Below, piece by piece: positions 1 to 64,000 of a DNA stretch of 64,000 nt. Source of the DNA: Alphaproteobacteria bacterium. Lineage in GTDB: Bacteria > Pseudomonadota > Alphaproteobacteria > Rs-D84. Under the pieces are notes generated by a model. The model was given only the letters and a program-made list of their open reading frames with translations. It was not told where the DNA came from and ran no database searches. Location of the stretch: contig JAFVSL010000008.1 of assembly GCA_017503725.1 (NCBI GenBank), positions 62,001 to 126,000 of the forward strand, read 5' to 3'. How positions within the stretch are numbered: the stretch's first letter is position 1; each line of letters starts with the position of its first letter. Made by a program: the position numbers and the translations under genes.

Positions 1-1
1 A

Positions 2-160
2 ACATTGTTGGCGATGTTGGGATTGTTCCTGTTCAGTGGCGAAGTGTTGCGCGAATTTGCAATTGCAATGACATTCAGTATCGTTATGGGAACATTTACA
101 AGTATTTATATTTCTAATGTGGTGTTGTTGAATTTCGACCTGCGTGGGGATAATAAATAA
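2..160 (+). CDS. secF: SecF, C-terminal fragment (gene runs off the left edge)
   Basis: Reading frame 2 is open from the window edge to TAA at 158-160 and gives 52 residues. It has the last SecF membrane helix, with the phrases LFSGEVLREFAIAMTF and GTFTSIYIS followed by a short hydrophilic tail. In the family, SecF is an inner-membrane partner of SecD in the proton-driven step of Sec export. The terminal G-E-V-L-R and the G-T-[FY]-[TS]-S-I-Y-I-[SA] pattern are characteristic of SecF/SecD sixth helices. The start is outside the window. The short length limits certainty, and a fused SecDF cannot be excluded. Confidence 0.8.
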   Translation, partial: TLLAMLGLFLFSGEVLREFAIAMTFSIVMGTFTSIYISNVVLLNFDLRGDNK

Positions 161-202
161 CAAACGTTAAGCGCGTGCGTCACAATCGGCCAAGGGGGAA
201 AG

Positions 203-1711
203 ATGATGAGAATGCTGAATAAAATCATAGTGGTGCTTGTTTCTATTTTGATGGTTGGTGGCGCGCGCGCGGATGGTCTGTTTTTCCCAGATGAACCGGT
301 TCAAGATGGTATTCAGGTTTTTGAAGTGTCAAAAACATTTGCCGAAATTTATGAAAAACTGGATGATATAAACTGGGCCGGCAAGAATATAAATATTGCC
401 ATTGAAAGTCTGGAAAACCTGAACAAAAATGCGCATATCGCGGCGACCGATGAACGTGTCGTTTTGGTATGGGGGGATGAAATTGTCGCAAACTATCCAC
501 GTCCCGCGGCACGTGACTGGGCGGGGTTTGGCGAAATAACAACGGCGTTGGTTTTGCGTATGCGGGCAATGGATGCAAATTTGCGCGCAATGTCGGAAAG
601 TGCCCTGTACCAGGCGGTTATTTCGGCACTGATGCGGGGAATTGATGAAAATGGGCGATATGTTTATTCGCGTGCGGCCGAAATTACCGAAGATGGACGA
701 TTGCTGACCAGTGTGGGCCTGGAAGGGGCGCGGGATGCACGTGGAAACTTCCGCGTTGCCGGTATTTTCAAAGATGGGCCCGCCGATGTCGCCGGAATAC
801 GCGCCGGGGATTTAATTTCGCAAATAAATGGCGCGCCGGTCGCAAATATGTCTGATGCAGATGTTGCGGCGGCAATGTCTGGATTTAATTCGGGTACGGC
901 AAAGATTAGATTATTGACACCATCGGGGGCGCGTGATGTTGTGTTGCGCCGTGCAACGGTGGTGGTGGCGGATTCTGATATTATTCATCGTTCGGGTGAT
1001 AATGGCGGTATCTTGGAAATTGTTGTTCATCGTGTGTCAGATAATGCGGTTGCAATTGTTAACGAGGCCCTGGCACGATATGCAGATGCGTCTGGAATTA
1101 TCTTGGACCTGCGGTCGGCGACGGGGGATGATGAACGGGCGGCGGCAAAACTGGCGGGGTTATTTATTGGGGCAAAACCCGTTATGCGTATTAAAGAAAC
1201 CGCCCTGGACGAGGTCGAAGTGGTCCCCGGTGGTAATGCCGTAACCGATGCGCCAATGGTTGTGGTTATGTCTAATATGACGCGCGGCACCGCCGAGGCA
1301 ATCGCGGCCGCGATGTATGAAAATGCACGTGGTGTGTTGATTGGGACGCCGACGGCGGGAAATGCCAGAATTGCATCAAAAATTGATTTAAGTAATGGTG
1401 GCGCGTTGGAGGTGCTGAACAAATCTTTGAAAACCGGGGCGGGGCGCGTACTGGATGGACGTGGGGTATTTCCGATTGTATGTTTGTCTAATATTCGCAC
1501 CACGCAACAACAGAATGCATTTTTCCTGAACGTGTTAAATAATGATTTTAATGCCCAGGACTTTAACAAAGATGCGGGTATAAATCCAGAATCTGTGCGT
1601 CGGGGATGTCCGGTTATCGTTAATGGCGCGGACGAAGATGCAATAGCGGCGGCGGTGTCGGCCAAGATTTTAACGGATAAAAAAGTCTATAACAGGTTAA
1701 TCGCAGAATAA
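203..1711 (+). CDS. S41 (C-terminal processing) peptidase homologue with PDZ domain, catalytic dyad apparently lost
   Basis: The 502-residue protein has an N-terminal signal peptide (about 1-23, ending ARA). A PDZ domain lies at about 180-250 (AGIRAGDLISQING) and a C-terminal S41 fold follows. The GGGGG Shine-Dalgarno 5 nt upstream supports ATG 203. In CtpA/Tsp enzymes the nucleophile lies in S-A-S-E and the general base Lys in F-G-K-G. A gap-free alignment of this region puts Gly362 (in TRGTAEAI) at the Ser position and Asn387 (in TAGNAR) at the Lys position, while the following Glu is kept. The protein is therefore probably periplasmic and PDZ-bearing but not a conventional Ser/Lys protease. 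It lies just after secF. A binding or scaffold role is inference. Confidence 0.8.
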   Translation: MMRMLNKIIVVLVSILMVGGARADGLFFPDEPVQDGIQVFEVSKTFAEIYEKLDDINWAGKNINIAIESLENLNKNAHIAATDERVVLVWGDEIVANYPRPAARDWAGFGEITTALVLRMRAMDANLRAMSESALYQAVISALMRGIDENGRYVYSRAAEITEDGRLLTSVGLEGARDARGNFRVAGIFKDGPADVAGIRAGDLISQINGAPVANMSDADVAAAMSGFNSGTAKIRLLTPSGARDVVLRRATVVVADSDIIHRSGDNGGILEIVVHRVSDNAVAIVNEALARYADASGIILDLRSATGDDERAAAKLAGLFIGAKPVMRIKETALDEVEVVPGGNAVTDAPMVVVMSNMTRGTAEAIAAAMYENARGVLIGTPTAGNARIASKIDLSNGGALEVLNKSLKTGAGRVLDGRGVFPIVCLSNIRTTQQQNAFFLNVLNNDFNAQDFNKDAGINPESVRRGCPVIVNGADEDAIAAAVSAKILTDKKVYNRLIAE

Positions 1712-1730
1712 AAAACACGGGGTGTGGAAA

Positions 1731-2408
1731 ATGTTTTTAACAAAAAATAATGAAATGCTGTGGCGACGTTTGGCGTGGGGCACGCTGGTAACGGCGATGT
1801 TGGTGCTGATGGGGGTGTGTTGTTTGGATGCGCCAATTTATGCCATAACACGTGGTATTGGTAATTGGGGAATATGGGTATTTTTGGGACGCGTATTTGA
1901 TGCGAAAATTTGGATTCTGGTATCGATGATTATTTTTGCCGTTTATGGGGTAAAAAGATTAGTAAAAACAATAGAATCAATACAGGATAAAAGAATCCAG
2001 TTCAAGTTTTTGGATATTTTAAAAGAAACATTCGTAAAAACAAAGACTAGTCACGCGTTCTTGATACTAAATAGCGTCTTTTGGGCCAGTGCCATTGTAT
2101 GGGTATTAAAGGTTATTATTGCGCGTCTGCGGCCGGTGTTTGTTATGTCGGGGATTATTCCAGAATTTGACAGGTTTACATGGGCGTGGCATTCGATGCC
2201 ATCGGGGCATACGACGGTGACATTTGCGGGACTGGTTATGATTGGGATGTTGGCGCCGAAATATAAACCGTTAACCTGGACATTGGCGGTGATTGTTGGT
2301 GCGTCGCGTATATTTATTGGTGCACATTGGTTCAGTGATGTTATCTTGGGGGCGTTTATTGGTATGGTTATCGCCGACGTTGTAAAATGGTTATTGATGA
2401 AGAAATAA
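1731..2408 (+). CDS. PAP2-family membrane phosphatase
   Basis: This integral membrane protein of about 225 aa has the three phosphatase signature blocks of the PAP2 superfamily: K-x6-R-P (KVIIARLRP), P-S-G-H (SMPSGHTTV) and S-R-x5-H-x3-D (SRIFIGAHWFSD). Family members dephosphorylate lipid pyrophosphates or phosphates such as undecaprenyl-PP, PA or lipid A, so the substrate here is open. An in-frame GTG at 1722 lengthens the protein by three residues but lacks an SD. ATG 1731 is preceded by GGGG at 8 nt and is preferred. The gene follows the S41 homologue by about 20 nt and probably shares its transcript. A strong terminator follows. Confidence 0.85.
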   Translation: MFLTKNNEMLWRRLAWGTLVTAMLVLMGVCCLDAPIYAITRGIGNWGIWVFLGRVFDAKIWILVSMIIFAVYGVKRLVKTIESIQDKRIQFKFLDILKETFVKTKTSHAFLILNSVFWASAIVWVLKVIIARLRPVFVMSGIIPEFDRFTWAWHSMPSGHTTVTFAGLVMIGMLAPKYKPLTWTLAVIVGASRIFIGAHWFSDVILGAFIGMVIADVVKWLLMKK

Positions 2409-2434
2409 AAAATCCCGCGTTTCGCGGGATTTTT
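2407..2434 (+). terminator. Intrinsic terminator after the PAP2 gene
   Basis: The stem ATCCCGCG/CGCGGGAT has a TTT loop, with A-rich sequence before and TTTTT after. Essentially the same hairpin core recurs after 8478 and 59300, and CCATTTG-loop variants end several other genes, so it is a stock terminator of this genome. Confidence 0.85.
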
Positions 2435-2558
2435 AGTGGTGAGCCGCAAGTGGCTGGTGGAGAGTTCCGGTGTGCGGCGAATGCCGCACATCATAGTGCT
2501 TCTACTCTACACTTATGGCTTACCACTAATCACTAAGATAAACTTTTGTTTATCTTAG
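2435..2558. repeat. Palindromic intergenic repeat, copy R1 (partner at 59336)
   Basis: Long imperfect inverted repeat. The left arm AGTGGTGAGCC...GTGG pairs with the right arm CTCTACACTTATGGCTTACC, and a tip hairpin TGCGGCGAATGCCGCA is at about 2476-2492. A second hairpin at 2533-2558 has a perfect 11-bp stem (CTAAGATAAAC/GTTTATCTTAG) and a TTTT tetraloop. The same elements in the same order recur at 59336-59425, again directly after the ATCCCGCG terminator and ahead of a Cys-rich exported-protein cluster. No ORF is credible inside it. It could be a REP/MITE-like element or a processed RNA; the sequence alone does not decide. Confidence 0.7.
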
Positions 2559-2564
2559 TTTCTT

Positions 2565-2594
2565 TTGTGCTTAACATATTGAAAATTGTATAAA
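2565..2594 (+). promoter_or_regulatory. Candidate promoter for the 2756-4077 cluster
   Basis: TTGTGC (2565-2570), 18 nt, TATAAA (2589-2594). Unlike the other Cys-rich clusters, no attenuator leader follows. The roughly 150-nt untranslated stretch holds only two copies of TGCCGAATCYAAAC (2611-2624 and 2696-2709). Confidence 0.4.
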
Positions 2595-2755
2595 AAAATC
2601 AAAAAAATACTGCCGAATCCAAACGGTCCTTTTATATCAACAATACTTACAACGATTTTAACTTGAAAATCCGGGCTTTGTCAATGTGAAAAATATGCCG
2701 AATCTAAACCACCGTTTTCCTAAGAGATCGCAGATTCAAAAAAGGGAGAGGATAT

Positions 2756-3220
2756 ATGATAAAAAAATTGTTTTTGGTGATTGGGTTCGTGTTGGCAGTG
2801 TCGCCAGTATGGGCGGTGCCACAGCTGGCACGTTTTGCGGACCCGTCTAAGGATAGTTTTGAGATAGGTTCTGGGTATTTTCCCAATCAGATGATGCATG
2901 TATACTATACAGAGTTTCAATCAGGTACCCCAAATCAAGCGGTTGTTCAGGGTAGGTGTGCAGCTGTGTCGGGGTCGGCGTATGACACAAAACAAATTGT
3001 GGAATTAAAAAATGAGGCAACCGCTTATGCGAACAAATATTGTTGGTGTCAATTGATTTTTCCATTTGTTTCAAGTTATATTTTTTCGCCACTACAACGC
3101 GACCCTGGTGGTGCGATGGATTTTCCTAATGCGGCGGTTTGTTCACGGTATTGCGCATTAAACTGTGTGAATAATGTGGAGCTTTTTTATTATCAGCCGA
3201 TGGATTTGCTTTATAACTAG
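2756..3220 (+). CDS. Small exported Cys-rich protein, family A (CWC type)
   Basis: The 154-aa protein has a clear signal peptide (about 1-21, ending VWA). I do not recognise a named family. It shares with five other proteins in this window the order G-x-C (QGRC), then Y-C-W-C-Q-L-I-F-P-F-V-S at about residues 96-107, then C-x3-C-x3-C (CSRYCALNC). The six cysteines could form three disulfides after Sec export. SD GGGAGAGG lies 5 nt before ATG. It is the first gene of a three-gene run with 3236 and 3766, separated by about 15-nt gaps. Function and final location (periplasm, surface or outside) are unknown. Confidence 0.85.
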   Translation: MIKKLFLVIGFVLAVSPVWAVPQLARFADPSKDSFEIGSGYFPNQMMHVYYTEFQSGTPNQAVVQGRCAAVSGSAYDTKQIVELKNEATAYANKYCWCQLIFPFVSSYIFSPLQRDPGGAMDFPNAAVCSRYCALNCVNNVELFYYQPMDLLYN

Positions 3221-3235
3221 AAAGGGGGGGGAAAG

Positions 3236-3754
3236 ATGAAAAAAATCTTCTTTGTGATTATTATTGGTTATTTTTGTATTGCGGATTCGTATGCGGGGGT
3301 TATGTGTCACAAGACGGGGGCGTTAGGCAATATAAGCGCTGCCACAGTATACTTAAATAAATTTGGCTTTTATTTTGCAACGGGGGCGTTATTGAATCAG
3401 TATCCGATGGTGCACGGGAGCCTGAGTGATGTTACTGCAACTAATACTAAGTCAAAAGTTTTAATTCAGGGAATTTGTGCAACTAATGAAAGCAGTATGC
3501 CTCTTGAATTTAACGAACTTGGTGGGATTGTTACGGATGATACAGATACCCATGGTTGGACCATAAACTGTTGGTGTCAAATGATATATCCATATGTATC
3601 CAAGGTGGTGTTTAATTATTCACTTAATCGGGCACGTACCACGGATGCGGATGCGTGTATGGCGCAATGTACGTCTAAGTGTATTGATAATATGCAGTCA
3701 AGTTCTAGCCTGAGGACTTATTTGCTTATACCATCAGAGATTTTATATCAATAA
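3236..3754 (+). CDS. Small exported Cys-rich protein, family A (CWC type)
   Basis: The 172-aa protein has a signal peptide ending near DSYA (about residue 20). The family A core is QGICA at about 80, N-C-W-C-Q-M-I-Y-P-Y-V-S at about 114-125 and C-x3-C-x3-C (CMAQCTSKC) at about 141-149. A run of eight G residues forms a strong SD just upstream. It resembles its neighbour at 2756 and the 59738/60213 pair in motif order but differs widely between motifs, as expected for diversified paralogues. The tail ends with a hydrophobic-acidic stretch (IPSEILYQ), close to PPSEIIYM in the 59738 protein. Confidence 0.85.
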   Translation: MKKIFFVIIIGYFCIADSYAGVMCHKTGALGNISAATVYLNKFGFYFATGALLNQYPMVHGSLSDVTATNTKSKVLIQGICATNESSMPLEFNELGGIVTDDTDTHGWTINCWCQMIYPYVSKVVFNYSLNRARTTDADACMAQCTSKCIDNMQSSSSLRTYLLIPSEILYQ

Positions 3755-3765
3755 GGGGGGGTAAG

Positions 3766-4077
3766 ATGAAAAAATTTTTGATTTTAGCGTTGTTGGTGCC
3801 CACAATTGCATTGGCCGAAGAACCAACGACAGAGTGTCCAGGATCGATGCAGGCATTAAGCGCACCGGAAATAACATGGTCAACAAGTAAAACGTATGAT
3901 CAGGGGTGGATTCCGCTTGGGACTGGAACGTTGGGATTTGAGGGGCAAAGTTGTCTTGAAATATCGTCAAACCTTGTGTCTTATGCGGTTGCATGCCCGA
4001 TGTATGCGTTGGCGGAAACCGAATATTCCGATGATACCGGGGCTTATAATTTTATAGATGTGTGCCCATTAGAATAA
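3766..4077 (+). CDS. Small exported Cys protein, family B (CPxxM...CxMYA type)
   Basis: The 103-aa protein has a signal peptide about 1-17 (ending ALA). The mature protein opens with E-C-P-G-S-M and closes with A-C-P-M-Y-A followed by Y-S-D-D-T-G-A-Y-N-F-I-D-V-C. Family B members at 24612, 60674 and in part 41478 share this end, and each sits last in a cluster behind family A genes. The near-invariant D-x-x-G-x-Y segment between two cysteines suggests a small disulfide-closed loop. The gene starts 11 nt after the previous stop with SD GGGGGG and ends just before a strong terminator. The family is unrecognised. Confidence 0.8.
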   Translation: MKKFLILALLVPTIALAEEPTTECPGSMQALSAPEITWSTSKTYDQGWIPLGTGTLGFEGQSCLEISSNLVSYAVACPMYALAETEYSDDTGAYNFIDVCPLE

Positions 4078-4091
4078 TTATAATTTAAAAA

Positions 4092-4124
4092 AACAGGGCG
4101 ATAAATTTATCGCCTGTTTTTTTT
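4092..4124 (+). terminator. Intrinsic terminator after the first Cys-rich cluster
   Basis: The stem CAGG(g)CGATAAA/TTTATCGCCTG is followed by eight T. It separates the cluster from ftsK. Confidence 0.85.
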
Positions 4125-4150
4125 GCAAATTTTGTGATAAAATGCGCATT

Positions 4151-6397
4151 ATGAAAAAGCAATCAAAGATTTTGCCCGATCGTATGTCGGGGGCGTTGAA
4201 AAGTTTGGCGGTGCGCGTGTTTGGCGCGGGCCTGGTGGTGCTGGGGGCGTGTTTGGTGGTGGCGTTGTTCTTTCACAACCCGTATCTGGATGGGTTTGCG
4301 GCCGCGGGCACATATGGCGATCAGTCGGTATTGGGCCAAATTGTTGGATTTTTGCGTTATGGAATTGGTTTTGTGCCAACATTGTTTGTTTTGCTTTGTA
4401 TGATGCGGGGCGGGCTGGCGTTGGCAATTAATTGGGGGGATGATACCACGCCCGAATACAACATTTTACGTGGTTTTATCGCAACGTTTTTTGGGGCGGC
4501 GGGATTTGGTTTGATTGCGCCATCGGGAACGTTCGGTGGTTTGGCCGGTGCGATTGTTGCAAATGATTTGGGTGGTTTAATTGGTGGCGTGTGGTCTGTG
4601 TTGGTTGGTCTGGTATGTGTGGCGGTGTTTATGGTTATGGGGGCGATGCTGTTGCATATTAAATGGTCGCACGTTGTGATGGTTGCGCGTCGCGCGTGGT
4701 ATGTGGTGCGATGGGTATTGGCGGCGTTCCATTTGACGTCTATGCCGGCCAAGGCCGATTATCAAGAACAAGCAGAAGAAGATGTCGAAGAGGCAGAAGA
4801 AGAAACGGACACGGAACCAAAGAAGCGTGCATCGCGCAAACGTCCAACCCGCGCAATCAGTGCGCCCGTCGCCGCGGCGGTGGCGCGTCCCGCGATTGCA
4901 ATGGGGGATTATCCGTTGCCGGATCCAAAGTTCTTGGAAAAATCAAACTTTGGTAAATGCGTTGTGACGCCGGAACTGAAACAAAATGCCAAGAATATGG
5001 AGGTGCACTTTGCACAATATGGTGTCCACGGACACGTTGTTGGGATTAAGCCGGGGCCGGTTGTAACGCTGTACGAATTTATGCCAGATGAAGGCACGCG
5101 TATGACGGATGTTAATAAAACCGTGACCGATATGGTGCGTGCAATGGCGACGGAAAATATTCGTATTGCACATATTCCGCGTACGCAACTGATTGGTGTT
5201 GAAATGGTAAATCTGAACCGGCAAACGGTGCGCTATCGCGGGCTGATTGATAATCCGTTGTTCACAGAATCCAAGTATAAAATCCCATTGGCTTTGGGTG
5301 TGGATATTGGCGGAAATCCAATGTACTTTGATTTGGCAAAAATGCCACATATGCTGATTGCGGGACGTACGGGTTCGGGCAAGTCTGTGTTTGTACAATC
5401 ATTGATTACATCTGTTGTGTATCATTTTACGCCGGACAAGTGTAAATTGATGATTATTGACCCAAAGGGGGTTGATTTTGGATTCTGGGATGAAATTCCG
5501 CACCTGATTACGCCGATTGTAAAACTGGATCCGGCGGCGGCAGTTAATGCGTTGAAATGGGCGGTGCGCGAAATGGAAGAGCGCTATAAACAATTACAAG
5601 TTCTTAACGCGCGCAATATCGAAAGTTATAACGAAATGGCGGCGGAAAAACGTGCGTCTGGTGAAAAATTAACCAAACAGGTGGCCGTTGGTACAGATGA
5701 AGAAACCGGTGAATTGCTATTCGAAACCCAGGAAATAGATTTGTCTGATATGCCATATATTGTCATTATTATTGACGAGGTGGCAGATTTGATGAGCCTG
5801 GCCCGGAAAGAGGTCGAAGCCTGTGTTCAGCGTATCGCGCAAAAGGCACGTGCGGCCGGTATCCACCTGGTGATGGCGACACAGCGACCAGACGCGACCA
5901 CAATTACCGGTGTTATCAAGGCGAATTTCCCAACACGCGTTTCTTTCCAGGCGCGCAGCCGTATCGACAGTACAACGTGCCTGGGCGAGGGCGGGGCAGA
6001 AAACCTGCTGGCGATGGGGGATATGTTATTTAGCGAGGCCGGACGTATCCCGGTTCGTATCCACGGTGCGTTTATTGCCGATGATGAATTAACGAAAATT
6101 GGTAATTTCTTGCGTGCGCAAGGGACCCCAGAATATGCCGCCGGTGTTACCGATGGCGAAGAAATGGTGGCGGGCGCCGCGCCGGCACCATCCGCAGCAG
6201 AGGTTAAAGCGGAAAAGAATGCCGACCTTTATGAACAGGCCAAAGAAGTTGTTATTCGTGATAAAAAACCAACTATTTCATACGTTCAGCGTCGCCTGGG
6301 GGTTGGATATAACAAGGCCGCCGGCTTTATCGAACGGATGGAGCAAGAAGGAATTGTTAGCGCACCCGATGCTAGTGGCAAGCGACAGGTTTTGTAA
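4151..6397 (+). CDS. ftsK: DNA translocase FtsK
   Basis: The protein has about 748 aa. N-terminal hydrophobic helices (about 15-180) are followed by a short acidic/basic linker and a RecA-like motor. Walker A GRTGSGKS is at about 405 and Walker B VIIIDEVADL at about 537. The C-terminal gamma winged helix (YVQRRLGVGYNKAAGFIERME) reads KOPS sites. In the family it anchors at the septum and pumps DNA during chromosome dimer resolution. The linker is short for FtsK. ATG 4142 is also in frame, but a -10-like TAAAAT at 4138-4143 with a 7-nt gap to ATG 4151 and no SD suggests a leaderless start at 4151. Confidence 0.95.
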   Translation: MKKQSKILPDRMSGALKSLAVRVFGAGLVVLGACLVVALFFHNPYLDGFAAAGTYGDQSVLGQIVGFLRYGIGFVPTLFVLLCMMRGGLALAINWGDDTTPEYNILRGFIATFFGAAGFGLIAPSGTFGGLAGAIVANDLGGLIGGVWSVLVGLVCVAVFMVMGAMLLHIKWSHVVMVARRAWYVVRWVLAAFHLTSMPAKADYQEQAEEDVEEAEEETDTEPKKRASRKRPTRAISAPVAAAVARPAIAMGDYPLPDPKFLEKSNFGKCVVTPELKQNAKNMEVHFAQYGVHGHVVGIKPGPVVTLYEFMPDEGTRMTDVNKTVTDMVRAMATENIRIAHIPRTQLIGVEMVNLNRQTVRYRGLIDNPLFTESKYKIPLALGVDIGGNPMYFDLAKMPHMLIAGRTGSGKSVFVQSLITSVVYHFTPDKCKLMIIDPKGVDFGFWDEIPHLITPIVKLDPAAAVNALKWAVREMEERYKQLQVLNARNIESYNEMAAEKRASGEKLTKQVAVGTDEETGELLFETQEIDLSDMPYIVIIIDEVADLMSLARKEVEACVQRIAQKARAAGIHLVMATQRPDATTITGVIKANFPTRVSFQARSRIDSTTCLGEGGAENLLAMGDMLFSEAGRIPVRIHGAFIADDELTKIGNFLRAQGTPEYAAGVTDGEEMVAGAAPAPSAAEVKAEKNADLYEQAKEVVIRDKKPTISYVQRRLGVGYNKAAGFIERMEQEGIVSAPDASGKRQVL

Positions 6398-6432
6398 TGT
6401 GGAAAACGCTTTTATAACCGTGGGGTTTATGG

Positions 6433-6438
6433 TATAAT
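6433..6438 (+). promoter_or_regulatory. Extended -10 promoter for the 6461 barrel gene
   Basis: TATGGTATAAT ends at 6438 with only a weak TTTTAT at the -35 position. An AAAGGAG SD follows before ATG 6461. Confidence 0.5.
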
Positions 6439-6460
6439 TTAAGGCAAAAGGAGTTATATA

Positions 6461-7705
6461 ATGAATAAGGTTTTATCTTGTTTTGCAATGCTGGTGGCGG
6501 CGTTTGGTATTGGGACCGCGGATGCCGCAACTAACTTTGGCGCACGTGGCGCATCCAGTGCCGATTTAACAAGTGCGCCCGCCACACGTACACGTGAAAA
6601 TGTAAACTATCAAAAATATCAGACACGTACAACAACACGTACGTATAAACAGTCTGATGGTGGGGATTTATATTATTCGGCCCCAACAAAACGCAGTGAC
6701 CTGTATAAACAATATGATGCGGCAAAATCGTCTTCGGCACGTGCCACGAAGACAACGGTGCGCACAACGCGTTCAGAAAAAATCGTAAACAAATTAAATC
6801 GTAAATATTATTTGGCACATCCATTTTTCCAGCCATTGGGTGGAAACTTTGGTTCAATAACCGATTTTTCATATAATCAGAATTCTTTCGATTTTGATTT
6901 GCCATTGACATTGGTAAGTTCTTTGGACCCAGCCCGTCAGATACCTTTTGCGGGTGGTGAGTGGAAATCCAATACGTTTTCAATAAAAGAAGATTTTAGC
7001 TATGGTATTACCGACACGGTTGCGTTGGTCGCAATGGCAAAATATGATATGGCAGATTATGAATTTAAATATGATTTCAGTAATGGCGATGCTGCAAAAT
7101 CAAAGATGGATGATGACAATCTGAATCTCTTTGGTATTGGTGGTCAATGGCGTGTGGTTGATAATGAAAAATGGATTGCGACCGCAATGGCTTTTTATCA
7201 GCACCAGAAAGATTTTGCGAATACTTTGGCGCTGGATTTAAAAGCTGGGTACAAGGTTTCGCGTTCTACAATCTATGGTTTGGTGCGTGGATGGTATTTG
7301 GATTTAGATGAAAATTCATATGGTGCGATTGTTGATAATTCCGAAGAGATATTCTATATCGCGTATGATACCGATGTAAATGATATGTTCTATGTCGAGG
7401 GTGGTTTGGGTGTATTCAGCGTATTGAACCAGGATTGGACATTAAATGTCGAGGGGGTCTTTGGTAACTATGGCTGGCATAACCAGGCGTCGGTCAAGGC
7501 GGCCCTGGGGTGGCAACCAAATGACTGGTTTGCATTGAATTTGTATGCAAAATCATCAATCTATGACAGTGCCGATGACAAAGATTTAAATGTTTATATG
7601 CAACAGGCAGATATGGGATTAAATTCTTTGACACAGATTGGTACAGCTAAAATTGATAAAGCAAATGAAATGTCCCTGGGGGTTCAGGCGATATTCCATT
7701 TCTAG
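6461..7705 (+). CDS. Outer-membrane beta-barrel protein with Thr/Arg-rich N-terminal region
   Basis: The 414-aa protein has a signal peptide about 1-23 (ending ADA). A low-complexity Thr/Arg/Tyr-rich stretch (about 40-110, repeated TRTTTRT-like pieces) is followed by alternating hydrophobic strands. The C-terminal residue is Phe (IFHF), typical of BAM-assembled barrels. Aromatic girdle residues and short turns recur, but I cannot assign a specific porin family. It has its own extended -10 promoter and is followed by a second barrel gene, so the pair may work together in the outer membrane. Function is not determined from sequence. Confidence 0.75.
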   Translation: MNKVLSCFAMLVAAFGIGTADAATNFGARGASSADLTSAPATRTRENVNYQKYQTRTTTRTYKQSDGGDLYYSAPTKRSDLYKQYDAAKSSSARATKTTVRTTRSEKIVNKLNRKYYLAHPFFQPLGGNFGSITDFSYNQNSFDFDLPLTLVSSLDPARQIPFAGGEWKSNTFSIKEDFSYGITDTVALVAMAKYDMADYEFKYDFSNGDAAKSKMDDDNLNLFGIGGQWRVVDNEKWIATAMAFYQHQKDFANTLALDLKAGYKVSRSTIYGLVRGWYLDLDENSYGAIVDNSEEIFYIAYDTDVNDMFYVEGGLGVFSVLNQDWTLNVEGVFGNYGWHNQASVKAALGWQPNDWFALNLYAKSSIYDSADDKDLNVYMQQADMGLNSLTQIGTAKIDKANEMSLGVQAIFHF

Positions 7706-7717
7706 GAATCTAATTCA

Positions 7718-7742
7718 TAACCGTCCCCGTTAATGGGGGCGG
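7718..7742 (+). terminator. GC-rich hairpin between the two barrel genes
   Basis: CCGTCCCC/GGGGGCGG stem with a GTTAAT loop. The following sequence is AT-rich (ATATTAT) but not a clean T-tract, so it may be a weak terminator or an mRNA-stability hairpin. Confidence 0.45.
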
Positions 7743-7776
7743 TATATTATCTTAAATCGGAGAGAGGATTTTAATC

Positions 7777-8478
7777 ATGCGAAAAATTTTATCGGCGTTT
7801 TTATGCGGGGCGTTTTTGTTCGGTTCGGCAAATGCAAATTCTTTGGAATTTGATACGTCAGATCCACTGTATATGCCACGCGCAGAGGAAATTTTATCTG
7901 AATCAACAGTATCTTTGGGGCACGATATTTTGCGTTTTGGTGAAAAGTTGTCCTATGGATTAAATGACAGATTAACAATTTCTGCGAATACACATTATCA
8001 AATAGATTTTTCCGGTACCGATGATGGGTTTACCAGTACGGATTTGGGCGGTGTGTATCGCGCGGGTGCATCTGATACATTCGTTTCAGATGTTATATTT
8101 GGATTCAAATTTGGGGGCAGTCGTAATGTTCGTACCCCGTGGTTCGCAGATTCAACATATTATGCCGGTTGGCGTTTTGGGCGCCAGTGGGCGGGCTTGA
8201 CATTGGCGGCAACAATCCAATCGAACTGGATTTTTGATGACTTGCGCGGTATGTCTTATATTGATTTGATGCCAGAGGCGTATTTTAGACTGGATGCCGA
8301 TTGGCGTTTGGGAATGTCTGCAATAATTCGCAAGGCAACAACACCGTCATATAACCAAGAATGGGTTGGAATGAAGGTTGTTCGTCAATTTGGTCGTACG
8401 CAATATGTTGGACATATTGACTATGAATTTGAAGGGGATGATGTGCAGGTTGGGGCGCGCGTAAATATATTATTTTAA
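7777..8478 (+). CDS. Outer-membrane beta-barrel protein
   Basis: The 233-aa protein has a signal peptide about 1-21 (ANA) and then predicted amphipathic strands. It ends in Phe (VNILF), consistent with an 8-10 strand barrel. No catalytic motif is visible. The SD GGAGAGAGG precedes the start. The gene is short for a porin, so an OmpA/OmpW-type or adhesive barrel is possible, without proof. It lies after the 6461 barrel and ends at a strong terminator. Confidence 0.7.
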   Translation: MRKILSAFLCGAFLFGSANANSLEFDTSDPLYMPRAEEILSESTVSLGHDILRFGEKLSYGLNDRLTISANTHYQIDFSGTDDGFTSTDLGGVYRAGASDTFVSDVIFGFKFGGSRNVRTPWFADSTYYAGWRFGRQWAGLTLAATIQSNWIFDDLRGMSYIDLMPEAYFRLDADWRLGMSAIIRKATTPSYNQEWVGMKVVRQFGRTQYVGHIDYEFEGDDVQVGARVNILF

Positions 8479-8506
8479 AAAATCCCGCGGAACGCGGGAT
8501 TTTTTA
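8477..8506 (+). terminator. Intrinsic terminator (ATCCCGCG type)
   Basis: ATCCCGCG GAA CGCGGGAT followed by TTTTT. Confidence 0.85.
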
Positions 8507-8546
8507 TGAGATATGTGACATGAATATTTATAACAGTAAAAAATAT

Positions 8547-8575
8547 TTGTAATCTGTTTATAGATTGTGTATAAT
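8547..8575 (+). promoter_or_regulatory. Promoter of leader copy 1
   Basis: TTGTAA (8547-8552), 17 nt, TATAAT (8570-8575). Transcription would begin a few bases before the conserved leader core. Confidence 0.75.
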
Positions 8576-8579
8576 TTGC

Positions 8580-8863
8580 ATTGAGTTCACAGGGATGTGG
8601 ATTCGGGGCCTTAGAAAAGCTCTTCAGTAGTCGGTGCAAGAAAATGTGTACCGCATCCGCACAGAAAAGTTGGCGCGGAATGCGTCTTTTTTTGTGTTTC
8701 CAACCCGATGTATTTGTGCGATGGTCGCACATACCACTTTCGTGCGTCGGGGTGCCGTCGGTTATACAACAGGGCGCATTGCGCCCGAAAACCGGCGGGG
8801 TCAAAACTATTGTTGATTTTTCTAACACCCCGACCGCCATATTCCCGTGGCGGTGTTTTTATT
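8580..8863 (+). promoter_or_regulatory. Attenuator-like structured 5' leader, copy 1 (long form)
   Basis: The core at about 8592-8622 contains ATTCGGGGCCTTAGAAAAG. An early terminator-like hairpin pairs CGCATCCGC (8652-8660) with GCGG-A-ATGCG (8675-8684), followed by seven T. Local hairpins are TGTGCGA/TCGCACA (about 8715-8732) and GGGCGC/GCGCCC (8772-8786). The switch: CCGTCGGTT (about 8754-8762) can pair with AACCGGCGG, or GGCGGGGT can pair with ACCCCG(A)CC (8827-8835). The second choice overlaps the first two bases of the terminator stem CCGCCA/TGGCGG (8834-8853, then TGTTTTT). The leader ends 15 nt before the 8878 gene. Pairings are read by eye. Confidence 0.75.
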
Positions 8864-8877
8864 GTTTGGGGGAAATG

Positions 8878-9315
8878 ATGCGGAAATTTTTATTGCTGTT
8901 TATGCTAATTACTGTATCGGCAAATGCGGCAACAATGTGCGTGCCGGATTTTTCACAGATGTCTGATAAATGCACAGTTGTTAGTTATACAAAAAATACG
9001 TGGACAGTGAACTGTAATGGGGTTGAGGTTTCTGGAATAGCAATTCCAGGAGAAAACGCATCTACGAGTTTTGTTTATGATATAGAAGAGATTGTTGGCT
9101 TTACGGCGTTCTGCAATTGTTTAATGCAGCATCCGGTTGTGGGACAGTATTTATTGCCATTACCTGACCCCTCTATGTGTAGAGAGTGGTCCGGAATGTC
9201 TTGTGGTCAGTTTTGTGCAAATGTTTTTGTGCCAAGATGTGGGTTTTCTAAGTGTAATCCGTATGCTGACCTGGGGATAAGTTGCACACAAGGATCGGCG
9301 GGGGGCAGTTCATGA
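8878..9315 (+). CDS. Small exported Cys-rich protein, divergent family A
   Basis: The protein has about 145 aa and a signal peptide ending ANA. ATGATG at 8875-8880 gives two possible starts; the GGGGG at 8868-8872 spaces better to 8878. The family A core is relaxed. C-N-C-L replaces C-W-C-Q, followed by M-Q-H-P-V-V, and the last block is C-x7-C-x3-C (CREWSGMSCGQFC). Extra cysteines occur near the end (CGFSKC, ISC). The stop overlaps the next start as ATGA (9312-9315), so it is translationally coupled to 9312. It is the first gene after leader copy 1. Function unknown. Confidence 0.8.
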   Translation: MRKFLLLFMLITVSANAATMCVPDFSQMSDKCTVVSYTKNTWTVNCNGVEVSGIAIPGENASTSFVYDIEEIVGFTAFCNCLMQHPVVGQYLLPLPDPSMCREWSGMSCGQFCANVFVPRCGFSKCNPYADLGISCTQGSAGGSS

Positions 9316-9710
9316 AAAAAATATTTATTGTTTATGCCGGTATTATGCCTGTGATTGCGAATGCTGTGGCGTGTCCAAGTGGTATGACGGCGGTGTCGTA
9401 TGATGATTTTGCCCCAGTGGTATCTGGGGTATGCCCCGCGGGCTATGTTGCACATGATTTGCAGAATGTTTGTGCAAATGATTCATCGGGGGTGTGTTGG
9501 CTGGTGCGATTGGCGTGCGGGGCAGGGATAACACAAATGAAAACATCGGCTGGGGTTGATTTTCCGCTTTATGCAACGCGGCAAACAAATCCGTCGCTAA
9601 GTGTTATGTATAATAATACAACATGTTATATGGATTTAGAGCAGGGCGAACAATCCGGTACAATTAATGTAAATTATAACGGTGTTGTTTATCATATGAT
9701 TCCGAACTAG
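9312..9710 (+). CDS. Small exported Cys protein, family B-like
   Basis: The 132-aa protein has a signal peptide about 1-19 (ending ANA). The mature N-terminus has two C-P-x-G-[MY] boxes (CPSGM at about 21 and CPAGY at about 42), which relates it to family B (CPSGY, CPIGM). The C-terminal C-x-M-Y-A block of that family is not obvious; instead the chain runs on through NTTCYMD to a strand-rich tail. Its start overlaps the 8878 stop by 4 nt. Its stop overlaps by a few bases with that of convergent rarA. Classification as family B rests on the N-terminal boxes and position. Confidence 0.7.
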   Translation: MKKIFIVYAGIMPVIANAVACPSGMTAVSYDDFAPVVSGVCPAGYVAHDLQNVCANDSSGVCWLVRLACGAGITQMKTSAGVDFPLYATRQTNPSLSVMYNNTTCYMDLEQGEQSGTINVNYNGVVYHMIPN

Positions 9711-10978
9711 TCATCTGAATTTATTTTCTGGCGCAGGGATTCCCAATAATCCAGGCGCTTTTTTATTTCACGTTCAAAGCCGCGTTCAACGGGTTGATAA
9801 AATTTTTGCCGCCCCAATGATTCTGGGAAACAATTTTGACCACTGAAACCATTGGCGGTATCGGGGTCATAGATATATCCCGCGTTATAGCCCAAATTTT
9901 TCATCATTTTTGTCGGCGCGTTTAAAATATTTTTTGGTGGCATCAGTGAACCCGTTTCACGGGCCACGGCGTATGCCGCCTTTTGCGCTTTGTAATTGCC
10001 AATACTTTTTGGGGCGGTCCCTAGGTAAATTACCAGTTGCGTCAGGGCCAAGTCCCCCTCTGGACTGCCCAGTCTTTCGTATGCCGACCAGGCGGCAATC
10101 GCCATTTGCAATGCGTTTGGATCGGCCAGGCCCACATCTTCGACCGCAAAGCGGGTCAGGCGCCGGAATATGTACATTGGGTCCTGGCCGGATGTCATCA
10201 TACGCGCCGTCCAATACAGTGCGGCGTCCGTGTCACTGGCCCGCAGGGATTTATGCACCGCCGATATCAGGTTGTAATGTTCGTCGCCACTTTTGTCAGA
10301 TAGGGGCGCGCGCTTTTGCACCGCGTTGTCCAATTCGTCGGGTGTTAAATCGTGCCTGAAATTTGCGTTAATTAAGTATTCAACCGTATTCAGCAGGAAG
10401 CGTGCATCGCCGTCCGCCATCTGGGCCAGGTGGGTGCGTGCGCTTTCATCCAGTGGTAATTTTTTTTCTAAAAATTCTTCGGCACGCTTTATTAGTGTCA
10501 ATAAATCTTCGGTCGACAGGGGTTGCAAAACCCCAACGTGGCAACGTGACAGTAGCGCGTTATTCAAATTAAAACTGGGGTTTTCGGTGGTTGCACCCAT
10601 AAATACAACCGTGCCATCTTCGAGATATGGCAGTAGGGTATCTTGCTGTGTCTTATTAAAGCGATGAATTTCATCAATAAACAGCAATGTATTGCGACCA
10701 ATGTCGCGATTCATACGTGCGGCATCCATTGCCTTTTTTATATCAGCCGTTCCTGAAAATACCGCAGACATTGGTACAAAATCCATATCGACCGAATTTG
10801 CCAATGCGCGTGCAATCGTTGTTTTTCCGCATCCGGGCGGCCCCCATAAAATTAAATTTGATAATTTTTTATTGTCAACCATACGACGGACCAGGCCGTT
10901 TTCACCCAGCAATGTTGTTTGGCCCACAACGTCCGCGATTGTGTTGGGGCGCATTAAATCAGCCAGTGGTCGTGTCAT
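9707..10978 (-). CDS. rarA: Replication-associated recombination protein A (AAA+ ATPase)
   Basis: The 423-aa protein has Walker A GPPGCGKTT at 46-54 and Walker B LLFIDEIHRF at about 103-112. Sensor sequences GATTENPSF and the SRC arginine-finger region match RarA/MgsA/WRNIP1, followed by a C-terminal tetramerisation helical domain. In the family it acts at stalled forks on ssDNA ends together with SSB. Length matches the family (about 420-450). It is transcribed divergently from the MucR-like gene, with a 72-nt shared intergenic region. Confidence 0.95.
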   Translation of the reverse strand: MTRPLADLMRPNTIADVVGQTTLLGENGLVRRMVDNKKLSNLILWGPPGCGKTTIARALANSVDMDFVPMSAVFSGTADIKKAMDAARMNRDIGRNTLLFIDEIHRFNKTQQDTLLPYLEDGTVVFMGATTENPSFNLNNALLSRCHVGVLQPLSTEDLLTLIKRAEEFLEKKLPLDESARTHLAQMADGDARFLLNTVEYLINANFRHDLTPDELDNAVQKRAPLSDKSGDEHYNLISAVHKSLRASDTDAALYWTARMMTSGQDPMYIFRRLTRFAVEDVGLADPNALQMAIAAWSAYERLGSPEGDLALTQLVIYLGTAPKSIGNYKAQKAAYAVARETGSLMPPKNILNAPTKMMKNLGYNAGYIYDPDTANGFSGQNCFPESLGRQKFYQPVERGFEREIKKRLDYWESLRQKINSDD

Positions 10979-11014
10979 AGTTTTACTTCGCTTTTATTTA
11001 ATGTTTATTTATGG

Positions 11015-11020
11015 TATAAT
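11015..11020 (+). promoter_or_regulatory. Extended -10 for the mucR-like operon
   Basis: ATGGTATAAT ends at 11020. The -35 region (TTTTAT, 10992-10997) is poor. This may be where the MucR-like protein regulates itself, as known for the family; no operator can be picked out. Confidence 0.4.
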
Positions 11021-11050
11021 TATTCTATTAAAAAACACAGGGGTTAGCAA

Positions 11051-11413
11051 TTGGTAAATATAAATAAAAGTTCTGAATTTGCGTTGGCGGTGGCAAACCT
11101 GGCGGCGGCGGCAATTGCGGCAAATCCGGCGTTGGATATGGAAACCGCGGTAAAGCAAGCGCGTGAAATCTTGCGCGGGGCGTCCGTTACACCACAACAA
11201 ATCGAAGACTCAATTCAGCCCGATAAAATTCAATGCCTGGAAGATGGCACGTGGCACATTATGTTGCGGCGCTATGTAAAGCGGAAATTTAATTTAACCC
11301 CCGAACAATATCGGGCCAAGTGGGGGTTGCCGGTGGACTATCCGTTTGTTGCGCCCGCATATGCGCGCAAGCGTTCACGCATTGCCAAAAAAACAGGATT
11401 GGGGAGAAGATAA
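11051..11413 (+). CDS. MucR/Ros-family transcriptional regulator lacking zinc ligands
   Basis: The 120-aa protein has the family phrase S-I-x-P-D-K-I-x-C-L-E-D-G at about 53-65. LTPEQYRAKWGLPVDYP and a basic end (ARKRSRIAKKTGLGRR) complete the MucR signature. MucR/Ros proteins bind AT-rich DNA and control envelope and surface genes in alphaproteobacteria. The zinc-site histidines of the Ros finger (R-H ... H) are replaced (R-R-Y-V-K-R-K), so the fold is probably zinc-free, as reported for some Mesorhizobium Ml proteins. The start is TTG with AGGGG 7 nt upstream; no ATG is available. Its stop is 1 nt before the next start. Confidence 0.85.
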   Translation: MVNINKSSEFALAVANLAAAAIAANPALDMETAVKQAREILRGASVTPQQIEDSIQPDKIQCLEDGTWHIMLRRYVKRKFNLTPEQYRAKWGLPVDYPFVAPAYARKRSRIAKKTGLGRR

Positions 11414-11414
11414 A

Positions 11415-13268
11415 ATGTCAAAAAAATTTGAAAAAGTTGTAAATGCGCCACATATGTATTTTGGAAATGCGCGCAAAAAACTGGTTCGGGGCAATTGGCC
11501 AAAAAGTACGGGAAAACGTGTTGGACGCGGGGGAAAGATTGCGTTTCATTCTTTGATGCAGTTTATTACATGGACATTGAAATATGCGTTGCTTGACAAT
11601 CATCTGACACGTAAATTAGAAGAACTGTTGGCCAAGATTAAAAAGACAGACGGTAAAGGTAAAAAGAAACTGTGGCGGGCATTTATTAAAAAGAATCCTA
11701 ATTTTATGGGGCATATAGTTTACTATATGATGTTGGTGGCGACAGCAGCGGGGATTGATTTAAGCCGAGACGAATCTTTTATAAAAGAAACTGTCAAAGA
11801 GTGGATTGCAGAATTAACAGATGATGATGATTCAGATGATGACAATACCATAGATATAATGAGTATTGATGTAAACTCAAAGATAAAAGATATCAATAAC
11901 ACGGTTCCACATTTGCGTGCAATTTCGACAAATCAATCGCAATCGGAATTTGTAAAGCAGGCAGTGGAAGAATACTGGGATGAAATTGCGGTGGCATTAA
12001 CAGAATTGGAAACATATCGCGCGTCGCCAAAATTACATTCGGGGGAAAAACGGTATACAAATGGACTGGGGTGTACGTGGCAGTATTGGTATAACGACAA
12101 CGGCGTTTTGTATAAAGAAAAAAATCTTAAAAATAATACCAAAACCTTGAGCGCAGATAAAAATTATGAACAGGCACGTCGGCATTTGATTTATGAATCG
12201 TTACCCGCACTTTATAATGCGATTAAACCGTATGATAATATTACCCCACAAATGCAAATTGCATTGTTAATGGCGGGATATCAGCGTCCCGCGGATATGA
12301 AACATATCGCAGAAAAATTGGCGTCGGCCACAACCGTTCAACAGGTCGCAGATGCGTTCGCAGATGTAGAGAATGTTCCATCAAAATGGCGTGATGGAAC
12401 GCGTGTTCGTCGGTATACGTGCGCACTGTACGCAATTGGTGCAATCAGTGCAGAACAAATGCTGGATTGGACACGGGATTCTTTTTCAATGGTTAATGTT
12501 AACACCGTATACAAGAATGGGCATTTTGTAATATCACAACAAAATATTGAATTTTTATTGGGACGCAGTCGGCCAAATACAAATACGGTGCGTGAATTTT
12601 TGAATGATTTTGATACAGGGCGTAAGATTGTTGCAGATATAAAAACGTCCGGTGACACATTTAAATTTGATGAAAAAGAACAAGATTCAAATTATGAAAA
12701 ATCTATGGCGGTGGTAAACAAAGCAGACAAGAAATTCAAAAAAGGAAAATATAAAGACGCCGAAGAACTTTATGTTGAGGCCCTGGCGTTAAATCCGGAC
12801 AATATGGAGGCCTACAGTTCGTTGGCGCTAACGTACAAAATGCTGGGGGATAAAAATAAGTCGGTCGAATATTATCAAAAGTGTATAGATACGGTTGTTA
12901 AATGTAACGAATATATGAATTCAAACAAGTCTATGTTGTTGGATCGACGGGTAAAGGCAATGACGTATTATAATGCAGGACTTGCCCGCCAGGAAATGGG
13001 ACGTATCGCCCAAGAATCTGGGGATGTGTCAGCGGCCAAGGAACAATATCAATTGGCGCAAAAGAATTTTAACACCGCCAAGAAAAATGCGGAAATGATA
13101 GATCTGGAATCAGATATAATTGATGTTTATGACAGGGCAATGAATGATGCAAAGAAAATGATGGATGCGTTAAAAAAGTTGTCATTCAAGGCATCAGCGG
13201 CAAAGGTGAAAAATAAATCAGCGATTCTTGATGCCGCACGCGCCAAGGATGGTGAATATCGGGCATAA
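11415..13268 (+). CDS. Lysozyme-like domain plus TPR protein, no signal peptide
   Basis: The 617-aa protein starts at ATG 11415, one base after the mucR-like stop; an upstream in-frame extension overlaps that gene and lacks an SD. The N-terminus is basic, a hydrophobic segment (HIVYYMMLVATAAGI) lies at about 100, and an Asp-rich stretch at about 135-145. Residues about 190-400 recall GH24/phage-type lysozymes: ELETYR near a putative catalytic Glu, NGLGCTW for the G-x-G-x-T-W loop, AGYQRPADM, and WRDGTRVRRYTCALY like the terminal R-R-x-x-E helix. Residues about 450-570 are TPR-like (A-E-E-L-Y...A-L-x-L-N-P-D). The enzyme assignment is tentative; the TPRs are clear. Confidence 0.6.
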   Translation: MSKKFEKVVNAPHMYFGNARKKLVRGNWPKSTGKRVGRGGKIAFHSLMQFITWTLKYALLDNHLTRKLEELLAKIKKTDGKGKKKLWRAFIKKNPNFMGHIVYYMMLVATAAGIDLSRDESFIKETVKEWIAELTDDDDSDDDNTIDIMSIDVNSKIKDINNTVPHLRAISTNQSQSEFVKQAVEEYWDEIAVALTELETYRASPKLHSGEKRYTNGLGCTWQYWYNDNGVLYKEKNLKNNTKTLSADKNYEQARRHLIYESLPALYNAIKPYDNITPQMQIALLMAGYQRPADMKHIAEKLASATTVQQVADAFADVENVPSKWRDGTRVRRYTCALYAIGAISAEQMLDWTRDSFSMVNVNTVYKNGHFVISQQNIEFLLGRSRPNTNTVREFLNDFDTGRKIVADIKTSGDTFKFDEKEQDSNYEKSMAVVNKADKKFKKGKYKDAEELYVEALALNPDNMEAYSSLALTYKMLGDKNKSVEYYQKCIDTVVKCNEYMNSNKSMLLDRRVKAMTYYNAGLARQEMGRIAQESGDVSAAKEQYQLAQKNFNTAKKNAEMIDLESDIIDVYDRAMNDAKKMMDALKKLSFKASAAKVKNKSAILDAARAKDGEYRA

Positions 13269-13305
13269 AATCCAATATGATTAGGCACAGGGGGAACATT
13301 ATAAT

Positions 13306-15333
13306 ATGAAAGTCTTTGTTGATATACACGATAAACGCTGGAAAAAATATAAAATCGATTTTGAAAAAATCGTCTATACGCAGGGTTTTCCCGCACACAA
13401 AGAATCAGAGGTTTCAATTATATTAACCGATGATGCGGAAATTCATGCGTTAAATCGTGATTGGCGTGGCAAGGATGCACCAACAAATGTCTTGTCGTTT
13501 GAATTGGGGGATGATGTTTTGTTGGGGGATATTTATATTTCGTTGGACACCGTCCTGCGCGAGGCGGCCCAGCAAAATAAATCTGTTGCCGATCATACGG
13601 CACATATGGTTGTGCACGGTGTTTTACATTTGTTGGGATATGATCATTTGGATGATAATCAGGCAAAAATTATGGAAAGCAAAGAAATAAAAATCTTGGC
13701 AAAATTGGGAATAAAAAATCCGTATAAGACGGATGCTTGTGATGCGTGTGAATGTGCATCGGGGTGTCCGGGGGCGGGGCTGTTTTCGTTTTTGGATAAA
13801 TTTAAAATACGTACGGATTCATTTTGGCAATATGCGCTGTATGCTGTGTTTGGTGGTCTTGCGACATTTGGATTTGCGCCATTTAATATGTGGTGGCTGA
13901 CAATTTTATGTTTTATGGGGGCGTATTGGTTGACGGTGCGCGCAGATACAAAGATTGGTTTCTGGCGTGCATTCTGGCGTGTGGCACCGTTTGGGGCAAT
14001 GTATGGCGTTGGTATGTTTTGGTGGGTTTTAAATTCTATTTATGTTGTGCCGGAATTGGCCGCACAATATGCAATTTGGACGGTGCCGGGGTTGATTGGC
14101 CTGGCGTTGGCGGGGATGATAATTTTCGGGACACCATTTGCGATTTTGCGTGTGGTACGTATGAAGCCCGGGGCGCGACCATTTTTCTTTGCGGCCATTT
14201 GGGTAATTGTTTTATGGTTGCGTGAATGGGTGTTTACAGGATTTCCGTGGAATCCGATTGCAAATATTTCAATGCCGATGCCAATGCTTTCAAATTCTAT
14301 GTCTTTGTGGGGGGCGTTGGGGTTGACCTTTGTAATTATTGGTTTTGCGGGCGCGGTGGTGGAATTATTGCGTTTGCGCAAACGTGTAAATCTGGCAACG
14401 TTGATGGTATTTGTTGTGTTGGGGTTGGTTGGTGTGTTTGTGGGACGTGAAAATATGATGCGTTCTGATAGTGGGGCGGATTTAAAACCGCAACTGATAC
14501 GTATTGTGCAGCCCGCCATATCACAATCGCAAAAGGCAACGCATAATCGCGAGATGGCAATAAAAAACGCCGAAGAAAATTTGGGTAAAATGTTGTTTAT
14601 GGGGGGGGGGGATGCGACGCCGGATTTAATAGTTTATCCAGAAACGGCGTACCCGTTCGTTGTTGTTGATGGCGACCAGATGCCACTGGGGGTGGCATTG
14701 GGGACAAATGTTATTGTGGGGGCGACAACATATAATCCATCGTTGGGGTTGCAAAATTCGATGATTGTATCTGATGAAAATGGCCGGATTTTAAGCGTAT
14801 ACAGCAAATCTCACCTGGTGCCGTTTGGCGAATATAGACCATTGGGATTTTTGCCGGCGCCGGCAAATTTGGTTCCTGGTGATGGGCCAGAATTAATCAG
14901 TTTGGATATCGCAGGACGTGATTTTGTATTTGCCCCCGCCGTGTGTTACGAGGTTATTTTTTCAGATTCCTTGCTGCCGGATGGGGCGGGATTAAATCCA
15001 GATGCAATTATAAATATCACCAATGATAACTGGTTTGGGAAAACACCCGGGACATATCAGCATTTGGATATGGTGCGGCGCTATGCCATTGAATCGGGGT
15101 TGCCGATTATTCGCGCGAACTATTCAGGTATCAGCGCGTTTGTTGGTGCTGATGGCGTGGTAATCGAAAGTATGCCAATTGGCGCATCGGGGCATATTGA
15201 TGGATTTGTATGGGGGGCGCATATAACCCCATATCGGGTAATTGGTATGAATTGGTGGTTTATTATCATATTGGCATTTGCCACCATATCATCGGTTGCA
15301 ATGAGTGCGATTGATAAAGAAAGCAAAATGTGA
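13306..15333 (+). CDS. ybeY-lnt: YbeY-Lnt fusion: endoribonuclease joined to apolipoprotein N-acyltransferase
   Basis: One uninterrupted 675-aa frame. Residues 1-145 are YbeY, the metal-dependent RNase of 16S rRNA 3'-end maturation and ribosome quality control, with signature H-G-V-L-H-L-L-G-Y-D-H (H-x3-H-x5-H). A Cys-rich linker follows (CDACECASGCPG at about 146-157). Residues about 165-675 are Lnt, the inner-membrane enzyme that adds the third acyl chain to lipoproteins. It has several helices and then a nitrilase domain with the triad Glu in YPETAYPF, Lys in SKSHLVPFGEY and Cys in PAVCYEV. The two genes are often neighbours in proteobacteria, so fusion is a small step. SD GGGGGAA supports ATG 13306. 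Confidence 0.9.
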   Translation: MKVFVDIHDKRWKKYKIDFEKIVYTQGFPAHKESEVSIILTDDAEIHALNRDWRGKDAPTNVLSFELGDDVLLGDIYISLDTVLREAAQQNKSVADHTAHMVVHGVLHLLGYDHLDDNQAKIMESKEIKILAKLGIKNPYKTDACDACECASGCPGAGLFSFLDKFKIRTDSFWQYALYAVFGGLATFGFAPFNMWWLTILCFMGAYWLTVRADTKIGFWRAFWRVAPFGAMYGVGMFWWVLNSIYVVPELAAQYAIWTVPGLIGLALAGMIIFGTPFAILRVVRMKPGARPFFFAAIWVIVLWLREWVFTGFPWNPIANISMPMPMLSNSMSLWGALGLTFVIIGFAGAVVELLRLRKRVNLATLMVFVVLGLVGVFVGRENMMRSDSGADLKPQLIRIVQPAISQSQKATHNREMAIKNAEENLGKMLFMGGGDATPDLIVYPETAYPFVVVDGDQMPLGVALGTNVIVGATTYNPSLGLQNSMIVSDENGRILSVYSKSHLVPFGEYRPLGFLPAPANLVPGDGPELISLDIAGRDFVFAPAVCYEVIFSDSLLPDGAGLNPDAIINITNDNWFGKTPGTYQHLDMVRRYAIESGLPIIRANYSGISAFVGADGVVIESMPIGASGHIDGFVWGAHITPYRVIGMNWWFIIILAFATISSVAMSAIDKESKM

Positions 15334-15339
15334 TATAAT
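15311..15339 (+). promoter_or_regulatory. Promoter of leader copy 2
   Basis: TTGATA (15311-15316, inside the end of the lnt coding part), 17 nt, TATAAT (15334-15339). Confidence 0.8.
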
Positions 15340-15344
15340 ACAGT

Positions 15345-15532
15345 TTGATATCAGATGTTGTGTCTGGTGTCGGGGGCGTAGAAACCCTTGAAATCGGTGC
15401 CTGGGGCTAAACCAGGTAGAAAAAACTCCAACCATGGGTTGGAGGGTGGTGATATATAAAAATAAGCCCGCTATACCGATTTATAGTTTCTAACCTCCAA
15501 CCACTTGAAAAAGTTTTTCAGTGGTTTTTGTT
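15345..15532 (+). promoter_or_regulatory. Attenuator-like structured 5' leader, copy 2 (short form)
   Basis: Core CGGGGGCGTAGAAACCC at 15371-15387, hairpin CCTGG/CCAGG at 15400-15416. The clearest switch of the six: CTCCAACC (15426-15433) or CCTCCAACC (15494-15502) can pair with the single strand GGTTGGAGG (15437-15445). The downstream partner shares its last two C with the terminator CCAC-T-TGAAAAA/TTTTTCA-GTGG (15501-15524), which is followed by TTTTTG. The three helices are mutually exclusive in the usual anti-antiterminator / antiterminator / terminator sense. The GATATATAAAAATAAGCCC stretch after the G-rich strand is nearly identical in copy 3. SD GGAGGGG and ATG 15551 follow. Confidence 0.8.
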
Positions 15533-15550
15533 TTGCAAATGGAGGGGTGA

Positions 15551-17233
15551 ATGCGATTTGGTTTGTGTGTGTTTTTGTTGTTTATGTTTTGCTGTCCGGT
15601 GTGGGCAGATGGTTTTACAAATGAATTTACGGATTTTAATACAGCAGAAGCGACACAGGTAATGAATGATGTGATGGGGGCGGTCGCTGGTATCGGTGAT
15701 GATTTCGATGCGGTGCTGGAAAAAGTTCGCAGAATAAATCCAGAATATGCATTTCAAATACAACAAATTGCAGATACAGATGCAACCAAAAATGAGGCGA
15801 TTAATATGTTGTATGGGTGGTTGATGGACTATATTTATGACAAGTATAAAAATATTTTCTTAGACCAATTGAATTCGCGCGGCCAAGAAACAGGTCGACA
15901 GGTTAAAGAAGAAAGCTATGATTTTGGTGGCGATGGAAAAAGTTATGTAAAACACCATAGGCATCATTATTGGTTAGATAGAGGGGTGTTAGATAATAAA
16001 AAATGTAAAGACAAACACGACTTCTTAATTTGTGAATACCCAGACGGATTTGAAGATTTTTTTGCGGTTGAAGACACTGGGGTACTTAATGGATTGGATG
16101 GTAAATCTTTTACTGTTTGGAAAGATGTGCCAAGTGAGAATTACGTGTTGACTTGTGGTTTTGACAAGCAAAAACATTCGATAAATGGTGAAGAAATATC
16201 AGAGTTTAATATACGGTCGCTGAGTTATGAAGATAATGTATTGATGGTAGATTGTCAGACAGAAATATATAATGAGCGTCACGCGCATCGAAATAAAGAG
16301 GTTCAAGATACAAAAAATGGTAAGTATAAGTGTGAATCTGATGGTTCTTGTTCTTATGTTTTTCAGGAGGGGGACGAAATTAAATATCCCAGTGTGATGC
16401 ACCCGGATGCTGTGGTTCAATCTTTTTCTACTGATTTTACCTTGCAGGAAAACATAGTTAAATCATCAGGCAGCAAATCTATTGATCAGGATACATTACA
16501 TGCATTGTGGATGATAGAATTTCAAGAACTGGAAAAGCAGATGAAGGAAATTGCGCCCAAGGTTGTGGTAAGCGTGGCGGATAAAAATGATGTTGAACGA
16601 GAACGGGTATATAAAAACTGGTTGGCGGAACAGGCTGCCAAGGATGCGGTGGCTCAGGCGATTCAAGATATGTACAAGACCAGTCGTGAAACAGGTCGCG
16701 CGATAAAAACATATGATATAAATGGCAGTATTATTGTTGTGAATAAAATAAATGATGACGGTGGAATTTATTGGTTGGATAGGGGATTCTTGGATGAACC
16801 AAAATGTCGGATTGGTGATACAGGGTTTTATAAATGCACGTATCCAAAAAATTATCAAGAAAAACAGCTGATTTTTGAAGTAAGTGATTTTGGAATATCA
16901 ATAAATATGGATGAAGATATTATGCAAGATGGTCAATTACAGCATGTTATCACTGTTGTCGATTTTGATAATAGTAATAATGATGCTTATTTTGATAGTC
17001 ATAAAATAATATATTCAGATTATGATGATTATTATCGTATGCAGTCCGAAGAAAATGAAGTAGCGTTGAAAAATAATGCGTTAAAAAAATTGTCTAAACG
17101 CAATTTGAGAAAAATTCAACAAGAATGTAGTCGCGAAACGTCTGTAAAATCAGATTTGTGTAAAGAGTGGTCTGATGTAGAAATGGCATTGGGGGTAGTA
17201 GATGGTGCCGTGTTTACGGTAGAAGGTATATAA
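15551..17233 (+). CDS. Exported protein with internal duplication (YWLDRG repeat), under leader copy 2
   Basis: The 560-aa protein has a signal peptide about 1-19 (ending VWA). I do not recognise a family. A module occurs twice: at about 110-160 (Q-E-T-G-R-Q-V-K ... H-H-Y-W-L-D-R-G-V-L-D-N-K-K-C ... F-L-I-C-E-Y-P) and at about 375-430 (R-E-T-G-R-A-I-K ... I-Y-W-L-D-R-G-F-L-D-E-P-K-C ... F-Y-K-C-T-Y-P). Each copy is preceded by an Ala/Gln-rich amphipathic helix. The paired cysteines in each module suggest one disulfide per copy. Base composition is more AT-rich than in the housekeeping neighbours. It is followed 1 nt later by 17235, probably in the same transcript. Confidence 0.75.
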   Translation: MRFGLCVFLLFMFCCPVWADGFTNEFTDFNTAEATQVMNDVMGAVAGIGDDFDAVLEKVRRINPEYAFQIQQIADTDATKNEAINMLYGWLMDYIYDKYKNIFLDQLNSRGQETGRQVKEESYDFGGDGKSYVKHHRHHYWLDRGVLDNKKCKDKHDFLICEYPDGFEDFFAVEDTGVLNGLDGKSFTVWKDVPSENYVLTCGFDKQKHSINGEEISEFNIRSLSYEDNVLMVDCQTEIYNERHAHRNKEVQDTKNGKYKCESDGSCSYVFQEGDEIKYPSVMHPDAVVQSFSTDFTLQENIVKSSGSKSIDQDTLHALWMIEFQELEKQMKEIAPKVVVSVADKNDVERERVYKNWLAEQAAKDAVAQAIQDMYKTSRETGRAIKTYDINGSIIVVNKINDDGGIYWLDRGFLDEPKCRIGDTGFYKCTYPKNYQEKQLIFEVSDFGISINMDEDIMQDGQLQHVITVVDFDNSNNDAYFDSHKIIYSDYDDYYRMQSEENEVALKNNALKKLSKRNLRKIQQECSRETSVKSDLCKEWSDVEMALGVVDGAVFTVEGI

Positions 17234-17234
17234 A

Positions 17235-17960
17235 ATGGCAAAAAAGATTTTTTGTTTTCTGTGCTTGATGTGTTGCGTTTCAAATGATGGATATGCTTGG
17301 ACGTTTAGTAGTAAGTATTCTGAATTATACAAGAAATCTCAAACGACAGGGGTTCTGAATTTATATAATGATGTTGTCGGTTTGCGTGAAAAATACGAAG
17401 CTGCCAAAGCCAAAGAACAATCGTTGGCGAATCGTATGTTGGGAGCGGCGGCAATGGGTGCGGGTGGTATAGGCGGGATGATGTTGGCGTCGGGCCTGGC
17501 AGAACAGAAGGCAGATAAAGACGCAGAAATGGATATGACCGCGTATTTAGCAACCTTTAAATGTGATTATGGTGCGGGTATGAACATCCATGGTGGCCAA
17601 ACAAATGTTGAATTGCCGGGGGCAAGCGAACTGGTGCCGCTGTATGCGGAATATGTTATGTTGGCAAATGATTTGAAAAAACGCAAAGAGCAACTGGGGC
17701 TAAAACCGGGGATTGAATCAGAACCAATTTTGGATTCTGCGACAACGGGTTTGTATGATGATGTTGGTGTCGGAATTACATCTGGTGCGTATGCATCTTT
17801 GTCGCGGGCATTGGCGGATCCCGATGGCGCGGATGCAAAAAAGTGGGCGGCGCAGGTAGAGGCTACAAAACAAAAAACTAAAACTGGTGTTGTGGTTGGT
17901 GGTGCGGGTGTCGCGGGTGGCGCGGTAGGAAATTTAATTATAAATCAGGATGAAAATTAA
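17235..17960 (+). CDS. Exported glycine-zipper protein
   Basis: The 241-aa protein has a signal peptide about 1-21 (GYA). A heptad-rich helix (about 35-70) leads into a glycine-zipper hydrophobic hairpin (MLGAAAMGAGGIGGMMLASGL). A soluble part and a C-terminal Gly/Val stretch (VVVGGAGVAGGAVGNLI) follow. Layout is similar to the 62104 protein, also exported with a glycine zipper. It begins one base after the 15551 stop. Membrane insertion or oligomerisation through the zippers is likely; function is unknown. Confidence 0.7.
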   Translation: MAKKIFCFLCLMCCVSNDGYAWTFSSKYSELYKKSQTTGVLNLYNDVVGLREKYEAAKAKEQSLANRMLGAAAMGAGGIGGMMLASGLAEQKADKDAEMDMTAYLATFKCDYGAGMNIHGGQTNVELPGASELVPLYAEYVMLANDLKKRKEQLGLKPGIESEPILDSATTGLYDDVGVGITSGAYASLSRALADPDGADAKKWAAQVEATKQKTKTGVVVGGAGVAGGAVGNLIINQDEN

Positions 17961-18163
17961 TCTTTCATAACCTGGTTTAAAATCCAAACGCGGATGGCGG
18001 ATGATAAATTTGTGTCTGGTGCACGGTTGTTGTCAATTTCACAAATTATCGATGCAATGGATACACCACGTGCACCGGCGATTCGTTTTAAGACGTCGAT
18101 AAATTCTGGTTCCAGGGTGATACTGGTTTGATGGCCCGATAAAGATACAGATATTTTTTTCAT
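17957..18163 (-). CDS. Ribbon-helix-helix (RHH_4-like) small protein
   Basis: The 68-aa protein follows the pattern K-K-x-S-V-S-L-S-G-H-x-T-S-I-x-L-E-P-E-F, A-x-x-R-G-V-S-I-A and N-L-S-S-A-I-R-V. This matches the alphaproteobacterial RHH_4 domain, expected to dimerise and bind DNA. ATG 18163 is chosen over 18181 because GGGA lies 9 nt upstream and the longer form overlaps the previous gene. It is the last gene of a four-gene minus-strand run, and its end abuts the convergent 17235 gene. Confidence 0.8.
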   Translation of the reverse strand: MKKISVSLSGHQTSITLEPEFIDVLKRIAGARGVSIASIICEIDNNRAPDTNLSSAIRVWILNQVMKD

Positions 18164-18164
18164 C

Positions 18165-18605
18165 TTAATATTTCCCGGCAATCAAGCAATCGGTCATTGC
18201 GCGATATGGGTCATCATATTTACGCAATATGCGCAATGATAAATTATCCAACATATAGCACGTGCCAAATGTATCAAACGCAAATAAAAATAAATCGTTG
18301 CGACCAAATATTGTTTTGCCACTGGTCCCGGGCAGGGTTCCAAATTCGCGGTTCACGTCAATAATATTGGGAACCGGTGTGCGTGGTCCGTTGTCAAATT
18401 CGTTTGGTCCAAATATATATCCAGAATCCAATGATATGCCAGATGTTGTGGCAAAAAATTCAATCATAAACATTGGCAAGATTGCCGCACGAATATGTTG
18501 TAACACAGAATTTGTATTTGTTATTTGCTGGGGCGTTGCGGCGGGGGCAATAAATGCACCCCGGGATTTCATCGCAGATAAAAATTCATCACGTGTTAAT
18601 GCCAT
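18165..18605 (-). CDS. Conserved protein, possibly YrhA/SUKH-like
   Basis: The 146-aa soluble protein has no signal peptide. The end has a strongly patterned segment: L-P-G-T-S-G-K-x-I-F-G-R-N-D-L-F-L-F-A-F-D-x-F-G-T, then M-L-D-N-L-S and Y-D-D-P-Y-R-A. This recalls YrhA/SUKH-type proteins, but that is a memory match, not a demonstrated one. It is the third gene of the minus-strand operon headed by the membrane protein at 19120-20052. Confidence 0.45.
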   Translation of the reverse strand: MALTRDEFLSAMKSRGAFIAPAATPQQITNTNSVLQHIRAAILPMFMIEFFATTSGISLDSGYIFGPNEFDNGPRTPVPNIIDVNREFGTLPGTSGKTIFGRNDLFLFAFDTFGTCYMLDNLSLRILRKYDDPYRAMTDCLIAGKY

Positions 18606-18619
18606 TGTGTGTCCATTCT

Positions 18620-19120
18620 TTAATCGCGTTCCGCCGCCAACTGCGCCGCCATTTGGGCCAGTCTGTCTTCGGTCGCGTTACCGCCGTCGCCACCGCCGGT
18701 CGTATGTGCCGGCAGGTATATTTTTTTTGCCGGGTTGGGCAACCATAGTGTTTTTGCGTCTGATTGCATAATTATAAATTTATCAAGGCGCATACTGTGT
18801 GGAAATGTCCAGCACATAAACATATTATCAATTTCCATTTTCCCGCCCAACATTAACGGTACACGAAAACGAAAAGATATATTTTGCGGAATATTTTGTC
18901 CCATCAACAGGCCCATAAATTCATCCTGGGACAAATTCATAAATGCTAATTCTTGGACGGAATCGGTCAGGCTGGCCGTAAAGGCGTGACATAATTCCTT
19001 GTATTTTTTAAACCAATCGGGGGAAAGGGCGGTGGGTTGTGGCGTATATTCCATCACGGGCATATCGTCCATAGACATATCCGCCAAGATTTTTTCAGCC
19101 GCGCCTTCGTTTAATTGCAT
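18620..19120 (-). CDS. Unrecognised conserved cytoplasmic protein
   Basis: The 166-aa protein has no signal peptide. An acidic, Met-rich N-terminus is followed by a mixed alpha/beta middle (SFRFRVPLMLGGKMEIDN) and a Gly-rich hinge (TTGGGDGGN) before a C-terminal Ala-rich helix. The start is coupled to the upstream stop as TAATG (1-nt overlap at 19120). Function unknown; context suggests it works with the membrane protein encoded just upstream. Confidence 0.6.
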   Translation of the reverse strand: MQLNEGAAEKILADMSMDDMPVMEYTPQPTALSPDWFKKYKELCHAFTASLTDSVQELAFMNLSQDEFMGLLMGQNIPQNISFRFRVPLMLGGKMEIDNMFMCWTFPHSMRLDKFIIMQSDAKTLWLPNPAKKIYLPAHTTGGGDGGNATEDRLAQMAAQLAAERD

Positions 19121-20052
19121 TACAGTTTCCCTATGTATTCAATCACCGTTGTTATGTATTCAGAATACGCCGCAAAATTTTCAGCATCGTCCGTATCCAG
19201 TGGTGTGTTGCGATGTTCATTCATATAATGACGTAATTCATCGATTGAATTAAATGTTAATACAGATTCATCGGCGTCTGTCCCCGTTGGGTTCAGTACA
19301 AATGCATTAACCGTGATTTCAATGTCATCTAATGTGTCACGGAATATTTGTTGTAACTTATTAACGCAACCCTGCATTTGGGATGTTGATATGCCAACCG
19401 CGCCAAGGTATAAAACCTCGTCCGTGCCAATGGCCAGTAATGCCATCTTCTTTCCATTGATAAATGGTTCCGGTTTAATGACGTATCCCGCCATTGAAAA
19501 GATTTCACGAATTTCGGGCCAGTCTTGTTTTGTCTGGACCAATGGCGTTGTGGTCGTCGCAGGGATGGTGGGCGTCATTGTCGAGGGCATTGGTGTCGCC
19601 GGTGCAAATGTGTTCGCGGGCGCAATATTTAATCGCGGTGGGCGTGGTGGCGTTGGTGTCGCGTTGGGTGCCACCGGTGTGGTGGGGGCGTGCTGAACCG
19701 TGCCGGGTATAATATTTATTTGTGATGCGTCTGATTTATTTTCAATTGTTGTCGGTGATGCCGCGGGGGTGGTTGGAACAGTCTTTTGCTGTTGTGGCAT
19801 TTTGATATTGCGCCGGCGTGGCTTTATCAACAAATAAAGCACAAACAGCGTGATGAACGTTGCCGCGACAAATGAAAAATAAAACCAAAAACTGACCGGG
19901 GCGCGTGATGCCTGTTGCGTTGCCAGGTAATCCCAATGTGCCCCCGAAAACAGATTAAAACCGAAACGGGTGTTGAACCAAAATGTTGTCCCCAGGGTCG
20001 CGGCTAGCAACCACAGAAGTCCTAGTAAAATATTTTCAAAATTCTTTTTCAT
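19120..20052 (-). CDS. Bitopic membrane protein with Pro/Thr-rich linker and soluble C-terminal domain
   Basis: The 310-aa protein has two hydrophobic helices at about 8-27 and 55-80, followed by a basic stop-transfer (KPRRRNIK). A long Pro/Ala/Thr linker (about 85-165) leads to a compact C-terminal domain (about 170-310) with DWPEIREIFSMAGYVIKPEPFI and an acidic end. This architecture could span the envelope or act as an inner-membrane adaptor; no family is recognised. It heads a minus-strand operon of four overlapping genes and shares a 42-nt divergent promoter region with 20095. Confidence 0.65.
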   Translation of the reverse strand: MKKNFENILLGLLWLLAATLGTTFWFNTRFGFNLFSGAHWDYLATQQASRAPVSFWFYFSFVAATFITLFVLYLLIKPRRRNIKMPQQQKTVPTTPAASPTTIENKSDASQINIIPGTVQHAPTTPVAPNATPTPPRPPRLNIAPANTFAPATPMPSTMTPTIPATTTTPLVQTKQDWPEIREIFSMAGYVIKPEPFINGKKMALLAIGTDEVLYLGAVGISTSQMQGCVNKLQQIFRDTLDDIEITVNAFVLNPTGTDADESVLTFNSIDELRHYMNEHRNTPLDTDDAENFAAYSEYITTVIEYIGKL

Positions 20053-20094
20053 CGTTTTTTATTCTATCATATTTGTGATAAAGTAAAAAGTGTT

Positions 20095-20769
20095 ATGATT
20101 GATATGAATTCTTTTTTAAGTGATATAAATACCAAAATCGGTGTGTGGTGTGGTGCGGAAATAGACAGCACTGATTTGGCACGTATGGTTGAATTTGCAA
20201 CCGATTATAATGTGGATGTGTTGTCGGTCGTGCCCGATGCGGTGCCGGTTGTTTGGCCCTGGGTAGAGGCACAAGACAAAAAAATCATTGGGCGTTTTTA
20301 TGTCAATGATGACAAGGTGGACGAAGGTGTTATGTCTGATTTAACGGTGCGGATTAACGCGTCCCTTAAACAGGGGGCCTGTGGTGCCCAGGTTTTTGTT
20401 CGGTACAAACACCTTAAATCTATGATAGACCAGGTTGCAATTATTCGTGATGATTTGTTCTTTAATCGGGAACTGGTTATCGGGCTGGATATTGGTGACG
20501 TCGATTCGGATGATTGGGCGAATTTGTTCCACGAATTAAAGCGAATAAATGCGTCGGCGGTGTTGTTCGTTTTGACAAAAGACGCGGGTAAAAAATCAGA
20601 TTTTGTTGGGCGGGTTTATGGGATGCTGAATGCGTGGGATTCTGAGTTCGGTGGGGATTTACATTTTGCGTTGGAAAATCGTCCCGAACGAATCGATCAG
20701 GCACGACGTCTGGTCGAATCGATACGGCCTGATTTATTGTCTGGATTACGATTTTTTGTAAATTACTAA
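20095..20769 (+). CDS. Unrecognised conserved protein, possibly TIM-barrel-like
   Basis: The 224-aa soluble protein shows beta-alpha alternation (VDVLSVVPDAVPVVWPWVEAQ, KIIGRFYVN, GLDIGDVD, ASAVLFVLT). The hydrophobic strand spacing recalls an aldolase-type (DeoC-like) barrel, but no Schiff-base Lys motif is identified. No SD is visible; a TGTGATAAAGT extended -10 lies 10 nt upstream, so the transcript may begin almost at the ATG. The stop is convergent with trmB, overlapping by a few bases. Confidence 0.55.
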   Translation: MIDMNSFLSDINTKIGVWCGAEIDSTDLARMVEFATDYNVDVLSVVPDAVPVVWPWVEAQDKKIIGRFYVNDDKVDEGVMSDLTVRINASLKQGACGAQVFVRYKHLKSMIDQVAIIRDDLFFNRELVIGLDIGDVDSDDWANLFHELKRINASAVLFVLTKDAGKKSDFVGRVYGMLNAWDSEFGGDLHFALENRPERIDQARRLVESIRPDLLSGLRFFVNY

Positions 20770-21389
20770 GCGTTTCTTAGAATCAAATATTTTGGGGCAT
20801 CTGTGCCCGCCTTGTTTTTATGTTGATAACGCGTTTGAATAATTTCCATGTCTGGAATAGTCGCAATCAGGGATGTTGACTTTATTTGTTCACGTATCCA
20901 ATCAAAGTATTCCCAATGATCTGTGCCGATTATTATTTCGCCATTTTCGGATAAATATTTTGATAACAGATTTAAGAATTCAGCAGATAATAAACGACGT
21001 TTTTCGTGTCTGGCCTTGGGCCAGGGGTCGGGGTGCAAGACCCAGATTTGCTCGAATTTCGAATCTGTTTCACGCAGGAAGTCCCGCACATCATCCGCCC
21101 AGATACGAATGCCAGAATATTCATCCAAAATCCGATTCGATTTTTCGTCGGTTATTGCGGACAGCAGACTGGCCACACCGTTCATAAATGGTTCGGCACC
21201 GATTATGATTTTGTCTGGGTTATTGCGTGCCAGGTCGCGCACATGTTCGCCCGCACCAAATCCGATTTCCAGTATATTGCCCGTTGTCGGTTTTAACGTT
21301 GGCAAGACCGTGTCAATCAGTGTTTGTTGACGGGTGGATAATTTCTTGCCGTGACGGCGACCAAATGTTCTTATTTCTTGTTTTTCCAT
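20766..21389 (-). CDS. trmB: tRNA (guanine-N7-)-methyltransferase
   Basis: The 207-aa protein makes m7G46 in tRNA using SAM. The sequence shows the RTFGRRHGKKLS start, the SAM-binding loop LEIGFGAGEH, the acidic IRIWADDVRDFL and the TrmB hallmark HPDPWPKARHEKRRL, plus GTDHWEYFDW near the end. A longer in-frame ORF begins at 21683, but it overlaps gltX on the other strand and has no homology. ATG 21389 begins the recognisable protein. It is divergent from gltX with a short shared promoter region. Confidence 0.95.
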   Translation of the reverse strand: MEKQEIRTFGRRHGKKLSTRQQTLIDTVLPTLKPTTGNILEIGFGAGEHVRDLARNNPDKIIIGAEPFMNGVASLLSAITDEKSNRILDEYSGIRIWADDVRDFLRETDSKFEQIWVLHPDPWPKARHEKRRLLSAEFLNLLSKYLSENGEIIIGTDHWEYFDWIREQIKSTSLIATIPDMEIIQTRYQHKNKAGTDAPKYLILRNA

Positions 21390-21435
21390 ATATTTAGTAT
21401 AGAATTGAGTAACTAAAAACACAAGGAATATATAG

Positions 21436-23013
21436 ATGAGAACGGGTTTATCAAAAGACTTAATCGCGCGTGTGTTGGGCGGCGCACCAAAATATGCACT
21501 GGATGAATTAGAAGAAAAATTTCCGGCGCGCAATCTTGCGGATGGCGCTTTTGTCACACGATTCGCACCAAGTCCAACGGGATATATGCATATTGGTGGT
21601 TTGTATGGTGCATTGATAGACTGTAAATTGGCCCAGCAATCGGGTGGTGTGTTTATGCTGCGTATCGAAGATACAGACACCAAGCGCGAGGTTATGGACG
21701 CCGTTAAAATTATAGAGGCATCAATGGACCGATTCGGTTTGACTTATAACAATGATGAAAAATATGGTCCGTATTACCAATCACAGCGCAAAGATATTTA
21801 TCATTCGGTGGTGGCACATTTATTAGAAAATGGGTTGGCATATCCGTGCTTTTTGACGGCGGATGATATGGAAAAAATTCGTGATAATCAAAAAGCGGCG
21901 GGATTTGCAACCGGCATATATGGTGAATTTGCGCGCGATCGTGATTTGACAGATGCGGAAATTATTGCGCATTTGGATAATGGTGAAATTCCATCGATTC
22001 GTTTGTATTCGGTCGGTAATCCAGAGCAGCGTATTTTCTGTAAGGATGCGGTGCGCGGTTCAATCGGGTTCCCGGAAAATAACGAAGATATCGTTTTAAT
22101 TAAATCAAATGATGGTTTGCCAACATATCATTTTGCACATTTGTGTGATGACCACTTTATGCGTACCACACACGTTATTCGTGGCGAAGAATGGTTGCCG
22201 TCATTGCCGTTGCATGTGCAGTTGTTTCGTATGATGGGCTGGACCGCGCCATTGTATATTCATACCTCAACGATTGACAAGATTGATGAAGAATCTGGCA
22301 AACAACGCAAATTATCAAAGCGCAAAGACCCAGAGGCAAATGTTGCCTTCTTCTTGGAGGCGGGATGGCCGGTCGAATCGGTGATTGAATATTTGGGGAA
22401 TATTGCGGCGTCGGGCTATGAAGAAGCCAAGATGAAGGGCGCGGTTAAATCGTTCTGGGATTATGAAATGCGCGCGAAAAAAATCCCAATGTCGGGTGCG
22501 CTGTTTGATATGAAAAAACTGGAATGGTGGGCCAAGGAATTTATTGGTTCGTTGCCGGTGCCGGAATTGGTTAATCGTGTTGTCACGTGGGCCAATGAAT
22601 ATGGAACGGACGTCAATAAAATGCAGGTGGCGGATGTTAATTATCTGACGGGTGTGTTGGGGATTGAACGCGATAATCCAAAGCGTGTACGCAAGGACTT
22701 TATCACTTGGTCCCAGACATTGGAAAATGTTGCATTTTTCTGGGATGATTTATTTGTTCCAAATGCTGAATATGAATTCAATAAGGATGCGTTGCGTGCG
22801 TTCTTGGAAACGTATAATCCGACCGATGACAAGGATACTTGGTGGGCGAAAATTGTTGCGGTTGCCGAATCGTTGGGTGTTAAAAATGGTGATGTGGCAA
22901 TGAACCTGCGTGTGGCATTGTCGGGTCGTACAAATACACCGGACCTGTATTCCATTATGTCGGTTATGGGCGGTGACCGGGTTAAACAACGAATCGAAAA
23001 GGTGATAAAATGA
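21436..23013 (+). CDS. gltX: Glutamyl-tRNA synthetase
   Basis: The 525-aa class I synthetase has RFAPSPTGYMHIGG (HIGH motif at about 52) and a KLSKRKDP (KMSKS-type) loop at about 296-303. The extra 40 residues before RFAPSPTG are unusual, since most GltX begin within five residues of it. SD AAGGAA precedes ATG. gatA, gatB and gatC are also in the window. The enzyme may therefore charge tRNA-Gln with Glu for amidation by GatCAB, as in many alphaproteobacteria; discrimination cannot be read from sequence here. It overlaps the next gene by 4 nt (ATGA). Confidence 0.93.
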   Translation: MRTGLSKDLIARVLGGAPKYALDELEEKFPARNLADGAFVTRFAPSPTGYMHIGGLYGALIDCKLAQQSGGVFMLRIEDTDTKREVMDAVKIIEASMDRFGLTYNNDEKYGPYYQSQRKDIYHSVVAHLLENGLAYPCFLTADDMEKIRDNQKAAGFATGIYGEFARDRDLTDAEIIAHLDNGEIPSIRLYSVGNPEQRIFCKDAVRGSIGFPENNEDIVLIKSNDGLPTYHFAHLCDDHFMRTTHVIRGEEWLPSLPLHVQLFRMMGWTAPLYIHTSTIDKIDEESGKQRKLSKRKDPEANVAFFLEAGWPVESVIEYLGNIAASGYEEAKMKGAVKSFWDYEMRAKKIPMSGALFDMKKLEWWAKEFIGSLPVPELVNRVVTWANEYGTDVNKMQVADVNYLTGVLGIERDNPKRVRKDFITWSQTLENVAFFWDDLFVPNAEYEFNKDALRAFLETYNPTDDKDTWWAKIVAVAESLGVKNGDVAMNLRVALSGRTNTPDLYSIMSVMGGDRVKQRIEKVIK

Positions 23014-23747
23014 CACAGACAAAACGGGCCAGAATAAAGGCCGTTAGAAAAGATGAACATGCATCAAGATTGTTAAAGGTTTTACGTGCGACGGGATTGT
23101 TCCGCTGGGAAAAACCAAGCACACACGCCGAAGAAATTGTAAATATTTTAACGCATGGTATTGGTATCGGATTGGCCATTGCGGCATTGACATTGTTGGT
23201 GGTGTTTGCGGGCATCAAGGGTGATGCATGGGCGATTGTGTCGTGTGCTATTTTTGGTGTGACGATGATAACACTGTATTTCGGGTCAACGATGTGCCAC
23301 GCAACAATTGGTAAAAAACACGAATGTTTTTTTGAGGTCTGGGACAGTGTTGCAATCTATGCATTGATTGCGGGGACATACACGCCGTTTTTGTTGGTAA
23401 ATCTGCGGGGGCTGATTGGATGGATTGTGTTTGGAATCCTGTGGGGGATTGTGTTGTTCGGGTCATACATGAAAATCCGTAATCCAAAGCAGCAACCAAA
23501 ATGGATGGTGGGTCTGTATGTTGCAATGGGGTGGACGTTGTTGTTTATTTTGCCGGCAATGATTCGTAGTATTCCCGTGCGCGGTCTGTGGTTTATTTTG
23601 GCGGGGGGATTGGCATACACAATTGGTGTGATATTTTATCTGTGGCGGCGGATGAAGTTTTCGCACGCCGTTTGGCACCTGTTTGTAATCGGGGGCAGTG
23701 TGTGCTTCTTCTTTGCCGTTCTGTTTGGGTGTATCTTGGATTTTTGA
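23010..23747 (+). CDS. Hemolysin III / PAQR-family membrane protein
   Basis: The 245-aa protein has seven predicted helices. Family signatures are E-E-I-V-N-I-L-T-H-G-I-G at the first helix, S-T-M-C-H-A (family S-x3-H) and A-G-T-Y-T-P-F, and the terminal W-H-L-F-V-I-G-G block. PAQR/HlyIII proteins have a metal-binding His/Asp site; cellular roles in bacteria include membrane lipid homeostasis, and direct hemolysis is doubtful. An extra basic N-terminal 30 residues is present. Its start overlaps gltX by 4 nt. Confidence 0.88.
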   Translation: MTQTKRARIKAVRKDEHASRLLKVLRATGLFRWEKPSTHAEEIVNILTHGIGIGLAIAALTLLVVFAGIKGDAWAIVSCAIFGVTMITLYFGSTMCHATIGKKHECFFEVWDSVAIYALIAGTYTPFLLVNLRGLIGWIVFGILWGIVLFGSYMKIRNPKQQPKWMVGLYVAMGWTLLFILPAMIRSIPVRGLWFILAGGLAYTIGVIFYLWRRMKFSHAVWHLFVIGGSVCFFFAVLFGCILDF

Positions 23748-23771
23748 TTCCCCTCCCGTGGAGGGGAATTT
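23746..23771 (+). terminator. Hairpin terminator after the hemolysin III gene
   Basis: ATTCCCCTCC CGT GGAGGGGAAT followed by TTTGC, a short T-run. Confidence 0.6.
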
Positions 23772-23813
23772 GCACCAGTGGCAATCTAAGTAAATAGAAT
23801 CAAAATTTTGTAT

Positions 23814-23843
23814 TTGCTTTAATCTGTCTTTTTTGTTTATAAT
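23814..23843 (+). promoter_or_regulatory. Promoter of leader copy 3
   Basis: TTGCTT (23814-23819), 18 nt, TATAAT (23838-23843). Confidence 0.75.
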
Positions 23844-23848
23844 TATTA

Positions 23849-24112
23849 TGCCAATGGGGGATTCCATTGGCGGGGTGTCGAAACCCGTTATTGTGATGTT
23901 GTGTTTATGCAACATAGAAATACAGGCATAAATATGAATTTCGGCACCACTGGGTATGTGTGTATTATCCAAGTGGTGTCTTTTTGTATGTGTGCCTGAA
24001 CTTTCCAATCCAACTGGGTTGGAGGGTGGTGATATATATAAATAAGCCCACAATTCACAATAATTGTTTCGAACCTCCAACCACTTGAAAGATCTTTTCG
24101 GTGGTTTTGTTT
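23849..24112 (+). promoter_or_regulatory. Attenuator-like structured 5' leader, copy 3 (long form)
   Basis: Begins with hairpin CCAATGG/CCATTGG (23851-23870), then core GCGGGGTGTCGAAACCC (23870-23886) and hairpin ATGTTG/CAACAT (23896-23915). An early terminator-like stem CACCACT (23945-23951)/AGTGGTG (23972-23978) is followed by TCTTTTT. The switch strand GGTTGGAGG (24017-24025) can pair with upstream CCAAC (24010-24014) or with CCTCCAACC (24074-24082). The latter overlaps terminator CCACTTGAAAG/CTTTTCGGTGG (24081-24104), followed by TTTTG. The region from GGTTGGAGG to the terminator is very close to copy 2. The family A gene at 24139 follows. Confidence 0.8.
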
Positions 24113-24138
24113 TTTTCAAAAACAACAGGGGGATTGAA

Positions 24139-24606
24139 ATGAAAAAAATTATTTTTTTGTGCAGCGTATGTTTGTGCGTTCCAGTGAATGCAGCCGAAAA
24201 ATGTGTGGCGCTGGGGGCGAGTTATGAGTGTGGACCTACTTATAACAGTGATTGTGATCCAATGACTTATGGTCAATGTAATACAGCAGATTATAGTTTG
24301 GATGATCCATATGGTCCTACGGTAGATGTTGCGTTGATAGGTGTATGTGCCATAGAAAGTCGTAGTGATGGGGAGGCTCTTCATCGTGTTAATACAGCGG
24401 TTTGGAATGATAGTTATGAGATTGTAGATGCTTACAATTGTTGGTGTAAAATGATAAGACCTGTGATTAGTTCCTTTGTTTATTACACCTCTTATGTTGA
24501 TGTTGAAAACTGCTGGGCGGTTTGTGGAGATGCATGTTCAAACTATTTATATGGTGAAAATGCCTTAAATGTATTTTTTGAAAATATAGATAATAATAAC
24601 TGGTAA
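24139..24606 (+). CDS. Small exported Cys-rich protein, family A (CWC type)
   Basis: The 155-aa protein has a signal peptide about 1-19 (ending VNA). ATG 24139 has GGGGG upstream; the longer frame extends back into the leader terminator and is rejected. The family A core is I-G-V-C-A, N-C-W-C-K-M-I-R-P-V-I-S and C-x3-C-x3-C (CWAVCGDAC). Extra cysteines lie in the N-terminal third (KC, YEC, DC, QC). The C-terminus is Asn-rich. First of two genes after leader copy 3; the family B partner starts 6 nt downstream. Confidence 0.82.
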   Translation: MKKIIFLCSVCLCVPVNAAEKCVALGASYECGPTYNSDCDPMTYGQCNTADYSLDDPYGPTVDVALIGVCAIESRSDGEALHRVNTAVWNDSYEIVDAYNCWCKMIRPVISSFVYYTSYVDVENCWAVCGDACSNYLYGENALNVFFENIDNNNW

Positions 24607-24611
24607 TAAAA

Positions 24612-24887
24612 ATGAAAAGAATGATTTTGTTTTTTTGTTGTTTGTCGGTGCCAGCGGTGGCTGTGGCGCCAAGTACATCGTGTCCATCGGGATATATTTC
24701 GGTGGGAAATGATACGAATATAACCGTTGCAACTTCTTGTCCGTCGGGTACGTTGTCGGTAGGGACGGCTAGTTCTTGTCTGGCTTCGGATCCGTCTGGA
24801 ACGTGTTTAATGTACGCGCCAGCGGGGGTGCCATATACCGATGAGCGTGGCATATATGAGTTTACAGATGTTTGTGAATTGCGATAA
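24612..24887 (+). CDS. Small exported Cys protein, family B
   Basis: The 91-aa protein has a signal peptide about 1-18. The mature part contains C-P-S-G-Y and C-P-S-G-T boxes. It ends with T-C-L-M-Y-A-P-A-G-V-P-Y-T-D-E-R-G-I-Y-E-F, then D-V-C-E-L. This is the best example of the family B C-terminal block. It is the shortest member, so the C-P-x-G boxes and this block probably define the minimal fold. Terminator follows. Confidence 0.8.
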   Translation: MKRMILFFCCLSVPAVAVAPSTSCPSGYISVGNDTNITVATSCPSGTLSVGTASSCLASDPSGTCLMYAPAGVPYTDERGIYEFTDVCELR

Positions 24888-24892
24888 ATAAT

Positions 24893-24917
24893 CCCCACAC
24901 GTGGGGATTTATGTTCT
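24893..24917 (+). terminator. Hairpin terminator after the third Cys-rich pair
   Basis: AATCCCCAC/GTGGGGATT followed by a short T-rich stretch (TATGTTCTTG). Confidence 0.6.
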
Positions 24918-24945
24918 TGATTTTGTAAAAAAATAGGCATATGAT
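24917..24945 (+). promoter_or_regulatory. Promoter of the thrS leader
   Basis: TTGATT (24917-24922), 17 nt, TATGAT (24940-24945). This would start the RNA at about 24952-24953, on or next to the leader-peptide ATG. A second -10-like TATAAA (24945-24950) would start it after that ATG. Confidence 0.5.
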
Positions 24946-24952
24946 ATAAAGT

Positions 24953-25009
24953 ATGAATTTGTTTAAGTCTTTCTTTACAACAACTACTACAACCCCGTTG
25001 GGGGTGTAA
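24953..25009 (+). CDS. Threonine-rich leader peptide of thrS (attenuator)
   Basis: An 18-codon frame, ATG to TAA, encodes MNLFKSFF, then six consecutive Thr codons (ACA ACA ACT ACT ACA ACC), then PLGV. It sits between a promoter and threonyl-tRNA synthetase. In amino-acid attenuation a run of codons for the regulated amino acid stalls ribosomes when charged tRNA is short; thrL and pheM are known analogues. The Thr run is followed by hairpin ACCCC/GGGGT over the stop codon (24992-25005), then GC-rich GCGGCGGGCCGC with the T-rich GTTAATTCTT. No SD is present, and the ATG may be at the RNA 5' end. The terminator is weaker than classical ones. Confidence 0.65.
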   Translation: MNLFKSFFTTTTTTPLGV

Positions 25010-25089
25010 TTTCTGTATTGCGGCGGGCCGCGTTAATTCTTATAATCAATCAGTCAAAAAATAATAAAAAACACTAAGGGACAGTTATT

Positions 25090-26823
25090 ATGTCATATGA
25101 TATTGAAATTATTCGTCATTCGTTGGCGCATGTTATGGCGGCGGCGGTAAAAAAGTTACACCCAGATGTTAAATTCGCGGGTGGGCCGGCAATCGAAAAT
25201 GGATTCTATTATGATTTTGATACAGAATACCGTTTTTCCGAAGAAGACTTTGCCAAAATCGAACGTGAAATGCGCGATTTGATTAAGTCAAATGGTCGAT
25301 TTGAACAACGCAATGTGTCGATTGACGAAGCCAAAGAAATTTTCGCCGACCAACCATATAAAATGGAATGGTTGAATGAATATGATGCGGCGGGCGAGGC
25401 ATTATCGATTTATTCGTTCCGTGATTTTGTTGACCTGTGTCGTGGGCCACACGTGGAAAGTTCCAAGGATCTGCCACGTGATGCGTTCAAAATCCGCAGT
25501 GTTGCCGGCGCATACTGGAAGGGGGACGCAAAAAATAAAATGTTACAGCGTATCTATGTAGATGCGTTCGCCACACGTGAAGAATTGGATAATTTCCTGA
25601 AAATGCAGGAAGAGGCCGCCGCGCGCGATAATCGCAAACTGGGTAAAGATATGGATTTGTTCCACTTTGAACCAGAATATGCGCCGGGGTCGGTGTTTTG
25701 GCACGACAAGGGATACAAGATTTATCGTCGTTTGATTGAATATGTACGCCAACGCCAAGAATTGGCCGGATACCAGGAAATTTCAACACCGGCGGTTATG
25801 GACAGATGTCTGTGGGAGCGATCGGGCCACTGGGCAAAATATGGTGAACATAATTATTCTGGTAAAACCCAAGATGGCAAGGTGTTCTGTATTAAACCAA
25901 TGTCTTGCCCGGGTGGAATGTTGGTGTTTGGACACGGGCTGCGTTCATACAAGGACTTGCCATTATATATGGCCGAATTTGGCAAGGTTCATCGTTACGA
26001 GGCGGCGGGTGGCCTGTCGGGGTTGATGCGCGTTCGTGAATTTACCCAGGACGATGCGCATATCTTCTGTACCGAAGAACAACTGGAAGAAGAGGTTGTA
26101 AAAATCCTGCGCTTTATCAAGGATATTTATGGCAAATTCGGATTTGATAAAATCACAATGAAATTGGCCACGCGCAAGGAATCTGAATTCCGTATCGGGT
26201 CGGATGAAATCTGGGACAAGGCCGAGGGTGCATTAAAGCACGCACTGGAATCAAACGGCATTGAATTTGAAATTGCCGAAGGGGATGCCGCGTTCTATGG
26301 TCCGAAAATTGATAACTATCTGCGCGATTCGATGGGACGTGTATGGCAGTGTGGTACAGTGCAGTTGGATATGAACCTGCCGGAACGATTCGATTTAAGT
26401 TATGTTGGCGAAGATGGTGAAAAACATCGTCCAATTATGTTGCACCGTGCAATGTTGGGTTCAATTGAACGCTTTATGGGAATCTTGCTGGAATCAACGG
26501 GTGGCAATTTGCCATTGTGGTTAAGCCCAGAACCGGTTGTGGTAACCCCGATTTCTGAAAAACACGCAGAATATGCAAACGAAGTTGTTAATGCACTGCG
26601 TGCGGTGGGCGTGAATGTGCGTGCCGATTTGCGTGATGAAAAGGTTAACTATAAAATCCGTGAACTGTCGCTTGCTAAAACACCAATCATCGCCGTTGTT
26701 GGTGAAAAAGAAGCAGCCGATAAAATGGTGACGTTGCGTCGTTTGGGTGTGGAAAAACAGGAATCAATGCCACTGGATAAATTTGTCGAAATGATGAAAG
26801 ATGCAGTGAAACTACCATTGTAA
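25090..26823 (+). CDS. thrS: Threonyl-tRNA synthetase lacking the TGS domain
   Basis: The 577-aa protein begins directly with the editing (SAD/N2) domain. R-H-S-L-A-H at residues 9-14 supplies the H-x3-H pair and D-L-C-R-G-P-H at about 117 completes the site. The class II core has motif 2 (FGKVHRYEAAGGLSGLMRVREFTQDDAHIFC), Zn/Thr-site residues, motif 3 (LHRAMLGSIERFMGIL) and the anticodon-binding domain. Bacterial ThrS is normally about 635-640 aa with an N-terminal TGS domain of about 60 aa, which is absent here; no in-frame coding is visible between the leader and ATG. SD AAGGGA. Confidence 0.95.
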   Translation: MSYDIEIIRHSLAHVMAAAVKKLHPDVKFAGGPAIENGFYYDFDTEYRFSEEDFAKIEREMRDLIKSNGRFEQRNVSIDEAKEIFADQPYKMEWLNEYDAAGEALSIYSFRDFVDLCRGPHVESSKDLPRDAFKIRSVAGAYWKGDAKNKMLQRIYVDAFATREELDNFLKMQEEAAARDNRKLGKDMDLFHFEPEYAPGSVFWHDKGYKIYRRLIEYVRQRQELAGYQEISTPAVMDRCLWERSGHWAKYGEHNYSGKTQDGKVFCIKPMSCPGGMLVFGHGLRSYKDLPLYMAEFGKVHRYEAAGGLSGLMRVREFTQDDAHIFCTEEQLEEEVVKILRFIKDIYGKFGFDKITMKLATRKESEFRIGSDEIWDKAEGALKHALESNGIEFEIAEGDAAFYGPKIDNYLRDSMGRVWQCGTVQLDMNLPERFDLSYVGEDGEKHRPIMLHRAMLGSIERFMGILLESTGGNLPLWLSPEPVVVTPISEKHAEYANEVVNALRAVGVNVRADLRDEKVNYKIRELSLAKTPIIAVVGEKEAADKMVTLRRLGVEKQESMPLDKFVEMMKDAVKLPL

Positions 26824-26838
26824 AAGCAGGGGGATGAT

Positions 26839-26979
26839 ATGAAAAAAATAATACTGTTGTTGGTTTTGGTGATGCCGTGCATATTGTCGGCCTGTGCCAA
26901 ACAGTGCGAGGTTGAACCCATTGTTGAGCAGAATCATAAACTGATTGTGCCACCGAACTTTGGGCAAATGCCAAAATAA
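26839..26979 (+). CDS. Very small lipoprotein
   Basis: The 46-aa product has a basic start, hydrophobic stretch and lipobox L-S-A-C at 16-19, giving a mature lipopeptide of 28 residues. SD GGGGG lies upstream. The mature part has a second Cys two residues on (KQC) and ends L-I-V-P-P-N-F-G-Q-M-P-K. That end resembles the P-L-V-V-P-P-x-F segment of alphaproteobacterial DUF3035/BamF-like lipoproteins, so it might be a trimmed relative; this is weak. It follows thrS by 15 nt and precedes a strong terminator. Confidence 0.6.
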   Translation: MKKIILLLVLVMPCILSACAKQCEVEPIVEQNHKLIVPPNFGQMPK

Positions 26980-26985
26980 AAGGAC

Positions 26986-27018
26986 AAAAGAGACACGAAT
27001 TTCGTGTCTCTTTTTTTT
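26986..27018 (+). terminator. Intrinsic terminator after the thrS operon
   Basis: AAGAGACACGAA/TTCGTGTCTCTT with a long T-run. Confidence 0.9.
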
Positions 27019-27029
27019 ATTCTATGCGT

Positions 27030-27058
27030 TTGGTTATTCGTTTTTTTTATGATATAAT
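27030..27058 (+). promoter_or_regulatory. Promoter of the SPOR-tatA transcript
   Basis: TTGGTT (27030-27035), 17 nt, TATAAT (27053-27058) with an upstream TATGA extension. Confidence 0.6.
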
Positions 27059-27093
27059 AAGACAAGAGAATTTCATAAATGGGGGAATTTACA

Positions 27094-27855
27094 ATGAACG
27101 ATGATAACTTGGATTTATTGGATTTAGATGACGGTGCGTCGATGGATACACTGCCGGATGCAACGCCGTTTGCGGCCCCGCGCCCAAAGAAGCCATGGCT
27201 GTTGTTGACGGTGGGATTGGTTGTCATTGTTCTGGCGACCTATGTGATTATTCGTACGGTGGGTGGAACATCTTCGTCCGCGATAGAGGTTGACCTGGAT
27301 GCGCCGGCAATTGTTGTTGATGGTGCACCGGCACCGGATATGAATGTTATGCCACCGGCACCAAAACCAGTGGCCCAGCCACAGCCGGTTGCGCAGCCCG
27401 TCGCACAACCGCAACCAAAACCACAGCTGGTTGCACAACCGCAACCCGCCCAGCCCGTTGGTACGCCGGTGCGTGTTGTTGAAGACAGAAAAGAGGTCAC
27501 ATTTAACCCAGCGGCCAAAGCGACACCGAAGCCCGCCGCTAAACCCGCCGCAAAGCCGGCGGCCAAGCCACAGCCAAAGCCGGCCGCAAAACCCGCGGTT
27601 ACAAAGTCTGTGTTTGATTGGTATGTTCAGTTGGGATCGTACAGCACACGTGCATTGGCGGAAAATGCACAGCGTCAGATGCGCGCCGCGCACGCAAGCC
27701 TGTTCCAGGGGCAACAGTTTGTTATCCTGGCGGCACAGTTAAAAAATGGTACAACAACATATCGTTTGCGTGTTGGATTTAAGACCGCAGCCGAGGCAAA
27801 TGGATTCTGTCGCAATGCAAAATCCGATGGTTTGGATTGCTATGTTGCAAAATAA
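27094..27855 (+). CDS. SPOR-domain inner-membrane protein
   Basis: The protein has about 253 aa. A short acidic cytoplasmic N-terminus precedes one helix (about 32-52, WLLLTVGLVVIVLATYVII). A long Pro/Gln/Ala and Ala-Lys-Pro repeat linker (about 75-170) follows, and a C-terminal SPOR domain (about 175-253) starts W-Y-V-Q-L-G-S-Y. SPOR domains bind denuded glycan strands at the septum. ATG 27094 has GGGGG at about 9 nt, better than ATG 27079. In alphaproteobacteria this gene usually precedes nagZ-scpAB-tatABC; only tatA follows here. Confidence 0.88.
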   Translation: MNDDNLDLLDLDDGASMDTLPDATPFAAPRPKKPWLLLTVGLVVIVLATYVIIRTVGGTSSSAIEVDLDAPAIVVDGAPAPDMNVMPPAPKPVAQPQPVAQPVAQPQPKPQLVAQPQPAQPVGTPVRVVEDRKEVTFNPAAKATPKPAAKPAAKPAAKPQPKPAAKPAVTKSVFDWYVQLGSYSTRALAENAQRQMRAAHASLFQGQQFVILAAQLKNGTTTYRLRVGFKTAAEANGFCRNAKSDGLDCYVAK

Positions 27856-27870
27856 TCAAAGGGGACAGAT

Positions 27871-28062
27871 ATGAGATTAGGTTGGACCGAAATAATTTTA
27901 ATTGTAATCTTGGTTATGATTTTGTTTATGAGCAACAAAATCCCGGGAATGATGCGCAATTTGGCGGATGGTATCAATGTGTTTAAAAAAGAACTGAAAG
28001 ATACCAAGAAAAAAGAACCAAAAAAGCCCACCAAGAAGGCACCGGCCAAGAAAAAGAAATAG
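27871..28062 (+). CDS. tatA: Twin-arginine translocase subunit TatA
   Basis: The 63-aa protein has an N-terminal helix (about 6-22). Its amphipathic helix starts K-I-P-G-M-M-R-N-L-A-D-G-I-N-V-F-K-K, and the tail is very Lys-rich. The usual F-G at the helix hinge is F-M-S-N. It multimerises to form the pore-forming part of Tat. tatB and tatC lie about 10 kb away, which splits the normal tatABC operon. SD GGGGA. Confidence 0.88.
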   Translation: MRLGWTEIILIVILVMILFMSNKIPGMMRNLADGINVFKKELKDTKKKEPKKPTKKAPAKKKK

Positions 28063-28091
28063 AAAAATCCCGCCATTTGGCGGGATTTTTT
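28063..28091 (+). terminator. Intrinsic terminator after tatA
   Basis: ATCCCGCCA/TGGCGGGAT followed by six T. Confidence 0.88.
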
Positions 28092-28130
28092 CAAAGTGCA
28101 ATATAATGCATATATAAATAAATATTTTTC

Positions 28131-28159
28131 TTTATATTTTGTTGTGTGTATTTTATAAT
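28131..28159 (+). promoter_or_regulatory. Promoter of leader copy 4
   Basis: TTTATA (28131-28136), 17 nt, TATAAT (28154-28159). The -35 is weaker than in the other copies. Confidence 0.6.
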
Positions 28160-28164
28160 TGATG

Positions 28165-28418
28165 TGAATCCAACAGGGATGTTGGCTTCGGGGACGTAAG
28201 AAATCCTTTAAGAAAGCGATGCGTCATTATTCGCATTGGAATCCGACCTGGGACAAAAAAACTGGCGCGGATGCGCTTTTTATTTTGTCTGATTTTTCCC
28301 GATTGCGGTCGGGGGGCCTGTGGCTATATAACAGCGCGTATGCGTAAAGGCCACAGGGGTCATTCTTTCTTATGATTTTCTTAACCCCCTGGCCACCAAT
28401 TTATTTGGTGGTTTTTGT
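28165..28418 (+). promoter_or_regulatory. Attenuator-like structured 5' leader, copy 4 (long form)
   Basis: Core TTCGGGGACGTAAGAAATCC at 28187-28206. ATGCG (28219-28223) and a second ATGCG (28271-28275, followed by CTTTTT) compete for CGCAT (28232-28236), forming an early switch. The second switch: GCCTGTGG (about 28316-28323) or CCCCCTGGCC (28385-28394) can pair with GGCCACAGGGG (28349-28359), the latter with a 2-nt bulge. The downstream option overlaps terminator CCACCAA/TTGGTGG (28393-28411), followed by TTTTTG. Sequence between the modules (TGGCGCGG-TGCG-TTTTT) is shared with copy 1. The YadA-like gene at 28446 follows, so the leader is not tied to a single protein family. Confidence 0.78.
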
Positions 28419-28445
28419 TTAACAAAAATACAAAGGGAAAAGAAA

Positions 28446-29096
28446 ATGAAAAAAATCTTTCTGGGTGGCGCATTGTGCGCAATTATGACAGCACCAGCAT
28501 TTGCAACATACGGTACAGAAATGAATACCACGTTGGATGATGCACGTGCGGCAATTGAACGTATCGATAATTCGTGGGATGCAATGCGTGATTTGCGTGT
28601 AGCGCTGAATGGCAGTTCTGATCCAATGACAGACCTGGTGGCGTGGGCAAAAACAGAAAACACAACATCTGCGTATGAAAACGAAACGGATAATATCGGT
28701 GTGGTAAATGGCATTATCAATGATACAGCCTTTATTATGCAGGGATACTATACCAATGCGGTATTGGCAAATGATGCAATTGCGGCAAACGCAGATGCAA
28801 TCGCATTAAACAGTGCGGCAATTTCGAGACTAGAAAACACGGTCAGTGATATCGAAAAAGATTTGTCGGCCGGTATTGCAAGTGTGGCGGCATTGTCTTC
28901 GGTTGCGGTATCTGATGTTGCCCGTGGCGAGGTATCTGTGGGTGGTGGCTATGGATATCATAATGGCGAATCGGCGGCCGCGTTTGGATTTGCGATTGGT
29001 TTAACAGATAACTGGTCGATGAATGCAGGTGCCGGAATTTCCAGTGCAGATACAACGTTCCGCGCAGGTACGAATTACAAGTTCAAGTTGTTTTAA
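28446..29096 (+). CDS. Small trimeric autotransporter (YadA-anchor) protein
   Basis: The 216-aa protein has a signal peptide about 1-20 (AFA). The central part is helical and Ala/Asn-rich (ANDAIAANADAIALNSAAIS-type heptads), matching a coiled-coil stalk. The C-terminal roughly 60 residues form the four-stranded YadA anchor (VSVGGGYGYHNG, AAFGFAIGLTDNWSMNAG, FRAGTNYKFKLF) and end in Phe. In the family three such anchors make a 12-strand barrel displaying the stalk. There is almost no head domain, so this is a minimal adhesin. It is under leader copy 4. Confidence 0.82.
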   Translation: MKKIFLGGALCAIMTAPAFATYGTEMNTTLDDARAAIERIDNSWDAMRDLRVALNGSSDPMTDLVAWAKTENTTSAYENETDNIGVVNGIINDTAFIMQGYYTNAVLANDAIAANADAIALNSAAISRLENTVSDIEKDLSAGIASVAALSSVAVSDVARGEVSVGGGYGYHNGESAAAFGFAIGLTDNWSMNAGAGISSADTTFRAGTNYKFKLF

Positions 29097-29126
29097 AAAA
29101 AATCCCGCCATTCGGCGGGATTTTTT
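29095..29126 (+). terminator. Intrinsic terminator after the YadA-like gene
   Basis: ATCCCGCCA TTC GGCGGGAT followed by six T. Confidence 0.88.
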
Positions 29127-29134
29127 ATTGTTGC

Positions 29135-29527
29135 TTATCTTTGTTTTTCTTTGCGTTTTGCCATGGCAATGCCGGCGCCACCCAAAATAATCGCCCCGGC
29201 CAGTCCAGCGCCCGCTGTTGCGCCGTATGTGGCGTATGGTGATGCAAGATATTCTTCTTTGCATTGTTCTTGGGCGTATCCATTAACGACGGGTGTTGAA
29301 TAATAATACTTGTGTGATTCTGGGGTGTTAAAAGAATAGGCCGTTTCGAAACGATTGCGTAATGAATAGTCCGTTAAATTTTCATCACTGGCGTATTTTG
29401 CGCCATGTGCGACCAATCCACCAACCGGGATAATTACACCACCCATTAATAATGCGCCCGAAATCGCGCCAATCGTACCATATTTAACGGCATGCAAACC
29501 GCGGGTAAATTTTTCTTTCATTGTCAT
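29135..29527 (-). CDS. Membrane protein with two Gly-rich hydrophobic segments
   Basis: The protein has about 130 aa. Hydrophobic segments lie at about 15-40 (GTIGAISGALLMGGVIIPVGGLVAHG) and about 105-125 (GATAGAGLAGAIILGGAGIAMA), flanking a polar Tyr-rich loop. No cleavable signal peptide is evident. ATG 29527 is chosen because AAGGAG lies 6 nt upstream. Glycine-zipper-like packing of the two helices is likely. Family and role are not recognised. Confidence 0.65.
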   Translation of the reverse strand: MTMKEKFTRGLHAVKYGTIGAISGALLMGGVIIPVGGLVAHGAKYASDENLTDYSLRNRFETAYSFNTPESHKYYYSTPVVNGYAQEQCKEEYLASPYATYGATAGAGLAGAIILGGAGIAMAKRKEKQR

Positions 29528-29646
29528 CTCAAACTCCTTTGGTTTCATTCACTAGACAACCCAACACTTTTATATGTAGTACAATTTTGTAAAATGTCAA
29601 GTATTGCATATAATAAACAATAGTCTGTTGAACGGGATAAGGAAAT

Positions 29647-29671
29647 AAAAATCCCGCCATTTGGCGGGATA
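29647..29671 (-). terminator. Intrinsic terminator of the trxA-dksA transcript
   Basis: On the minus strand ATCCCGCCA/TGGCGGGAT is followed by TTTTTATTT. Confidence 0.8.
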
Positions 29672-29673
29672 GT

Positions 29674-30105
29674 TTAGTTTTTACGTGATTCGTATTCTTC
29701 TTGTTCTTCGACGGTCATTGTCGCCAATGGGCGCGCCATCATACGTTTAAGGCCAATTTCATCGCCGGATACAACACTGAAACCATATGTGCCATTTTCA
29801 ATGCGATCCAGGGCGGCGTTAACCTTTTGTAATAACTTGTTGCTGCGTTCAGACATACGCAGGTCCATTGTAATATCTTGGTTGTACGATGCGTTGTCCG
29901 ATTCGTCACCGGCACCGACGGCCTCGGTCTTGTCGGCCATACGGACGGCGTTTAAAACCTCGTCCCGTTCGCTAAGCAATTCTTCGCGCTGGGTGTTCAA
30001 GATGTTATAGAAATATGCCAACTGTTCCGCACACATATATGGTTCGGATAACTTTGGCTTGTACTTTGAATCCAATTCGATGGTTTTGTAATTAACTGTT
30101 GCCAT
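29674..30105 (-). CDS. DksA/TraR-family protein without zinc cysteines
   Basis: The 143-aa protein has a coiled-coil N-terminal half and family phrases A-L-D-R-I-E-N-G-T-Y-G, I-G-L-K-R-M-M-A-R-P-L-A-T and E-E-Q-E-E-Y-E at the end. DksA binds the RNA polymerase secondary channel and tunes rRNA and stress promoters with ppGpp. The C4 zinc finger is gone: the G-x-C-x2-[CT]-G position reads F-S-V-V-S-G and no second Cys pair exists. The D-x-x-D tip residues at the coiled-coil loop appear as ESDNASYNQD. The start overlaps the trxA end by 14 nt. Confidence 0.85.
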   Translation of the reverse strand: MATVNYKTIELDSKYKPKLSEPYMCAEQLAYFYNILNTQREELLSERDEVLNAVRMADKTEAVGAGDESDNASYNQDITMDLRMSERSNKLLQKVNAALDRIENGTYGFSVVSGDEIGLKRMMARPLATMTVEEQEEYESRKN

Positions 30106-30418
30106 TTTGTAATTCCTTTATCCAATCAATAACCGTGTCTTCGTCCATAAGGCCACTGCGTGCCTCGACCAATTCGCCGTTTTTAAATGCCAAAACAGAT
30201 GGAATACTGCGAATGCCATATTTGGCCGGGGTGCGACGATTTGCCTCATCTATTTCAAATTTTATAAATGTGACGTCTGGCATTTTTTCGGATACTGCCT
30301 CAAAAATAGGGCCAAACATACGGCATGGACCACACCAAGATGCCCAGAAATCGACCAGCGTTATACCATTGCCGATAAATGTATCAATTGTTGTATCGTT
30401 TGCGTGTACAAGTGCCAT
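30092..30418 (-). CDS. trxA: Thioredoxin
   Basis: The 108-aa protein has the active site W-A-S-W-C-G-P-C-R at about 26-34. The Asp before it (VDFWASW) is present, and the cis-Pro loop is S-I-P-S-V. It is a cytoplasmic dithiol reductant. ATG 30418 has AAGGAG 7 nt upstream; the longer frame (30451) would reach into the sufS promoter. It is divergent from sufS and followed by the dksA-like gene. Confidence 0.95.
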   Translation of the reverse strand: MALVHANDTTIDTFIGNGITLVDFWASWCGPCRMFGPIFEAVSEKMPDVTFIKFEIDEANRRTPAKYGIRSIPSVLAFKNGELVEARSGLMDEDTVIDWIKELQNGNS

Positions 30419-30437
30419 CTTTTTCTCCTTATATTTA

Positions 30438-30465
30438 TTGATATTTGGCAAGAGTGTATTATAAT
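30438..30465 (+). promoter_or_regulatory. Promoter of the sufS operon
   Basis: TTGATA (30438-30443), 16 nt, TATAAT (30460-30465). Confidence 0.6.
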
Positions 30466-30492
30466 CAGCGCAAAATGCAAGAGAAAAACAAA

Positions 30493-31584
30493 ATGAATAA
30501 ATTCATATACTTAGATGCCGCCGCAACAATGCTAAAATCAGAACGCCTTGTTGATGCCCAGGCCGAATTTCTGCGTGAAAAATACGCAAATTCGGGGCGG
30601 GGGGTTTGTGCACGTGTGGGCGCCGTTGATGATATGGTGCGCGATGTGCGGAATGCGGTTGCACGGTTTATGAATGCAAAATACGAAAATATTATTTTTA
30701 CGTCTGGGACGACAGAAGCAATAAATCGAATCGTTAATATATTAAAGCCAACCCCAGATTTGGTCGTGGCGGTGTCTGATTTGGATCATCACAGTGCACG
30801 TTTGCCATTTCAAATGAGTGGTGCAAAAATGGTTGTTGTGCCACTGGATGAGCAGTTAAATATTGATACAGAACAAATTCCATATGCAGATATTTTTGTT
30901 GTGACGGCAATGTCTAATGTTTTGGGGGTTGCGCAAAATATCCCGGAAATCGTGCGTAGGGCGCGTGAAAAAAATCCAAATGTTGTTGTGGTTGTTGATG
31001 CCGCGCAATATGTTGTGCATAAATCCATAGATGTGATTGCGTGGGATGCGGACTTTGTTGTGTGGTCCGGACATAAGATTGGCGCAGATACCGGGATTGG
31101 CGTGATGTATATAAAAAATCCATCACGTTTTATGCCGGACAAGTTTGGTGGCGGAATGGTAAATACCGTGTCCCGAGATGGTGTTGCGCATTTTATGTCG
31201 CCCCCCGAATGCTTTGAGGCGGGGACATTGCCATTGACCCAGATTTCGGGATTGGGTGTCGCAATTTCTGAAATTCAAAGTAAGCGGGCGGATTTGAATT
31301 TAATTGGGTACCTTTATGATGAATTATCAAAATTGGAACGCGTTAAGATATTAACCCGTCGTGATGCGTGTGTGTTTAGTTTTGTTATTGATGATATGCA
31401 CGTGCTGGATTTCGGTGTGATTGCGGGTGCGCATAATATTTGTGTGCGTGTTGGGAATATGTGTGCGTCCTGGATTCATCGTGTGTTGAACATAGACGGT
31501 TCGATTCGCGTGTCTGTTGGGCCGTATAATACCAAAGACGATATTGATGCGTTTATAGATGTCGTGCAGGGGTGTGTGAAATGA
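30493..31584 (+). CDS. sufS: SufS-type cysteine desulfurase
   Basis: The protein has about 363 aa and is a PLP fold type I enzyme. Markers are the SGTTEAIN N-terminal loop, HHS cofactor site (SDLDHHSAR), VDAAQ, and the Schiff-base Lys in S-G-H-K-I-G-A-D-T-G. The mobile Cys is in V-G-N-M-C-A-S near the C-terminus, followed by S-I-R-V-S-V-G-P-Y-N-T. It delivers sulfur for Fe-S assembly, normally through SufE, which is encoded two genes downstream. It is shorter than typical SufS (about 405-410). ATG 30493 is preferred to 30475 because it begins the homologous part. Stop overlaps the next start by 4 nt. Confidence 0.85.
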   Translation: MNKFIYLDAAATMLKSERLVDAQAEFLREKYANSGRGVCARVGAVDDMVRDVRNAVARFMNAKYENIIFTSGTTEAINRIVNILKPTPDLVVAVSDLDHHSARLPFQMSGAKMVVVPLDEQLNIDTEQIPYADIFVVTAMSNVLGVAQNIPEIVRRAREKNPNVVVVVDAAQYVVHKSIDVIAWDADFVVWSGHKIGADTGIGVMYIKNPSRFMPDKFGGGMVNTVSRDGVAHFMSPPECFEAGTLPLTQISGLGVAISEIQSKRADLNLIGYLYDELSKLERVKILTRRDACVFSFVIDDMHVLDFGVIAGAHNICVRVGNMCASWIHRVLNIDGSIRVSVGPYNTKDDIDAFIDVVQGCVK

Positions 31585-31895
31585 CGGTGTCCAGGGATGA
31601 TATAATTGCTGCAATCAAGACGGTATATGACCCGGAAATTCCGGTTAATATATGGGATTTGGGGTTGGTGTATAATATTGATATTGGTGTGGACGAGATT
31701 GTTATCACAATGACCTTTACCAGTCCGACGTGTCCAATGATGGAAGAATTGATGCAACAATTAAAAGATGCGGTACAAAATGTATCGGCGGGTTTGCCGG
31801 TGCGCGTTGAATTGGTGTGGGACCCGCCGTGGGATTTGTCGAAGATGTCTGATGTGGCGCGGCTGGAACTGGATTTAACAGAGCAGGGGTGGTAA
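31581..31895 (+). CDS. sufT: SufT/DUF59 (MIP18-like) Fe-S assembly protein
   Basis: The 104-aa protein opens I-K-T-V-Y-D-P-E-I-P-V-N-I-W-D-L-G-L-V-Y and continues with M-T-F-T-S-P-T-C-P-M, both diagnostic for DUF59. In the family the conserved Cys and Asp take part in Fe-S cluster maturation. ATG 31581 overlaps the sufS stop (ATGA), so it is translationally coupled. sufE follows 7 nt later. Confidence 0.88.
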   Translation: MTVSRDDIIAAIKTVYDPEIPVNIWDLGLVYNIDIGVDEIVITMTFTSPTCPMMEELMQQLKDAVQNVSAGLPVRVELVWDPPWDLSKMSDVARLELDLTEQGW

Positions 31896-31902
31896 AAAAC
31901 AG

Positions 31903-32265
31903 ATGACGTATGCGGATATAAAAAAATTTTTACAATCGATTTCAGATCCGGTCCAAAAATTAGAATTTGTTATGGATTTGGGGCATTCTTTGGCGGCGGT
32001 GCCGTCGAATGCGTTATGTGCCGAGATTGTGGGGTGTACGTCACATGTTGAAATTTGTCGTGACGGGAACAGGTTTTATGGACGTGCCGATTCGGCATTG
32101 GTGCGCGGAATTGTTGCAATCCTAATTGCGATGGTTGATGAAAAAACACCCCAAGAAATAAAAGAAATTGATATTTTGTCTGAATTTTCAAGTCTGGATA
32201 TCAATCTGGGGGCGGGACGATTGAACGGTTTGGAATCTATGGTTCGTTTTTTTCATAATTTATGA
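31903..32265 (+). CDS. sufE: SufE-like sulfur acceptor
   Basis: The 120-aa protein has D-P-V-Q-K-L-E-F-V-M-D-L-G, then V-G-C-T-S-H-V with the predicted persulfide Cys at about 43, and S-A-L-V-R-G-I-V-A-I-L-I. It accepts sulfur from SufS and activates it. It completes the sufS-sufT-sufE operon; sufB and sufC are 20 kb away. Confidence 0.88.
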   Translation: MTYADIKKFLQSISDPVQKLEFVMDLGHSLAAVPSNALCAEIVGCTSHVEICRDGNRFYGRADSALVRGIVAILIAMVDEKTPQEIKEIDILSEFSSLDINLGAGRLNGLESMVRFFHNL

Positions 32266-32302
32266 TAAAATATGTGGGAATTAAAACGGGGGAATGGCAT
32301 CA

Positions 32303-32608
32303 ATGAGTGAAGATGAAAAAATGTTTCATATTGGTATATGGGCGTTGTGTGGGGTGCTGTTTCTGACCATTGGTTTACAGGTTTGTTATCGTACGCAAAA
32401 TCGTACGCGAAATCATGTGCGAAACGAAATCGTGCGTACACAACAAGAAATTGCCGATGCTGCAACACGATTCGAGGGCTATAAAAGACCAGAGGTTTTA
32501 AGAAACCTGGTCGGTGGGGTGGTGCCAAATGCCACGGCAATCGGATATCAAAAATCAATCACAATTGATGCATTACCAGACAGGGAAATAAAAAAGTCAG
32601 ATGTTTAA
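32303..32608 (+). CDS. ftsL: FtsL-like division protein
   Basis: The protein has about 101 aa. A short cytoplasmic head precedes one helix (IGIWALCGVLFLTIGLQVCY) and a periplasmic heptad segment (NHVRNEIVRTQQEIADAATRFEGY). Sequence identity in FtsL is always low; the call rests on topology and on its 8-nt overlap with ftsI. ATG 32303 has GGGGG at about 10 nt; ATG 32294 is too close to it. An ATGATAAAAT extended -10 lies upstream. Confidence 0.6.
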   Translation: MSEDEKMFHIGIWALCGVLFLTIGLQVCYRTQNRTRNHVRNEIVRTQQEIADAATRFEGYKRPEVLRNLVGGVVPNATAIGYQKSITIDALPDREIKKSDV

Positions 32609-34226
32609 TGTTGGCCAAGATATTTATAAACGTGGGTTTGCCGGCATTCGTGGTGATGGGGCGGGGCGTGGTCGTATGCATACAGTGTACAAGTGGTTGC
32701 GTGCCGCGTTTATCGTATTTATTGGTTGGACATTGTATTTGGGAATAAGTGGTACGGATAACACGCGGCGCGCGGTGGCGGATGGGGACTGGACCGTGCA
32801 TCGTGCAGATATTGTCGACAGAAATGGTGATATTCTGGCAAAAAATGTTATGTCGGGACATATTGTTTTGCGTAATCGCGATGTGGTGGACAAAGATGCG
32901 GTCGCAAATATGATACATCGCGCTATGCCGTACGAGTATTCTTTAAATCAGGCACTGGAATTGGTAAATTCATCGCGTCGGTTTATATACCTGAAAAAAT
33001 ATGCCAGTGAATATCAGCGTGATATGATTAAAAAGGCGCGCTTGCGCGGGCTGGAAATAGAACCGGTCCAGGATAGAAAGTATCCAAAGGGACGTATGTT
33101 TTCACATGCGGTCGGATTTGTTAGTGGTGATGGTCGCGGATTGGAAGGGGCCGAACGTGTTTATAATAAATATCTGACGGAAAATAAAGATCCGTTGCAA
33201 TTATCGTTGGATGCACGTGTCCAGGGTGTGTTCTATGACCAACTGTCAATCGCAATGCAGACGTATCGGGCAAAATCTGCGATGGGAATGCTGATGAATT
33301 CGCGTACGGGTGAAATTGTGGCGATGGTGTCTCTGCCGGATTATGATCCAGAAAATATATCGTTGGATCCGGCACGTAATCGTATGTTTATGCCGATGCG
33401 TGGCGTGTTTGAAATGGGGTCTATATTTAAAATCTTTAATACGGCACTGGCGTTGGAAAATGGTATTAACAAAGAATATTATGTCAAAGAACCATTCCCG
33501 ATAGAGGATAAGTTCGGTCGTGTTGTTCACAGAATTCGTGATATTCGTAGTTTTAAGCCACCACGTCCAAACCTTAATATCGAAGAAATTATGATGCATT
33601 CGTGCAACGTCGGCAGTGCCCAAATTGCAATGGATTTGCCAGATGGCGCACAGCGAGAGTTTTTCGAAAAGTTGCATTTTAATCAGGCCCTGGATTTAGA
33701 ATTTGGACGTACCGAGCGTGGCTTGATGCCACAAAAATGGGGCCCGGTTGAGCGTGCAACAATATCTTTTGGACACGGAATTGCCGTTACGCCAATGCAC
33801 CTAATGCTGGGGGTTAATGCGGTGACAAATGGTGGTATTTATATATATCCAACATTACAGAAACGCGGATTGGGCGTTGTGCGCGGGGAACGTGTCTTGG
33901 ATGAAGAATTTTCGGCACAACTGCGCAAGATTATGTTGCGTGTTAACGAAGAAACCAGTGGAAAAAAGGCGCGTATTGCCGGAATTGAAATTGGTGGTAA
34001 AACCGCAACGGCGGAAAAATACAGCAACGGCAAGGTTGACAGTAAACGAAATCTGACCGCGTATGTGGGAATTTTCCCGGCAAATGCACCACAATATACA
34101 ATTTTGGTAATTTTGGATGAACCCCAGGCAACCAAGGATTCGTGGGGATGGAAAACGGCGGCGTGGAATGCGGTGCCAACAACGGGTAAAATATTGGATT
34201 CTATACTGCCGTTGCTATTTGAATAA
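32601..34226 (+). CDS. ftsI: Penicillin-binding protein 3, septal transpeptidase
   Basis: The 541-aa protein has an N-terminal anchor helix (about 30-50, AAFIVFIGWTLYLGI). A pedestal domain starts R-A-D-I-V-D-R-N-G-D-I-L-A. The transpeptidase has S-I-F-K (active Ser in FEMGSIFKIFN), S-C-N and K-T-A in place of the usual K-T-G (GGKTATAEKY). It crosslinks septal peptidoglycan in the divisome, activated through FtsL. The roughly 30-residue basic region before the helix is typical. It overlaps ftsL by 8 nt. Confidence 0.93.
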   Translation: MFNVGQDIYKRGFAGIRGDGAGRGRMHTVYKWLRAAFIVFIGWTLYLGISGTDNTRRAVADGDWTVHRADIVDRNGDILAKNVMSGHIVLRNRDVVDKDAVANMIHRAMPYEYSLNQALELVNSSRRFIYLKKYASEYQRDMIKKARLRGLEIEPVQDRKYPKGRMFSHAVGFVSGDGRGLEGAERVYNKYLTENKDPLQLSLDARVQGVFYDQLSIAMQTYRAKSAMGMLMNSRTGEIVAMVSLPDYDPENISLDPARNRMFMPMRGVFEMGSIFKIFNTALALENGINKEYYVKEPFPIEDKFGRVVHRIRDIRSFKPPRPNLNIEEIMMHSCNVGSAQIAMDLPDGAQREFFEKLHFNQALDLEFGRTERGLMPQKWGPVERATISFGHGIAVTPMHLMLGVNAVTNGGIYIYPTLQKRGLGVVRGERVLDEEFSAQLRKIMLRVNEETSGKKARIAGIEIGGKTATAEKYSNGKVDSKRNLTAYVGIFPANAPQYTILVILDEPQATKDSWGWKTAAWNAVPTTGKILDSILPLLFE

Positions 34227-34269
34227 TTTTAGATTATAATAATTCTGATAATAAAAAAAAGAGTAGTGC

Positions 34270-36018
34270 GTGAAAAAGATAGTAGAGAAATCCATGCTGG
34301 GCCAGGCGTGGGTGTTGCCGACATATTCAGATGATAATTTCCCAGGCGCAGATGATTTAGTATTAAAGATACTGAAAGCGCGTGGTGTTGAAAATGCAGA
34401 TAGGTTCCTGAACCCCAGTATCAAGGAATATATGCCCAATCCATCGGTTTTATATGATATGGATAATGCCGCACGTATAATTGCAGATGCGGTTGTGTCG
34501 GGGGATAAAATCGCGATTTATGGTGACTATGACGTTGATGGTATTACATCAACGGCGGTGTTTGTAAAATATATGCGTCAAATTGGTGCGGATGTTATTT
34601 GGCACCTGCCCACGCGCGAAGGTGAAGGGTACGGATTAAATACCGTGGCCGTCCAAGAAATTGCAGATGCGGGTGCAAAACTCTTAATCACCGTTGATTG
34701 TGGTATCAGTGGCAATGAAGAGGTAGATTTTGCCAAGCGTTGTGGATTGCGTGTTGTTGTCACAGATCATCATTCGCCAGATGCAATTTTGCCAAATGCA
34801 GATGCCGTTGTAAACCCAAAGCGCAATGATGATGTGTCGGGCCTGGATTATTTGGCCGGGGTTGGGGTGGCGTTTTTGACCGTTGTTGCGGTTAATCGTG
34901 AATTAAAATCGCGTGATTTACCCGCAGATGTAAAGGAAAAAATAGATTCACTGAATCTGATGAATTTTATGGATTTAGTGGCGCTGGGGACGATTTGTGA
35001 CACGATGCCATTGGTTGGATTAAATCGCGCGTTTGTTGCAACCGGATTAAAGGTTATGGGCCTGCGTCAGAATTTGGGGTTGCGCGTGCTGATGGATATT
35101 GCGGGTATAAAAAAGCCGTCTGTGTATGCGGCGGGATTTGCGCTGGGGCCACGATTGAATGCGGCGGGACGTTTGGATTCAGCGGCGCCGGCATTGGAAT
35201 TATTATTAACAGATAATCCGTTGATTGCGCATTCGTTGGCGGAAAAACTGCACCAGATGAATCAAGACCGTATCGATATTCAAAACACAATTATGTTGCG
35301 TGCAATTGATATGGCGGATAAATGTTGTGCCAAGGGAAATTGCAGTTTATTCCTGTGTGGTGATAACTGGCACGGTGGGGTTATGGGAATAATCGCGGGG
35401 CGCTTAAAGGATAAATATAATTTGCCATCGTGTGTTGCGACCAAGTCTGATGGGGTAATCAATGGATCGGGACGTTCAATCCCGGGGGTTGATTTAGGTA
35501 AGATTATTCACGATGCATTGGCGGCGGGAATTATTTCCGAGGGTGGCGGACACGCGGCCGCGGCGGGATTTTCACTAAGCGCAGAAAACGAAACCGCGTT
35601 TTGTGCTTTCTTGGAAAATGCGGTACGTGAACAACTGCACGGTCAAATGCCGGAACGGGAAGTTATCGTAGATGCAGAAATGGATGCGGGCGCGGCAACA
35701 ATGCGATTGGTAAATAAATTAAATGCACTGGAACCATTTGGTCAGGGGAACCCGGAACCAACATTGGTGTTAAGTGGGGCGATGCTGCGATATGCATCAA
35801 CAATGGGAAATGGGTCGCATTTGCGCGGAACAATCGCAACCAGCAGTGGGACAAATGTATCTTTTGTTGGATTTAATTTGGTGGGAACTCCGGTTGGGGA
35901 TTTTTTACTGGATGATGGAAATATCAATGCTAAGATAAAGATGTTGGGTAAACTGAAAGAAAATGAATACAACGGACGTGTGTCGGCACAATTCGTCCTG
36001 GAAGATATTGCGGTGTAA
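34270..36018 (+). CDS. recJ: Single-stranded-DNA-specific exonuclease RecJ
   Basis: The 582-aa DHH-family enzyme has I-Y-G-D-Y-D-V-D-G-I-T-S (motif I), V-T-D-H-H motif, L-G-T-I-C-D-T and G-P-R-L-N-A-A-G-R-L. A DHHA1 region with G-S-G-R-S-I-P-G-V-D and E-G-G-G-H-A-A-A-A-G-F-S follows, then an OB fold. It degrades ssDNA 5' to 3' in repair and recombination. The start is GTG with AAAGAG upstream. It is 3 nt from a second DHH-family gene. Confidence 0.95.
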   Translation: MKKIVEKSMLGQAWVLPTYSDDNFPGADDLVLKILKARGVENADRFLNPSIKEYMPNPSVLYDMDNAARIIADAVVSGDKIAIYGDYDVDGITSTAVFVKYMRQIGADVIWHLPTREGEGYGLNTVAVQEIADAGAKLLITVDCGISGNEEVDFAKRCGLRVVVTDHHSPDAILPNADAVVNPKRNDDVSGLDYLAGVGVAFLTVVAVNRELKSRDLPADVKEKIDSLNLMNFMDLVALGTICDTMPLVGLNRAFVATGLKVMGLRQNLGLRVLMDIAGIKKPSVYAAGFALGPRLNAAGRLDSAAPALELLLTDNPLIAHSLAEKLHQMNQDRIDIQNTIMLRAIDMADKCCAKGNCSLFLCGDNWHGGVMGIIAGRLKDKYNLPSCVATKSDGVINGSGRSIPGVDLGKIIHDALAAGIISEGGGHAAAAGFSLSAENETAFCAFLENAVREQLHGQMPEREVIVDAEMDAGAATMRLVNKLNALEPFGQGNPEPTLVLSGAMLRYASTMGNGSHLRGTIATSSGTNVSFVGFNLVGTPVGDFLLDDGNINAKIKMLGKLKENEYNGRVSAQFVLEDIAV

Positions 36019-36021
36019 AAT

Positions 36022-36978
36022 ATGGAACAAAATGTAAAAACATTTATTGAAAAAATAAAAACTGCGAAAAATATCGCAATTATGGGACATAAAAATCCTG
36101 ATGGCGATTCTTATTGCAGTGTGCTGGCACTGGCGAAGTTAATCGAATTAAACTATGGTGTGCGCGCAACGTGCATTTATGATGGCAATATTCCAGAATA
36201 TCTTGATGAATTGCCGATGCGGTCCTGGATTAAGTATTACGAGCGTGTCGATTTAACAGAAGTATATGATTTGGTTATCCTGTTGGATTATGGTACGCCA
36301 AAGCATATTGGTGGCGCACGTCCAATCGTAGACAGCGCACGATTTATTGTTGAAATCGACCATCATCAAAATGATGATAAATTGGGAACGTTGTGTATTG
36401 ATGATGAAACGGCGGCCGCAACCGGACAAATTTTGTTCGATATTATGAAGATGGCAAATTGGCAATTTGACAAAGATGTGTTGGATTTGTTGGCGGTTGC
36501 ATTGATTACAGATACGGGTAATTTTAAGTTTGTTCGCGATGGTCGTGTAATGTGTATTATGGGTGAATTGGTTGATAATGGTGTTGTGTTGCGTCATTTG
36601 TTTGAGGCGCTGCGCAATAAACCACGCAAGGCCGTTGTGGTCGAGGCCGGCGCCGCATCACGTGCAGAGTTTTTATTCAAAGGAAAATTGGCCATCGCAA
36701 TCATCCCGCACAAGGATTATAAATATCTGGACGGACGTGGTGAAACGGTGTTGAATTTGTTGGGCTCTATCAAAGGGGTGGAATACATCGCATTCTTGAA
36801 AGAGCAAAAGGCAGAACAGACCGGCGTGTCATTACGCAGTCGTGGTAAACCGATTAACCATATTGCAGAGGCCTTGGGTGGTGGTGGACACCTGTGTGCG
36901 GCGGGCGCGATTGTTAACGATTCGGTTGAAAATGTTCGTAACAGAATTGTGGAATTATTTCGGGGGGAAATTAAATAA
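36022..36978 (+). CDS. nrnA: DHH-family nanoRNase/phosphatase (NrnA-like)
   Basis: The 318-aa protein has the motifs M-G-H-K-N-P-D-G-D-S, L-L-D-Y-G, E-I-D-H-H-Q-N and A-L-I-T-D-T-G, with the DHHA1 end G-G-G-G-H-L-C-A-A-G-A. NrnA degrades 2-5 nt RNA remnants and pAp and can replace Orn. No Orn is seen in this window. It overlaps lolA by one base (TAATG). Confidence 0.88.
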   Translation: MEQNVKTFIEKIKTAKNIAIMGHKNPDGDSYCSVLALAKLIELNYGVRATCIYDGNIPEYLDELPMRSWIKYYERVDLTEVYDLVILLDYGTPKHIGGARPIVDSARFIVEIDHHQNDDKLGTLCIDDETAAATGQILFDIMKMANWQFDKDVLDLLAVALITDTGNFKFVRDGRVMCIMGELVDNGVVLRHLFEALRNKPRKAVVVEAGAASRAEFLFKGKLAIAIIPHKDYKYLDGRGETVLNLLGSIKGVEYIAFLKEQKAEQTGVSLRSRGKPINHIAEALGGGGHLCAAGAIVNDSVENVRNRIVELFRGEIK

Positions 36979-37595
36979 TGTTTAAAAAGATTTTATTCTG
37001 GGGCTGTTTGTTGGTGTGCGGTGGCGTGGCAAATGCGGCGGTTGATACGTCTTTGGTGGGGCGCGCCGAAAAATATCTTAATTCAATTACGGGATTGGCG
37101 GGTGGTTTTGTTCAAACCGCAAATGGACACGATGAACGTGGGGACTTTGCAATGTTGCGTCCGGGGCGTGTGCGTCTGGATTATGCCAATATGCCGATAC
37201 AGTTAATTTCAGACGGTGATGATTTATATTTTTTTGATAAATCGTTGGACCAGATTACAACCGTGCCACTGACCAGTACGCCCGCGGGGATATTGGTGCG
37301 TAAAAATATCGATTTGACAAATGCAGACATTAACGTTGTTGAAACAACCGATGGCAAAAATACATTTGCGTTGAAAATGAACCTAAAAGGGCAAGAGGGC
37401 CTGGGGAATATGACGGTGGTATTTGATAAAAATCCGGTGCGCTTAAATTCTTGGTCGGTGGTTGATGCAACGGGTGCAAAAACAGATGTGGCGTTTAATA
37501 ATCTGAAAACAAAAACAAATTTTGGACGTGATTATTTTCAAATTCAAAGACATAAAACAATCAGCACCAGTGGTGGTGATGATTTCTATGATTAA
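36978..37595 (+). CDS. lolA: Periplasmic lipoprotein carrier LolA
   Basis: The 205-aa protein has a signal peptide about 1-20 (ANA). The LolA core is L-N-S-I-T-G-L-A-G-G-F-V-Q, G-D-F-A-M-L-R-P-G-R-V-R-L-D-Y and L-I-S-D-G-D-D-L-Y-F-F-D. It ferries lipoproteins to the outer membrane. Lipoprotein maturation is also represented in the window by the YbeY-Lnt fusion. Confidence 0.92.
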   Translation: MFKKILFWGCLLVCGGVANAAVDTSLVGRAEKYLNSITGLAGGFVQTANGHDERGDFAMLRPGRVRLDYANMPIQLISDGDDLYFFDKSLDQITTVPLTSTPAGILVRKNIDLTNADINVVETTDGKNTFALKMNLKGQEGLGNMTVVFDKNPVRLNSWSVVDATGAKTDVAFNNLKTKTNFGRDYFQIQRHKTISTSGGDDFYD

Positions 37596-37600
37596 ATAAA

Positions 37601-37900
37601 ATGTTTGGGATAAGTGGGGCTGAATTTTTAGTGGTGCTGTTGGTGGCGGTGTTGGTGATACCGGCGCGCCATTGGCCAGATGTTGCAAAATTTTTGGCAC
37701 GTGTGGTGAAATTTGTTCGCGGCGTTATTTGGCGAATTACAGATGCGTCTGAAAAAATCAAAGAGCAGATTGAACGCGAGGCCCCAATTGACGATTTAAT
37801 AAAAACAACAACTGATGATATTTTATCTGAGATTTCAGAGCCTATAAAAAAACTGGGTAAAAAGTCATCTGTTAAAAAATCAGGGCGGGGCAAAAAATGA
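37601..37900 (+). CDS. tatB: Twin-arginine translocase subunit TatB
   Basis: The 99-aa protein starts M-F-G-I-S-G-A-E-F-L-V-V-L-L-V-A-V-L, with the hinge P-A-R-H-W-P-D, an amphipathic helix and a basic tail. Glu8 replaces the usual E-L in the TatB first helix. It receives the twin-arginine signal peptide together with TatC. The stop overlaps tatC (ATGA). Confidence 0.88.
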   Translation: MFGISGAEFLVVLLVAVLVIPARHWPDVAKFLARVVKFVRGVIWRITDASEKIKEQIEREAPIDDLIKTTTDDILSEISEPIKKLGKKSSVKKSGRGKK

Positions 37901-38604
37901 AAAATATGACCCTGATGCAACATTTTGCAGAAATGCGCCGGCGAATCCTGTGGGTGCTGCTAATCTTTGTGATTGCATTTTTTGCGGGCGTTTATTTTGC
38001 GCCACAAATTCAAGATTTCCTGACCGCGCCGTTGTTGATGGTCTGGTCCGATGGGGCATTGTTGTATGGGGGCCTGTCTGATGGGATGATGATTAGTCTC
38101 TCGTTGGGATTTACATTTGCGGTGTTTATTTCTTTGCCGGTTTTGCTGTGGCACGTGTGGGCGTATGTGGCGCCGGGCCTGCGGGATAAAGAACGCAAGT
38201 TTATTTGGCCGTTCCTGATTATGTCTCCGATTTTGTTCGTTGTGGGGGCGGCGTTTGCTTTTTATGTGTTGTTCCCGGTTGTGTTTAAGTTTTTCATAGA
38301 TTTGAATTTATCTGCGCCGGTGCCGGCAATGGTGATGCCGGCGGCACGTGATTACCTGGGGTTTGCGGTTGGTTTGTTAAAAGTATTTGGAATCGCGTTT
38401 CAATTGCCGTTGATTATGGTATTGTTAAATCGTATTGGTGTGTTGGGGCGTGCGCGTGTTATACAAATGCGCCGGTATGCGATTGTTCTTATTGCGGTGG
38501 TCGCCGCGGTTTTAACCCCACCCGATGTGGTCAGTCAGATTTTATTGGCGTTGCCATTGTGGTTATTGTTTGAAGTCAGTATTTTATTTATGCGTCGTGA
38601 CTGA
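37897..38604 (+). CDS. tatC: Twin-arginine translocase subunit TatC
   Basis: The 235-aa protein has six helices. The family start is M-T-L-M-Q-H-F-A-E-M-R-R-R. W-A-Y-V-A-P-G-L-R-D-K-E-R, F-A-F-Y-V-L-F-P-V and L-T-P-P-D-V-V-S-Q are TatC signatures. It is the signal-peptide receptor of the Tat pathway. nlpD follows, as in the usual alphaproteobacterial order. Confidence 0.95.
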   Translation: MKNMTLMQHFAEMRRRILWVLLIFVIAFFAGVYFAPQIQDFLTAPLLMVWSDGALLYGGLSDGMMISLSLGFTFAVFISLPVLLWHVWAYVAPGLRDKERKFIWPFLIMSPILFVVGAAFAFYVLFPVVFKFFIDLNLSAPVPAMVMPAARDYLGFAVGLLKVFGIAFQLPLIMVLLNRIGVLGRARVIQMRRYAIVLIAVVAAVLTPPDVVSQILLALPLWLLFEVSILFMRRD

Positions 38605-38612
38605 TTTTATGA

Positions 38613-38618
38613 TATAAT
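38613..38618 (+). promoter_or_regulatory. -10 box of a probable leaderless nlpD transcript
   Basis: TATGATATAAT ends 6 nt before the GTG start at 38625, and no SD is present. Confidence 0.55.
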
Positions 38619-38624
38619 GATTTT

Positions 38625-39953
38625 GTGAAAAAATTCAGTCTGATTTTATCCGTGTTTGTTTTGCCCCTGATGATTGGGTGTGATTTACAGCCGAAAATTT
38701 TAACCTTGCCGGACAGTGTGGGGGATTTTATTTCTGCGCGATACCCGGCGTTGTTGGCGGATCCAAATGTAAACCCTGAAATTTACGCGTCGGCGGCAAC
38801 GGACTATGGTATATATGCGTCGCCAAATCTTTATGGAACGGATGCATCGTCATCGGATGACTATGTTATGTATGCATCGGTGGATGATTATATAATCCCG
38901 CCCCAGGCACAGGATGATGCAAAATCAGAACAAGCGGTGGTGGTTGCAGAATACGAATCGCCAATCGAATCAAAATCAGAATCTGGGACGGATGATTATT
39001 TGCGTGTGCCAATGTATGGCGGGGCATCGAATGTGGGTGCGTCTAAACCAAATGAAATAGTTGTTGCGCGTGGGGATACTATGTATTCGTTGGCACGCAA
39101 GTATAATACAACGGTTGATGAATTGGCGTCTGTCAATAAATTAAGTGCGCCGTATACATTATCTGTGGGGCAGAAATTAAATTTACCCGGTGTGGCGCGG
39201 TCGGCGGTAACGTCTGATGTGATTGCGGTGCCGGCGAAAAAGGCGGCTGGTGTTCAGACGACAACACGTGTTGCACTGGCAGATATTACGGTGGGACCGG
39301 GTGATACACTGTATTCGATTTCGCGTAAATATTCTGTGCCGGTAAATGATTTGGCGGTTATGAATAAATTAAAAGCGCCATTCACATTATCGGTTGGACA
39401 GCGGTTAAAGGTACCAAACCTTAAAACCGCAAATGTCAAGGTTGCGGAAAGCGCAAAGCCGGTTGCATCACAAAAGAATACAAATGACAAGGTTGCGACA
39501 GTCGCACCAGTAAAAAAAGAAGCAAAAAAGATTTCATCTGATCCGTCCAAGAAATTACCGGCGATTGCGGCACGATCTTCGTCTAAGTTTGCGTGGCCGG
39601 TTCGTGGCAAGATATTATCGAATTATGGTGCAAAATCGAATGGTCTGTTTAATGATGGTATAAATATTGGTGCCACGCGTGGTACCGCGGTCAAGGCGGC
39701 GGAAAATGGCGTTGTTGCATATGCCGGTAACGAGGTTAAGGGGATGGGAAATCTGATTATTATTCAGCACGCATCCGGATGGATGACGGTTTATGCGCAT
39801 ATGGATTCTTTGGCGGTGCGGCGCGGCACACGTGTAAGTGTTGGTCAAAAAATTGGCACGGTTGGTGCATCTGGCAAGGTGGACACCCCCCAGTTGCACT
39901 TTGAAATACGCAAGGGGACCAAGGCGTATAATCCATCGGCTTATTTAAAGTAA
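38625..39953 (+). CDS. nlpD: NlpD-like LysM/M23 lipoprotein with degenerate metal site
   Basis: The 442-aa protein has lipobox M-I-G-C at about 16-19 and an acidic low-complexity region. Two LysM modules (about 145-190 and 225-270; G-D-T-x-Y-S-x-A/I-x-R-K-Y) precede a LytM/M23 domain from about 325. The M23 start reads F-N-D-G-I-N-I where active enzymes have H-x-G-x-D, while Y-A-H-M and L-H-F-E-I-R remain. It is therefore probably an amidase activator like NlpD, not a peptidase. The start codon is GTG, with no SD and a -10 box 6 nt upstream, suggesting a leaderless mRNA. Confidence 0.85.
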   Translation: MKKFSLILSVFVLPLMIGCDLQPKILTLPDSVGDFISARYPALLADPNVNPEIYASAATDYGIYASPNLYGTDASSSDDYVMYASVDDYIIPPQAQDDAKSEQAVVVAEYESPIESKSESGTDDYLRVPMYGGASNVGASKPNEIVVARGDTMYSLARKYNTTVDELASVNKLSAPYTLSVGQKLNLPGVARSAVTSDVIAVPAKKAAGVQTTTRVALADITVGPGDTLYSISRKYSVPVNDLAVMNKLKAPFTLSVGQRLKVPNLKTANVKVAESAKPVASQKNTNDKVATVAPVKKEAKKISSDPSKKLPAIAARSSSKFAWPVRGKILSNYGAKSNGLFNDGINIGATRGTAVKAAENGVVAYAGNEVKGMGNLIIIQHASGWMTVYAHMDSLAVRRGTRVSVGQKIGTVGASGKVDTPQLHFEIRKGTKAYNPSAYLK

Positions 39954-39984
39954 ACGCCAGGAATACTGTCGGATAAAATTATAT

Positions 39985-40022
39985 CCCCCCGTTATGATAA
40001 AGTCATAAAAGCGGGGGATTTT
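39985..40022 (+). terminator. Hairpin terminator after nlpD
   Basis: ATCCCCC/GGGGGAT enclosing an AT-rich inner stem, followed by TTTATT. Its right arm also provides the G-rich SD for the next gene. Confidence 0.6.
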
Positions 40023-40025
40023 ATT

Positions 40026-41237
40026 ATGAAAAGAATTTTTATTTGGGTGCTGTTTATTTGTATGTTGGCGTCTGCGCTGGGGTATATTTTATACAGGTAT
40101 AATCGTATGCGTATGGAAAATCAAAAATACAATGCGCCAACAAATGTTAATCCAATTGAAATAATAGATGTAAATGAATTAGAGGCGCGTGCATCAATGG
40201 TTATTCCGCGTGGCGGGTTTGACTATATTGCGGGCGGGGCCGAATCGGAAAAAACATTGCAACGCAATGTAAGTGCATTTGATGACATTGATATCGTTCC
40301 ACGTGTTTTGCGTGGTGTGGATAAACCGGATTTAAAAACGTCAGTATTGGGAATAGATATTTCTTTGCCGGTGATAATTGCGCCGGCGGCGGCACATGGA
40401 TTGGCGCACATCTCGGCCGAGGCCGGAACCGCACGCGGTGCCGCAGCGGTTGATACAATTATGGCAATCAGTAATTATGCCAGTTCATCGTTGCGTGATA
40501 TCGCGGTGGCGGGTGGGGGCGCACCACAATGGTTTCAACTATACCTTAGCAAGGATGATGCGTTTAATCGCCAGATTGTAAGGCTGGCCGAAAGTTTGGG
40601 GATGCGTGCGATTGTTCTGACGGTTGATGCGCCGGTTGGTGGAAACAGATTTCGGGATGCAAAAAATGATTTTAAATTTCCATTGGCGTTGCCGAATGTT
40701 GCAAAAAAGTCTGGTGGTACCAAAGGGCAGGGGATTGGTGCCATATTTGCCGCCGCACAAAACCGATTCGCATCTGATACGGTGCGGTATGTAAAATCTT
40801 TTACGCGGTTGCCCGTAATTGTAAAGGGGATTCAGCATCCCGATGATGCGGATGCGGCAATCGCGGCGGGCGCAGATGCGGTATGGGTATCTAATCACGG
40901 TGGACGGCAACTGGACGGCGCACCCGCATCGATTGAGGTTCTGCCCGAAATTGCCGCGCGTGTAAACAAACGTGTTCCCATTATTTTTGATAGTGGTATC
41001 AGAAATGGCACGCATATATTCAAGGCGATTGCCGCGGGTGCGGATGTGGTTGCGATTGGGCGTCCGGTGATTTATGCATTATCCCTGGGGGGATGGATGG
41101 GTGTTGTATCCTTGTTTGATTATCTGAAACAAGATTTGTCGCGTGTAATGACTTTGGCGGGCGCGCAGACGGTTGAAGATATAAAAAACACAGAATTACG
41201 TCCAAAATGTATGTCGGTTAGATGTACGGAATTATAA
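40026..41237 (+). CDS. Membrane-anchored FMN-dependent alpha-hydroxyacid dehydrogenase
   Basis: The 403-aa protein has an N-terminal helix (about 4-22) not removed by an obvious cleavage site. The FMN TIM barrel follows: D-Y-I-A-G-G-A, P-V-I-I-A-P-A-A, L-T-V-D-A-P, I-V-K-G-I and the catalytic block S-N-H-G-G-R-Q-L-D-G. D-S-G-I-R-N-G and A-I-G-R-P binding loops are also present. Family members oxidise L-lactate, glycolate or mandelate. L-lactate dehydrogenase (LldD-like) feeding the quinone pool is the likeliest role but the substrate is not settled. The anchor helix is uncommon. Confidence 0.85.
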   Translation: MKRIFIWVLFICMLASALGYILYRYNRMRMENQKYNAPTNVNPIEIIDVNELEARASMVIPRGGFDYIAGGAESEKTLQRNVSAFDDIDIVPRVLRGVDKPDLKTSVLGIDISLPVIIAPAAAHGLAHISAEAGTARGAAAVDTIMAISNYASSSLRDIAVAGGGAPQWFQLYLSKDDAFNRQIVRLAESLGMRAIVLTVDAPVGGNRFRDAKNDFKFPLALPNVAKKSGGTKGQGIGAIFAAAQNRFASDTVRYVKSFTRLPVIVKGIQHPDDADAAIAAGADAVWVSNHGGRQLDGAPASIEVLPEIAARVNKRVPIIFDSGIRNGTHIFKAIAAGADVVAIGRPVIYALSLGGWMGVVSLFDYLKQDLSRVMTLAGAQTVEDIKNTELRPKCMSVRCTEL

Positions 41238-41241
41238 AAAC

Positions 41242-41270
41242 TTGCCATAATATATAAAAACTAATATAAT
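41242..41270 (+). promoter_or_regulatory. Promoter of leader copy 5
   Basis: TTGCCA (41242-41247), 17 nt, TATAAT (41265-41270). Confidence 0.8.
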
Positions 41271-41275
41271 TGGTA

Positions 41276-41453
41276 TGAATCACTTGGATGGTTCGGGGTG
41301 TCGTAACCCTTATAAAATGGCGTCCGTAGGGACGGTAAAGGACTCCTGCAATACAAAAAAGGCAGGAGGGTCCGTGTTATATATTGAAGGCACGGCACTA
41401 TTTCCATTTTAATAGTTACGAACCTCCTGCCACCGGATTTGGTGGTTTTTTCT
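41276..41453 (+). promoter_or_regulatory. Attenuator-like structured 5' leader, copy 5 (short form)
   Basis: Core GGTTCGGGGTGTCGTAACCC (41290-41309). Hairpin CGTCC GTAG GGACG at 41321-41334. Switch: CTCCTGC (41343-41349) or CCTCCTGCC (41423-41431) can pair with GGCAGGAGG (41361-41369). The downstream partner shares two bases with terminator CCACC/GGTGG (41430-41445), followed by six T. The switch strands differ in sequence from copy 2 (CCTGC against CCAAC) while pairing is kept on all three strands, which is compensatory change. Confidence 0.82.
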
Positions 41454-41477
41454 TGAAAAAATGCAAGGGGGCGAACT

Positions 41478-42086
41478 GTGAAAAAGATTCTTATATTTGG
41501 TTGCTTGATAATGTCGGTGGTAATTTTTGATACAAAGGCTGGGCGGTGGTTGACGCCGTGTACGATGTATAGTGTGAATGATGGATATGAGGTTAATAAC
41601 TATTATGGGACCAGTTGTATGTTGATTGAAGATATAGAATATAATGGTGTTTTATGTTCGGATGTTTTAGATGATAGTGACTGGGATGGTTTTTTGTGGA
41701 CCATAGATGATATTAATACCGATTGTAATATTGTTATTGATGTGGATGCGGGTATGTATGGAACTTTGAGCGTTTCAGAGAATGCAGATGTTAATTTTTA
41801 TGAATCGGATTGTACCGATGGATATTGTCCCGGGGTGAATATATCGGTTAGTTATGGGGATATATATGCGTCGGTACAAGAATCGGGGACTTTTTTTAAT
41901 CAGTATGGATTAGAGTCTTGCCCAGGAACGGATTTTGATTGCGTTGATGGATATTGTGGAAGTGTATATTCAGACTATAATTCAACATCTGCATCAGATT
42001 GTTGGTTTGAAGATTATGATGGTGGCGTGTACGCAGATGCAAGTGGTAGGTTTTTATTAAATGGAACTTGCTTTTATGAAGAGTGA
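41478..42086 (+). CDS. Exported Cys-rich acidic protein with family B-like C-terminus
   Basis: The 202-aa protein starts at GTG with GGGGGCG upstream and has a signal peptide about 1-21 (ending KA). The mature part is strongly acidic (many D/E and Y) with about a dozen cysteines, often in D-G-Y-C-[PG] units (TDGYCPG, VDGYCGS). The end reads D-C-W-F-E-D-Y-D-G-G-V-Y-A-D-A-S-G-R-F, then N-G-T-C. This aligns with the family B block C-x-M-Y-A...Y-x-D-x-x-G-x-Y/F...C. It is the only gene under leader copy 5. Function unknown. Confidence 0.75.
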   Translation: MKKILIFGCLIMSVVIFDTKAGRWLTPCTMYSVNDGYEVNNYYGTSCMLIEDIEYNGVLCSDVLDDSDWDGFLWTIDDINTDCNIVIDVDAGMYGTLSVSENADVNFYESDCTDGYCPGVNISVSYGDIYASVQESGTFFNQYGLESCPGTDFDCVDGYCGSVYSDYNSTSASDCWFEDYDGGVYADASGRFLLNGTCFYEE

Positions 42087-42107
42087 TCTTGTAAACGATA
42101 TAAAAAC

Positions 42108-42135
42108 TTGCATTTTGTGTAAAAATGTCTATAAT
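42108..42135 (+). promoter_or_regulatory. Promoter of tRNA-Lys
   Basis: TTGCAT (42108-42113), 16 nt, TATAAT (42130-42135). Confidence 0.65.
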
Positions 42136-42166
42136 TAGCCCCGTTCTGAAAAAGAATTTCAGTTCT

Positions 42167-42242
42167 GGATGCGTAGCTCAGTTGGTAGAGCAACTGACTC
42201 TTAATCAGTGGGTCCAGGGTTCGAGTCCCTGCGCGTCCACCA
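42167..42242 (+). tRNA. tRNA-Lys (anticodon CUU)
   Basis: Acceptor GGATGCG/CGCGTCC (one T-G pair), D-arm GTAGCTCAGTTGGTAGAGC, anticodon loop CTCTTAA within ACTGA/TCAGT, T-arm with GGTTCGAGTCC and an encoded CCA. Anticodon CTT reads AAG. Confidence 0.97.
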
Positions 42243-42271
42243 GAAATAAACGGTCACGGTGTGGCCGTTTT
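42235..42271 (+). repeat. Direct repeat: tRNA-Lys 3' end plus terminator, first copy
   Basis: GTCCACCAGAAATAAACGG and the following terminator stem CGGTCAC/GTGGCCG with T-run form a 37-bp block repeated exactly at 42421-42457. Confidence 0.85.
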
Positions 42272-42420
42272 TTTATGGTGTTGGACCAAGCGGACGAGAA
42301 CCCGTAAAAGGGTTCGGAACGCCAGTTGACGAGAACAAGCGTATGCGCCGTTCGAGTCTTACGTAGTGAATGGGGCCCATAGAGCGAATGCGAATATGGG
42401 GATTTACAGTCCCAAGCCAA
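42272..42420 (+). other. Unexplained 149-bp insert between tRNA-Lys 3'-end repeats
   Basis: This stretch contains GACGAGAAC twice, hairpin GAACCCGTAAAAGGGTTC, a T-loop-like GTTCGAGTC (about 42351-42359) and a weak T-arm-like GGGGATTTACAGTCCC just before the second repeat. No complete cloverleaf can be folded by eye, and no coding frame is credible. It may be a decayed second tRNA from a tandem duplication, or a scar of an element that used the tRNA 3' end as an attachment site. Confidence 0.4.
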
Positions 42421-42457
42421 GTCCACCAGAAATAAACGGTCACGGTGTGGCCGTTTT
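42421..42457 (+). repeat. Direct repeat: tRNA-Lys 3' end plus terminator, second copy
   Basis: Exact second copy of 42235-42271, including CCA and the transcription terminator, 186 bp downstream. From here to 42586 there is only AT-rich upstream sequence of the next gene. Confidence 0.85.
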
Positions 42458-42586
42458 TCATTTCTTATCCTTTGATACTTTCCCCAGGGATTCATACCTA
42501 TGCAAATATTTATATTCGATTGATAGAATTAGGGTGTTGACATGAAACGAAAAACACAAAAAACAAAATCTATAAAAGGAGAGAAA

Positions 42587-43198
42587 ATGAAAAAATTAGC
42601 AATATCAACACTGGCGGTGTTATTGGCGTGCCCTGCGTTCGCTATGAATAACCCAAACCAGGGCAGCAGTTGGACAATGTGGGGTATGGACCCATATGTC
42701 GGTTTACGTGGTGGTGCATCATATACAAACTTGAACTATCGCTATAACGGGCAAAAAGAATCTTTGACGGATACGGTTCTGCAAGGTCGTGCAGCGTTGG
42801 GTTTAGAAGTTTGTGATAAAATGCGCGCTGAAATCGAATGGTCTATATTCGGTAAATTGGAAGATACCGAAAACTTTGGCAGTGTCGGCGATGCAAAAAT
42901 CAAAGCGAAAATGCAGACATTGTTAATGAACGGTTATTGGGAATTTGGACCATATGAAATTGTTCGTCCATTCTTTGGTATGGGTGCCGGTGTTGCGTTC
43001 ACAGATATCACACGCAGCGGTACATTGGTTCCACATCACGGCAACAGCAAGACATCGTTTTCAGCAATGGGAACAATGGGTGTAACGTTTGATATGAAAC
43101 GTTTCGCCGTTGATTTGGCCGCACGCTATAACTATGTAGATGTTAATTCAGGTCTGCATAATTTTGGTGGCGATGTTGGTATCCGCTTTATGTTCTAA
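42587..43198 (+). CDS. OmpA/OmpW-like outer-membrane barrel
   Basis: The protein has about 203 aa. Its signal peptide (about 1-20, AFA) is followed by paired strands with G-x-R-G-G-A-S-Y, F-F-G-M-G-A-G-V-A-F, F-A-V-D-L-A-A-R-Y-N-Y-V-D and terminal Phe (IRFMF). This fits an 8-strand barrel similar to surface antigens of alphaproteobacteria. ATG 42587 has AAAGGAGAG directly upstream; the ORF extension to 42542 has no SD. Confidence 0.8.
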   Translation: MKKLAISTLAVLLACPAFAMNNPNQGSSWTMWGMDPYVGLRGGASYTNLNYRYNGQKESLTDTVLQGRAALGLEVCDKMRAEIEWSIFGKLEDTENFGSVGDAKIKAKMQTLLMNGYWEFGPYEIVRPFFGMGAGVAFTDITRSGTLVPHHGNSKTSFSAMGTMGVTFDMKRFAVDLAARYNYVDVNSGLHNFGGDVGIRFMF

Positions 43199-43220
43199 GT
43201 ATGACATTTCGTTCATATGG

Positions 43221-43247
43221 GCGCCGGCAGATTTTGCCGGCGTTTTA
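43221..43247 (+). terminator. Terminator after the 42587 barrel gene
   Basis: CGCCGGCA/TGCCGGCG with ATTT loop, followed by TTTTAT. Confidence 0.75.
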
Positions 43248-43265
43248 TATGTCATTGTACGATAT

Positions 43266-43295
43266 AAAAATACCCCACTGTTATGTGGGGTGTTT
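43266..43295 (-). terminator. Terminator of the 43296 minus-strand gene
   Basis: Stem ACCCCAC/GTGGGGT. On the minus strand it is followed by ATTTTTATAT. The plus-strand side also has TTTTTATT, so it may work both ways. Confidence 0.65.
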
Positions 43296-43655
43296 TTATT
43301 TTGTTAATTTAGCCAGGGCCAGTTTCCCCAGGAATGCCGATTCGATATCCCCAAGCAGTGACAGGTCCCCTTCGTTTAAATCATCATCGTTTTGCAACTT
43401 TTCCAGATATTCAATAATTGTGTTGCACATCTTTACCAAATCTTTGCTTATCAATTTTGGATTTAATAAGTCGGGTTTAAATATATTTTTTTTATTTAAT
43501 GCCATAAAGTGCGATTCGGCAATGTTGTCTGCAAATGTATCCAGATCTTCGGTCAGGCGGTCGTATAATAAATGTTCTGAATACGAATCGGTTGACCAAT
43601 GATTTATTTTACAGGCGTATTTAAACGCGATTAAATGCTGCATAAGTATATACAT
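43296..43655 (-). CDS. Ferritin-like/DUF5856-type small protein
   Basis: The 119-aa all-helical protein has no signal peptide. The pattern is F-K-Y-A-C-K-I-N-H-W-S-T-D-S-Y-S-E-H-L-L-Y-D-R-L-T-E-D-L, then A-D-N-I-A-E-S. This resembles the first two helices of Dps/ferritin-like proteins (H-W...E-H...D) and phage-encoded DUF5856. Whether the metal centre is complete cannot be judged by eye. It stands alone between convergent terminators. Confidence 0.55.
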   Translation of the reverse strand: MYILMQHLIAFKYACKINHWSTDSYSEHLLYDRLTEDLDTFADNIAESHFMALNKKNIFKPDLLNPKLISKDLVKMCNTIIEYLEKLQNDDDLNEGDLSLLGDIESAFLGKLALAKLTK

Positions 43656-43846
43656 CTTGTATCCTTTTTTTGTTGTTTGTTATGTGTGTATAAAATATCA
43701 ATTTTCTATAAGTAAAAATACAGGTGTCTATTCCCACGCTATACGCATAAAATCCGCCATTTTTTAGGTAATCATACCTGGCGAAAAGTAAGGTTTTTTG
43801 TTATACAATATGTTGCGTAACCATAAGGAACAAAAGGAGAACTCTT

Positions 43847-44398
43847 ATGAAAAACGCAATGAAAAAAATGTTTATGTTTGCATCTGTGTTGGGTGTTGCG
43901 GCGCTGTTAAGTGCCTGTACGGGATGCCCAGAAAAGAAAGCACACCATCATAAAAAAGCGGTATATGCACAGCCGGTTGAAATGATTGAAAGTGATACGG
44001 TTGTGGTGTATCAGACATATGAAAACGCCGATGTTGATAAAGTTTATGCAAAAATGTACACACGCAGCAGTCACGGTGGTACATCTTATATGGGGCATAT
44101 CAAATTCCACGATACTGACAATGGCTTGAAAATGGTTGTTGATTTGAAAGATCTGCGCCCGGGTGTGCCATATACCATTAAATTGGCCAAGTGTGGCGTA
44201 TGTGCATATGGTGAAACAGGGTGCTGTAACAAAACACCAATCAATGTTAAATTGCCAATGCTTGAAACCGGTATGAGCCGTAAATTAGACCAAACGTTTA
44301 TGATTCAGGGTATGAGTGCCGCACAATTAAACGGTGCAAAAATCTGGCTGGAACGTGACGGTGGCTATAAAGCCGGATGGGGCAAATTAGAAAAATAA
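43847..44398 (+). CDS. Lipoprotein with SodC-like fold, metal site absent
   Basis: The 183-aa protein has lipobox L-L-S-A-C at about 20-24, followed by a His/Lys-rich stretch (KKAHHHKK). The body has Y-M-G-H-I-K-F-H-D-T-D-N-G-L-K-M-V-V-D-L-K-D-L-R-P-G-V-P-Y-T-I-K. This is the Greek-key pattern of Cu/Zn superoxide dismutases without the H-x-H copper ligands. Extra cysteines (CGVC, GCC) could form disulfides. Structural resemblance is inferred from the motif spacing. SD AAAGGAG. Confidence 0.6.
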   Translation: MKNAMKKMFMFASVLGVAALLSACTGCPEKKAHHHKKAVYAQPVEMIESDTVVVYQTYENADVDKVYAKMYTRSSHGGTSYMGHIKFHDTDNGLKMVVDLKDLRPGVPYTIKLAKCGVCAYGETGCCNKTPINVKLPMLETGMSRKLDQTFMIQGMSAAQLNGAKIWLERDGGYKAGWGKLEK

Positions 44399-44422
44399 TA
44401 TTTATTGTGATGCATAAACATA

Positions 44423-44450
44423 AATCCCGGATTGTTCCGGGATTATTTTT
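44423..44450 (+). terminator. Terminator after the SodC-like lipoprotein gene
   Basis: ATCCCGGA/TCCGGGAT with TTGT loop, followed by TATTTTTG. Confidence 0.8.
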
Positions 44451-44459
44451 GTTTTTACT

Positions 44460-45998
44460 TTGGGATTGTTTTCTTATGTGCTAGTGTTTGAAATCAGAGA
44501 AAAGATTTTGGACAACACTGCATACGATATTTATGGCACGGTTATTACAAACACTACATATCTTATGGATAAAGATGTGGTGGTTCATTCGTATGCAGAA
44601 TTTAATGTGCCGGATATCGTTTTGGTTGGATCACGCGTTCTGGAAAATTCTGGTGATGTGTTCGTTTCTGGACAGATTGAGGTTTGTGATAATTGCAGGC
44701 TCGAAATATATAATCGGGGCGGTTTTAACGCGTCTTTTAAATTGGGAAATAACGCAAGTGTTGTTCAAGTTGTTTCCGAGACTAGGGATTTGAACGCAAT
44801 AGATTTTAATGTTGATTACGATATCCTGGTTGTTAATGCCGATGCTATAAATTTGTCAGATGTTATGCACCTGGGGGATGCCGCGCGCAAGATTTATTTG
44901 CGCGATTCGTTTGTTCTGTGGGATGTTGGGGATATTAATTCACATAATCTTAGTCTGGATGGGGATATTAGGTTGGGGCTGGATAATATCGAATCGGTTT
45001 TGAATGTGCCAATTTTGATGGATGTATCCCCGGATACTTATGTTCAGGTTGTGTCTGGCGGACGGATAAATCCATTGTTTGCGATGAAGACTTTTGTTGA
45101 AAATGATAATACATATGTCAAATTTATTCGGGAAACAGATTACACAAAATTCCTTGATTATAATCTGGGGACATTTATAAATTCATTGCGTGCCGATGAT
45201 GGGGCAAATGGATTGGTTGTGGCATTGGATAATGCGCTATCGATGGATGATATAAATAAAATAATGGCGGATTCTGTGCGTATAGCGCCAATAAATATGA
45301 TGTATGCCGTAACGGCATTTAATGTGTTTGATATGAATGATTTTAATTGTGAAAACACATTTGGTGCATCTTATATGTTGTTCGAAGATACGGCGATTTA
45401 TGGCGCCGTGTTGCGTGGTGGTATAAATATTGGTCAAATGGACGCGGGGCTTGGGATTTATGCTAATCTGTTAAATGCCACCGATTCGTTTGAAGAATAT
45501 TCAGGTTTTATGATTGGTGCAAATTTAATGGGTAAATATGAAAATGATTTTGGTTTCTTGCGCGGGAAGGTTGGTGGAAATATGACGCGCTTTGATATGG
45601 CGAATGTATTTGATGGAATCGAATCGGTTGATAATCCGGTGGGGTATTCGCTATATGGCGCGATTGATGTCGGACATAATTTTAGATCGACAAACGATTT
45701 ATCCGTTGCGCCATATGTTGGAATTGGCACAAATCATATAGAAATATTGCGTGATGCGGAAACAAAGTATTTCGGGCGTATTGGTACAGATGTTAGTTAT
45801 TCCTTTGAAATGTTGGGGATAAAATATGACTATGGTGTGCGCTTTGGTTTGGTGTCTAATGGTGATTTAATTGTTGGTGGTCGTGCGCATTTTATGTCTG
45901 ATATGGATATGATTGGTGGACACGTTGGAATTGATTGCATAGACAATAAAAATGGGCGGGGATATAAAATCACCGCCGGTATAGATTTAAAATTTTAA
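44460..45998 (+). CDS. Autotransporter-like barrel protein without a clear start (possible 5' truncation)
   Basis: The 512-residue frame begins with a weak TTG. The in-frame stop at 44421 lies inside the preceding terminator region, and there is no ATG, SD or signal peptide. Residues about 20-230 look like an autotransporter passenger (NTTYLMDKDVVVHS, LENSGDVFVSGQIEV, beta-helix rungs). Residues about 270-512 resemble an autotransporter barrel with a Phe end (GIDLKF). The hydrophobic start (GLFSYVLVFEI) is too short for an export signal. It may be a decayed gene whose 5' end was replaced; the rest of the frame is intact. Confidence 0.6.
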   Translation: MGLFSYVLVFEIREKILDNTAYDIYGTVITNTTYLMDKDVVVHSYAEFNVPDIVLVGSRVLENSGDVFVSGQIEVCDNCRLEIYNRGGFNASFKLGNNASVVQVVSETRDLNAIDFNVDYDILVVNADAINLSDVMHLGDAARKIYLRDSFVLWDVGDINSHNLSLDGDIRLGLDNIESVLNVPILMDVSPDTYVQVVSGGRINPLFAMKTFVENDNTYVKFIRETDYTKFLDYNLGTFINSLRADDGANGLVVALDNALSMDDINKIMADSVRIAPINMMYAVTAFNVFDMNDFNCENTFGASYMLFEDTAIYGAVLRGGINIGQMDAGLGIYANLLNATDSFEEYSGFMIGANLMGKYENDFGFLRGKVGGNMTRFDMANVFDGIESVDNPVGYSLYGAIDVGHNFRSTNDLSVAPYVGIGTNHIEILRDAETKYFGRIGTDVSYSFEMLGIKYDYGVRFGLVSNGDLIVGGRAHFMSDMDMIGGHVGIDCIDNKNGRGYKITAGIDLKF

Positions 45999-46003
45999 TT
46001 TAA

Positions 46004-47308
46004 TTATTTAGTAATTTTACCACGCAGGGATGCCTTGTTCGCGGCGGTAATTTCAATGTTGGCCAATGTTGGTGCGTCGCCCGTGTCGGGGCGGGCAACA
46101 ATGCATTGTTGCATATATGGCGTGCGATAGACTAAATGACGACCCGTTTTATCGGCCCCTTCGCACAGACAGGACAATGTTTTTCCCACGCAACTTTCGT
46201 TAAAGGCGCGCTGTATTTCATTTAATGTCGTGTCCAGGATTGCCAGGCGATCTGATTTTATGTTTTCTGGGATTTGGTTGGGCATAATTGCGGCCGCCGT
46301 GTGTGGACGCGGTGAATACTTGAAACAATATGAATTGATATATCCAACACGTTTTGCAATATCGACCGTTTGTTCAAAATCCGAATCGGTTTCACCGGGA
46401 AATCCAACAATAAAGTCAGACGAGATTTGAATGTCAGAACGCGCACCGCGTAATTTTTTAATAATGGTTAAATACTGATCCAAATCATAAGGGCGATTCA
46501 TGCGACGCAAAACGTCGGGGGCGCCACTTTGAATTGGCATATTTAAAAATGGCAATAACTTGGGCTCTGTTTGAAACATTTCAATCAGGTCATCTGTCAT
46601 TTCAGTTGGATAACTGGATGTAAAGCGTATACGCATTATTTCCGGGATTTTTGCCGCTTCGCGAATCAAATCAGACAGGCGATATATGTGTCCGTTTTCA
46701 TCGGTATATTTATAACCATTTACATTTTGCCCCAGGAAACAAATTTCCACCGCACCTGTTTTGGCGGCGTGAATTGTATCGCGTACACAGTCTTCGAATT
46801 TGCGTGATATTTCGCGGCCACGTGTATATGGAACGATACAGTATGTGCAACAATGATTGCAGCCTTCTTGGATTGGAATATATGAAACAGTTGGTGATTT
46901 CACCATCTGGGGCAGGGAATCGAATTTTTCCAGACCACCCAAATCGATATTCAATAATTTGGCATCTGGGTTGTTCAGAATTTCCGGTAATTTGTGATAA
47001 GATTGCGGCCCTAAAACAAAATTCAAATCGGGTACACGTCGAAAAGCATCGGCCCCCGATTCGCGGGCAACGCATCCGACGATTCCCATCAGTGCAGATG
47101 ACTTTTTTGCACGTCTGATGCGGCCCAGGGCGGAATAGACTTTGTCGGTGGCTTTCGCCCGAACAGCACACGTATTTAGGATGATTATGTCGGCGTCGGA
47201 AACGTCGTCTGTACGCACGAAACCGTGGTGTTCCAGCATTGCCGCAATGCGCCATCCGTCATAAACATTCATCTGACAGCCAAATGTTTGAATAAAGAAT
47301 TTTTTCAT
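46004..47308 (-). CDS. miaB: tRNA-2-methylthio-N6-dimethylallyladenosine synthase
   Basis: The 434-aa protein has an N-terminal UPF0004 domain with F-G-C-Q-M-N, L-N-T-C-A-V-R and G-C-V-A-R. The radical-SAM motif is C-N-H-C-C-T-Y-C (C-x3-C-x2-C, preceded by IQEG), followed by V-P-Y-T-R-G-R-E and a C-terminal TRAM domain. It methylthiolates A37 of tRNAs using two 4Fe-4S clusters, which depend on the SUF genes found here. Confidence 0.95.
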   Translation of the reverse strand: MKKFFIQTFGCQMNVYDGWRIAAMLEHHGFVRTDDVSDADIIILNTCAVRAKATDKVYSALGRIRRAKKSSALMGIVGCVARESGADAFRRVPDLNFVLGPQSYHKLPEILNNPDAKLLNIDLGGLEKFDSLPQMVKSPTVSYIPIQEGCNHCCTYCIVPYTRGREISRKFEDCVRDTIHAAKTGAVEICFLGQNVNGYKYTDENGHIYRLSDLIREAAKIPEIMRIRFTSSYPTEMTDDLIEMFQTEPKLLPFLNMPIQSGAPDVLRRMNRPYDLDQYLTIIKKLRGARSDIQISSDFIVGFPGETDSDFEQTVDIAKRVGYINSYCFKYSPRPHTAAAIMPNQIPENIKSDRLAILDTTLNEIQRAFNESCVGKTLSCLCEGADKTGRHLVYRTPYMQQCIVARPDTGDAPTLANIEITAANKASLRGKITK

Positions 47309-47313
47309 AGTTA

Positions 47314-47490
47314 TTATTTCTTTTTTGTACGTTCGCTGCGTGTTTTGTATTTTTGTTGGTTTTTTATTTGTGCGTATTGTTTTTGTGCCATTGTGACCGA
47401 GTCTGGTGTAACAGGTTGTGATTTATATGTTGTTCCAAAGATTGGATCACTGATTGCGGTGATTACATTGATTGTTTTCTTTTTTGCCAT
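47314..47490 (-). CDS. Small basic protein of unknown function
   Basis: 58 aa, Lys/Thr/Gln-rich, with an unstructured basic end (RSERTKKK). ATG 47490 with GGGGAAAAAT upstream is preferred to the longer frame. It lies 5 nt upstream of miaB and may be in the same transcript. No family recognised. Confidence 0.5.
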   Translation of the reverse strand: MAKKKTINVITAISDPIFGTTYKSQPVTPDSVTMAQKQYAQIKNQQKYKTRSERTKKK

Positions 47491-47506
47491 ATTTTTCCCC
47501 TTTGGT

Positions 47507-47725
47507 TTATATTTTTTTTGTATATGTGTGTTTAAAGTGATGCTGAATTTGGCGATATTTTGCATTACAGTTGCGCCAAGCCTGTTTAGCGGCGTATTCA
47601 CGTTCGCGGGCGCGTACACGGATACGCGCCTCATCCGTTTTCATTTCGTTTAAGATATGCAACATTGAATACACTTCAACCTCACTTTGTTTTATTAGTT
47701 TAAGTGCCAAGTCTGGTATGGTCAT
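47507..47725 (-). CDS. Small helical protein of unknown function
   Basis: 72 aa, predicted helical, Arg/Lys-rich in the second half (ARIRVRAREREYAAKQAWRN). It starts 9 nt after the gatB stop and ends 16 nt before the next small gene, so the order gatB-47507-47314-miaB looks like one transcript. No recognised domain. Confidence 0.45.
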   Translation of the reverse strand: MTIPDLALKLIKQSEVEVYSMLHILNEMKTDEARIRVRAREREYAAKQAWRNCNAKYRQIQHHFKHTYTKKI

Positions 47726-47734
47726 AGGTATCCG

Positions 47735-49255
47735 TTATGCCAATTTGTTGCGCAGAATTTCATTAACAACGGCCGGATTTGCGGTGCCACTGGTTGCCTT
47801 CATGACATTGCCAACAAAGAAACCGAGCAAGCCCACCTTGCCAGATTTATATTGTTCAACCTGGGCCGGGTTTTTAGCGATAACTTCGTCAACGATTGAT
47901 TCAATCGCACCCGTGTCGGTCATTTGTTTCATACCGAATTTATCCGCAATTTCACGTGGTGTGCCGGATTCGCCGTCTAACATTTTGATAAATATTTCTT
48001 TGGCCTGTTTTCCGTTGATTGTGTTTTCGCCCAGCATATCAACCAGTTCGGCCAAATCAGATGGCGTGATGATACGCATTTCGTCGATAATGCCAGATTT
48101 TTCGTTTTTTACATCCCAGTTTTCAGGGTGTGCGAATAATTCACTTATCATCCAGTTGGCAACCCCTTTGGCACGGGTTGCGTTGCCGGCAACGGCCGTG
48201 TCATACCATTTGGATATATCCGTTGTTTCGGTCAGGCGCGCCGCATCATATTCAGAAAGCCCGAAATCGTGCGTATAGCGGCCGCGTGTTGCAGACGGTA
48301 ATTCCGGCATAGTGCGACGAATACGTTCAATTGTTTCGTCATCAATTTCCACCGGTAATAAGTCAGGGTCTGGGAAATAGCGATAATCCAGTGCGTCTTC
48401 TTTGCTGCGCATAACGGATGTCGTGCCGTCGCCCTGGTTATAGCGCATTGTGTCCTGGGTGACGGTGCCACCGTTTTCGTATGCCTCGATTTGACGACGG
48501 GCCTCGTATTCAATGGCAGATTTAATGAATTTAAATGAAACCATATTTTTTGTTTCGGTGCGGGTGCGGAATTCGGTTGAACCCACCGGACGAACCGATA
48601 CATTGACGTCGGCACGCATAGAGCCTTCTTCCATATTTGCCTTGGATACACCCAGGGCACGTGCAATTTCGCGAATTTCACGCAGGTATCTTTCCGCCTC
48701 GTCCGGGGATGAGATGTATGAATTGTTTTCCGGATTTTTTACATCCAAGAATGTCACAATTTCAAGCAGGGCAACACCCGTACGGTTATAGTCTGCAAAG
48801 GATTTTGATGGGTGTACATCGTGCTTTAATTTACCGGCGTCTTGTTCCAGGTGGGCACGTTCAATAAATATCTTCTTGGGGTTGCCGTCGTCACCCATAA
48901 TTTCAACCCAGCCGCGACCGACAACGGGTGGTTCGTCGGCGGGTTGTGAAATCTGATACCCCTGGGGCAGGTCAGGGTAAAAATACTGTTTACGTGCAAA
49001 TCGACTGTGGCGTGAAATTTCTGCATTTATCCCCAGACCGAACTTGATGGCCTGTTCGACGCAATATTCATTTAATACCGGTAACATACCGGGCATTGCA
49101 ACGTCAACCATGGAAACCTGGGTATTTGGGGAAACGGTCGGATTATAGTCGGCGGATGCACCACTAAATAATTTAGAATTGGACAGTACTTCGATATGTG
49201 TTTCAAGCCCAATTACCAGTTCCCAATCACATGTTTTGCCTTTTATTGTAAACAT
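47735..49255 (-). CDS. gatB: Asp/Glu-tRNA amidotransferase subunit B
   Basis: The 506-aa protein has the GatB/E cradle domain: W-E-L-V-I-G-L-E-T-H, S-K-L-F-S-G-A-S, P-G-M-L-P-V-L-N, Y-P-D-L-P-Q-G-Y-Q-I-S and M-E-E-G-S-M-R-A-D-V-N-V-S. The helical and YqeY-like tail ends in K-A-T-S-G-T-A-N-P. It phosphorylates and transamidates misacylated tRNA together with GatA and GatC. It is separated from gatA by tRNA-Phe on the other strand. Confidence 0.96.
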   Translation of the reverse strand: MFTIKGKTCDWELVIGLETHIEVLSNSKLFSGASADYNPTVSPNTQVSMVDVAMPGMLPVLNEYCVEQAIKFGLGINAEISRHSRFARKQYFYPDLPQGYQISQPADEPPVVGRGWVEIMGDDGNPKKIFIERAHLEQDAGKLKHDVHPSKSFADYNRTGVALLEIVTFLDVKNPENNSYISSPDEAERYLREIREIARALGVSKANMEEGSMRADVNVSVRPVGSTEFRTRTETKNMVSFKFIKSAIEYEARRQIEAYENGGTVTQDTMRYNQGDGTTSVMRSKEDALDYRYFPDPDLLPVEIDDETIERIRRTMPELPSATRGRYTHDFGLSEYDAARLTETTDISKWYDTAVAGNATRAKGVANWMISELFAHPENWDVKNEKSGIIDEMRIITPSDLAELVDMLGENTINGKQAKEIFIKMLDGESGTPREIADKFGMKQMTDTGAIESIVDEVIAKNPAQVEQYKSGKVGLLGFFVGNVMKATSGTANPAVVNEILRNKLA

Positions 49256-49269
49256 TTTGTCTTTTTCCC

Positions 49270-49298
49270 TTGCTTTTTTATTTTTAGTATCTTATTAT
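49270..49298 (+). promoter_or_regulatory. Promoter of tRNA-Phe
   Basis: TTGCTT (49270-49275), 17 nt, TATTAT (49293-49298). Confidence 0.55.
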
Positions 49299-49310
49299 TG
49301 ACCTCGCGTT

Positions 49311-49386
49311 GGCTAGGTAGCTCAGTTGGTAGAGCAAGGGACTGAAAATCCCTGTGTCGGCGGTTCGATTCCGTCCCTAGCCACCA
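49311..49386 (+). tRNA. tRNA-Phe (anticodon GAA)
   Basis: Acceptor GGCTAGG/CCTAGCC, D-arm GTAGCTCAGTTGGTAGAGC, anticodon loop CTGAAAA, T-arm CGGTTCGATTCCG and an encoded CCA. A GGCCGT/ACGGTC hairpin with T-run follows at about 49401-49428. Confidence 0.97.
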
Positions 49387-49423
49387 TCTCGTTTCTAAAA
49401 GCGGCCGTTTTTACGGTCATTTT

Positions 49424-50890
49424 TTATTTCCCCATAATTGTTGTTGGGCGGTTGTCAATGTCGGCCGCGGTTTCAATATGTTTTGCCAATTGCAGAACAC
49501 GCATATCGTCAAAGCGATTTCCCACAACCTGAATCCCCAGGGGCAGACCGTTTTGTGCCAATCCACATGGTACACTGCACGCCGGTACCCCCGCCAGGTT
49601 CATCGCAACCGTGAATAAATCCAATGCATAGAATTCCAATGGTGATAATCCAGAATCCAATGGCATTGCCGTGCCGGCGGATGATGGGCATATGATTAAA
49701 TCGCATTCTGTGAATGCTTTGTTAAAGCTGTCTGAAATCATACGACGAACGCGGGCGGCCTGCATAAAGTATACGTCATAAGATTGGCTGCTTAATACGG
49801 CGGTGCCGATAATCATACGGCGTTTAACCTCGTCGCCAAAGCCGGCGGCACGTGTCTTTTTGAATGTGTCATAGATGTCGCGTCCCTCGACCCGCAGGCC
49901 ATAACGCATACCGTCATAACGGGCGAGATTCGATGATGCCTCGGCCGGGGCAATGATATAATATGCCGCCAATGCGTCCAAGATGTTTGGAATTGAAACC
50001 TCAACAATTTCGGCGCCCATTGATTTCAGGTCGCTGATGCGTTTTTCAAACAGCGTTTTCATATCATCTGAAATTTTAACGTCACTAAATTCTTTGATTA
50101 TGCCAACGCGTAATTTTTTACCGTCGCCCAATACCGGTTCCAGTGGTGTGGTGCATGTAAATCCGTGTTTGCTACTTGTTGAATCTTTGGGGTCGTGGCC
50201 CGCCATAGCAGATAACATTAACGCGGCATCGTCAACCGTGCGTGCGATTGGCCCCGGTGTGTCAAGGGACGACGCAAATGCAACACATCCCCAACGTGAG
50301 CACAGGCCATATGTTGGTTTCATCCCAACCATACCGGTAATTGCGGCCGGAAAACGAATTGAACCGCCCGTGTCGGTACCGGTTGCAGCAATGGCCAGGC
50401 CCCCAGCCACGGCCGATGTAGAGCCGCCCGATGAACCGCCGGCGGTTAAACGATTTTCCATTTGCCATGGGTTGACGGGTGCGCCAAAGAAACTGGTCTT
50501 GCTGAATGTGCCCATTGCGAATTCGTCCAGATTTGCTTTGCCCAATAAGACCGTGCCGGCATCAATAAATTTCTGGGATACGGTCGATTCATATTCGGGG
50601 ACAAAGTTTTCCAACATACGTGATGCCGCCGTTGTGCGAATGCCGCGTGTGGCAAATAAATCCTTCATAGCGATTGGCGCACCATCCAAGAATTTTGCGT
50701 CGCCCGCCGCCCGTCGTGCATCAGACGCCGCCGCATCGGCAAGCGCACGTTCCGGTGTTGTGGTGATATAGCAATTTAAATCCGCGCCATATTTTTCAAT
50801 ACGGTCCAGGTACGCACGTGTCAATTCCACGGCACTAATTTCGCCACTGTTTAATTTCTTTAATGCTTCGGTAAGTGTAAGGTTAATCAT
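49424..50890 (-). CDS. gatA: Asp/Glu-tRNA amidotransferase subunit A
   Basis: The 488-aa amidase-signature enzyme has catalytic Lys in I-A-M-K-D and the Gly/Ser-rich loop G-G-S-S-G-G-S-T-S-A-V-A. The cis-Ser and nucleophile region is G-T-D-T-G-G-S-I-R-F-P-A, then K-P-T-Y-G-L-C-S-R-W-G. It releases ammonia from Gln for GatB. It is downstream of gatC and a small unknown gene on the same strand. Confidence 0.96.
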   Translation of the reverse strand: MINLTLTEALKKLNSGEISAVELTRAYLDRIEKYGADLNCYITTTPERALADAAASDARRAAGDAKFLDGAPIAMKDLFATRGIRTTAASRMLENFVPEYESTVSQKFIDAGTVLLGKANLDEFAMGTFSKTSFFGAPVNPWQMENRLTAGGSSGGSTSAVAGGLAIAATGTDTGGSIRFPAAITGMVGMKPTYGLCSRWGCVAFASSLDTPGPIARTVDDAALMLSAMAGHDPKDSTSSKHGFTCTTPLEPVLGDGKKLRVGIIKEFSDVKISDDMKTLFEKRISDLKSMGAEIVEVSIPNILDALAAYYIIAPAEASSNLARYDGMRYGLRVEGRDIYDTFKKTRAAGFGDEVKRRMIIGTAVLSSQSYDVYFMQAARVRRMISDSFNKAFTECDLIICPSSAGTAMPLDSGLSPLEFYALDLFTVAMNLAGVPACSVPCGLAQNGLPLGIQVVGNRFDDMRVLQLAKHIETAADIDNRPTTIMGK

Positions 50891-50938
50891 TTTTGCTTTC
50901 CATAGTGTTGTGGGAACAAAATTGCACCCAAAGTGTTT

Positions 50939-51217
50939 TTATCTTTGACTGCGGATATATTTTTCCAGGAATTCAGAGCGAATGACGTTTGTTAACAAAC
51001 ATCCATAATTCACAAGAATGCGTGGTTCAACATCAACGGTGTCGCCGATGTCGTGTGCATATTGACGAGAAACTGGATTTATCGCGCCGATTTTAAGTGG
51101 TGGTTCATCGTTTGTGTAATATGATTCCAATTGCATAGTTGCGATTGCGGAATCGCATTTGTTCAGACGGGTGTCCAGATATGTTATCGCAAGTTGCTTT
51201 GATATTGTTCGTTGCAT
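50939..51217 (-). CDS. Small unknown protein between gatC and gatA
   Basis: The 92-aa protein starts at ATG 51217 with AAAGGA 6 nt upstream; the longer ORF back to 51325 overlaps gatC and is unlikely. It is mixed alpha/beta with P-P-L-K-I-G-A-I-N-P-V-S-R and V-E-P-R-I-L-V-N-Y-G. It is 10 nt from gatC, so it is co-transcribed within the gat operon. No known amidotransferase subunit matches; function unknown. Confidence 0.6.
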   Translation of the reverse strand: MQRTISKQLAITYLDTRLNKCDSAIATMQLESYYTNDEPPLKIGAINPVSRQYAHDIGDTVDVEPRILVNYGCLLTNVIRSEFLEKYIRSQR

Positions 51218-51227
51218 AATTGGTCCT

Positions 51228-51524
51228 TTATTCGCCATCCATAACCTTGGGAACCGCGAAATATCCACGTGATGTGCCGGCGTTATCCGGGGTGTTGGCC
51301 AAAACCAAATCACGAATATTGCCATCGGTCACAACGTCCGCACGACGTGGTAACTTGTGTTCGGCCGGGTTTAACATTGGTTCAATACCGGTTGTATCGA
51401 TTTTTTGCAATTTATCCAGCCATTCAACGACCGAATCGATATTCATTTCAGCCAGTTTTTCATCAGATATTTCAATCTTTATTAAATCTGCGAATTTTTG
51501 TAATTGTTGCTTGCTAAATGCCAT
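51228..51524 (-). CDS. gatC: Asp/Glu-tRNA amidotransferase subunit C
   Basis: The protein has about 98 aa. A helical N-terminus (Q-L-Q-K-F-A-D-L-I-K-I-E-I-S-D) is followed by L-D-K-L-Q-K-I-D-T-T-G-I-E-P-M and an extended tail (R-A-D-V-V-T-D-G) that wraps around GatA. ATG 51524 has AGGA at 6 nt; a TTG two codons earlier is ignored. It is divergent from ruvX, a typical alphaproteobacterial arrangement. Confidence 0.9.
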   Translation of the reverse strand: MAFSKQQLQKFADLIKIEISDEKLAEMNIDSVVEWLDKLQKIDTTGIEPMLNPAEHKLPRRADVVTDGNIRDLVLANTPDNAGTSRGYFAVPKVMDGE

Positions 51525-51561
51525 TTTCAATCCTATATTTACAAAGTAAAGGAATTATACA

Positions 51562-52008
51562 ATGATTTTGCCAGATTTCAAGGCTTTTCCGCGTTCGGGA
51601 CGCATAATTGGTATTGATTGGGGGGCTCGTCGCATTGGGGTCGCGGTTTCAGACGAAAGTCGTGCATTTGTTTTTACTCGACCTGTTCTCAATGTTGGGC
51701 GGGGTGATGATGCGGCGTCGATTGTTGCACGTGTGGCGTCTGATGAGCGCGTATGTGGATTTGTTGTTGGTTTGCCACTGTACCCCGATGGTACGGAAAG
51801 TGATACAACAAAAATGGTGCGTGAATTTATAAATGCGTTGTCGCAAGAAACAGATTTGCCGATTGTGACGGTCGAAGAAAATTTGACGTCCGTTTCGGCC
51901 CAGGAATCAATGGGGCGTGTACGGGTGCGTGATATCAAAGAAAAATTGGATTCGGAATCCGCACGTGTGATACTGGAAAATGCGATTGCACTAATAAACC
52001 GGGCTTAA
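51562..52008 (+). CDS. ruvX: Holliday-junction resolvase-like / pre-16S rRNA nuclease RuvX (YqgF)
   Basis: The 148-aa RNase H fold has I-G-I-D-W-G-A-R-R-I-G-V-A-V-S-D at the start. V-V-G-L-P-L-Y-P-D-G-T follows, with V-E-E-N-L-T-S near the second acidic site and D-S-E-S-A-R-V-I-L at the end. In E. coli it trims the 5' end of 16S rRNA. Terminator follows. SD AAAGGAA. Confidence 0.93.
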   Translation: MILPDFKAFPRSGRIIGIDWGARRIGVAVSDESRAFVFTRPVLNVGRGDDAASIVARVASDERVCGFVVGLPLYPDGTESDTTKMVREFINALSQETDLPIVTVEENLTSVSAQESMGRVRVRDIKEKLDSESARVILENAIALINRA

Positions 52009-52024
52009 AAAAGCCCGGTTTTTA
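51998..52024 (+). terminator. Terminator after ruvX
   Basis: AACCGGGCTT/AAGCCCGGTT stem, followed by TTTATG. Confidence 0.85.
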
Positions 52025-52041
52025 TGTGTATAGATTGATTT

Positions 52042-53085
52042 TTAGTCTTCGTTTTTGTCTGGGATTTTTCCGTCGGCGGATAATAATACCGCAACCCAAC
52101 GTGTGGAATCAAATTGGGCGGCGACAATATAAATTCCAACCAGGATTGGAACACTGAAAAACATTCCGGCAATACCCCAAATCATTCCCCAGAATACCAG
52201 GTTTATTAGTATCGCCAATGTAGATAAATTTAAACTTTTACCCATCAGTTTTGGTTCCATTATATTGCCAAATAATATCTGTAACCCAATCAGACCGCCC
52301 GCGGTTAATAATGGTAATTCCCACCCGGGGGCCACCGTAAACGAATACAGTATTGGTAACGAGCACGCAATAATTGCACCGATTGTTGGGATATAACTAG
52401 TTATAAATACGATAAAGGCCCAAACACCCGCAAATTCCAGGCCAATCATTTGCAACCACAGGTATGACACAATGCCGGTGATGCCGGAAATAACCGTCTT
52501 CATAAACAGATATTTTTTCATATTGTTGTCTATGCTGTCGATGATATATCTCATCTTTTTTGCACGTGATTTGTTCGGGATAAGGGCAGTGAATTTTTTG
52601 TTAAATGTACTTTGTTCTATGAACATAAATATCATATAAACAAATACCATTCCGATTGATGTCGCAAATCCCGCCGCAGATGCACCAATGTTTGCCGCGA
52701 CCTTGGTAATATTGGGAATCATATTTGCGTCAAACTTTAACCCAACAGAGCCCGATAAATAATTGCCAAATGATATTAGTTTGTCCTGGATTGCGGGCAG
52801 GGCGGTTGCCAGTTCGCTAAACATTGGTTTTACCTGGGTTATGAACAGATAAACAATTGCGCATATTGCCAATAATGATGCCGCATATGATATGCAATCG
52901 TATATCAGATCGTATATCTTGTCACGATGGGTTCGTGGTGTCTGATGCGGAAATACGCGACGAAAATATTCAGAAATGGCATTGATAAGGTACCATAAAA
53001 ATGCCGCGACTAGAATTGGAATGAATATTGAACGTCCAATCCAAAGTGTAAACAAGATTATGCCAAATACAATTATTCCATTCAT
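52042..53085 (-). CDS. AI-2E/PerM-family membrane transporter
   Basis: The 347-aa protein has about eight helices. It shows the family region Q-L-I-S-F-G-N-Y-L, and the C-terminal helix pairs carry S-Y-I-P-T-I-G-A-I-I-A and L-Q-I-L-F-G-N-I-M-E-P-K-L-M-G. The P-x-x-G and N-x-x-E-P motifs mark this family. Substrates include AI-2 and Na+/H+ in different members, so the substrate here is open. It is followed at the other end by a polytopic unknown and sufCB on the same strand. Confidence 0.88.
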   Translation of the reverse strand: MNGIIVFGIILFTLWIGRSIFIPILVAAFLWYLINAISEYFRRVFPHQTPRTHRDKIYDLIYDCISYAASLLAICAIVYLFITQVKPMFSELATALPAIQDKLISFGNYLSGSVGLKFDANMIPNITKVAANIGASAAGFATSIGMVFVYMIFMFIEQSTFNKKFTALIPNKSRAKKMRYIIDSIDNNMKKYLFMKTVISGITGIVSYLWLQMIGLEFAGVWAFIVFITSYIPTIGAIIACSLPILYSFTVAPGWELPLLTAGGLIGLQILFGNIMEPKLMGKSLNLSTLAILINLVFWGMIWGIAGMFFSVPILVGIYIVAAQFDSTRWVAVLLSADGKIPDKNED

Positions 53086-53099
53086 CTTTTGTCCTTAAC

Positions 53100-53948
53100 T
53101 TATAATACCCATATGGTGAATATCATATATGCAATTATTACGATGTTGATAATTACCGCGGTTGTTGCATAGGTGTTGCCAATATTCTTTTCGAATTGTT
53201 TGTCGCCAATTTGTATTATCCATATCGCAAATAGCAATAACACAGATAAACTTAGTAACGTTGTTGCAAGGCCGTTAAATATGCCCGTGCCAATAATCAG
53301 GATGGCAAATAAGAATCCCGCATTTGATAAACGTGCAAATGTCCAATTGGTCAGGTTTGAAATCCATTTTGTCTTTGTGGTAACAACTGGTTTCTTTGAT
53401 TGCTTTGCGGGGATAAAATATCCTGGCATCCACAACATATCAAAGCCAAATGGTATGGAACAGATAATTTTCCAAAGTGGAATTTTCATTGTACGTGCAC
53501 GCAGAAAACACGCCCAAAAACCCATAATTGTAACCCCCAAGATATAAAGGGATAAAAGTACCAAGCACACCGCCAGCAAGAATCCGATGATAATACCGGT
53601 TGGATTCTGCGTCAGCGCCAACAGCCACATCTGCGCCGGTACCAGGTTAAATGCCATAATCAATGATGACACAGACATCAGCAACAAGATAATCGTCTTT
53701 ATATTAAATACTGTTACGATGCCGGCGCGGTCCATTTTGTGTGTTGGAATCCTGCGAATTGCCAGTATCCCAGATATTACGGTTGTGACAAGCATTGCGA
53801 TACCAATTATGCTTAGTGTTGTTTCGGATTTTGGCATCAACAATCCCGCCAATACAGATAGTGTGACCGCAAATAAGAATGATGTAAGTGCAAAAAATAT
53901 GGGCGTGCTAACCAGCCATTGTTTAAGTGTTGTTTGTTGGTCGTTCAT
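53100..53948 (-). CDS. Polytopic membrane protein of unknown function
   Basis: The 282-aa protein has about eight hydrophobic helices. A polar loop (IPAKQSKKPVVTTKTK) lies around residues 185-200. No recognised transporter motif; the mid segment S-I-P-F-G-F-D-M-L-W-M-P-G-Y is the most distinctive. It is 14 nt upstream of the AI-2E gene and follows sufC, so it is probably in the same transcript. Confidence 0.6.
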   Translation of the reverse strand: MNDQQTTLKQWLVSTPIFFALTSFLFAVTLSVLAGLLMPKSETTLSIIGIAMLVTTVISGILAIRRIPTHKMDRAGIVTVFNIKTIILLLMSVSSLIMAFNLVPAQMWLLALTQNPTGIIIGFLLAVCLVLLSLYILGVTIMGFWACFLRARTMKIPLWKIICSIPFGFDMLWMPGYFIPAKQSKKPVVTTKTKWISNLTNWTFARLSNAGFLFAILIIGTGIFNGLATTLLSLSVLLLFAIWIIQIGDKQFEKNIGNTYATTAVIINIVIIAYMIFTIWVL

Positions 53949-53969
53949 AGTGTTTTCCCCCTTAGGCTT

Positions 53970-54647
53970 TTATTTTATCACAATTTGTCCGGATGATAAA
54001 GTTGTTATCGCGGTCGGCTTTATCTGATTGGTAAAATCGGGCTGGTGCGATATGAACAAAAATGTGGTGTCGTGCATATTGTTGATTGTGTTTGCAATCA
54101 GGTCTTTGGTTGTGGCGTCTGCGCCAGAATCAGGTTCGTCCAGAATGGCCAGTTTGGGTTGGGTCATAATCAGTTGTAATAACATCAGGCGTTTTCGTTC
54201 GCCACCTGAAAAGCCGACATTGATATATCGGTTTAACCATTCTTTTGGAATATCAAGTTGTTCGCGTGCCGATTCCAAGCGTTGCAAAAAATCGCCCATT
54301 GATAATTCGTGACCGGTATTAAAATGTGTATGTGCCGCACAAGAATGTTTTAAAAAACTTAGTACGGTAAGTCCCGGTATTTCAGGAACGTTCTGGGCGC
54401 CTAAGAATATGCCCAGTAATGCACGGGTTGTTGTGCTATCGTTTGTAATGTCGTGACCGTCGAAAATTATAGAGCCAGAATCAACGCTATACGCAGGGTT
54501 TCCGGCGATTGTCTGTGCCAGACTTGATTTCCCAGAACCATTATGTCCCGCCAATAAATGACGTGCGCCACGTGCAATATTCAGATTGATATCTGATAAT
54601 AATTTTTTGCCGTCCAGTGATACGTTCAAGTCTTTTATGTTCAGCAT
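53970..54647 (-). CDS. sufC: SufC ATPase
   Basis: The 225-aa ABC ATPase has Walker A G-H-N-G-S-G-K-S-S, signature F-S-G-G-E-R-K-R and Walker B L-A-I-L-D-E-P-D-S-G-A-D. The S-G-G-E-[KR]-K-R and E-P-D-S-G-x-D forms are SufC specific. It powers the SufBCD scaffold. It is directly downstream of sufB (3-nt gap). Confidence 0.94.
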   Translation of the reverse strand: MLNIKDLNVSLDGKKLLSDINLNIARGARHLLAGHNGSGKSSLAQTIAGNPAYSVDSGSIIFDGHDITNDSTTTRALLGIFLGAQNVPEIPGLTVLSFLKHSCAAHTHFNTGHELSMGDFLQRLESAREQLDIPKEWLNRYINVGFSGGERKRLMLLQLIMTQPKLAILDEPDSGADATTKDLIANTINNMHDTTFLFISHQPDFTNQIKPTAITTLSSGQIVIK

Positions 54648-54650
54648 TTT

Positions 54651-55979
54651 TTAATCCTTTGATAATGCCATTTGAATTAATTGTTTTGATTCAACCAAAA
54701 ATTCCATCGGCAGGCGTGATATTACCGGATTTGCCATTGCGCCAACAATCAGGGCGATTGCGGTATCGCGTTCAATGCCCGCCATTTCAAGGTATGTTAA
54801 TTGTTGTTCGTCTATGGCGCCGGTGGTGGCTTCGTGTGATTGATTATTATTTGGCGCGCCGTGTACTATTCGTGGAATTGTGTTTGCAACTGCGGTGTCA
54901 CCAATTATGCGTGTGTCACATTTTGATGCGTTTGTGCTTCCTGTGCCGGCAAAGGATACCAATGAACGAAATGTTTGCTGGGATGCGTCGGTTGCCACAC
55001 CATATGAAACAATGTTTGATTTTGTGTTGTTGCCGATATGAATCATTTTGGTTCCGGTGTCGGCCAATTGGCCCCCGCGGGTTATTGCAAGTGAATAAAA
55101 ATCACTGACCGCATCGTCGCCCGCCAGAATCGTTGATGGGTATTTCCAAGTTATAGCGGAGCCGATTTCAACCTGGGTCCAGTATAATTTGGCGCGTGCG
55201 TCACAACGTCCACGCTTGGTGACAAAGTTTAGTATGCCACCCGTGTTTTTACCGTCTTTGAAATCGCCCCCGAACCAGTTTTGGACCGTTGCATATTTTA
55301 CGGTTGCGTCATCGTGTGCAATAATTTCAACAACGCCGCTGTGTAATTGATGGTTTGGGCGACGGGGGGCGCTGCAACCCTCCATATAGGTCAGTTTTGC
55401 ACCACAATCGGCGATAATAAGTGTTCGTTCAAATTGTCCGATTTTGGCGGTTTCGATTCTAAAATAACTGGCCAAATCAATGGGACAGGTGACGTTTGGT
55501 GGAATATATACAAATGTGCCGTCTGAAAATACGGCCGCATTCAGTGCCGCAAAGAAGTTGTCGGTTGCCGGCACCACCGTGCCCAGGTATTTTTTTACCA
55601 GGTCCGGATATTGTTGTACCGCGTCCGAAAACGGCAAAAATATTATCCCGTGTTTTTTTAATTCGTCCATGTACGAGGTGTGTACAGAACAACTGTCGAT
55701 AACGGTGTCGGTTGCCATCCCCAACAGGGCACGTTTTTCACTTTCTGGCAGGCCCATTTTATCGTACACCTGTGCCAGGTCTGAATTATCAATGGGCTGG
55801 GGTTCGTTATAATAATTTAGCGCATCATAATCAATCGGCGCATAATCAAATTCGGCCCAGTGTGGCTCTATCATTTTTTGCCAGGCATCAAACGCCGCCA
55901 GGCGCCATTGCAACAACCATACGGGTTCATTGCGTTGCTTTGAAATTTCGCGAATAAGATTTTTTGACAGTTTTGCCAA
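54651..55979 (-). CDS. sufB: Fe-S assembly scaffold SufB
   Basis: The 442-aa protein has the SufB/D beta-helix. SufB features are Y-I-P-P-N-V-T, Y-M-E-G-C-S-A-P, A-K-L-Y-W-T-Q-V-E-I-G-S-A-I-T-W-K, K-C-D-T-R-I-I-G-D near the cluster/persulfide site and S-H-E-A-T-T-G-A-I. SufB receives sulfur from SufE. No sufD is in the window. The gene is separated from sufSTE, unlike the usual single operon. Confidence 0.9.
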   Translation of the reverse strand: MAKLSKNLIREISKQRNEPVWLLQWRLAAFDAWQKMIEPHWAEFDYAPIDYDALNYYNEPQPIDNSDLAQVYDKMGLPESEKRALLGMATDTVIDSCSVHTSYMDELKKHGIIFLPFSDAVQQYPDLVKKYLGTVVPATDNFFAALNAAVFSDGTFVYIPPNVTCPIDLASYFRIETAKIGQFERTLIIADCGAKLTYMEGCSAPRRPNHQLHSGVVEIIAHDDATVKYATVQNWFGGDFKDGKNTGGILNFVTKRGRCDARAKLYWTQVEIGSAITWKYPSTILAGDDAVSDFYSLAITRGGQLADTGTKMIHIGNNTKSNIVSYGVATDASQQTFRSLVSFAGTGSTNASKCDTRIIGDTAVANTIPRIVHGAPNNNQSHEATTGAIDEQQLTYLEMAGIERDTAIALIVGAMANPVISRLPMEFLVESKQLIQMALSKD

Positions 55980-56522
55980 CTATTCACCCTGGGTTGCAAG
56001 TTGCTTTGCCTGGGCAAAGAAAGTAAGAGATTTGCCCAGCAGACCATCTGTGAATGTTGCGGACAATATTCCGTCTGGTTCGGTTGCGTTCAGATGTGCC
56101 AAGAATGCGTCCGCGCGTCGCATATAATTATCAACACTGCGCGCGATTTCAGAATCAAGTTTTATTGCACGACGTAATTTTTCCAGTGCGAATGGATTGC
56201 GGGCATATTCGTCCATAATTCCGCCCAGTGCGCGCCACAATGGGTGTTCGGATGTACTGCGTGGCATAATATCGATTGCCGCCATAATAGGAATTAGATT
56301 TTGCAACAAGTCCTGGTAAATCATTTCGGCGTTTTCGGCCACGGCATTCGTTGCGGATTTGTTCTTTAAGACCGATTGAATTTTTACAATAAGGTTGTAT
56401 TGATGGCTTAGCGTTTTGTTAGCGTCGCTAATACGACCGTTTATGCGATACATAAAAATGGTCATCGCAATACAGATGCATATGATTAAAATAAAAGCGC
56501 CTAAAATTAGCCAATTTTCCAT
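55980..56522 (-). CDS. Single-pass membrane protein upstream of sufB
   Basis: The 180-aa protein has an N-terminal helix (about 4-26, LILGAFILIICICIAMTIFMY). A coiled-coil-prone stretch (ISDANKTLSHQYNLIVKIQSVL) and a helical C-terminal domain follow. It abuts sufB without a gap, so it is co-transcribed. No family recognised. Whether it relates to Fe-S assembly or is only a neighbour cannot be told. Confidence 0.6.
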   Translation of the reverse strand: MENWLILGAFILIICICIAMTIFMYRINGRISDANKTLSHQYNLIVKIQSVLKNKSATNAVAENAEMIYQDLLQNLIPIMAAIDIMPRSTSEHPLWRALGGIMDEYARNPFALEKLRRAIKLDSEIARSVDNYMRRADAFLAHLNATEPDGILSATFTDGLLGKSLTFFAQAKQLATQGE

Positions 56523-56635
56523 TTCTTTACCCCCGGTTTATCTTTTGTTCGTAAGCCAGTATAGCATCTTTTGCCGATTCGTGCGATTTTATCTTTTGGG
56601 GATATTTTTTGTTTGATTTATGTGTGTTTTAGCCC

Positions 56636-56664
56636 TTGCACAGATTCGGTCAAATTGATATAAT
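56636..56664 (+). promoter_or_regulatory. Promoter of the TcpQ-like/secretin operon
   Basis: TTGCAC (56636-56641), 17 nt, TATAAT (56659-56664). GAAGGAAGG SD follows. Confidence 0.7.
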
Positions 56665-56695
56665 ATTACTAAATTAAAAGAAGGAAGGTTTTAAT

Positions 56696-57637
56696 ATGTT
56701 CCGCAAAATTTTGTTTGCAGCAATGTGCGCAACGGCGGCTGGATATTGTTTCGCTGCTGAAAATCTGCCCCAGGTCGTTACGTCTGAGGTGTTCTATAGC
56801 CAGGACAAAATTGTCGATGGTGGCGTGGAAGAGGTTACTGAATCTGTTCAAATTGACGAAACGGAAATGGTGACGCAATATGCAGATGTGCCGGCGTGGC
56901 CATTGGCGGGTTCGGATGCGGATGTAGAGGTTGCCTGTGACAGTCCGAAGAAGAATTCCGATAATATTCGTATTGTGTCGCGCGTTGGCGCGGATTTGGT
57001 TGTTGAAAACAACTTTAATCTGGGGACGCGTGGTGAATTTATGGGTTGGTCCGGTGGGGCAAATATGCTGCACGGGATGCAGGTTCCGGCCGGGTTCGAT
57101 GACGAATGCGCCGATGGTACGGAAATGCCACTGCTAAGTCGTGAAATGTTAGAAGATGATGGTGGTACGGTTTTGTCTGTGTCGCGCAGTAATCGCAAAA
57201 ACTGTGGTAAGTATGCGGATAACTATGCTGCGTTCGCGGAACGTGCTGGTATAAAGACGAAAATGGATGCAAATGGTAATATTGTATCCGAAGCAGAGGC
57301 AACAGAAACCGTTACAGAATCAGAAACAGAAATCTTGGTTGCGGAAACCGCCGATGCAGAGGCGCCCAAGGTTGTAAAGGATCAGGTTCGTTCATGGGTT
57401 GTTGCCAATGGCCAGACATTGCGTGATGTTTTGCAGTCTTGGTGTGATAAAGAGGGCTGGGATTTGGTTTGGACGACGTCTCGTGAATATCCAATTCAGG
57501 CCAGTGCCGTGTTCAAAGGACGTTTTGTTGATGTGGCGTCTGCGCTGGTACGTAATTTTGGTCGTGCAACACCGGTTCCATATGCAAAATTCTATAAGGG
57601 AAATCGTGTGTTGGTGATTTCAACGTCGGAACAATAA
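56696..57637 (+). CDS. TcpQ-domain periplasmic protein
   Basis: The 313-aa protein has a signal peptide about 1-20 (CFAA). The acidic N-terminal half has repeated Glu/Thr/Val. A C-terminal domain (about 225-310) reads S-W-V-V-A-N-G-Q-T-L-R-D-V-L-Q-S-W-C-D-K-E-G-W-D, then P-I-Q-A-S-A-V-F-K-G and R-V-L-V-I-S. This matches TcpQ/PilL C-terminal domains that cooperate with type IVb pilus secretins. The secretin gene is next, which supports the call. Confidence 0.75.
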   Translation: MFRKILFAAMCATAAGYCFAAENLPQVVTSEVFYSQDKIVDGGVEEVTESVQIDETEMVTQYADVPAWPLAGSDADVEVACDSPKKNSDNIRIVSRVGADLVVENNFNLGTRGEFMGWSGGANMLHGMQVPAGFDDECADGTEMPLLSREMLEDDGGTVLSVSRSNRKNCGKYADNYAAFAERAGIKTKMDANGNIVSEAEATETVTESETEILVAETADAEAPKVVKDQVRSWVVANGQTLRDVLQSWCDKEGWDLVWTTSREYPIQASAVFKGRFVDVASALVRNFGRATPVPYAKFYKGNRVLVISTSEQ

Positions 57638-57671
57638 AAAATAAATGCGTCTGCCAAGGGGGAGATTACAT

Positions 57672-59300
57672 ATGAAAAAATCATTTAAAATATTGGCTGT
57701 CTGTGGATTGATATGCGCGGCATTGGCGGGGTGTGCAACCAAAGAATCGGCCAAGGTGGCGGCCGCCGTTGATACTGATTTTATTAACGCGTATGATGCG
57801 TTCGAAATGGCGAAAAATCCACGTGCCAAGGTGGCAACGGGTGATACCGTTTCTATGTCCGAAGGGGTATGGCTGGGGGATACGTCGACCGTATTGGAAC
57901 ATCGTAATAATTTGCCGGCTAAATTCGAAACAGATACCGGTGTTACTATATTATTAAATGAACCGGTCTCATTACAGGTTTTGGCAAACGATATTTATTC
58001 GGTAACCGGTATTCCGGTGCGCATCGACAGCCAGGTTAATGCCGAAAAATTACGTAAGACTGTAAATGTTGCGTATACCGGTAAATTGTCGGGATTGTTG
58101 TCCCAGATTTCAACGGATTTGGATATCCTTTGGTACTATGATAATAATGCCATCGTTTTCTATGAAACGGAAACCAAGACATTTACATTATATGCGTTGG
58201 GTACGGACGTGTCTTATCAGACGGCCGTTACCACCGACGAAGGGAACCAGGTATCTTTGGAATCAACCCTGAAAGAATGGGACGAGGTTGAAAGTACAAT
58301 CGCATCTATTATTGGCAAGGCGGATAATGCAGACTTTACCGTGTCGCGCAGTTTGGGTACAATTACGGTCACCGCACCGCCATCGATTTTAAATCGCATT
58401 GGTGAATATATCGAACGCCAGAATAAACGTTTGTCCCAGTTGGTGACGATTGATGTAAAGGTCTTACAGGTTACAATTTCAAATGATACGGCGTTTGGTT
58501 TGAATTTGGCGGCGGCGATTAACTCGACATCGGGATTGAATATCGTTGCAAATCCAAAGAATAACTTGGCATCGACCGAGGCCAGTTCTATGAACATTGC
58601 GGTATTGTCGAATGCGGTATCGGCACTGACCGGTGCAACACATATGGAAGGGTCCACCACGGTCGAGGGTGCGTATACAAATGACCAAATTATGAATGGT
58701 TCTTTGTCGGCCGCCGCGGGCAGTAATGCCCTGATAGAGGCGTTGGCAAAACAGGGCAAGGTATCCCTGGTAACAAACGTTGGTGTGACAACGCGTTCAA
58801 ATCGTGTTGCCCCGGTAAGTAACACACGTACAACCGGATACATCAAACGTTTTGAATCACGTAATTTCACAACGGTTGAATCCAGCACCGTTGACCAAGA
58901 CGATTTGGAAACAGGTTTCACAATGCAATTGTTGCCAAATGTTTTGGAAAATGGGCGCATTTTGCTGTTGTTCCGTATGTCGGTTCGTGAATTGTTGCGT
59001 ATGTCAACCCAGACAATTGGCGAGGTTACCCTGCAATTGCCAGAGGTTGAAGAACGCAGTTTTATGCAAGAAGTGATTATGGAATCAGGCCAGATGTTGG
59101 TTGTATCAGGTTTTGAAAAACAGACCAGCGAGGATACGCGTTATGGTCTGGGGGATCCGGACTTTATGGCGCTGTCTGGGTCGCGTGAAACCGCATCCAC
59201 ACGAGAGGTTTTGGTGGTTATCCTGACGCCACAGGTGTTGGTAAGTCCGCTGGATTCAGAGCGTACGATTCAGCAGCATTGGGGCGCACCGCTAAATTAA
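57672..59300 (+). CDS. PilN-type type IVb pilus secretin lipoprotein
   Basis: The 542-aa protein has lipobox L-A-G-C at about 18-21. N-domains follow (V-S-L-Q-V-L-A-N-D-I-Y-S-V-T-G-I-P-V-R-I and Y-T-G-K-L-S-G-L-L), then an N1/KH-like segment (G-T-I-T-V-T-A-P-P-S-I-L-N-R-I). The secretin core ends Q-E-V-I-M-E-S-G-Q-M-L-V-V-S-G-F and V-V-I-L-T-P-Q. ATG 57672 has GGGGGAG upstream. Secretins form a gated outer-membrane ring. No pilin, ATPase or inner-membrane platform is in the window, so whether it serves a pilus or a secretion machine is open. Confidence 0.85.
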   Translation: MKKSFKILAVCGLICAALAGCATKESAKVAAAVDTDFINAYDAFEMAKNPRAKVATGDTVSMSEGVWLGDTSTVLEHRNNLPAKFETDTGVTILLNEPVSLQVLANDIYSVTGIPVRIDSQVNAEKLRKTVNVAYTGKLSGLLSQISTDLDILWYYDNNAIVFYETETKTFTLYALGTDVSYQTAVTTDEGNQVSLESTLKEWDEVESTIASIIGKADNADFTVSRSLGTITVTAPPSILNRIGEYIERQNKRLSQLVTIDVKVLQVTISNDTAFGLNLAAAINSTSGLNIVANPKNNLASTEASSMNIAVLSNAVSALTGATHMEGSTTVEGAYTNDQIMNGSLSAAAGSNALIEALAKQGKVSLVTNVGVTTRSNRVAPVSNTRTTGYIKRFESRNFTTVESSTVDQDDLETGFTMQLLPNVLENGRILLLFRMSVRELLRMSTQTIGEVTLQLPEVEERSFMQEVIMESGQMLVVSGFEKQTSEDTRYGLGDPDFMALSGSRETASTREVLVVILTPQVLVSPLDSERTIQQHWGAPLN

Positions 59301-59303
59301 ATT

Positions 59304-59335
59304 TGATAAAAATCCCGCGTTTCGCGGGATTTTTT
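59304..59335 (+). terminator. Terminator after the secretin gene (ATCCCGCG type)
   Basis: ATCCCGCG TTT CGCGGGAT followed by six T; identical core to 2407-2434. Confidence 0.87.
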
Positions 59336-59425
59336 AGTGATTAGTGTAAGTGGTTAGTGGATAGTGTTTGTATGCGGCAAATGCCGCACATTATAGTGCC
59401 ATCACTAACCACTAATCACTAAGAT
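59336..59425. repeat. Palindromic intergenic repeat, copy R2 (partner at 2435)
   Basis: Arms AGTGATTAGTG-taa-GTGGTTAGTGG and CACTAACCACTAATCACT are close to perfect inverted repeats. The tip is TGCGGCAAATGCCGCA. The following ACTAAGATAAACTTTT matches R1, but the second hairpin is broken here (TTATTTTTC). It has the same flanks as R1: ATCCCGCG terminator before, Cys-rich cluster after. Confidence 0.75.
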
Positions 59426-59447
59426 AAACTTTTATTTTTCTTCGTCG

Positions 59448-59476
59448 TTGCGTTGGATGAAATATTTGGTTATAAT
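59448..59476 (+). promoter_or_regulatory. Promoter of leader copy 6
   Basis: TTGCGT (59448-59453), 17 nt, TATAAT (59471-59476). Confidence 0.75.
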
Positions 59477-59481
59477 TTGTT

Positions 59482-59711
59482 TGTTATGATCGATGGTCAT
59501 AATGGGGTGTAGAGACCCGTTGCACAAAGCGTCTGTGGAGCGAAATCCAATGGCGCGCCGTACGTTGGCGTGTTTTTTGTATCTGATTCATGGACGAAAA
59601 AAAACTCCTGGCATTATCGTCAGGAGGGCTTGCGAATATATTGAATAAGCAGCACAATTCTTTGTGATTGTCTCTAACCTCCTGACCACCGCGTTTATGC
59701 AGTGGTTTTTA
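59482..59711 (+). promoter_or_regulatory. Attenuator-like structured 5' leader, copy 6 (long form)
   Basis: Core ATAATGGGGTGTAGAGACCC (59499-59518). An early terminator-like stem CGCGCC (59554-59559)/GGCGTG (59567-59572) is followed by six T. The switch strand GTCAGGAGG (59619-59627) can pair with upstream CTCCTG (59605-59610) or with CCTCCTGAC (59678-59686). The latter touches terminator CCAC/GTGG (59686-59705, T-run after). The segment GAATATATTGAATAAGC after the switch strand resembles copies 2, 3 and 5. The two-A, one-B cluster starts at 59738. Confidence 0.8.
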
Positions 59712-59737
59712 CTTGTAAAAAAAGGGAGAAAAAGACA

Positions 59738-60211
59738 ATGAAAAAACTTTTAACCTTAACCGCGGTTGGTGCGATGTTTACGCAATCACTGTGGGGTGGG
59801 GTATACCAATGTCAGTCGCCTGTTATATATTCCGTACAAGAACTCGAGGCTTTTACATCGCCAATGTCTGCGATACGGACGTTGGCTGGGATCGATCCAT
59901 ATAATAACAGAGGCGTTAGAATTTTGCTTCAGGGGCGTTGCGCGTCAAATACGGACAGTGGCCCTTATATACTTGAAATTAACCAGTTGGAACTTACGAC
60001 TAGTACGGACCCCACGAATTGTTGGTGTCAAATTATATATCCTTATTTTTCGCAATTTGTATATCTGCCCGTTACATTACCTGTGGAAACGACAAGTGCC
60101 TGTGTGGATGCCTGTTCTAGGGAGTGTGCAAATAAAATTTTGGAATATGGCTATATTGATATGGCGGATTATCCACCATCGGAAATTATTTATATGGTAG
60201 AGGGATTATAA
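59738..60211 (+). CDS. Small exported Cys-rich protein, family A (CWC type)
   Basis: The 157-aa protein has a signal peptide about 1-19. The core is L-Q-G-R-C-A, N-C-W-C-Q-I-I-Y-P-Y-F-S and C-x3-C-x3-C (CVDACSREC), with the P-P-S-E-I-I-Y-M tail similar to the 3236 protein. ATG 59738 with GGGAG upstream is chosen; the longer frame starts inside the leader terminator T-run. First gene after leader copy 6. Confidence 0.85.
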   Translation: MKKLLTLTAVGAMFTQSLWGGVYQCQSPVIYSVQELEAFTSPMSAIRTLAGIDPYNNRGVRILLQGRCASNTDSGPYILEINQLELTTSTDPTNCWCQIIYPYFSQFVYLPVTLPVETTSACVDACSRECANKILEYGYIDMADYPPSEIIYMVEGL

Positions 60212-60212
60212 G

Positions 60213-60662
60213 ATGAAAAAATTTTTAACATTTTGTATTTTATTGTCTTTTTTTGTTGTTCGGGTGGTGGGTGCGTCATACCAATGTGTGAGAATGCCAG
60301 CTCAAATGTCTCCGTATCTGTTTGGTGCAAGTGACCCGGTTAACACAAAGCAATATCCAAATCAGGTTGTGATGGGGTATTCTATGGGTTTTATGGAAGC
60401 TGTGATTCAGGGACATTGTGATGTTTTAAATGATACCAGTACCAGTCCATTGGAATATAATATGTCTGTGCAGGGTATTGACAGTATGGCGAATAATTGT
60501 TGGTGCCAGGTTGTTTACCCGTATGTAAGTGAAATTTCGTATTTGCAACAGATAACTGGGTATCTTGAGAATTGTATTGCCAGTTGTTCCAAGTTGTGTG
60601 CAGCTAATTGGGGTAAATGGATGCGTAATCGACCGTCGCCTATTTTTGATAATTTTGAATAA
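60213..60662 (+). CDS. Small exported Cys-rich protein, family A (CWC type)
   Basis: The 149-aa protein has a signal peptide about 1-21. The core is I-Q-G-H-C-D, N-C-W-C-Q-V-V-Y-P-Y-V-S and C-x3-C-x3-C (CIASCSKLC). It starts one base after the previous stop. Relative to the 2756 protein it shares the spacing Y-P-N-Q-x-V/M before Q-G-x-C, so the two clusters may have come from one A-A-B ancestor. Confidence 0.85.
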   Translation: MKKFLTFCILLSFFVVRVVGASYQCVRMPAQMSPYLFGASDPVNTKQYPNQVVMGYSMGFMEAVIQGHCDVLNDTSTSPLEYNMSVQGIDSMANNCWCQVVYPYVSEISYLQQITGYLENCIASCSKLCAANWGKWMRNRPSPIFDNFE

Positions 60663-60673
60663 GGGGATAAGAT

Positions 60674-60997
60674 ATGAATAAAAAATTAGTCTTATTATTG
60701 TTTTTTATTGGACCATTGTTGGTACATGCGGATGTTGTATCCCCAAGTACAACGTGTCCGATTGGTATGCAAATTCGTATGCCAGATGTCAGATTTGGCA
60801 GCGTGTGTGCTGAGGGCGATGTTTGGTTGTCGCGGAGAGGAAGAGGCTCATTTAATACCGTAGGATTGTTTGACGGTTGTTTGGATGCTTCGCAAATGAG
60901 TACACTATATAGCTGTATAATGTATGCACCGTCGGGTGAGACTTATTCGGATGAAACGGGGGACTATAATTATAATTCGGCGTGTTTGATGGATTAA
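60674..60997 (+). CDS. Small exported Cys protein, family B
   Basis: The 107-aa protein has a signal peptide about 1-19 (HA). The mature part opens near T-C-P-I-G-M. The end is S-C-I-M-Y-A-P-S-G-E-T-Y-S-D-E-T-G-D-Y-N-Y, then C-L-M-D. It closes the cluster, as 3766 closes the first one. GGGGATAAG upstream of ATG. Confidence 0.82.
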   Translation: MNKKLVLLLFFIGPLLVHADVVSPSTTCPIGMQIRMPDVRFGSVCAEGDVWLSRRGRGSFNTVGLFDGCLDASQMSTLYSCIMYAPSGETYSDETGDYNYNSACLMD

Positions 60998-61027
60998 AAA
61001 AATTCCCGCCGTATGGCGGGATTTTTT
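60995..61027 (+). terminator. Terminator after the last Cys-rich cluster
   Basis: TCCCGCC/GGCGGGA with GTAT loop, followed by six T. Confidence 0.85.
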
Positions 61028-61079
61028 AACGACAAAAAGTGCGCACGTGGCGCACGAATTTGTTTGCGTTCAATACGCA

Positions 61080-61340
61080 TTAAGCCATTGCAGCGACTTT
61101 CTTGGTCAAACGAGAAATTTTACGAGCAGCGCGTTTCTTTGGCATAATTTTGCCCGCAGATTTCATAATCTTGCTTTCTGCGTTGCGTGCCGCAATCGTT
61201 GCCGCCGCTTTGTCGCCAGATTCAACCGCAACCAGAACCTTCTTGGCCGCTGTTTTTACAGCACTGCGACGAGATGTGTTAATAGCATTTTTCTTGGCCG
61301 AGACCAAAATTCTTTTTTCAGATGACTTGTGATTTGCCAC
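61080..61340 (-). CDS. rpsT: 30S ribosomal protein S20
   Basis: The 86-aa Ala/Lys/Arg-rich helical protein starts M-A-N-H-K-S-S-E-K-R and has N-x3-S-R-R-S-A-V-K-T and K-K-R-A-A-R-K-I-S-R-L. Full length for the family. It stands alone, divergent from plsY. Confidence 0.95.
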   Translation of the reverse strand: MANHKSSEKRILVSAKKNAINTSRRSAVKTAAKKVLVAVESGDKAAATIAARNAESKIMKSAGKIMPKKRAARKISRLTKKVAAMA

Positions 61341-61413
61341 GTTATTTTCCTTTTATTTTTGTAATGTTTTTGTTATTTTATAGAAAAGAAACATAAAATC
61401 AAGGAAAAATAAT

Positions 61414-62004
61414 ATGATATATTTTGTTTTGGCAATAATTATTGCTTATTTGTTGGGTTCTGTTCCGATGGGACTGTTGTTTACCAAAATGATGGGCAAG
61501 GGGGACCTGCGCAAGGTTGGCAGTGGTAATATCGGCGCGACAAACGTTATGCGTGTGGGTGGTCTGCGTATGGCGGGGTTGGTGTGGATTCTGGATATGG
61601 CCAAGGCAATTATTGCGGTATTTATCGGTTATTGGGTCGCGGATGTGGCATTTGGCGCCTGGTGCGGGTTCGCGGCAATTGTTGGTCATTGTTATCCGGT
61701 GTGGTTGCGCTTTCGCGGGGGCAAGGGGATTTCATCCCTGTTTGGTGTGTTGCTGGCGGTCAGTCCGGTATCCTTTGTGGTATGTGGAATTGAATGGTTG
61801 TTGGTTGCGTTGACGTCGGGGATTTCATCGCTGGGGGCGGTGATTGTGTTCTGTTTAATCCCGGTGTTGGGTTTTGCAATCAGTTATTCTGTTGGTTGGC
61901 CATTCTTGGCGATTGGGTTGCTTTGTATGTGGCGACATCGCGCGAATATTGGGCGACTGATTGGTGGGACAGAATCAAAAATAGAATGGAAGTGGAAAAA
62001 ATAA
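61414..62004 (+). CDS. plsY: Glycerol-3-phosphate acyltransferase PlsY
   Basis: The 196-aa protein has five helices. The three PlsY motifs are G-S-V-P-M-G, G-S-G-N-I-G-A-T-N and G-H-C-Y-P-V-W, with F-R-G-G-K-G-I-S. It transfers acyl from acyl-phosphate to glycerol-3-phosphate, the first phospholipid step. In alphaproteobacteria it often precedes dprA; here one gene (62104) lies between. Confidence 0.95.
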   Translation: MIYFVLAIIIAYLLGSVPMGLLFTKMMGKGDLRKVGSGNIGATNVMRVGGLRMAGLVWILDMAKAIIAVFIGYWVADVAFGAWCGFAAIVGHCYPVWLRFRGGKGISSLFGVLLAVSPVSFVVCGIEWLLVALTSGISSLGAVIVFCLIPVLGFAISYSVGWPFLAIGLLCMWRHRANIGRLIGGTESKIEWKWKK

Positions 62005-62009
62005 ATCTT

Positions 62010-62038
62010 AACGGTCACGATTTTGTGGCCGTTTGTTT
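62010..62038 (+). terminator. Terminator after plsY
   Basis: AACGGTCAC/GTGGCCGTT with GATTTT loop, followed by TGTTTT. The stem recalls that of tRNA-Lys. Confidence 0.7.
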
Positions 62039-62067
62039 TATATCTTTATTTTTAAGGGATTTTGTGG

Positions 62068-62073
62068 TATAAT
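62068..62073 (+). promoter_or_regulatory. Extended -10 promoter of the 62104 gene
   Basis: TTGTGGTATAAT ends at 62073, with a weak TTTATT at -35. Confidence 0.5.
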
Positions 62074-62103
62074 ATCCCTGATATTATTAGAGGGAAATGG
62101 ACG

Positions 62104-62940
62104 ATGAGAAATTTGTTTATTATGTTTGCAATTGCATCTGTTGTTGCACCGGCGTGGGGCGCGATGCCGGCGTCATCGCGTGGACGCGCGTCGATGGCAA
62201 ATCAGATGGAGGCACGCGCGGTATCCAAGAAATACATCAATAATATGGCGGCAACGAATGTCGTTCCGGCCGATACCACTGTGGTGGAAGAGGCGCCAAC
62301 GGTCGTTCCAGATGTTGTTGTAAAGGAAGAAAAAACAAAAGATATGCGTGAACGCGAAAAGGCGGCCTGTATCCAAAATAATATTGGTGTGGGGGCGACT
62401 TTTGTTTGGGCGTCCAAGTACAGTAACAGTGCAGACTATAATTCTATGATAGAGGATGTAGAGTTCCCAGAAAACAATGTTTGCTTTGTAAAGGTTGGAT
62501 TGAAATCAAACGATTCGCGTATCAATGTTTCAGATGTTCCAACAAAATATTTTGTAATGGGTGAAAATATTACCTGTGGCGAATGGGCAAATGAACAAAC
62601 GTTAAAAGATCGTATTTTGGATGCCAAGAAAAAGGGACGTACCTGGGCAACGGTTGGTGGCGCCGTCGGTGGCGCGGGAATTGGTGTTGGTGCAATGGAA
62701 TTGTTCGGTAACAAGTTAATTGGCGGCGCGGTTGAGGGACAGGCCGGTATAACAAATGAGACAGAATTGCTGTGTTCCCAGATGAAGGTGTTGCACCAGG
62801 AAAAGTCTTCTAAGTATAATGATATTCGTGATTCTTTGACCGAATTAAAGAAGTATTGTGATGATGCGTCCGCGTGGCCAGATGGGGTTGTGTCAGATGA
62901 CTGCAAGGAATTTGATTATAATGCCTTGTTGAAATGTTAA
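62104..62940 (+). CDS. Exported glycine-zipper protein with coiled coil
   Basis: The protein has about 278 aa, with a signal peptide about 1-19 (WGA). The linker is Val/Pro/Glu-rich, and cysteines are scattered (AACIQN, NVCFVK, ITCGEW, LLCSQM, KYCDD, DDCKE, terminal KC). The glycine zipper (WATVGGAVGGAGIGVGAMELFG) lies at about 182-203. A heptad-rich stretch follows. Layout parallels the 17235 protein. It lies between plsY and dprA with its own promoter and terminators, so it looks inserted into an older pair. Function unknown. Confidence 0.7.
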   Translation: MRNLFIMFAIASVVAPAWGAMPASSRGRASMANQMEARAVSKKYINNMAATNVVPADTTVVEEAPTVVPDVVVKEEKTKDMREREKAACIQNNIGVGATFVWASKYSNSADYNSMIEDVEFPENNVCFVKVGLKSNDSRINVSDVPTKYFVMGENITCGEWANEQTLKDRILDAKKKGRTWATVGGAVGGAGIGVGAMELFGNKLIGGAVEGQAGITNETELLCSQMKVLHQEKSSKYNDIRDSLTELKKYCDDASAWPDGVVSDDCKEFDYNALLKC

Positions 62941-62972
62941 AAAAAAATCCCCGTAATGGGGATTTTATTTTT
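62941..62972 (+). terminator. Terminator after the 62104 gene
   Basis: AATCCCC/GGGGATT with GTAAT loop, followed by TTATTTTT. Confidence 0.8.
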
Positions 62973-63011
62973 GACTTTTATCATTATATATAAATTCGCT
63001 ATGATCATAAT

Positions 63012-64000
63012 ATGAAAGATTTATTTGAAAAATTGCTGATTTTGCGAACGCCAGGTATTGGGCCCGCGCGATATAATGATTTGATTGCGCGATTCGGTTC
63101 TGTGGAACAGGCGGCGGCCAGTTTAATGATGGATGCGTCACATATTGATATGGTGCGGCGTGAAATGGATAATGCCGCAAATCTGGGGATAGAATATATA
63201 TGTGATGATGATGTGAGATATCCAGTGGGATTAAAGGCCATTAAAAACCATCCGCCGGTAATATCGGTGCGTGGCAATGTGGATGCATTGACACGTCCGG
63301 TTGTGTCGATGGTTGGAACGCGGCACGCAACGGCGGCGGGGATGGAATTTATGGCGAATATGTCAATGGCGTTTGCGTCGCGTGGTTTTGTGGTGGCGTC
63401 TGGGATGGCAATGGGCTGTGATACGGCGGCGCATCTTGGCGCGTTGCGTGCATCGGCGGATGCGGTGACGATTGCGGTTCTGGCGGGTGGGGTCGATTAT
63501 ATTTGGCCACTTGAAAACGAATCGCTTTATTACCAAATCTTGGAACGCGGATGTGTGATAAGCGAAATGCCGGTTGGTTTTAAGCCAACGGCCCCAAACT
63601 TTGTTCAGCGCAATCGAATCGTTGCGGGGATGTGTGATACCCTGATTCTGGGCGAAGCGGATATGAAATCTGGCTCTATGACGACGGCGCGATTCGCAAT
63701 TGAATATGGACGGCCGGTATATGCAATTCCGTCACATCCGTCAGATCCGCGGGGGGCGGGGCCTAATTCCTTGATTCGTGCGGGTGTGGCAACACTTTGT
63801 ATGGGGGTGGGGGATTTTTTTGAAAAAGGTAGTGACGCGTCCAAAAAACAAAAAAATGAGAAAAAATTCGATTCGGAAAATAGTCTTATTGATGCGTTGG
63901 GAACAATTCCGGTGTCAGAATCTGTATTGGCAGAGGTTGTCAAAAAATCTGTTTCGGAAATCAAAAGCGAGTTGGTTGTTTTAGAATTGCAAGGAATCGT
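63012..64000 (+). CDS. dprA: DNA-processing protein DprA, 5' part (runs off the right edge)
   Basis: At least 329 residues are open to the window end. An N-terminal HhH/SAM-like region contains L-R-T-P-G-I-G-P-A-R-Y. The Rossmann-like DprA core has V-S-M-V-G-T-R-H-A-T, V-A-S-G-M-A-M-G-C-D-T-A-A-H, A-V-L-A-G-G-V-D-Y-I-W-P, F-V-Q-R-N-R-I-V-A-G and S-G-S-M-T-T-A-R-F-A. The start of a C-terminal winged helix follows. DprA loads RecA on incoming ssDNA during transformation. TATGAT 6 nt before ATG and no SD suggest a leaderless mRNA. Confidence 0.93.
   Translation, partial: MKDLFEKLLILRTPGIGPARYNDLIARFGSVEQAAASLMMDASHIDMVRREMDNAANLGIEYICDDDVRYPVGLKAIKNHPPVISVRGNVDALTRPVVSMVGTRHATAAGMEFMANMSMAFASRGFVVASGMAMGCDTAAHLGALRASADAVTIAVLAGGVDYIWPLENESLYYQILERGCVISEMPVGFKPTAPNFVQRNRIVAGMCDTLILGEADMKSGSMTTARFAIEYGRPVYAIPSHPSDPRGAGPNSLIRAGVATLCMGVGDFFEKGSDASKKQKNEKKFDSENSLIDALGTIPVSESVLAEVVKKSVSEIKSELVVLELQGI

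Follow-up and report, generated by a model that had tools for sequence, protein, structure and literature searches.

C4-type antisense RNAs are parts of phage immunity systems. In the annotated record of phage P1, the elements follow the order a1, b1, C4, a2, b2, icd, and the C4 RNA of this phage has a three-hairpin structure, an RNase P cut at the 5' end of the stem and arms whose function has been described (PMC5320573). A second RNA, sRNA-Xcc1 (RF02221), was found experimentally and its function is uncertain. It has been reported next to symE (PMC12444791) and, in a single genome, alongside C4 RNAs (PMC12189769), in the passages concerned without a C4-type label.

Here it is proposed, with a probability of about 0.72, that a family of leader RNAs in a gut alphaproteobacterium consists of C4-type leaders turned into self-keyed transcription attenuators for the gene behind them, each with its own promoter and terminated by default. 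A protein-based scan of named genomes assigned the source genome (997,752 bases in 13 contigs) to the genus Candidatus Enterousia, a gut lineage of the order Rs-D84 with reduced genomes and a probable dependence on partners (PMC12306168), and the window, the whole stretch of 64,000 nucleotides analysed, is part of it. A covariance model with seven copies as input was run on this genome and on others. In the own genome it returned 45 rows at E ≤ 10, 30 of them at E < 1e-10; the last few of the 45 are chance matches, and about 39 copies were judged real by eye. Every one of the 34 further Enterousia genomes searched contains matches (1–48 per genome), with weaker matches in some genomes of the order Rs-D84 and in six genomes from other families of the class. 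The leader called copy 2 is thus one member of a multi-copy leader-RNA family, with matches far above chance. Each leader is roughly 165–260 nt long, and the window holds six of them, namely copies 2, 3, 5 and 6 of type A and copies 1 and 4 of a second subtype, type B.

From 5' to 3', type A leaders present a TATAAT box, hairpin H1 with a1 in its loop, b1, a variable region, the strands P2a and P2b, hairpins P3 and P4, a', the strand P2a', an intrinsic terminator and the gene. A perfect TATAAT lies 30–36 nt 5' of H1 in the 22 of 22 copies tested. The a1 element is a hairpin-loop 7-mer and the neighbouring b1 a 7–8-mer, and their partners a' and b' stand just 5' of a CCTCC strand. P3 contains an AU-rich internal loop, the loop of P4 holds b', and the terminator stem shares bases with P2a'; in type B copies P3 is longer, with ATACAACA/GAAA. 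As in attenuators, a terminator hairpin with a U-run lies between promoter and gene and competes with an alternative stem.

All leader copies of the window and the genes behind them are on the + strand. In copy 2 the -10 box TATAAT (15334–15339) is followed by a1 (TAGAAAC, 15379–15385) in the H1 loop and by b1 (AAATCGGT, 15391–15398), whose respective partners, identified by covariation, are a' (GTTTCTA, 15486–15492), immediately 5' of the 3' strand of the stem, and b' (ACCGATTT, 15475–15482), inside the P4 loop. Between the arms are P2a (CTCCAACC, 15426–15433), the upstream alternative partner for the G-rich strand; P2b (GGTTGGAGG, 15437–15445), which is the shared strand and the 5' strand of the C4-type stem; and the P3 hairpin with its AU-rich internal loop (15451–15465). 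P2a' (CCTCCAACC, 15494–15502), the 3' strand of the C4-type stem, shares bases with the stem of the terminator (AACCACT...AGTGGTTTTT, 15499–15529), and the gene behind it encodes a 560-aa protein with a signal-like N-terminal sequence (15551–17233).

Copy 1 (8585–8860; a1 8611–8618, P2b from 8746, a' 8817–8825, P2a' 8826–8834, terminator to 8860) precedes a gene for a secreted Cys-rich protein (8875–9315), as does copy 3 (23866–24112; a1 23878–23884, b1 23888–23895, P2a from 24004, P2b 24017–24025, b' 24056–24063, a' 24066–24072, P2a' 24074–24082, terminator to 24108; gene 24139–24606). Copy 4 (28160–28420; a1 28197–28204, b1 28209–28216, P2b 28307–28316, b' 28365–28372, a' 28375–28383, P2a' 28385–28394, terminator to 28416), on which RF02221 scores 40.3 bits, lies before a gene for a YadA-like anchor protein (28446–29096). 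Copy 5, with its -10 box included (41265–41453; a1 41301–41307, b1 41314–41320, P2a 41343–41349, P2b 41361–41369, b' 41404–41410, a' 41415–41421, P2a' 41423–41431, terminator to 41451), is followed by a gene for a 202-aa protein with a signal-like N-terminus (41478–42086). Beyond that gene, the 3' end of a tRNA-Lys and its terminator (42235–42272) are repeated exactly 186 nt downstream (42421–42458), which resembles the outcome of element integration at a tRNA. Copy 6, also with its -10 box (59471–59713; a1 59510–59516, b1 59523–59529, P2a from 59605, P2b 59619–59627, b' 59660–59666, a' 59670–59676, P2a' 59678–59686, terminator to 59710), precedes another gene for a secreted Cys-rich protein (59738–60211). 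An intergenic stretch around GCCGCACAT and CTAACCACTAATCACTAAGATAAACTTTT occurs twice in the window, 57 kb apart (2448–2559 and 59348–59445), the second occurrence directly 5' of copy 6.

Secreted Cys-rich proteins of roughly 135–170 aa, with no Pfam matches, are encoded behind about 22 copies, and behind the others come genes for a YadA-like protein, for small HTH proteins, for a PAP2 protein and for unknown products. For the search profile of the Cys-rich proteins a closer set was used, an alignment of 15 being too diverse. At least 33 Cys-rich loci in other species have the leader RNA shortly upstream. A relative of the secreted Cys-rich protein is also found on a contig of a viral collection (IMGVR_UViG_3300028797_006173, L206), on which the leader-RNA model has no matches.

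The private character of the arms was measured with a1 located by the H1 anchor and a' by the CCTCC anchor, pairing being used to place neither. On this basis, a1 and a' pair at 7 of 7 positions in 45 of 49 copies, compared with 9.6% of cross pairs, and the mean number of paired positions is 6.78 versus 5.16 in cross pairs, a value that none of 10,000 shuffles reached. Copy 2 is one of the four exceptions by anchor; read directly, it also pairs 7/7. The mean longest run of b1:b' is 6.5 versus 4.2, again with 0/10,000 shuffles as high. With both arms combined, the own genome gives self matches in 21/23 and cross matches in 4/506, so the keys of copies within one genome are near-orthogonal, but drift of a paired structure also yields private keys, and orthogonality alone is therefore no proof of selection for specificity. 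In one copy (L024, G000:C3:97102–97217, - strand), a' (GTAGTCA) mismatches its own a1 (TCAGAAC) and fits the a1 of another copy, L038; this copy looks like a mosaic of two.

The three strands P2a, P2b and P2a', which the preliminary description had singled out in copy 2, were read directly at the places it gave, and their joint change in copy 5 was likewise found at the equivalent strands. The compensatory change that it claimed is borne out by three variable triplets that are concordant in 56 of 69 copies from the own genome and other species. The concordant sets (30 TGA/TGA/TGA, 25 AAC/AAC/AAC and 1 TGC/TGC/TGC) represent few independent events, namely two main haplotypes plus TGC, to which type B copies and other families of the class add further changes. 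Covariation is richer in the a1:a' and b1:b' arms, which the preliminary description had missed, than in the three-strand set.

Two states of the core were compared in 31 type A copies of the own genome. The C4-type stem (P2b:P2a') has 9–11 bp and P2a:P2b has 7–10 bp. The observation in the preliminary description that the downstream strand overlaps or touches the terminator stem holds in all 31 foldable copies, with 3–6 nt shared. The terminator stem has on average 9.3 bp with P2a:P2b paired and 4.0 bp with P2b:P2a' paired, and the states differ by a mean of 2.2 kcal/mol, P2a:P2b plus terminator being preferred in 28/31; these energies are those of the core, since the C4-type stem together with arm pairing is a pseudoknot, beyond nested folding. 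The attenuator logic previously put forward is thus supported by the weakening of the terminator and the closeness of the two states, at about 2 kcal/mol, with the qualification that the downstream-paired state keeps 4–7 terminator bp in about two thirds of the copies and the exclusion is therefore partial. Unconstrained folds of full leaders contain the long-range arm pairing in 21/22, and in the two such folds printed (L012 and L023) P2a:P2b and the terminator are also formed. Since P2b:P2a' crosses the arm pairing, arm pairing in cis should favour termination.

The relationship to known RNA families was examined with Rfam models. RF01695 (C4 antisense RNA) has no matches in the own genome at E ≤ 10. 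RF02221 scores 39–40 bits on type B and about 34 bits on type A, and no copy of the family reaches its gathering score of 53 bits, the best being about 40 bits; the four RF02221 matches of the own genome at E ≤ 1 all fall on members of the family, and a chance match was dropped as an explanation for this reason. As in RF02221, the leaders have the core stem, the P3 loop AATACAA..GAATA, P4 and an a' adjoining the 3' strand, with the apical part shortened in type A. The internal loop AATA..GAATA is found in 25/33 type A and 14/22 RF02221 cores, compared with 0.87 and 0.07 expected from shuffles. In the reverse search, the type A model gave only one in-register match (E 0.17) and one other match (E 1.1) among RF02221 loci. 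A hairpin with a U-run between b1 and the core is present in 11/22 RF02221 loci and 9/68 Enterousia-type leaders (controls 3/132 and 2/249), which is no more than suggestive of a feature common to both groups.

Among 398 Pseudomonadota genomes, 57 have RF02221 matches at E ≤ 0.001. RF02221 loci with full flanks number 22; in these, a'/b' match upstream targets in 86–100% and targets further downstream, close to the start codon, in about 70%, versus 13–29% in cross comparisons, and 9 of the 10 downstream proteins scanned match the SymE, Bro-N, KilA-N, P22_AR_N or Rha families. This layout and the antirepressor and symE genes behind it link sRNA-Xcc1 to the C4 class. In the Enterousia copies, a'/b' are also complementary to an upstream a1/b1, and matches to a2/b2 near the start of the downstream gene occur at control level only. 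One RF02221 locus (L086, 1501–1640) combines a2/b2 with a hairpin that has TTTT behind it, and is possibly intermediate between the phage and the Enterousia arrangements. At another locus (L089, 2890–2958), a c4-2 (RF02944) match of 34.8 bits, below the cut-off, lies about 1.3 kb from an sRNA-Xcc1 element. The presence of P2a is not significant in RF02221 loci; P2a was therefore not accepted as typical of the C4 class at large and must be a later addition. In the P1 leader, a possible ACGCCC/GGGGCGT pair was noted by eye. From these comparisons we infer that the Enterousia leaders descend from a phage C4-type RNA of the sRNA-Xcc1 branch, a descent that is based on layout plus weak sequence similarity, since the RF02221 matches are sub-threshold and RF01695 has none. 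sRNA-Xcc1 is located in integron cassettes, and an integron attC was considered because of this; the leader strands, compared by eye, do not fit the attC core-site consensus.

The leader family looks functional, C4-type by its layout and an attenuator by its output. In the proposed default fold, a1/b1 would pair with a'/b' of the same transcript and P2a would hold P2b, leaving the 3' strand unpaired, so that the intrinsic terminator would form and most transcripts would therefore stop. In the other fold, P2b would pair with P2a' into the C4-type stem, which would take 3–6 nt of the terminator stem, free the arms and favour read-through. Because every locus has arms of its own, a copy would respond only to RNA with its own key, whether in its nascent strand or in RNA that it has released. 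We infer default termination in the cell, and this direction of control, from the modelled folds. It is a more tentative extension that, in this genome-reduced gut bacterium, dozens of orthogonally keyed C4-derived leaders choose, locus by locus, which secreted proteins are made, a part of phage immunity having become a host system.

A possible but less probable explanation is a classical C4 network in trans, in which copies that are terminated or cleaved by RNase P release C4-like sRNAs. The C4 RNA of P1 works in trans and undergoes processing at the 5' end of the stem (PMC5320573). For sRNA-Xcc1, end mapping gave an 88-nt RNA (PMC2996969), and the 87-position RF02221 model starts at the equivalent stem. 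The targets, with similar doubt, would be a1/b1 of transcripts of the same locus or of a few cross-matching loci, with either repression or induction as the result; the four cross-matching pairs and the L024 arm that fits L038 are in line with this. However, a2/b2 targets near start codons are lacking in Enterousia, and cross matches between keys are rare in the own genome (4/506), so a broad trans network is unlikely. It is improbable that the leaders are constitutive structures, serving mRNA stability or a recombination that shuffles the secreted-protein family, with no switching. The mosaic appearance of L024 and the repeated, dispersed nature of the family agree with such shuffling; however, three alternative strands co-vary, private arms are maintained, and all type A copies that were folded have a terminator ahead of the gene, which would be costly if never bypassed.

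The preliminary description had read the arrangement as a riboswitch or protein-dependent attenuator; such a reading, in which the P3 internal loop would be the binding site of a metabolite or protein, is very unlikely. That loop is conserved, and a terminator and an alternative pairing are present; however, about 40 copies precede unrelated secreted, HTH and PAP2 proteins with no common pathway, and the copies are built like C4-type antisense leaders, with variable, locus-specific complementary arms, unlike a conserved ligand pocket. The riboswitch models of Rfam 15 have no matches on the leader elements, and T-box and known riboswitches were ruled out on these grounds. A metabolite riboswitch is therefore probably not the correct reading of the family, and a protein may be bound at P3.

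Under the preferred reading, that of a self-keyed attenuator, what appears to be a C4-type phage immunity RNA has acquired a terminator and a role in host gene control, and a genome of 1 Mb carries about 40 such copies, matched and near-orthogonal; sRNA-Xcc1 gains a link to the C4 class. If true, the family would be a collection of orthogonal antisense attenuators made by nature, and would help to explain how partner-dependent, reduced-genome gut bacteria control their secreted proteins. With classical attenuators based on antiterminator/terminator exchange the leaders share alternative stems beside an intrinsic terminator; however, they use locus-specific long-range arms and not a leader peptide or a ligand aptamer. 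The C4-like Group 1 sRNAs of Acinetobacter baumannii (PMC5320573) are similar in that many C4-type RNAs with variable a' arms occur per genome, but they are described there as sRNAs with no stated leader role, whereas those of Enterousia are gene leaders with a terminator. With sRNA-Xcc1 (RF02221) they have in common the a1/b1 layout and the AATA..GAATA loop, together with sub-threshold matches confined to the family in the own genome; in contrast to Enterousia, which lacks a2/b2, RF02221 loci mostly keep these at the ribosome site, ahead of antirepressor, Rha or symE genes. The C4 of P1/P7 (RF01695) has the same a1, b1, core stem, two inner hairpins, b' in a loop and a' beside the 3' strand (PMC5320573), whereas the Enterousia leaders, with no RF01695 match and no a2/b2, have a terminator and P2a and lie mostly before genes for secreted proteins instead of icd/ant.
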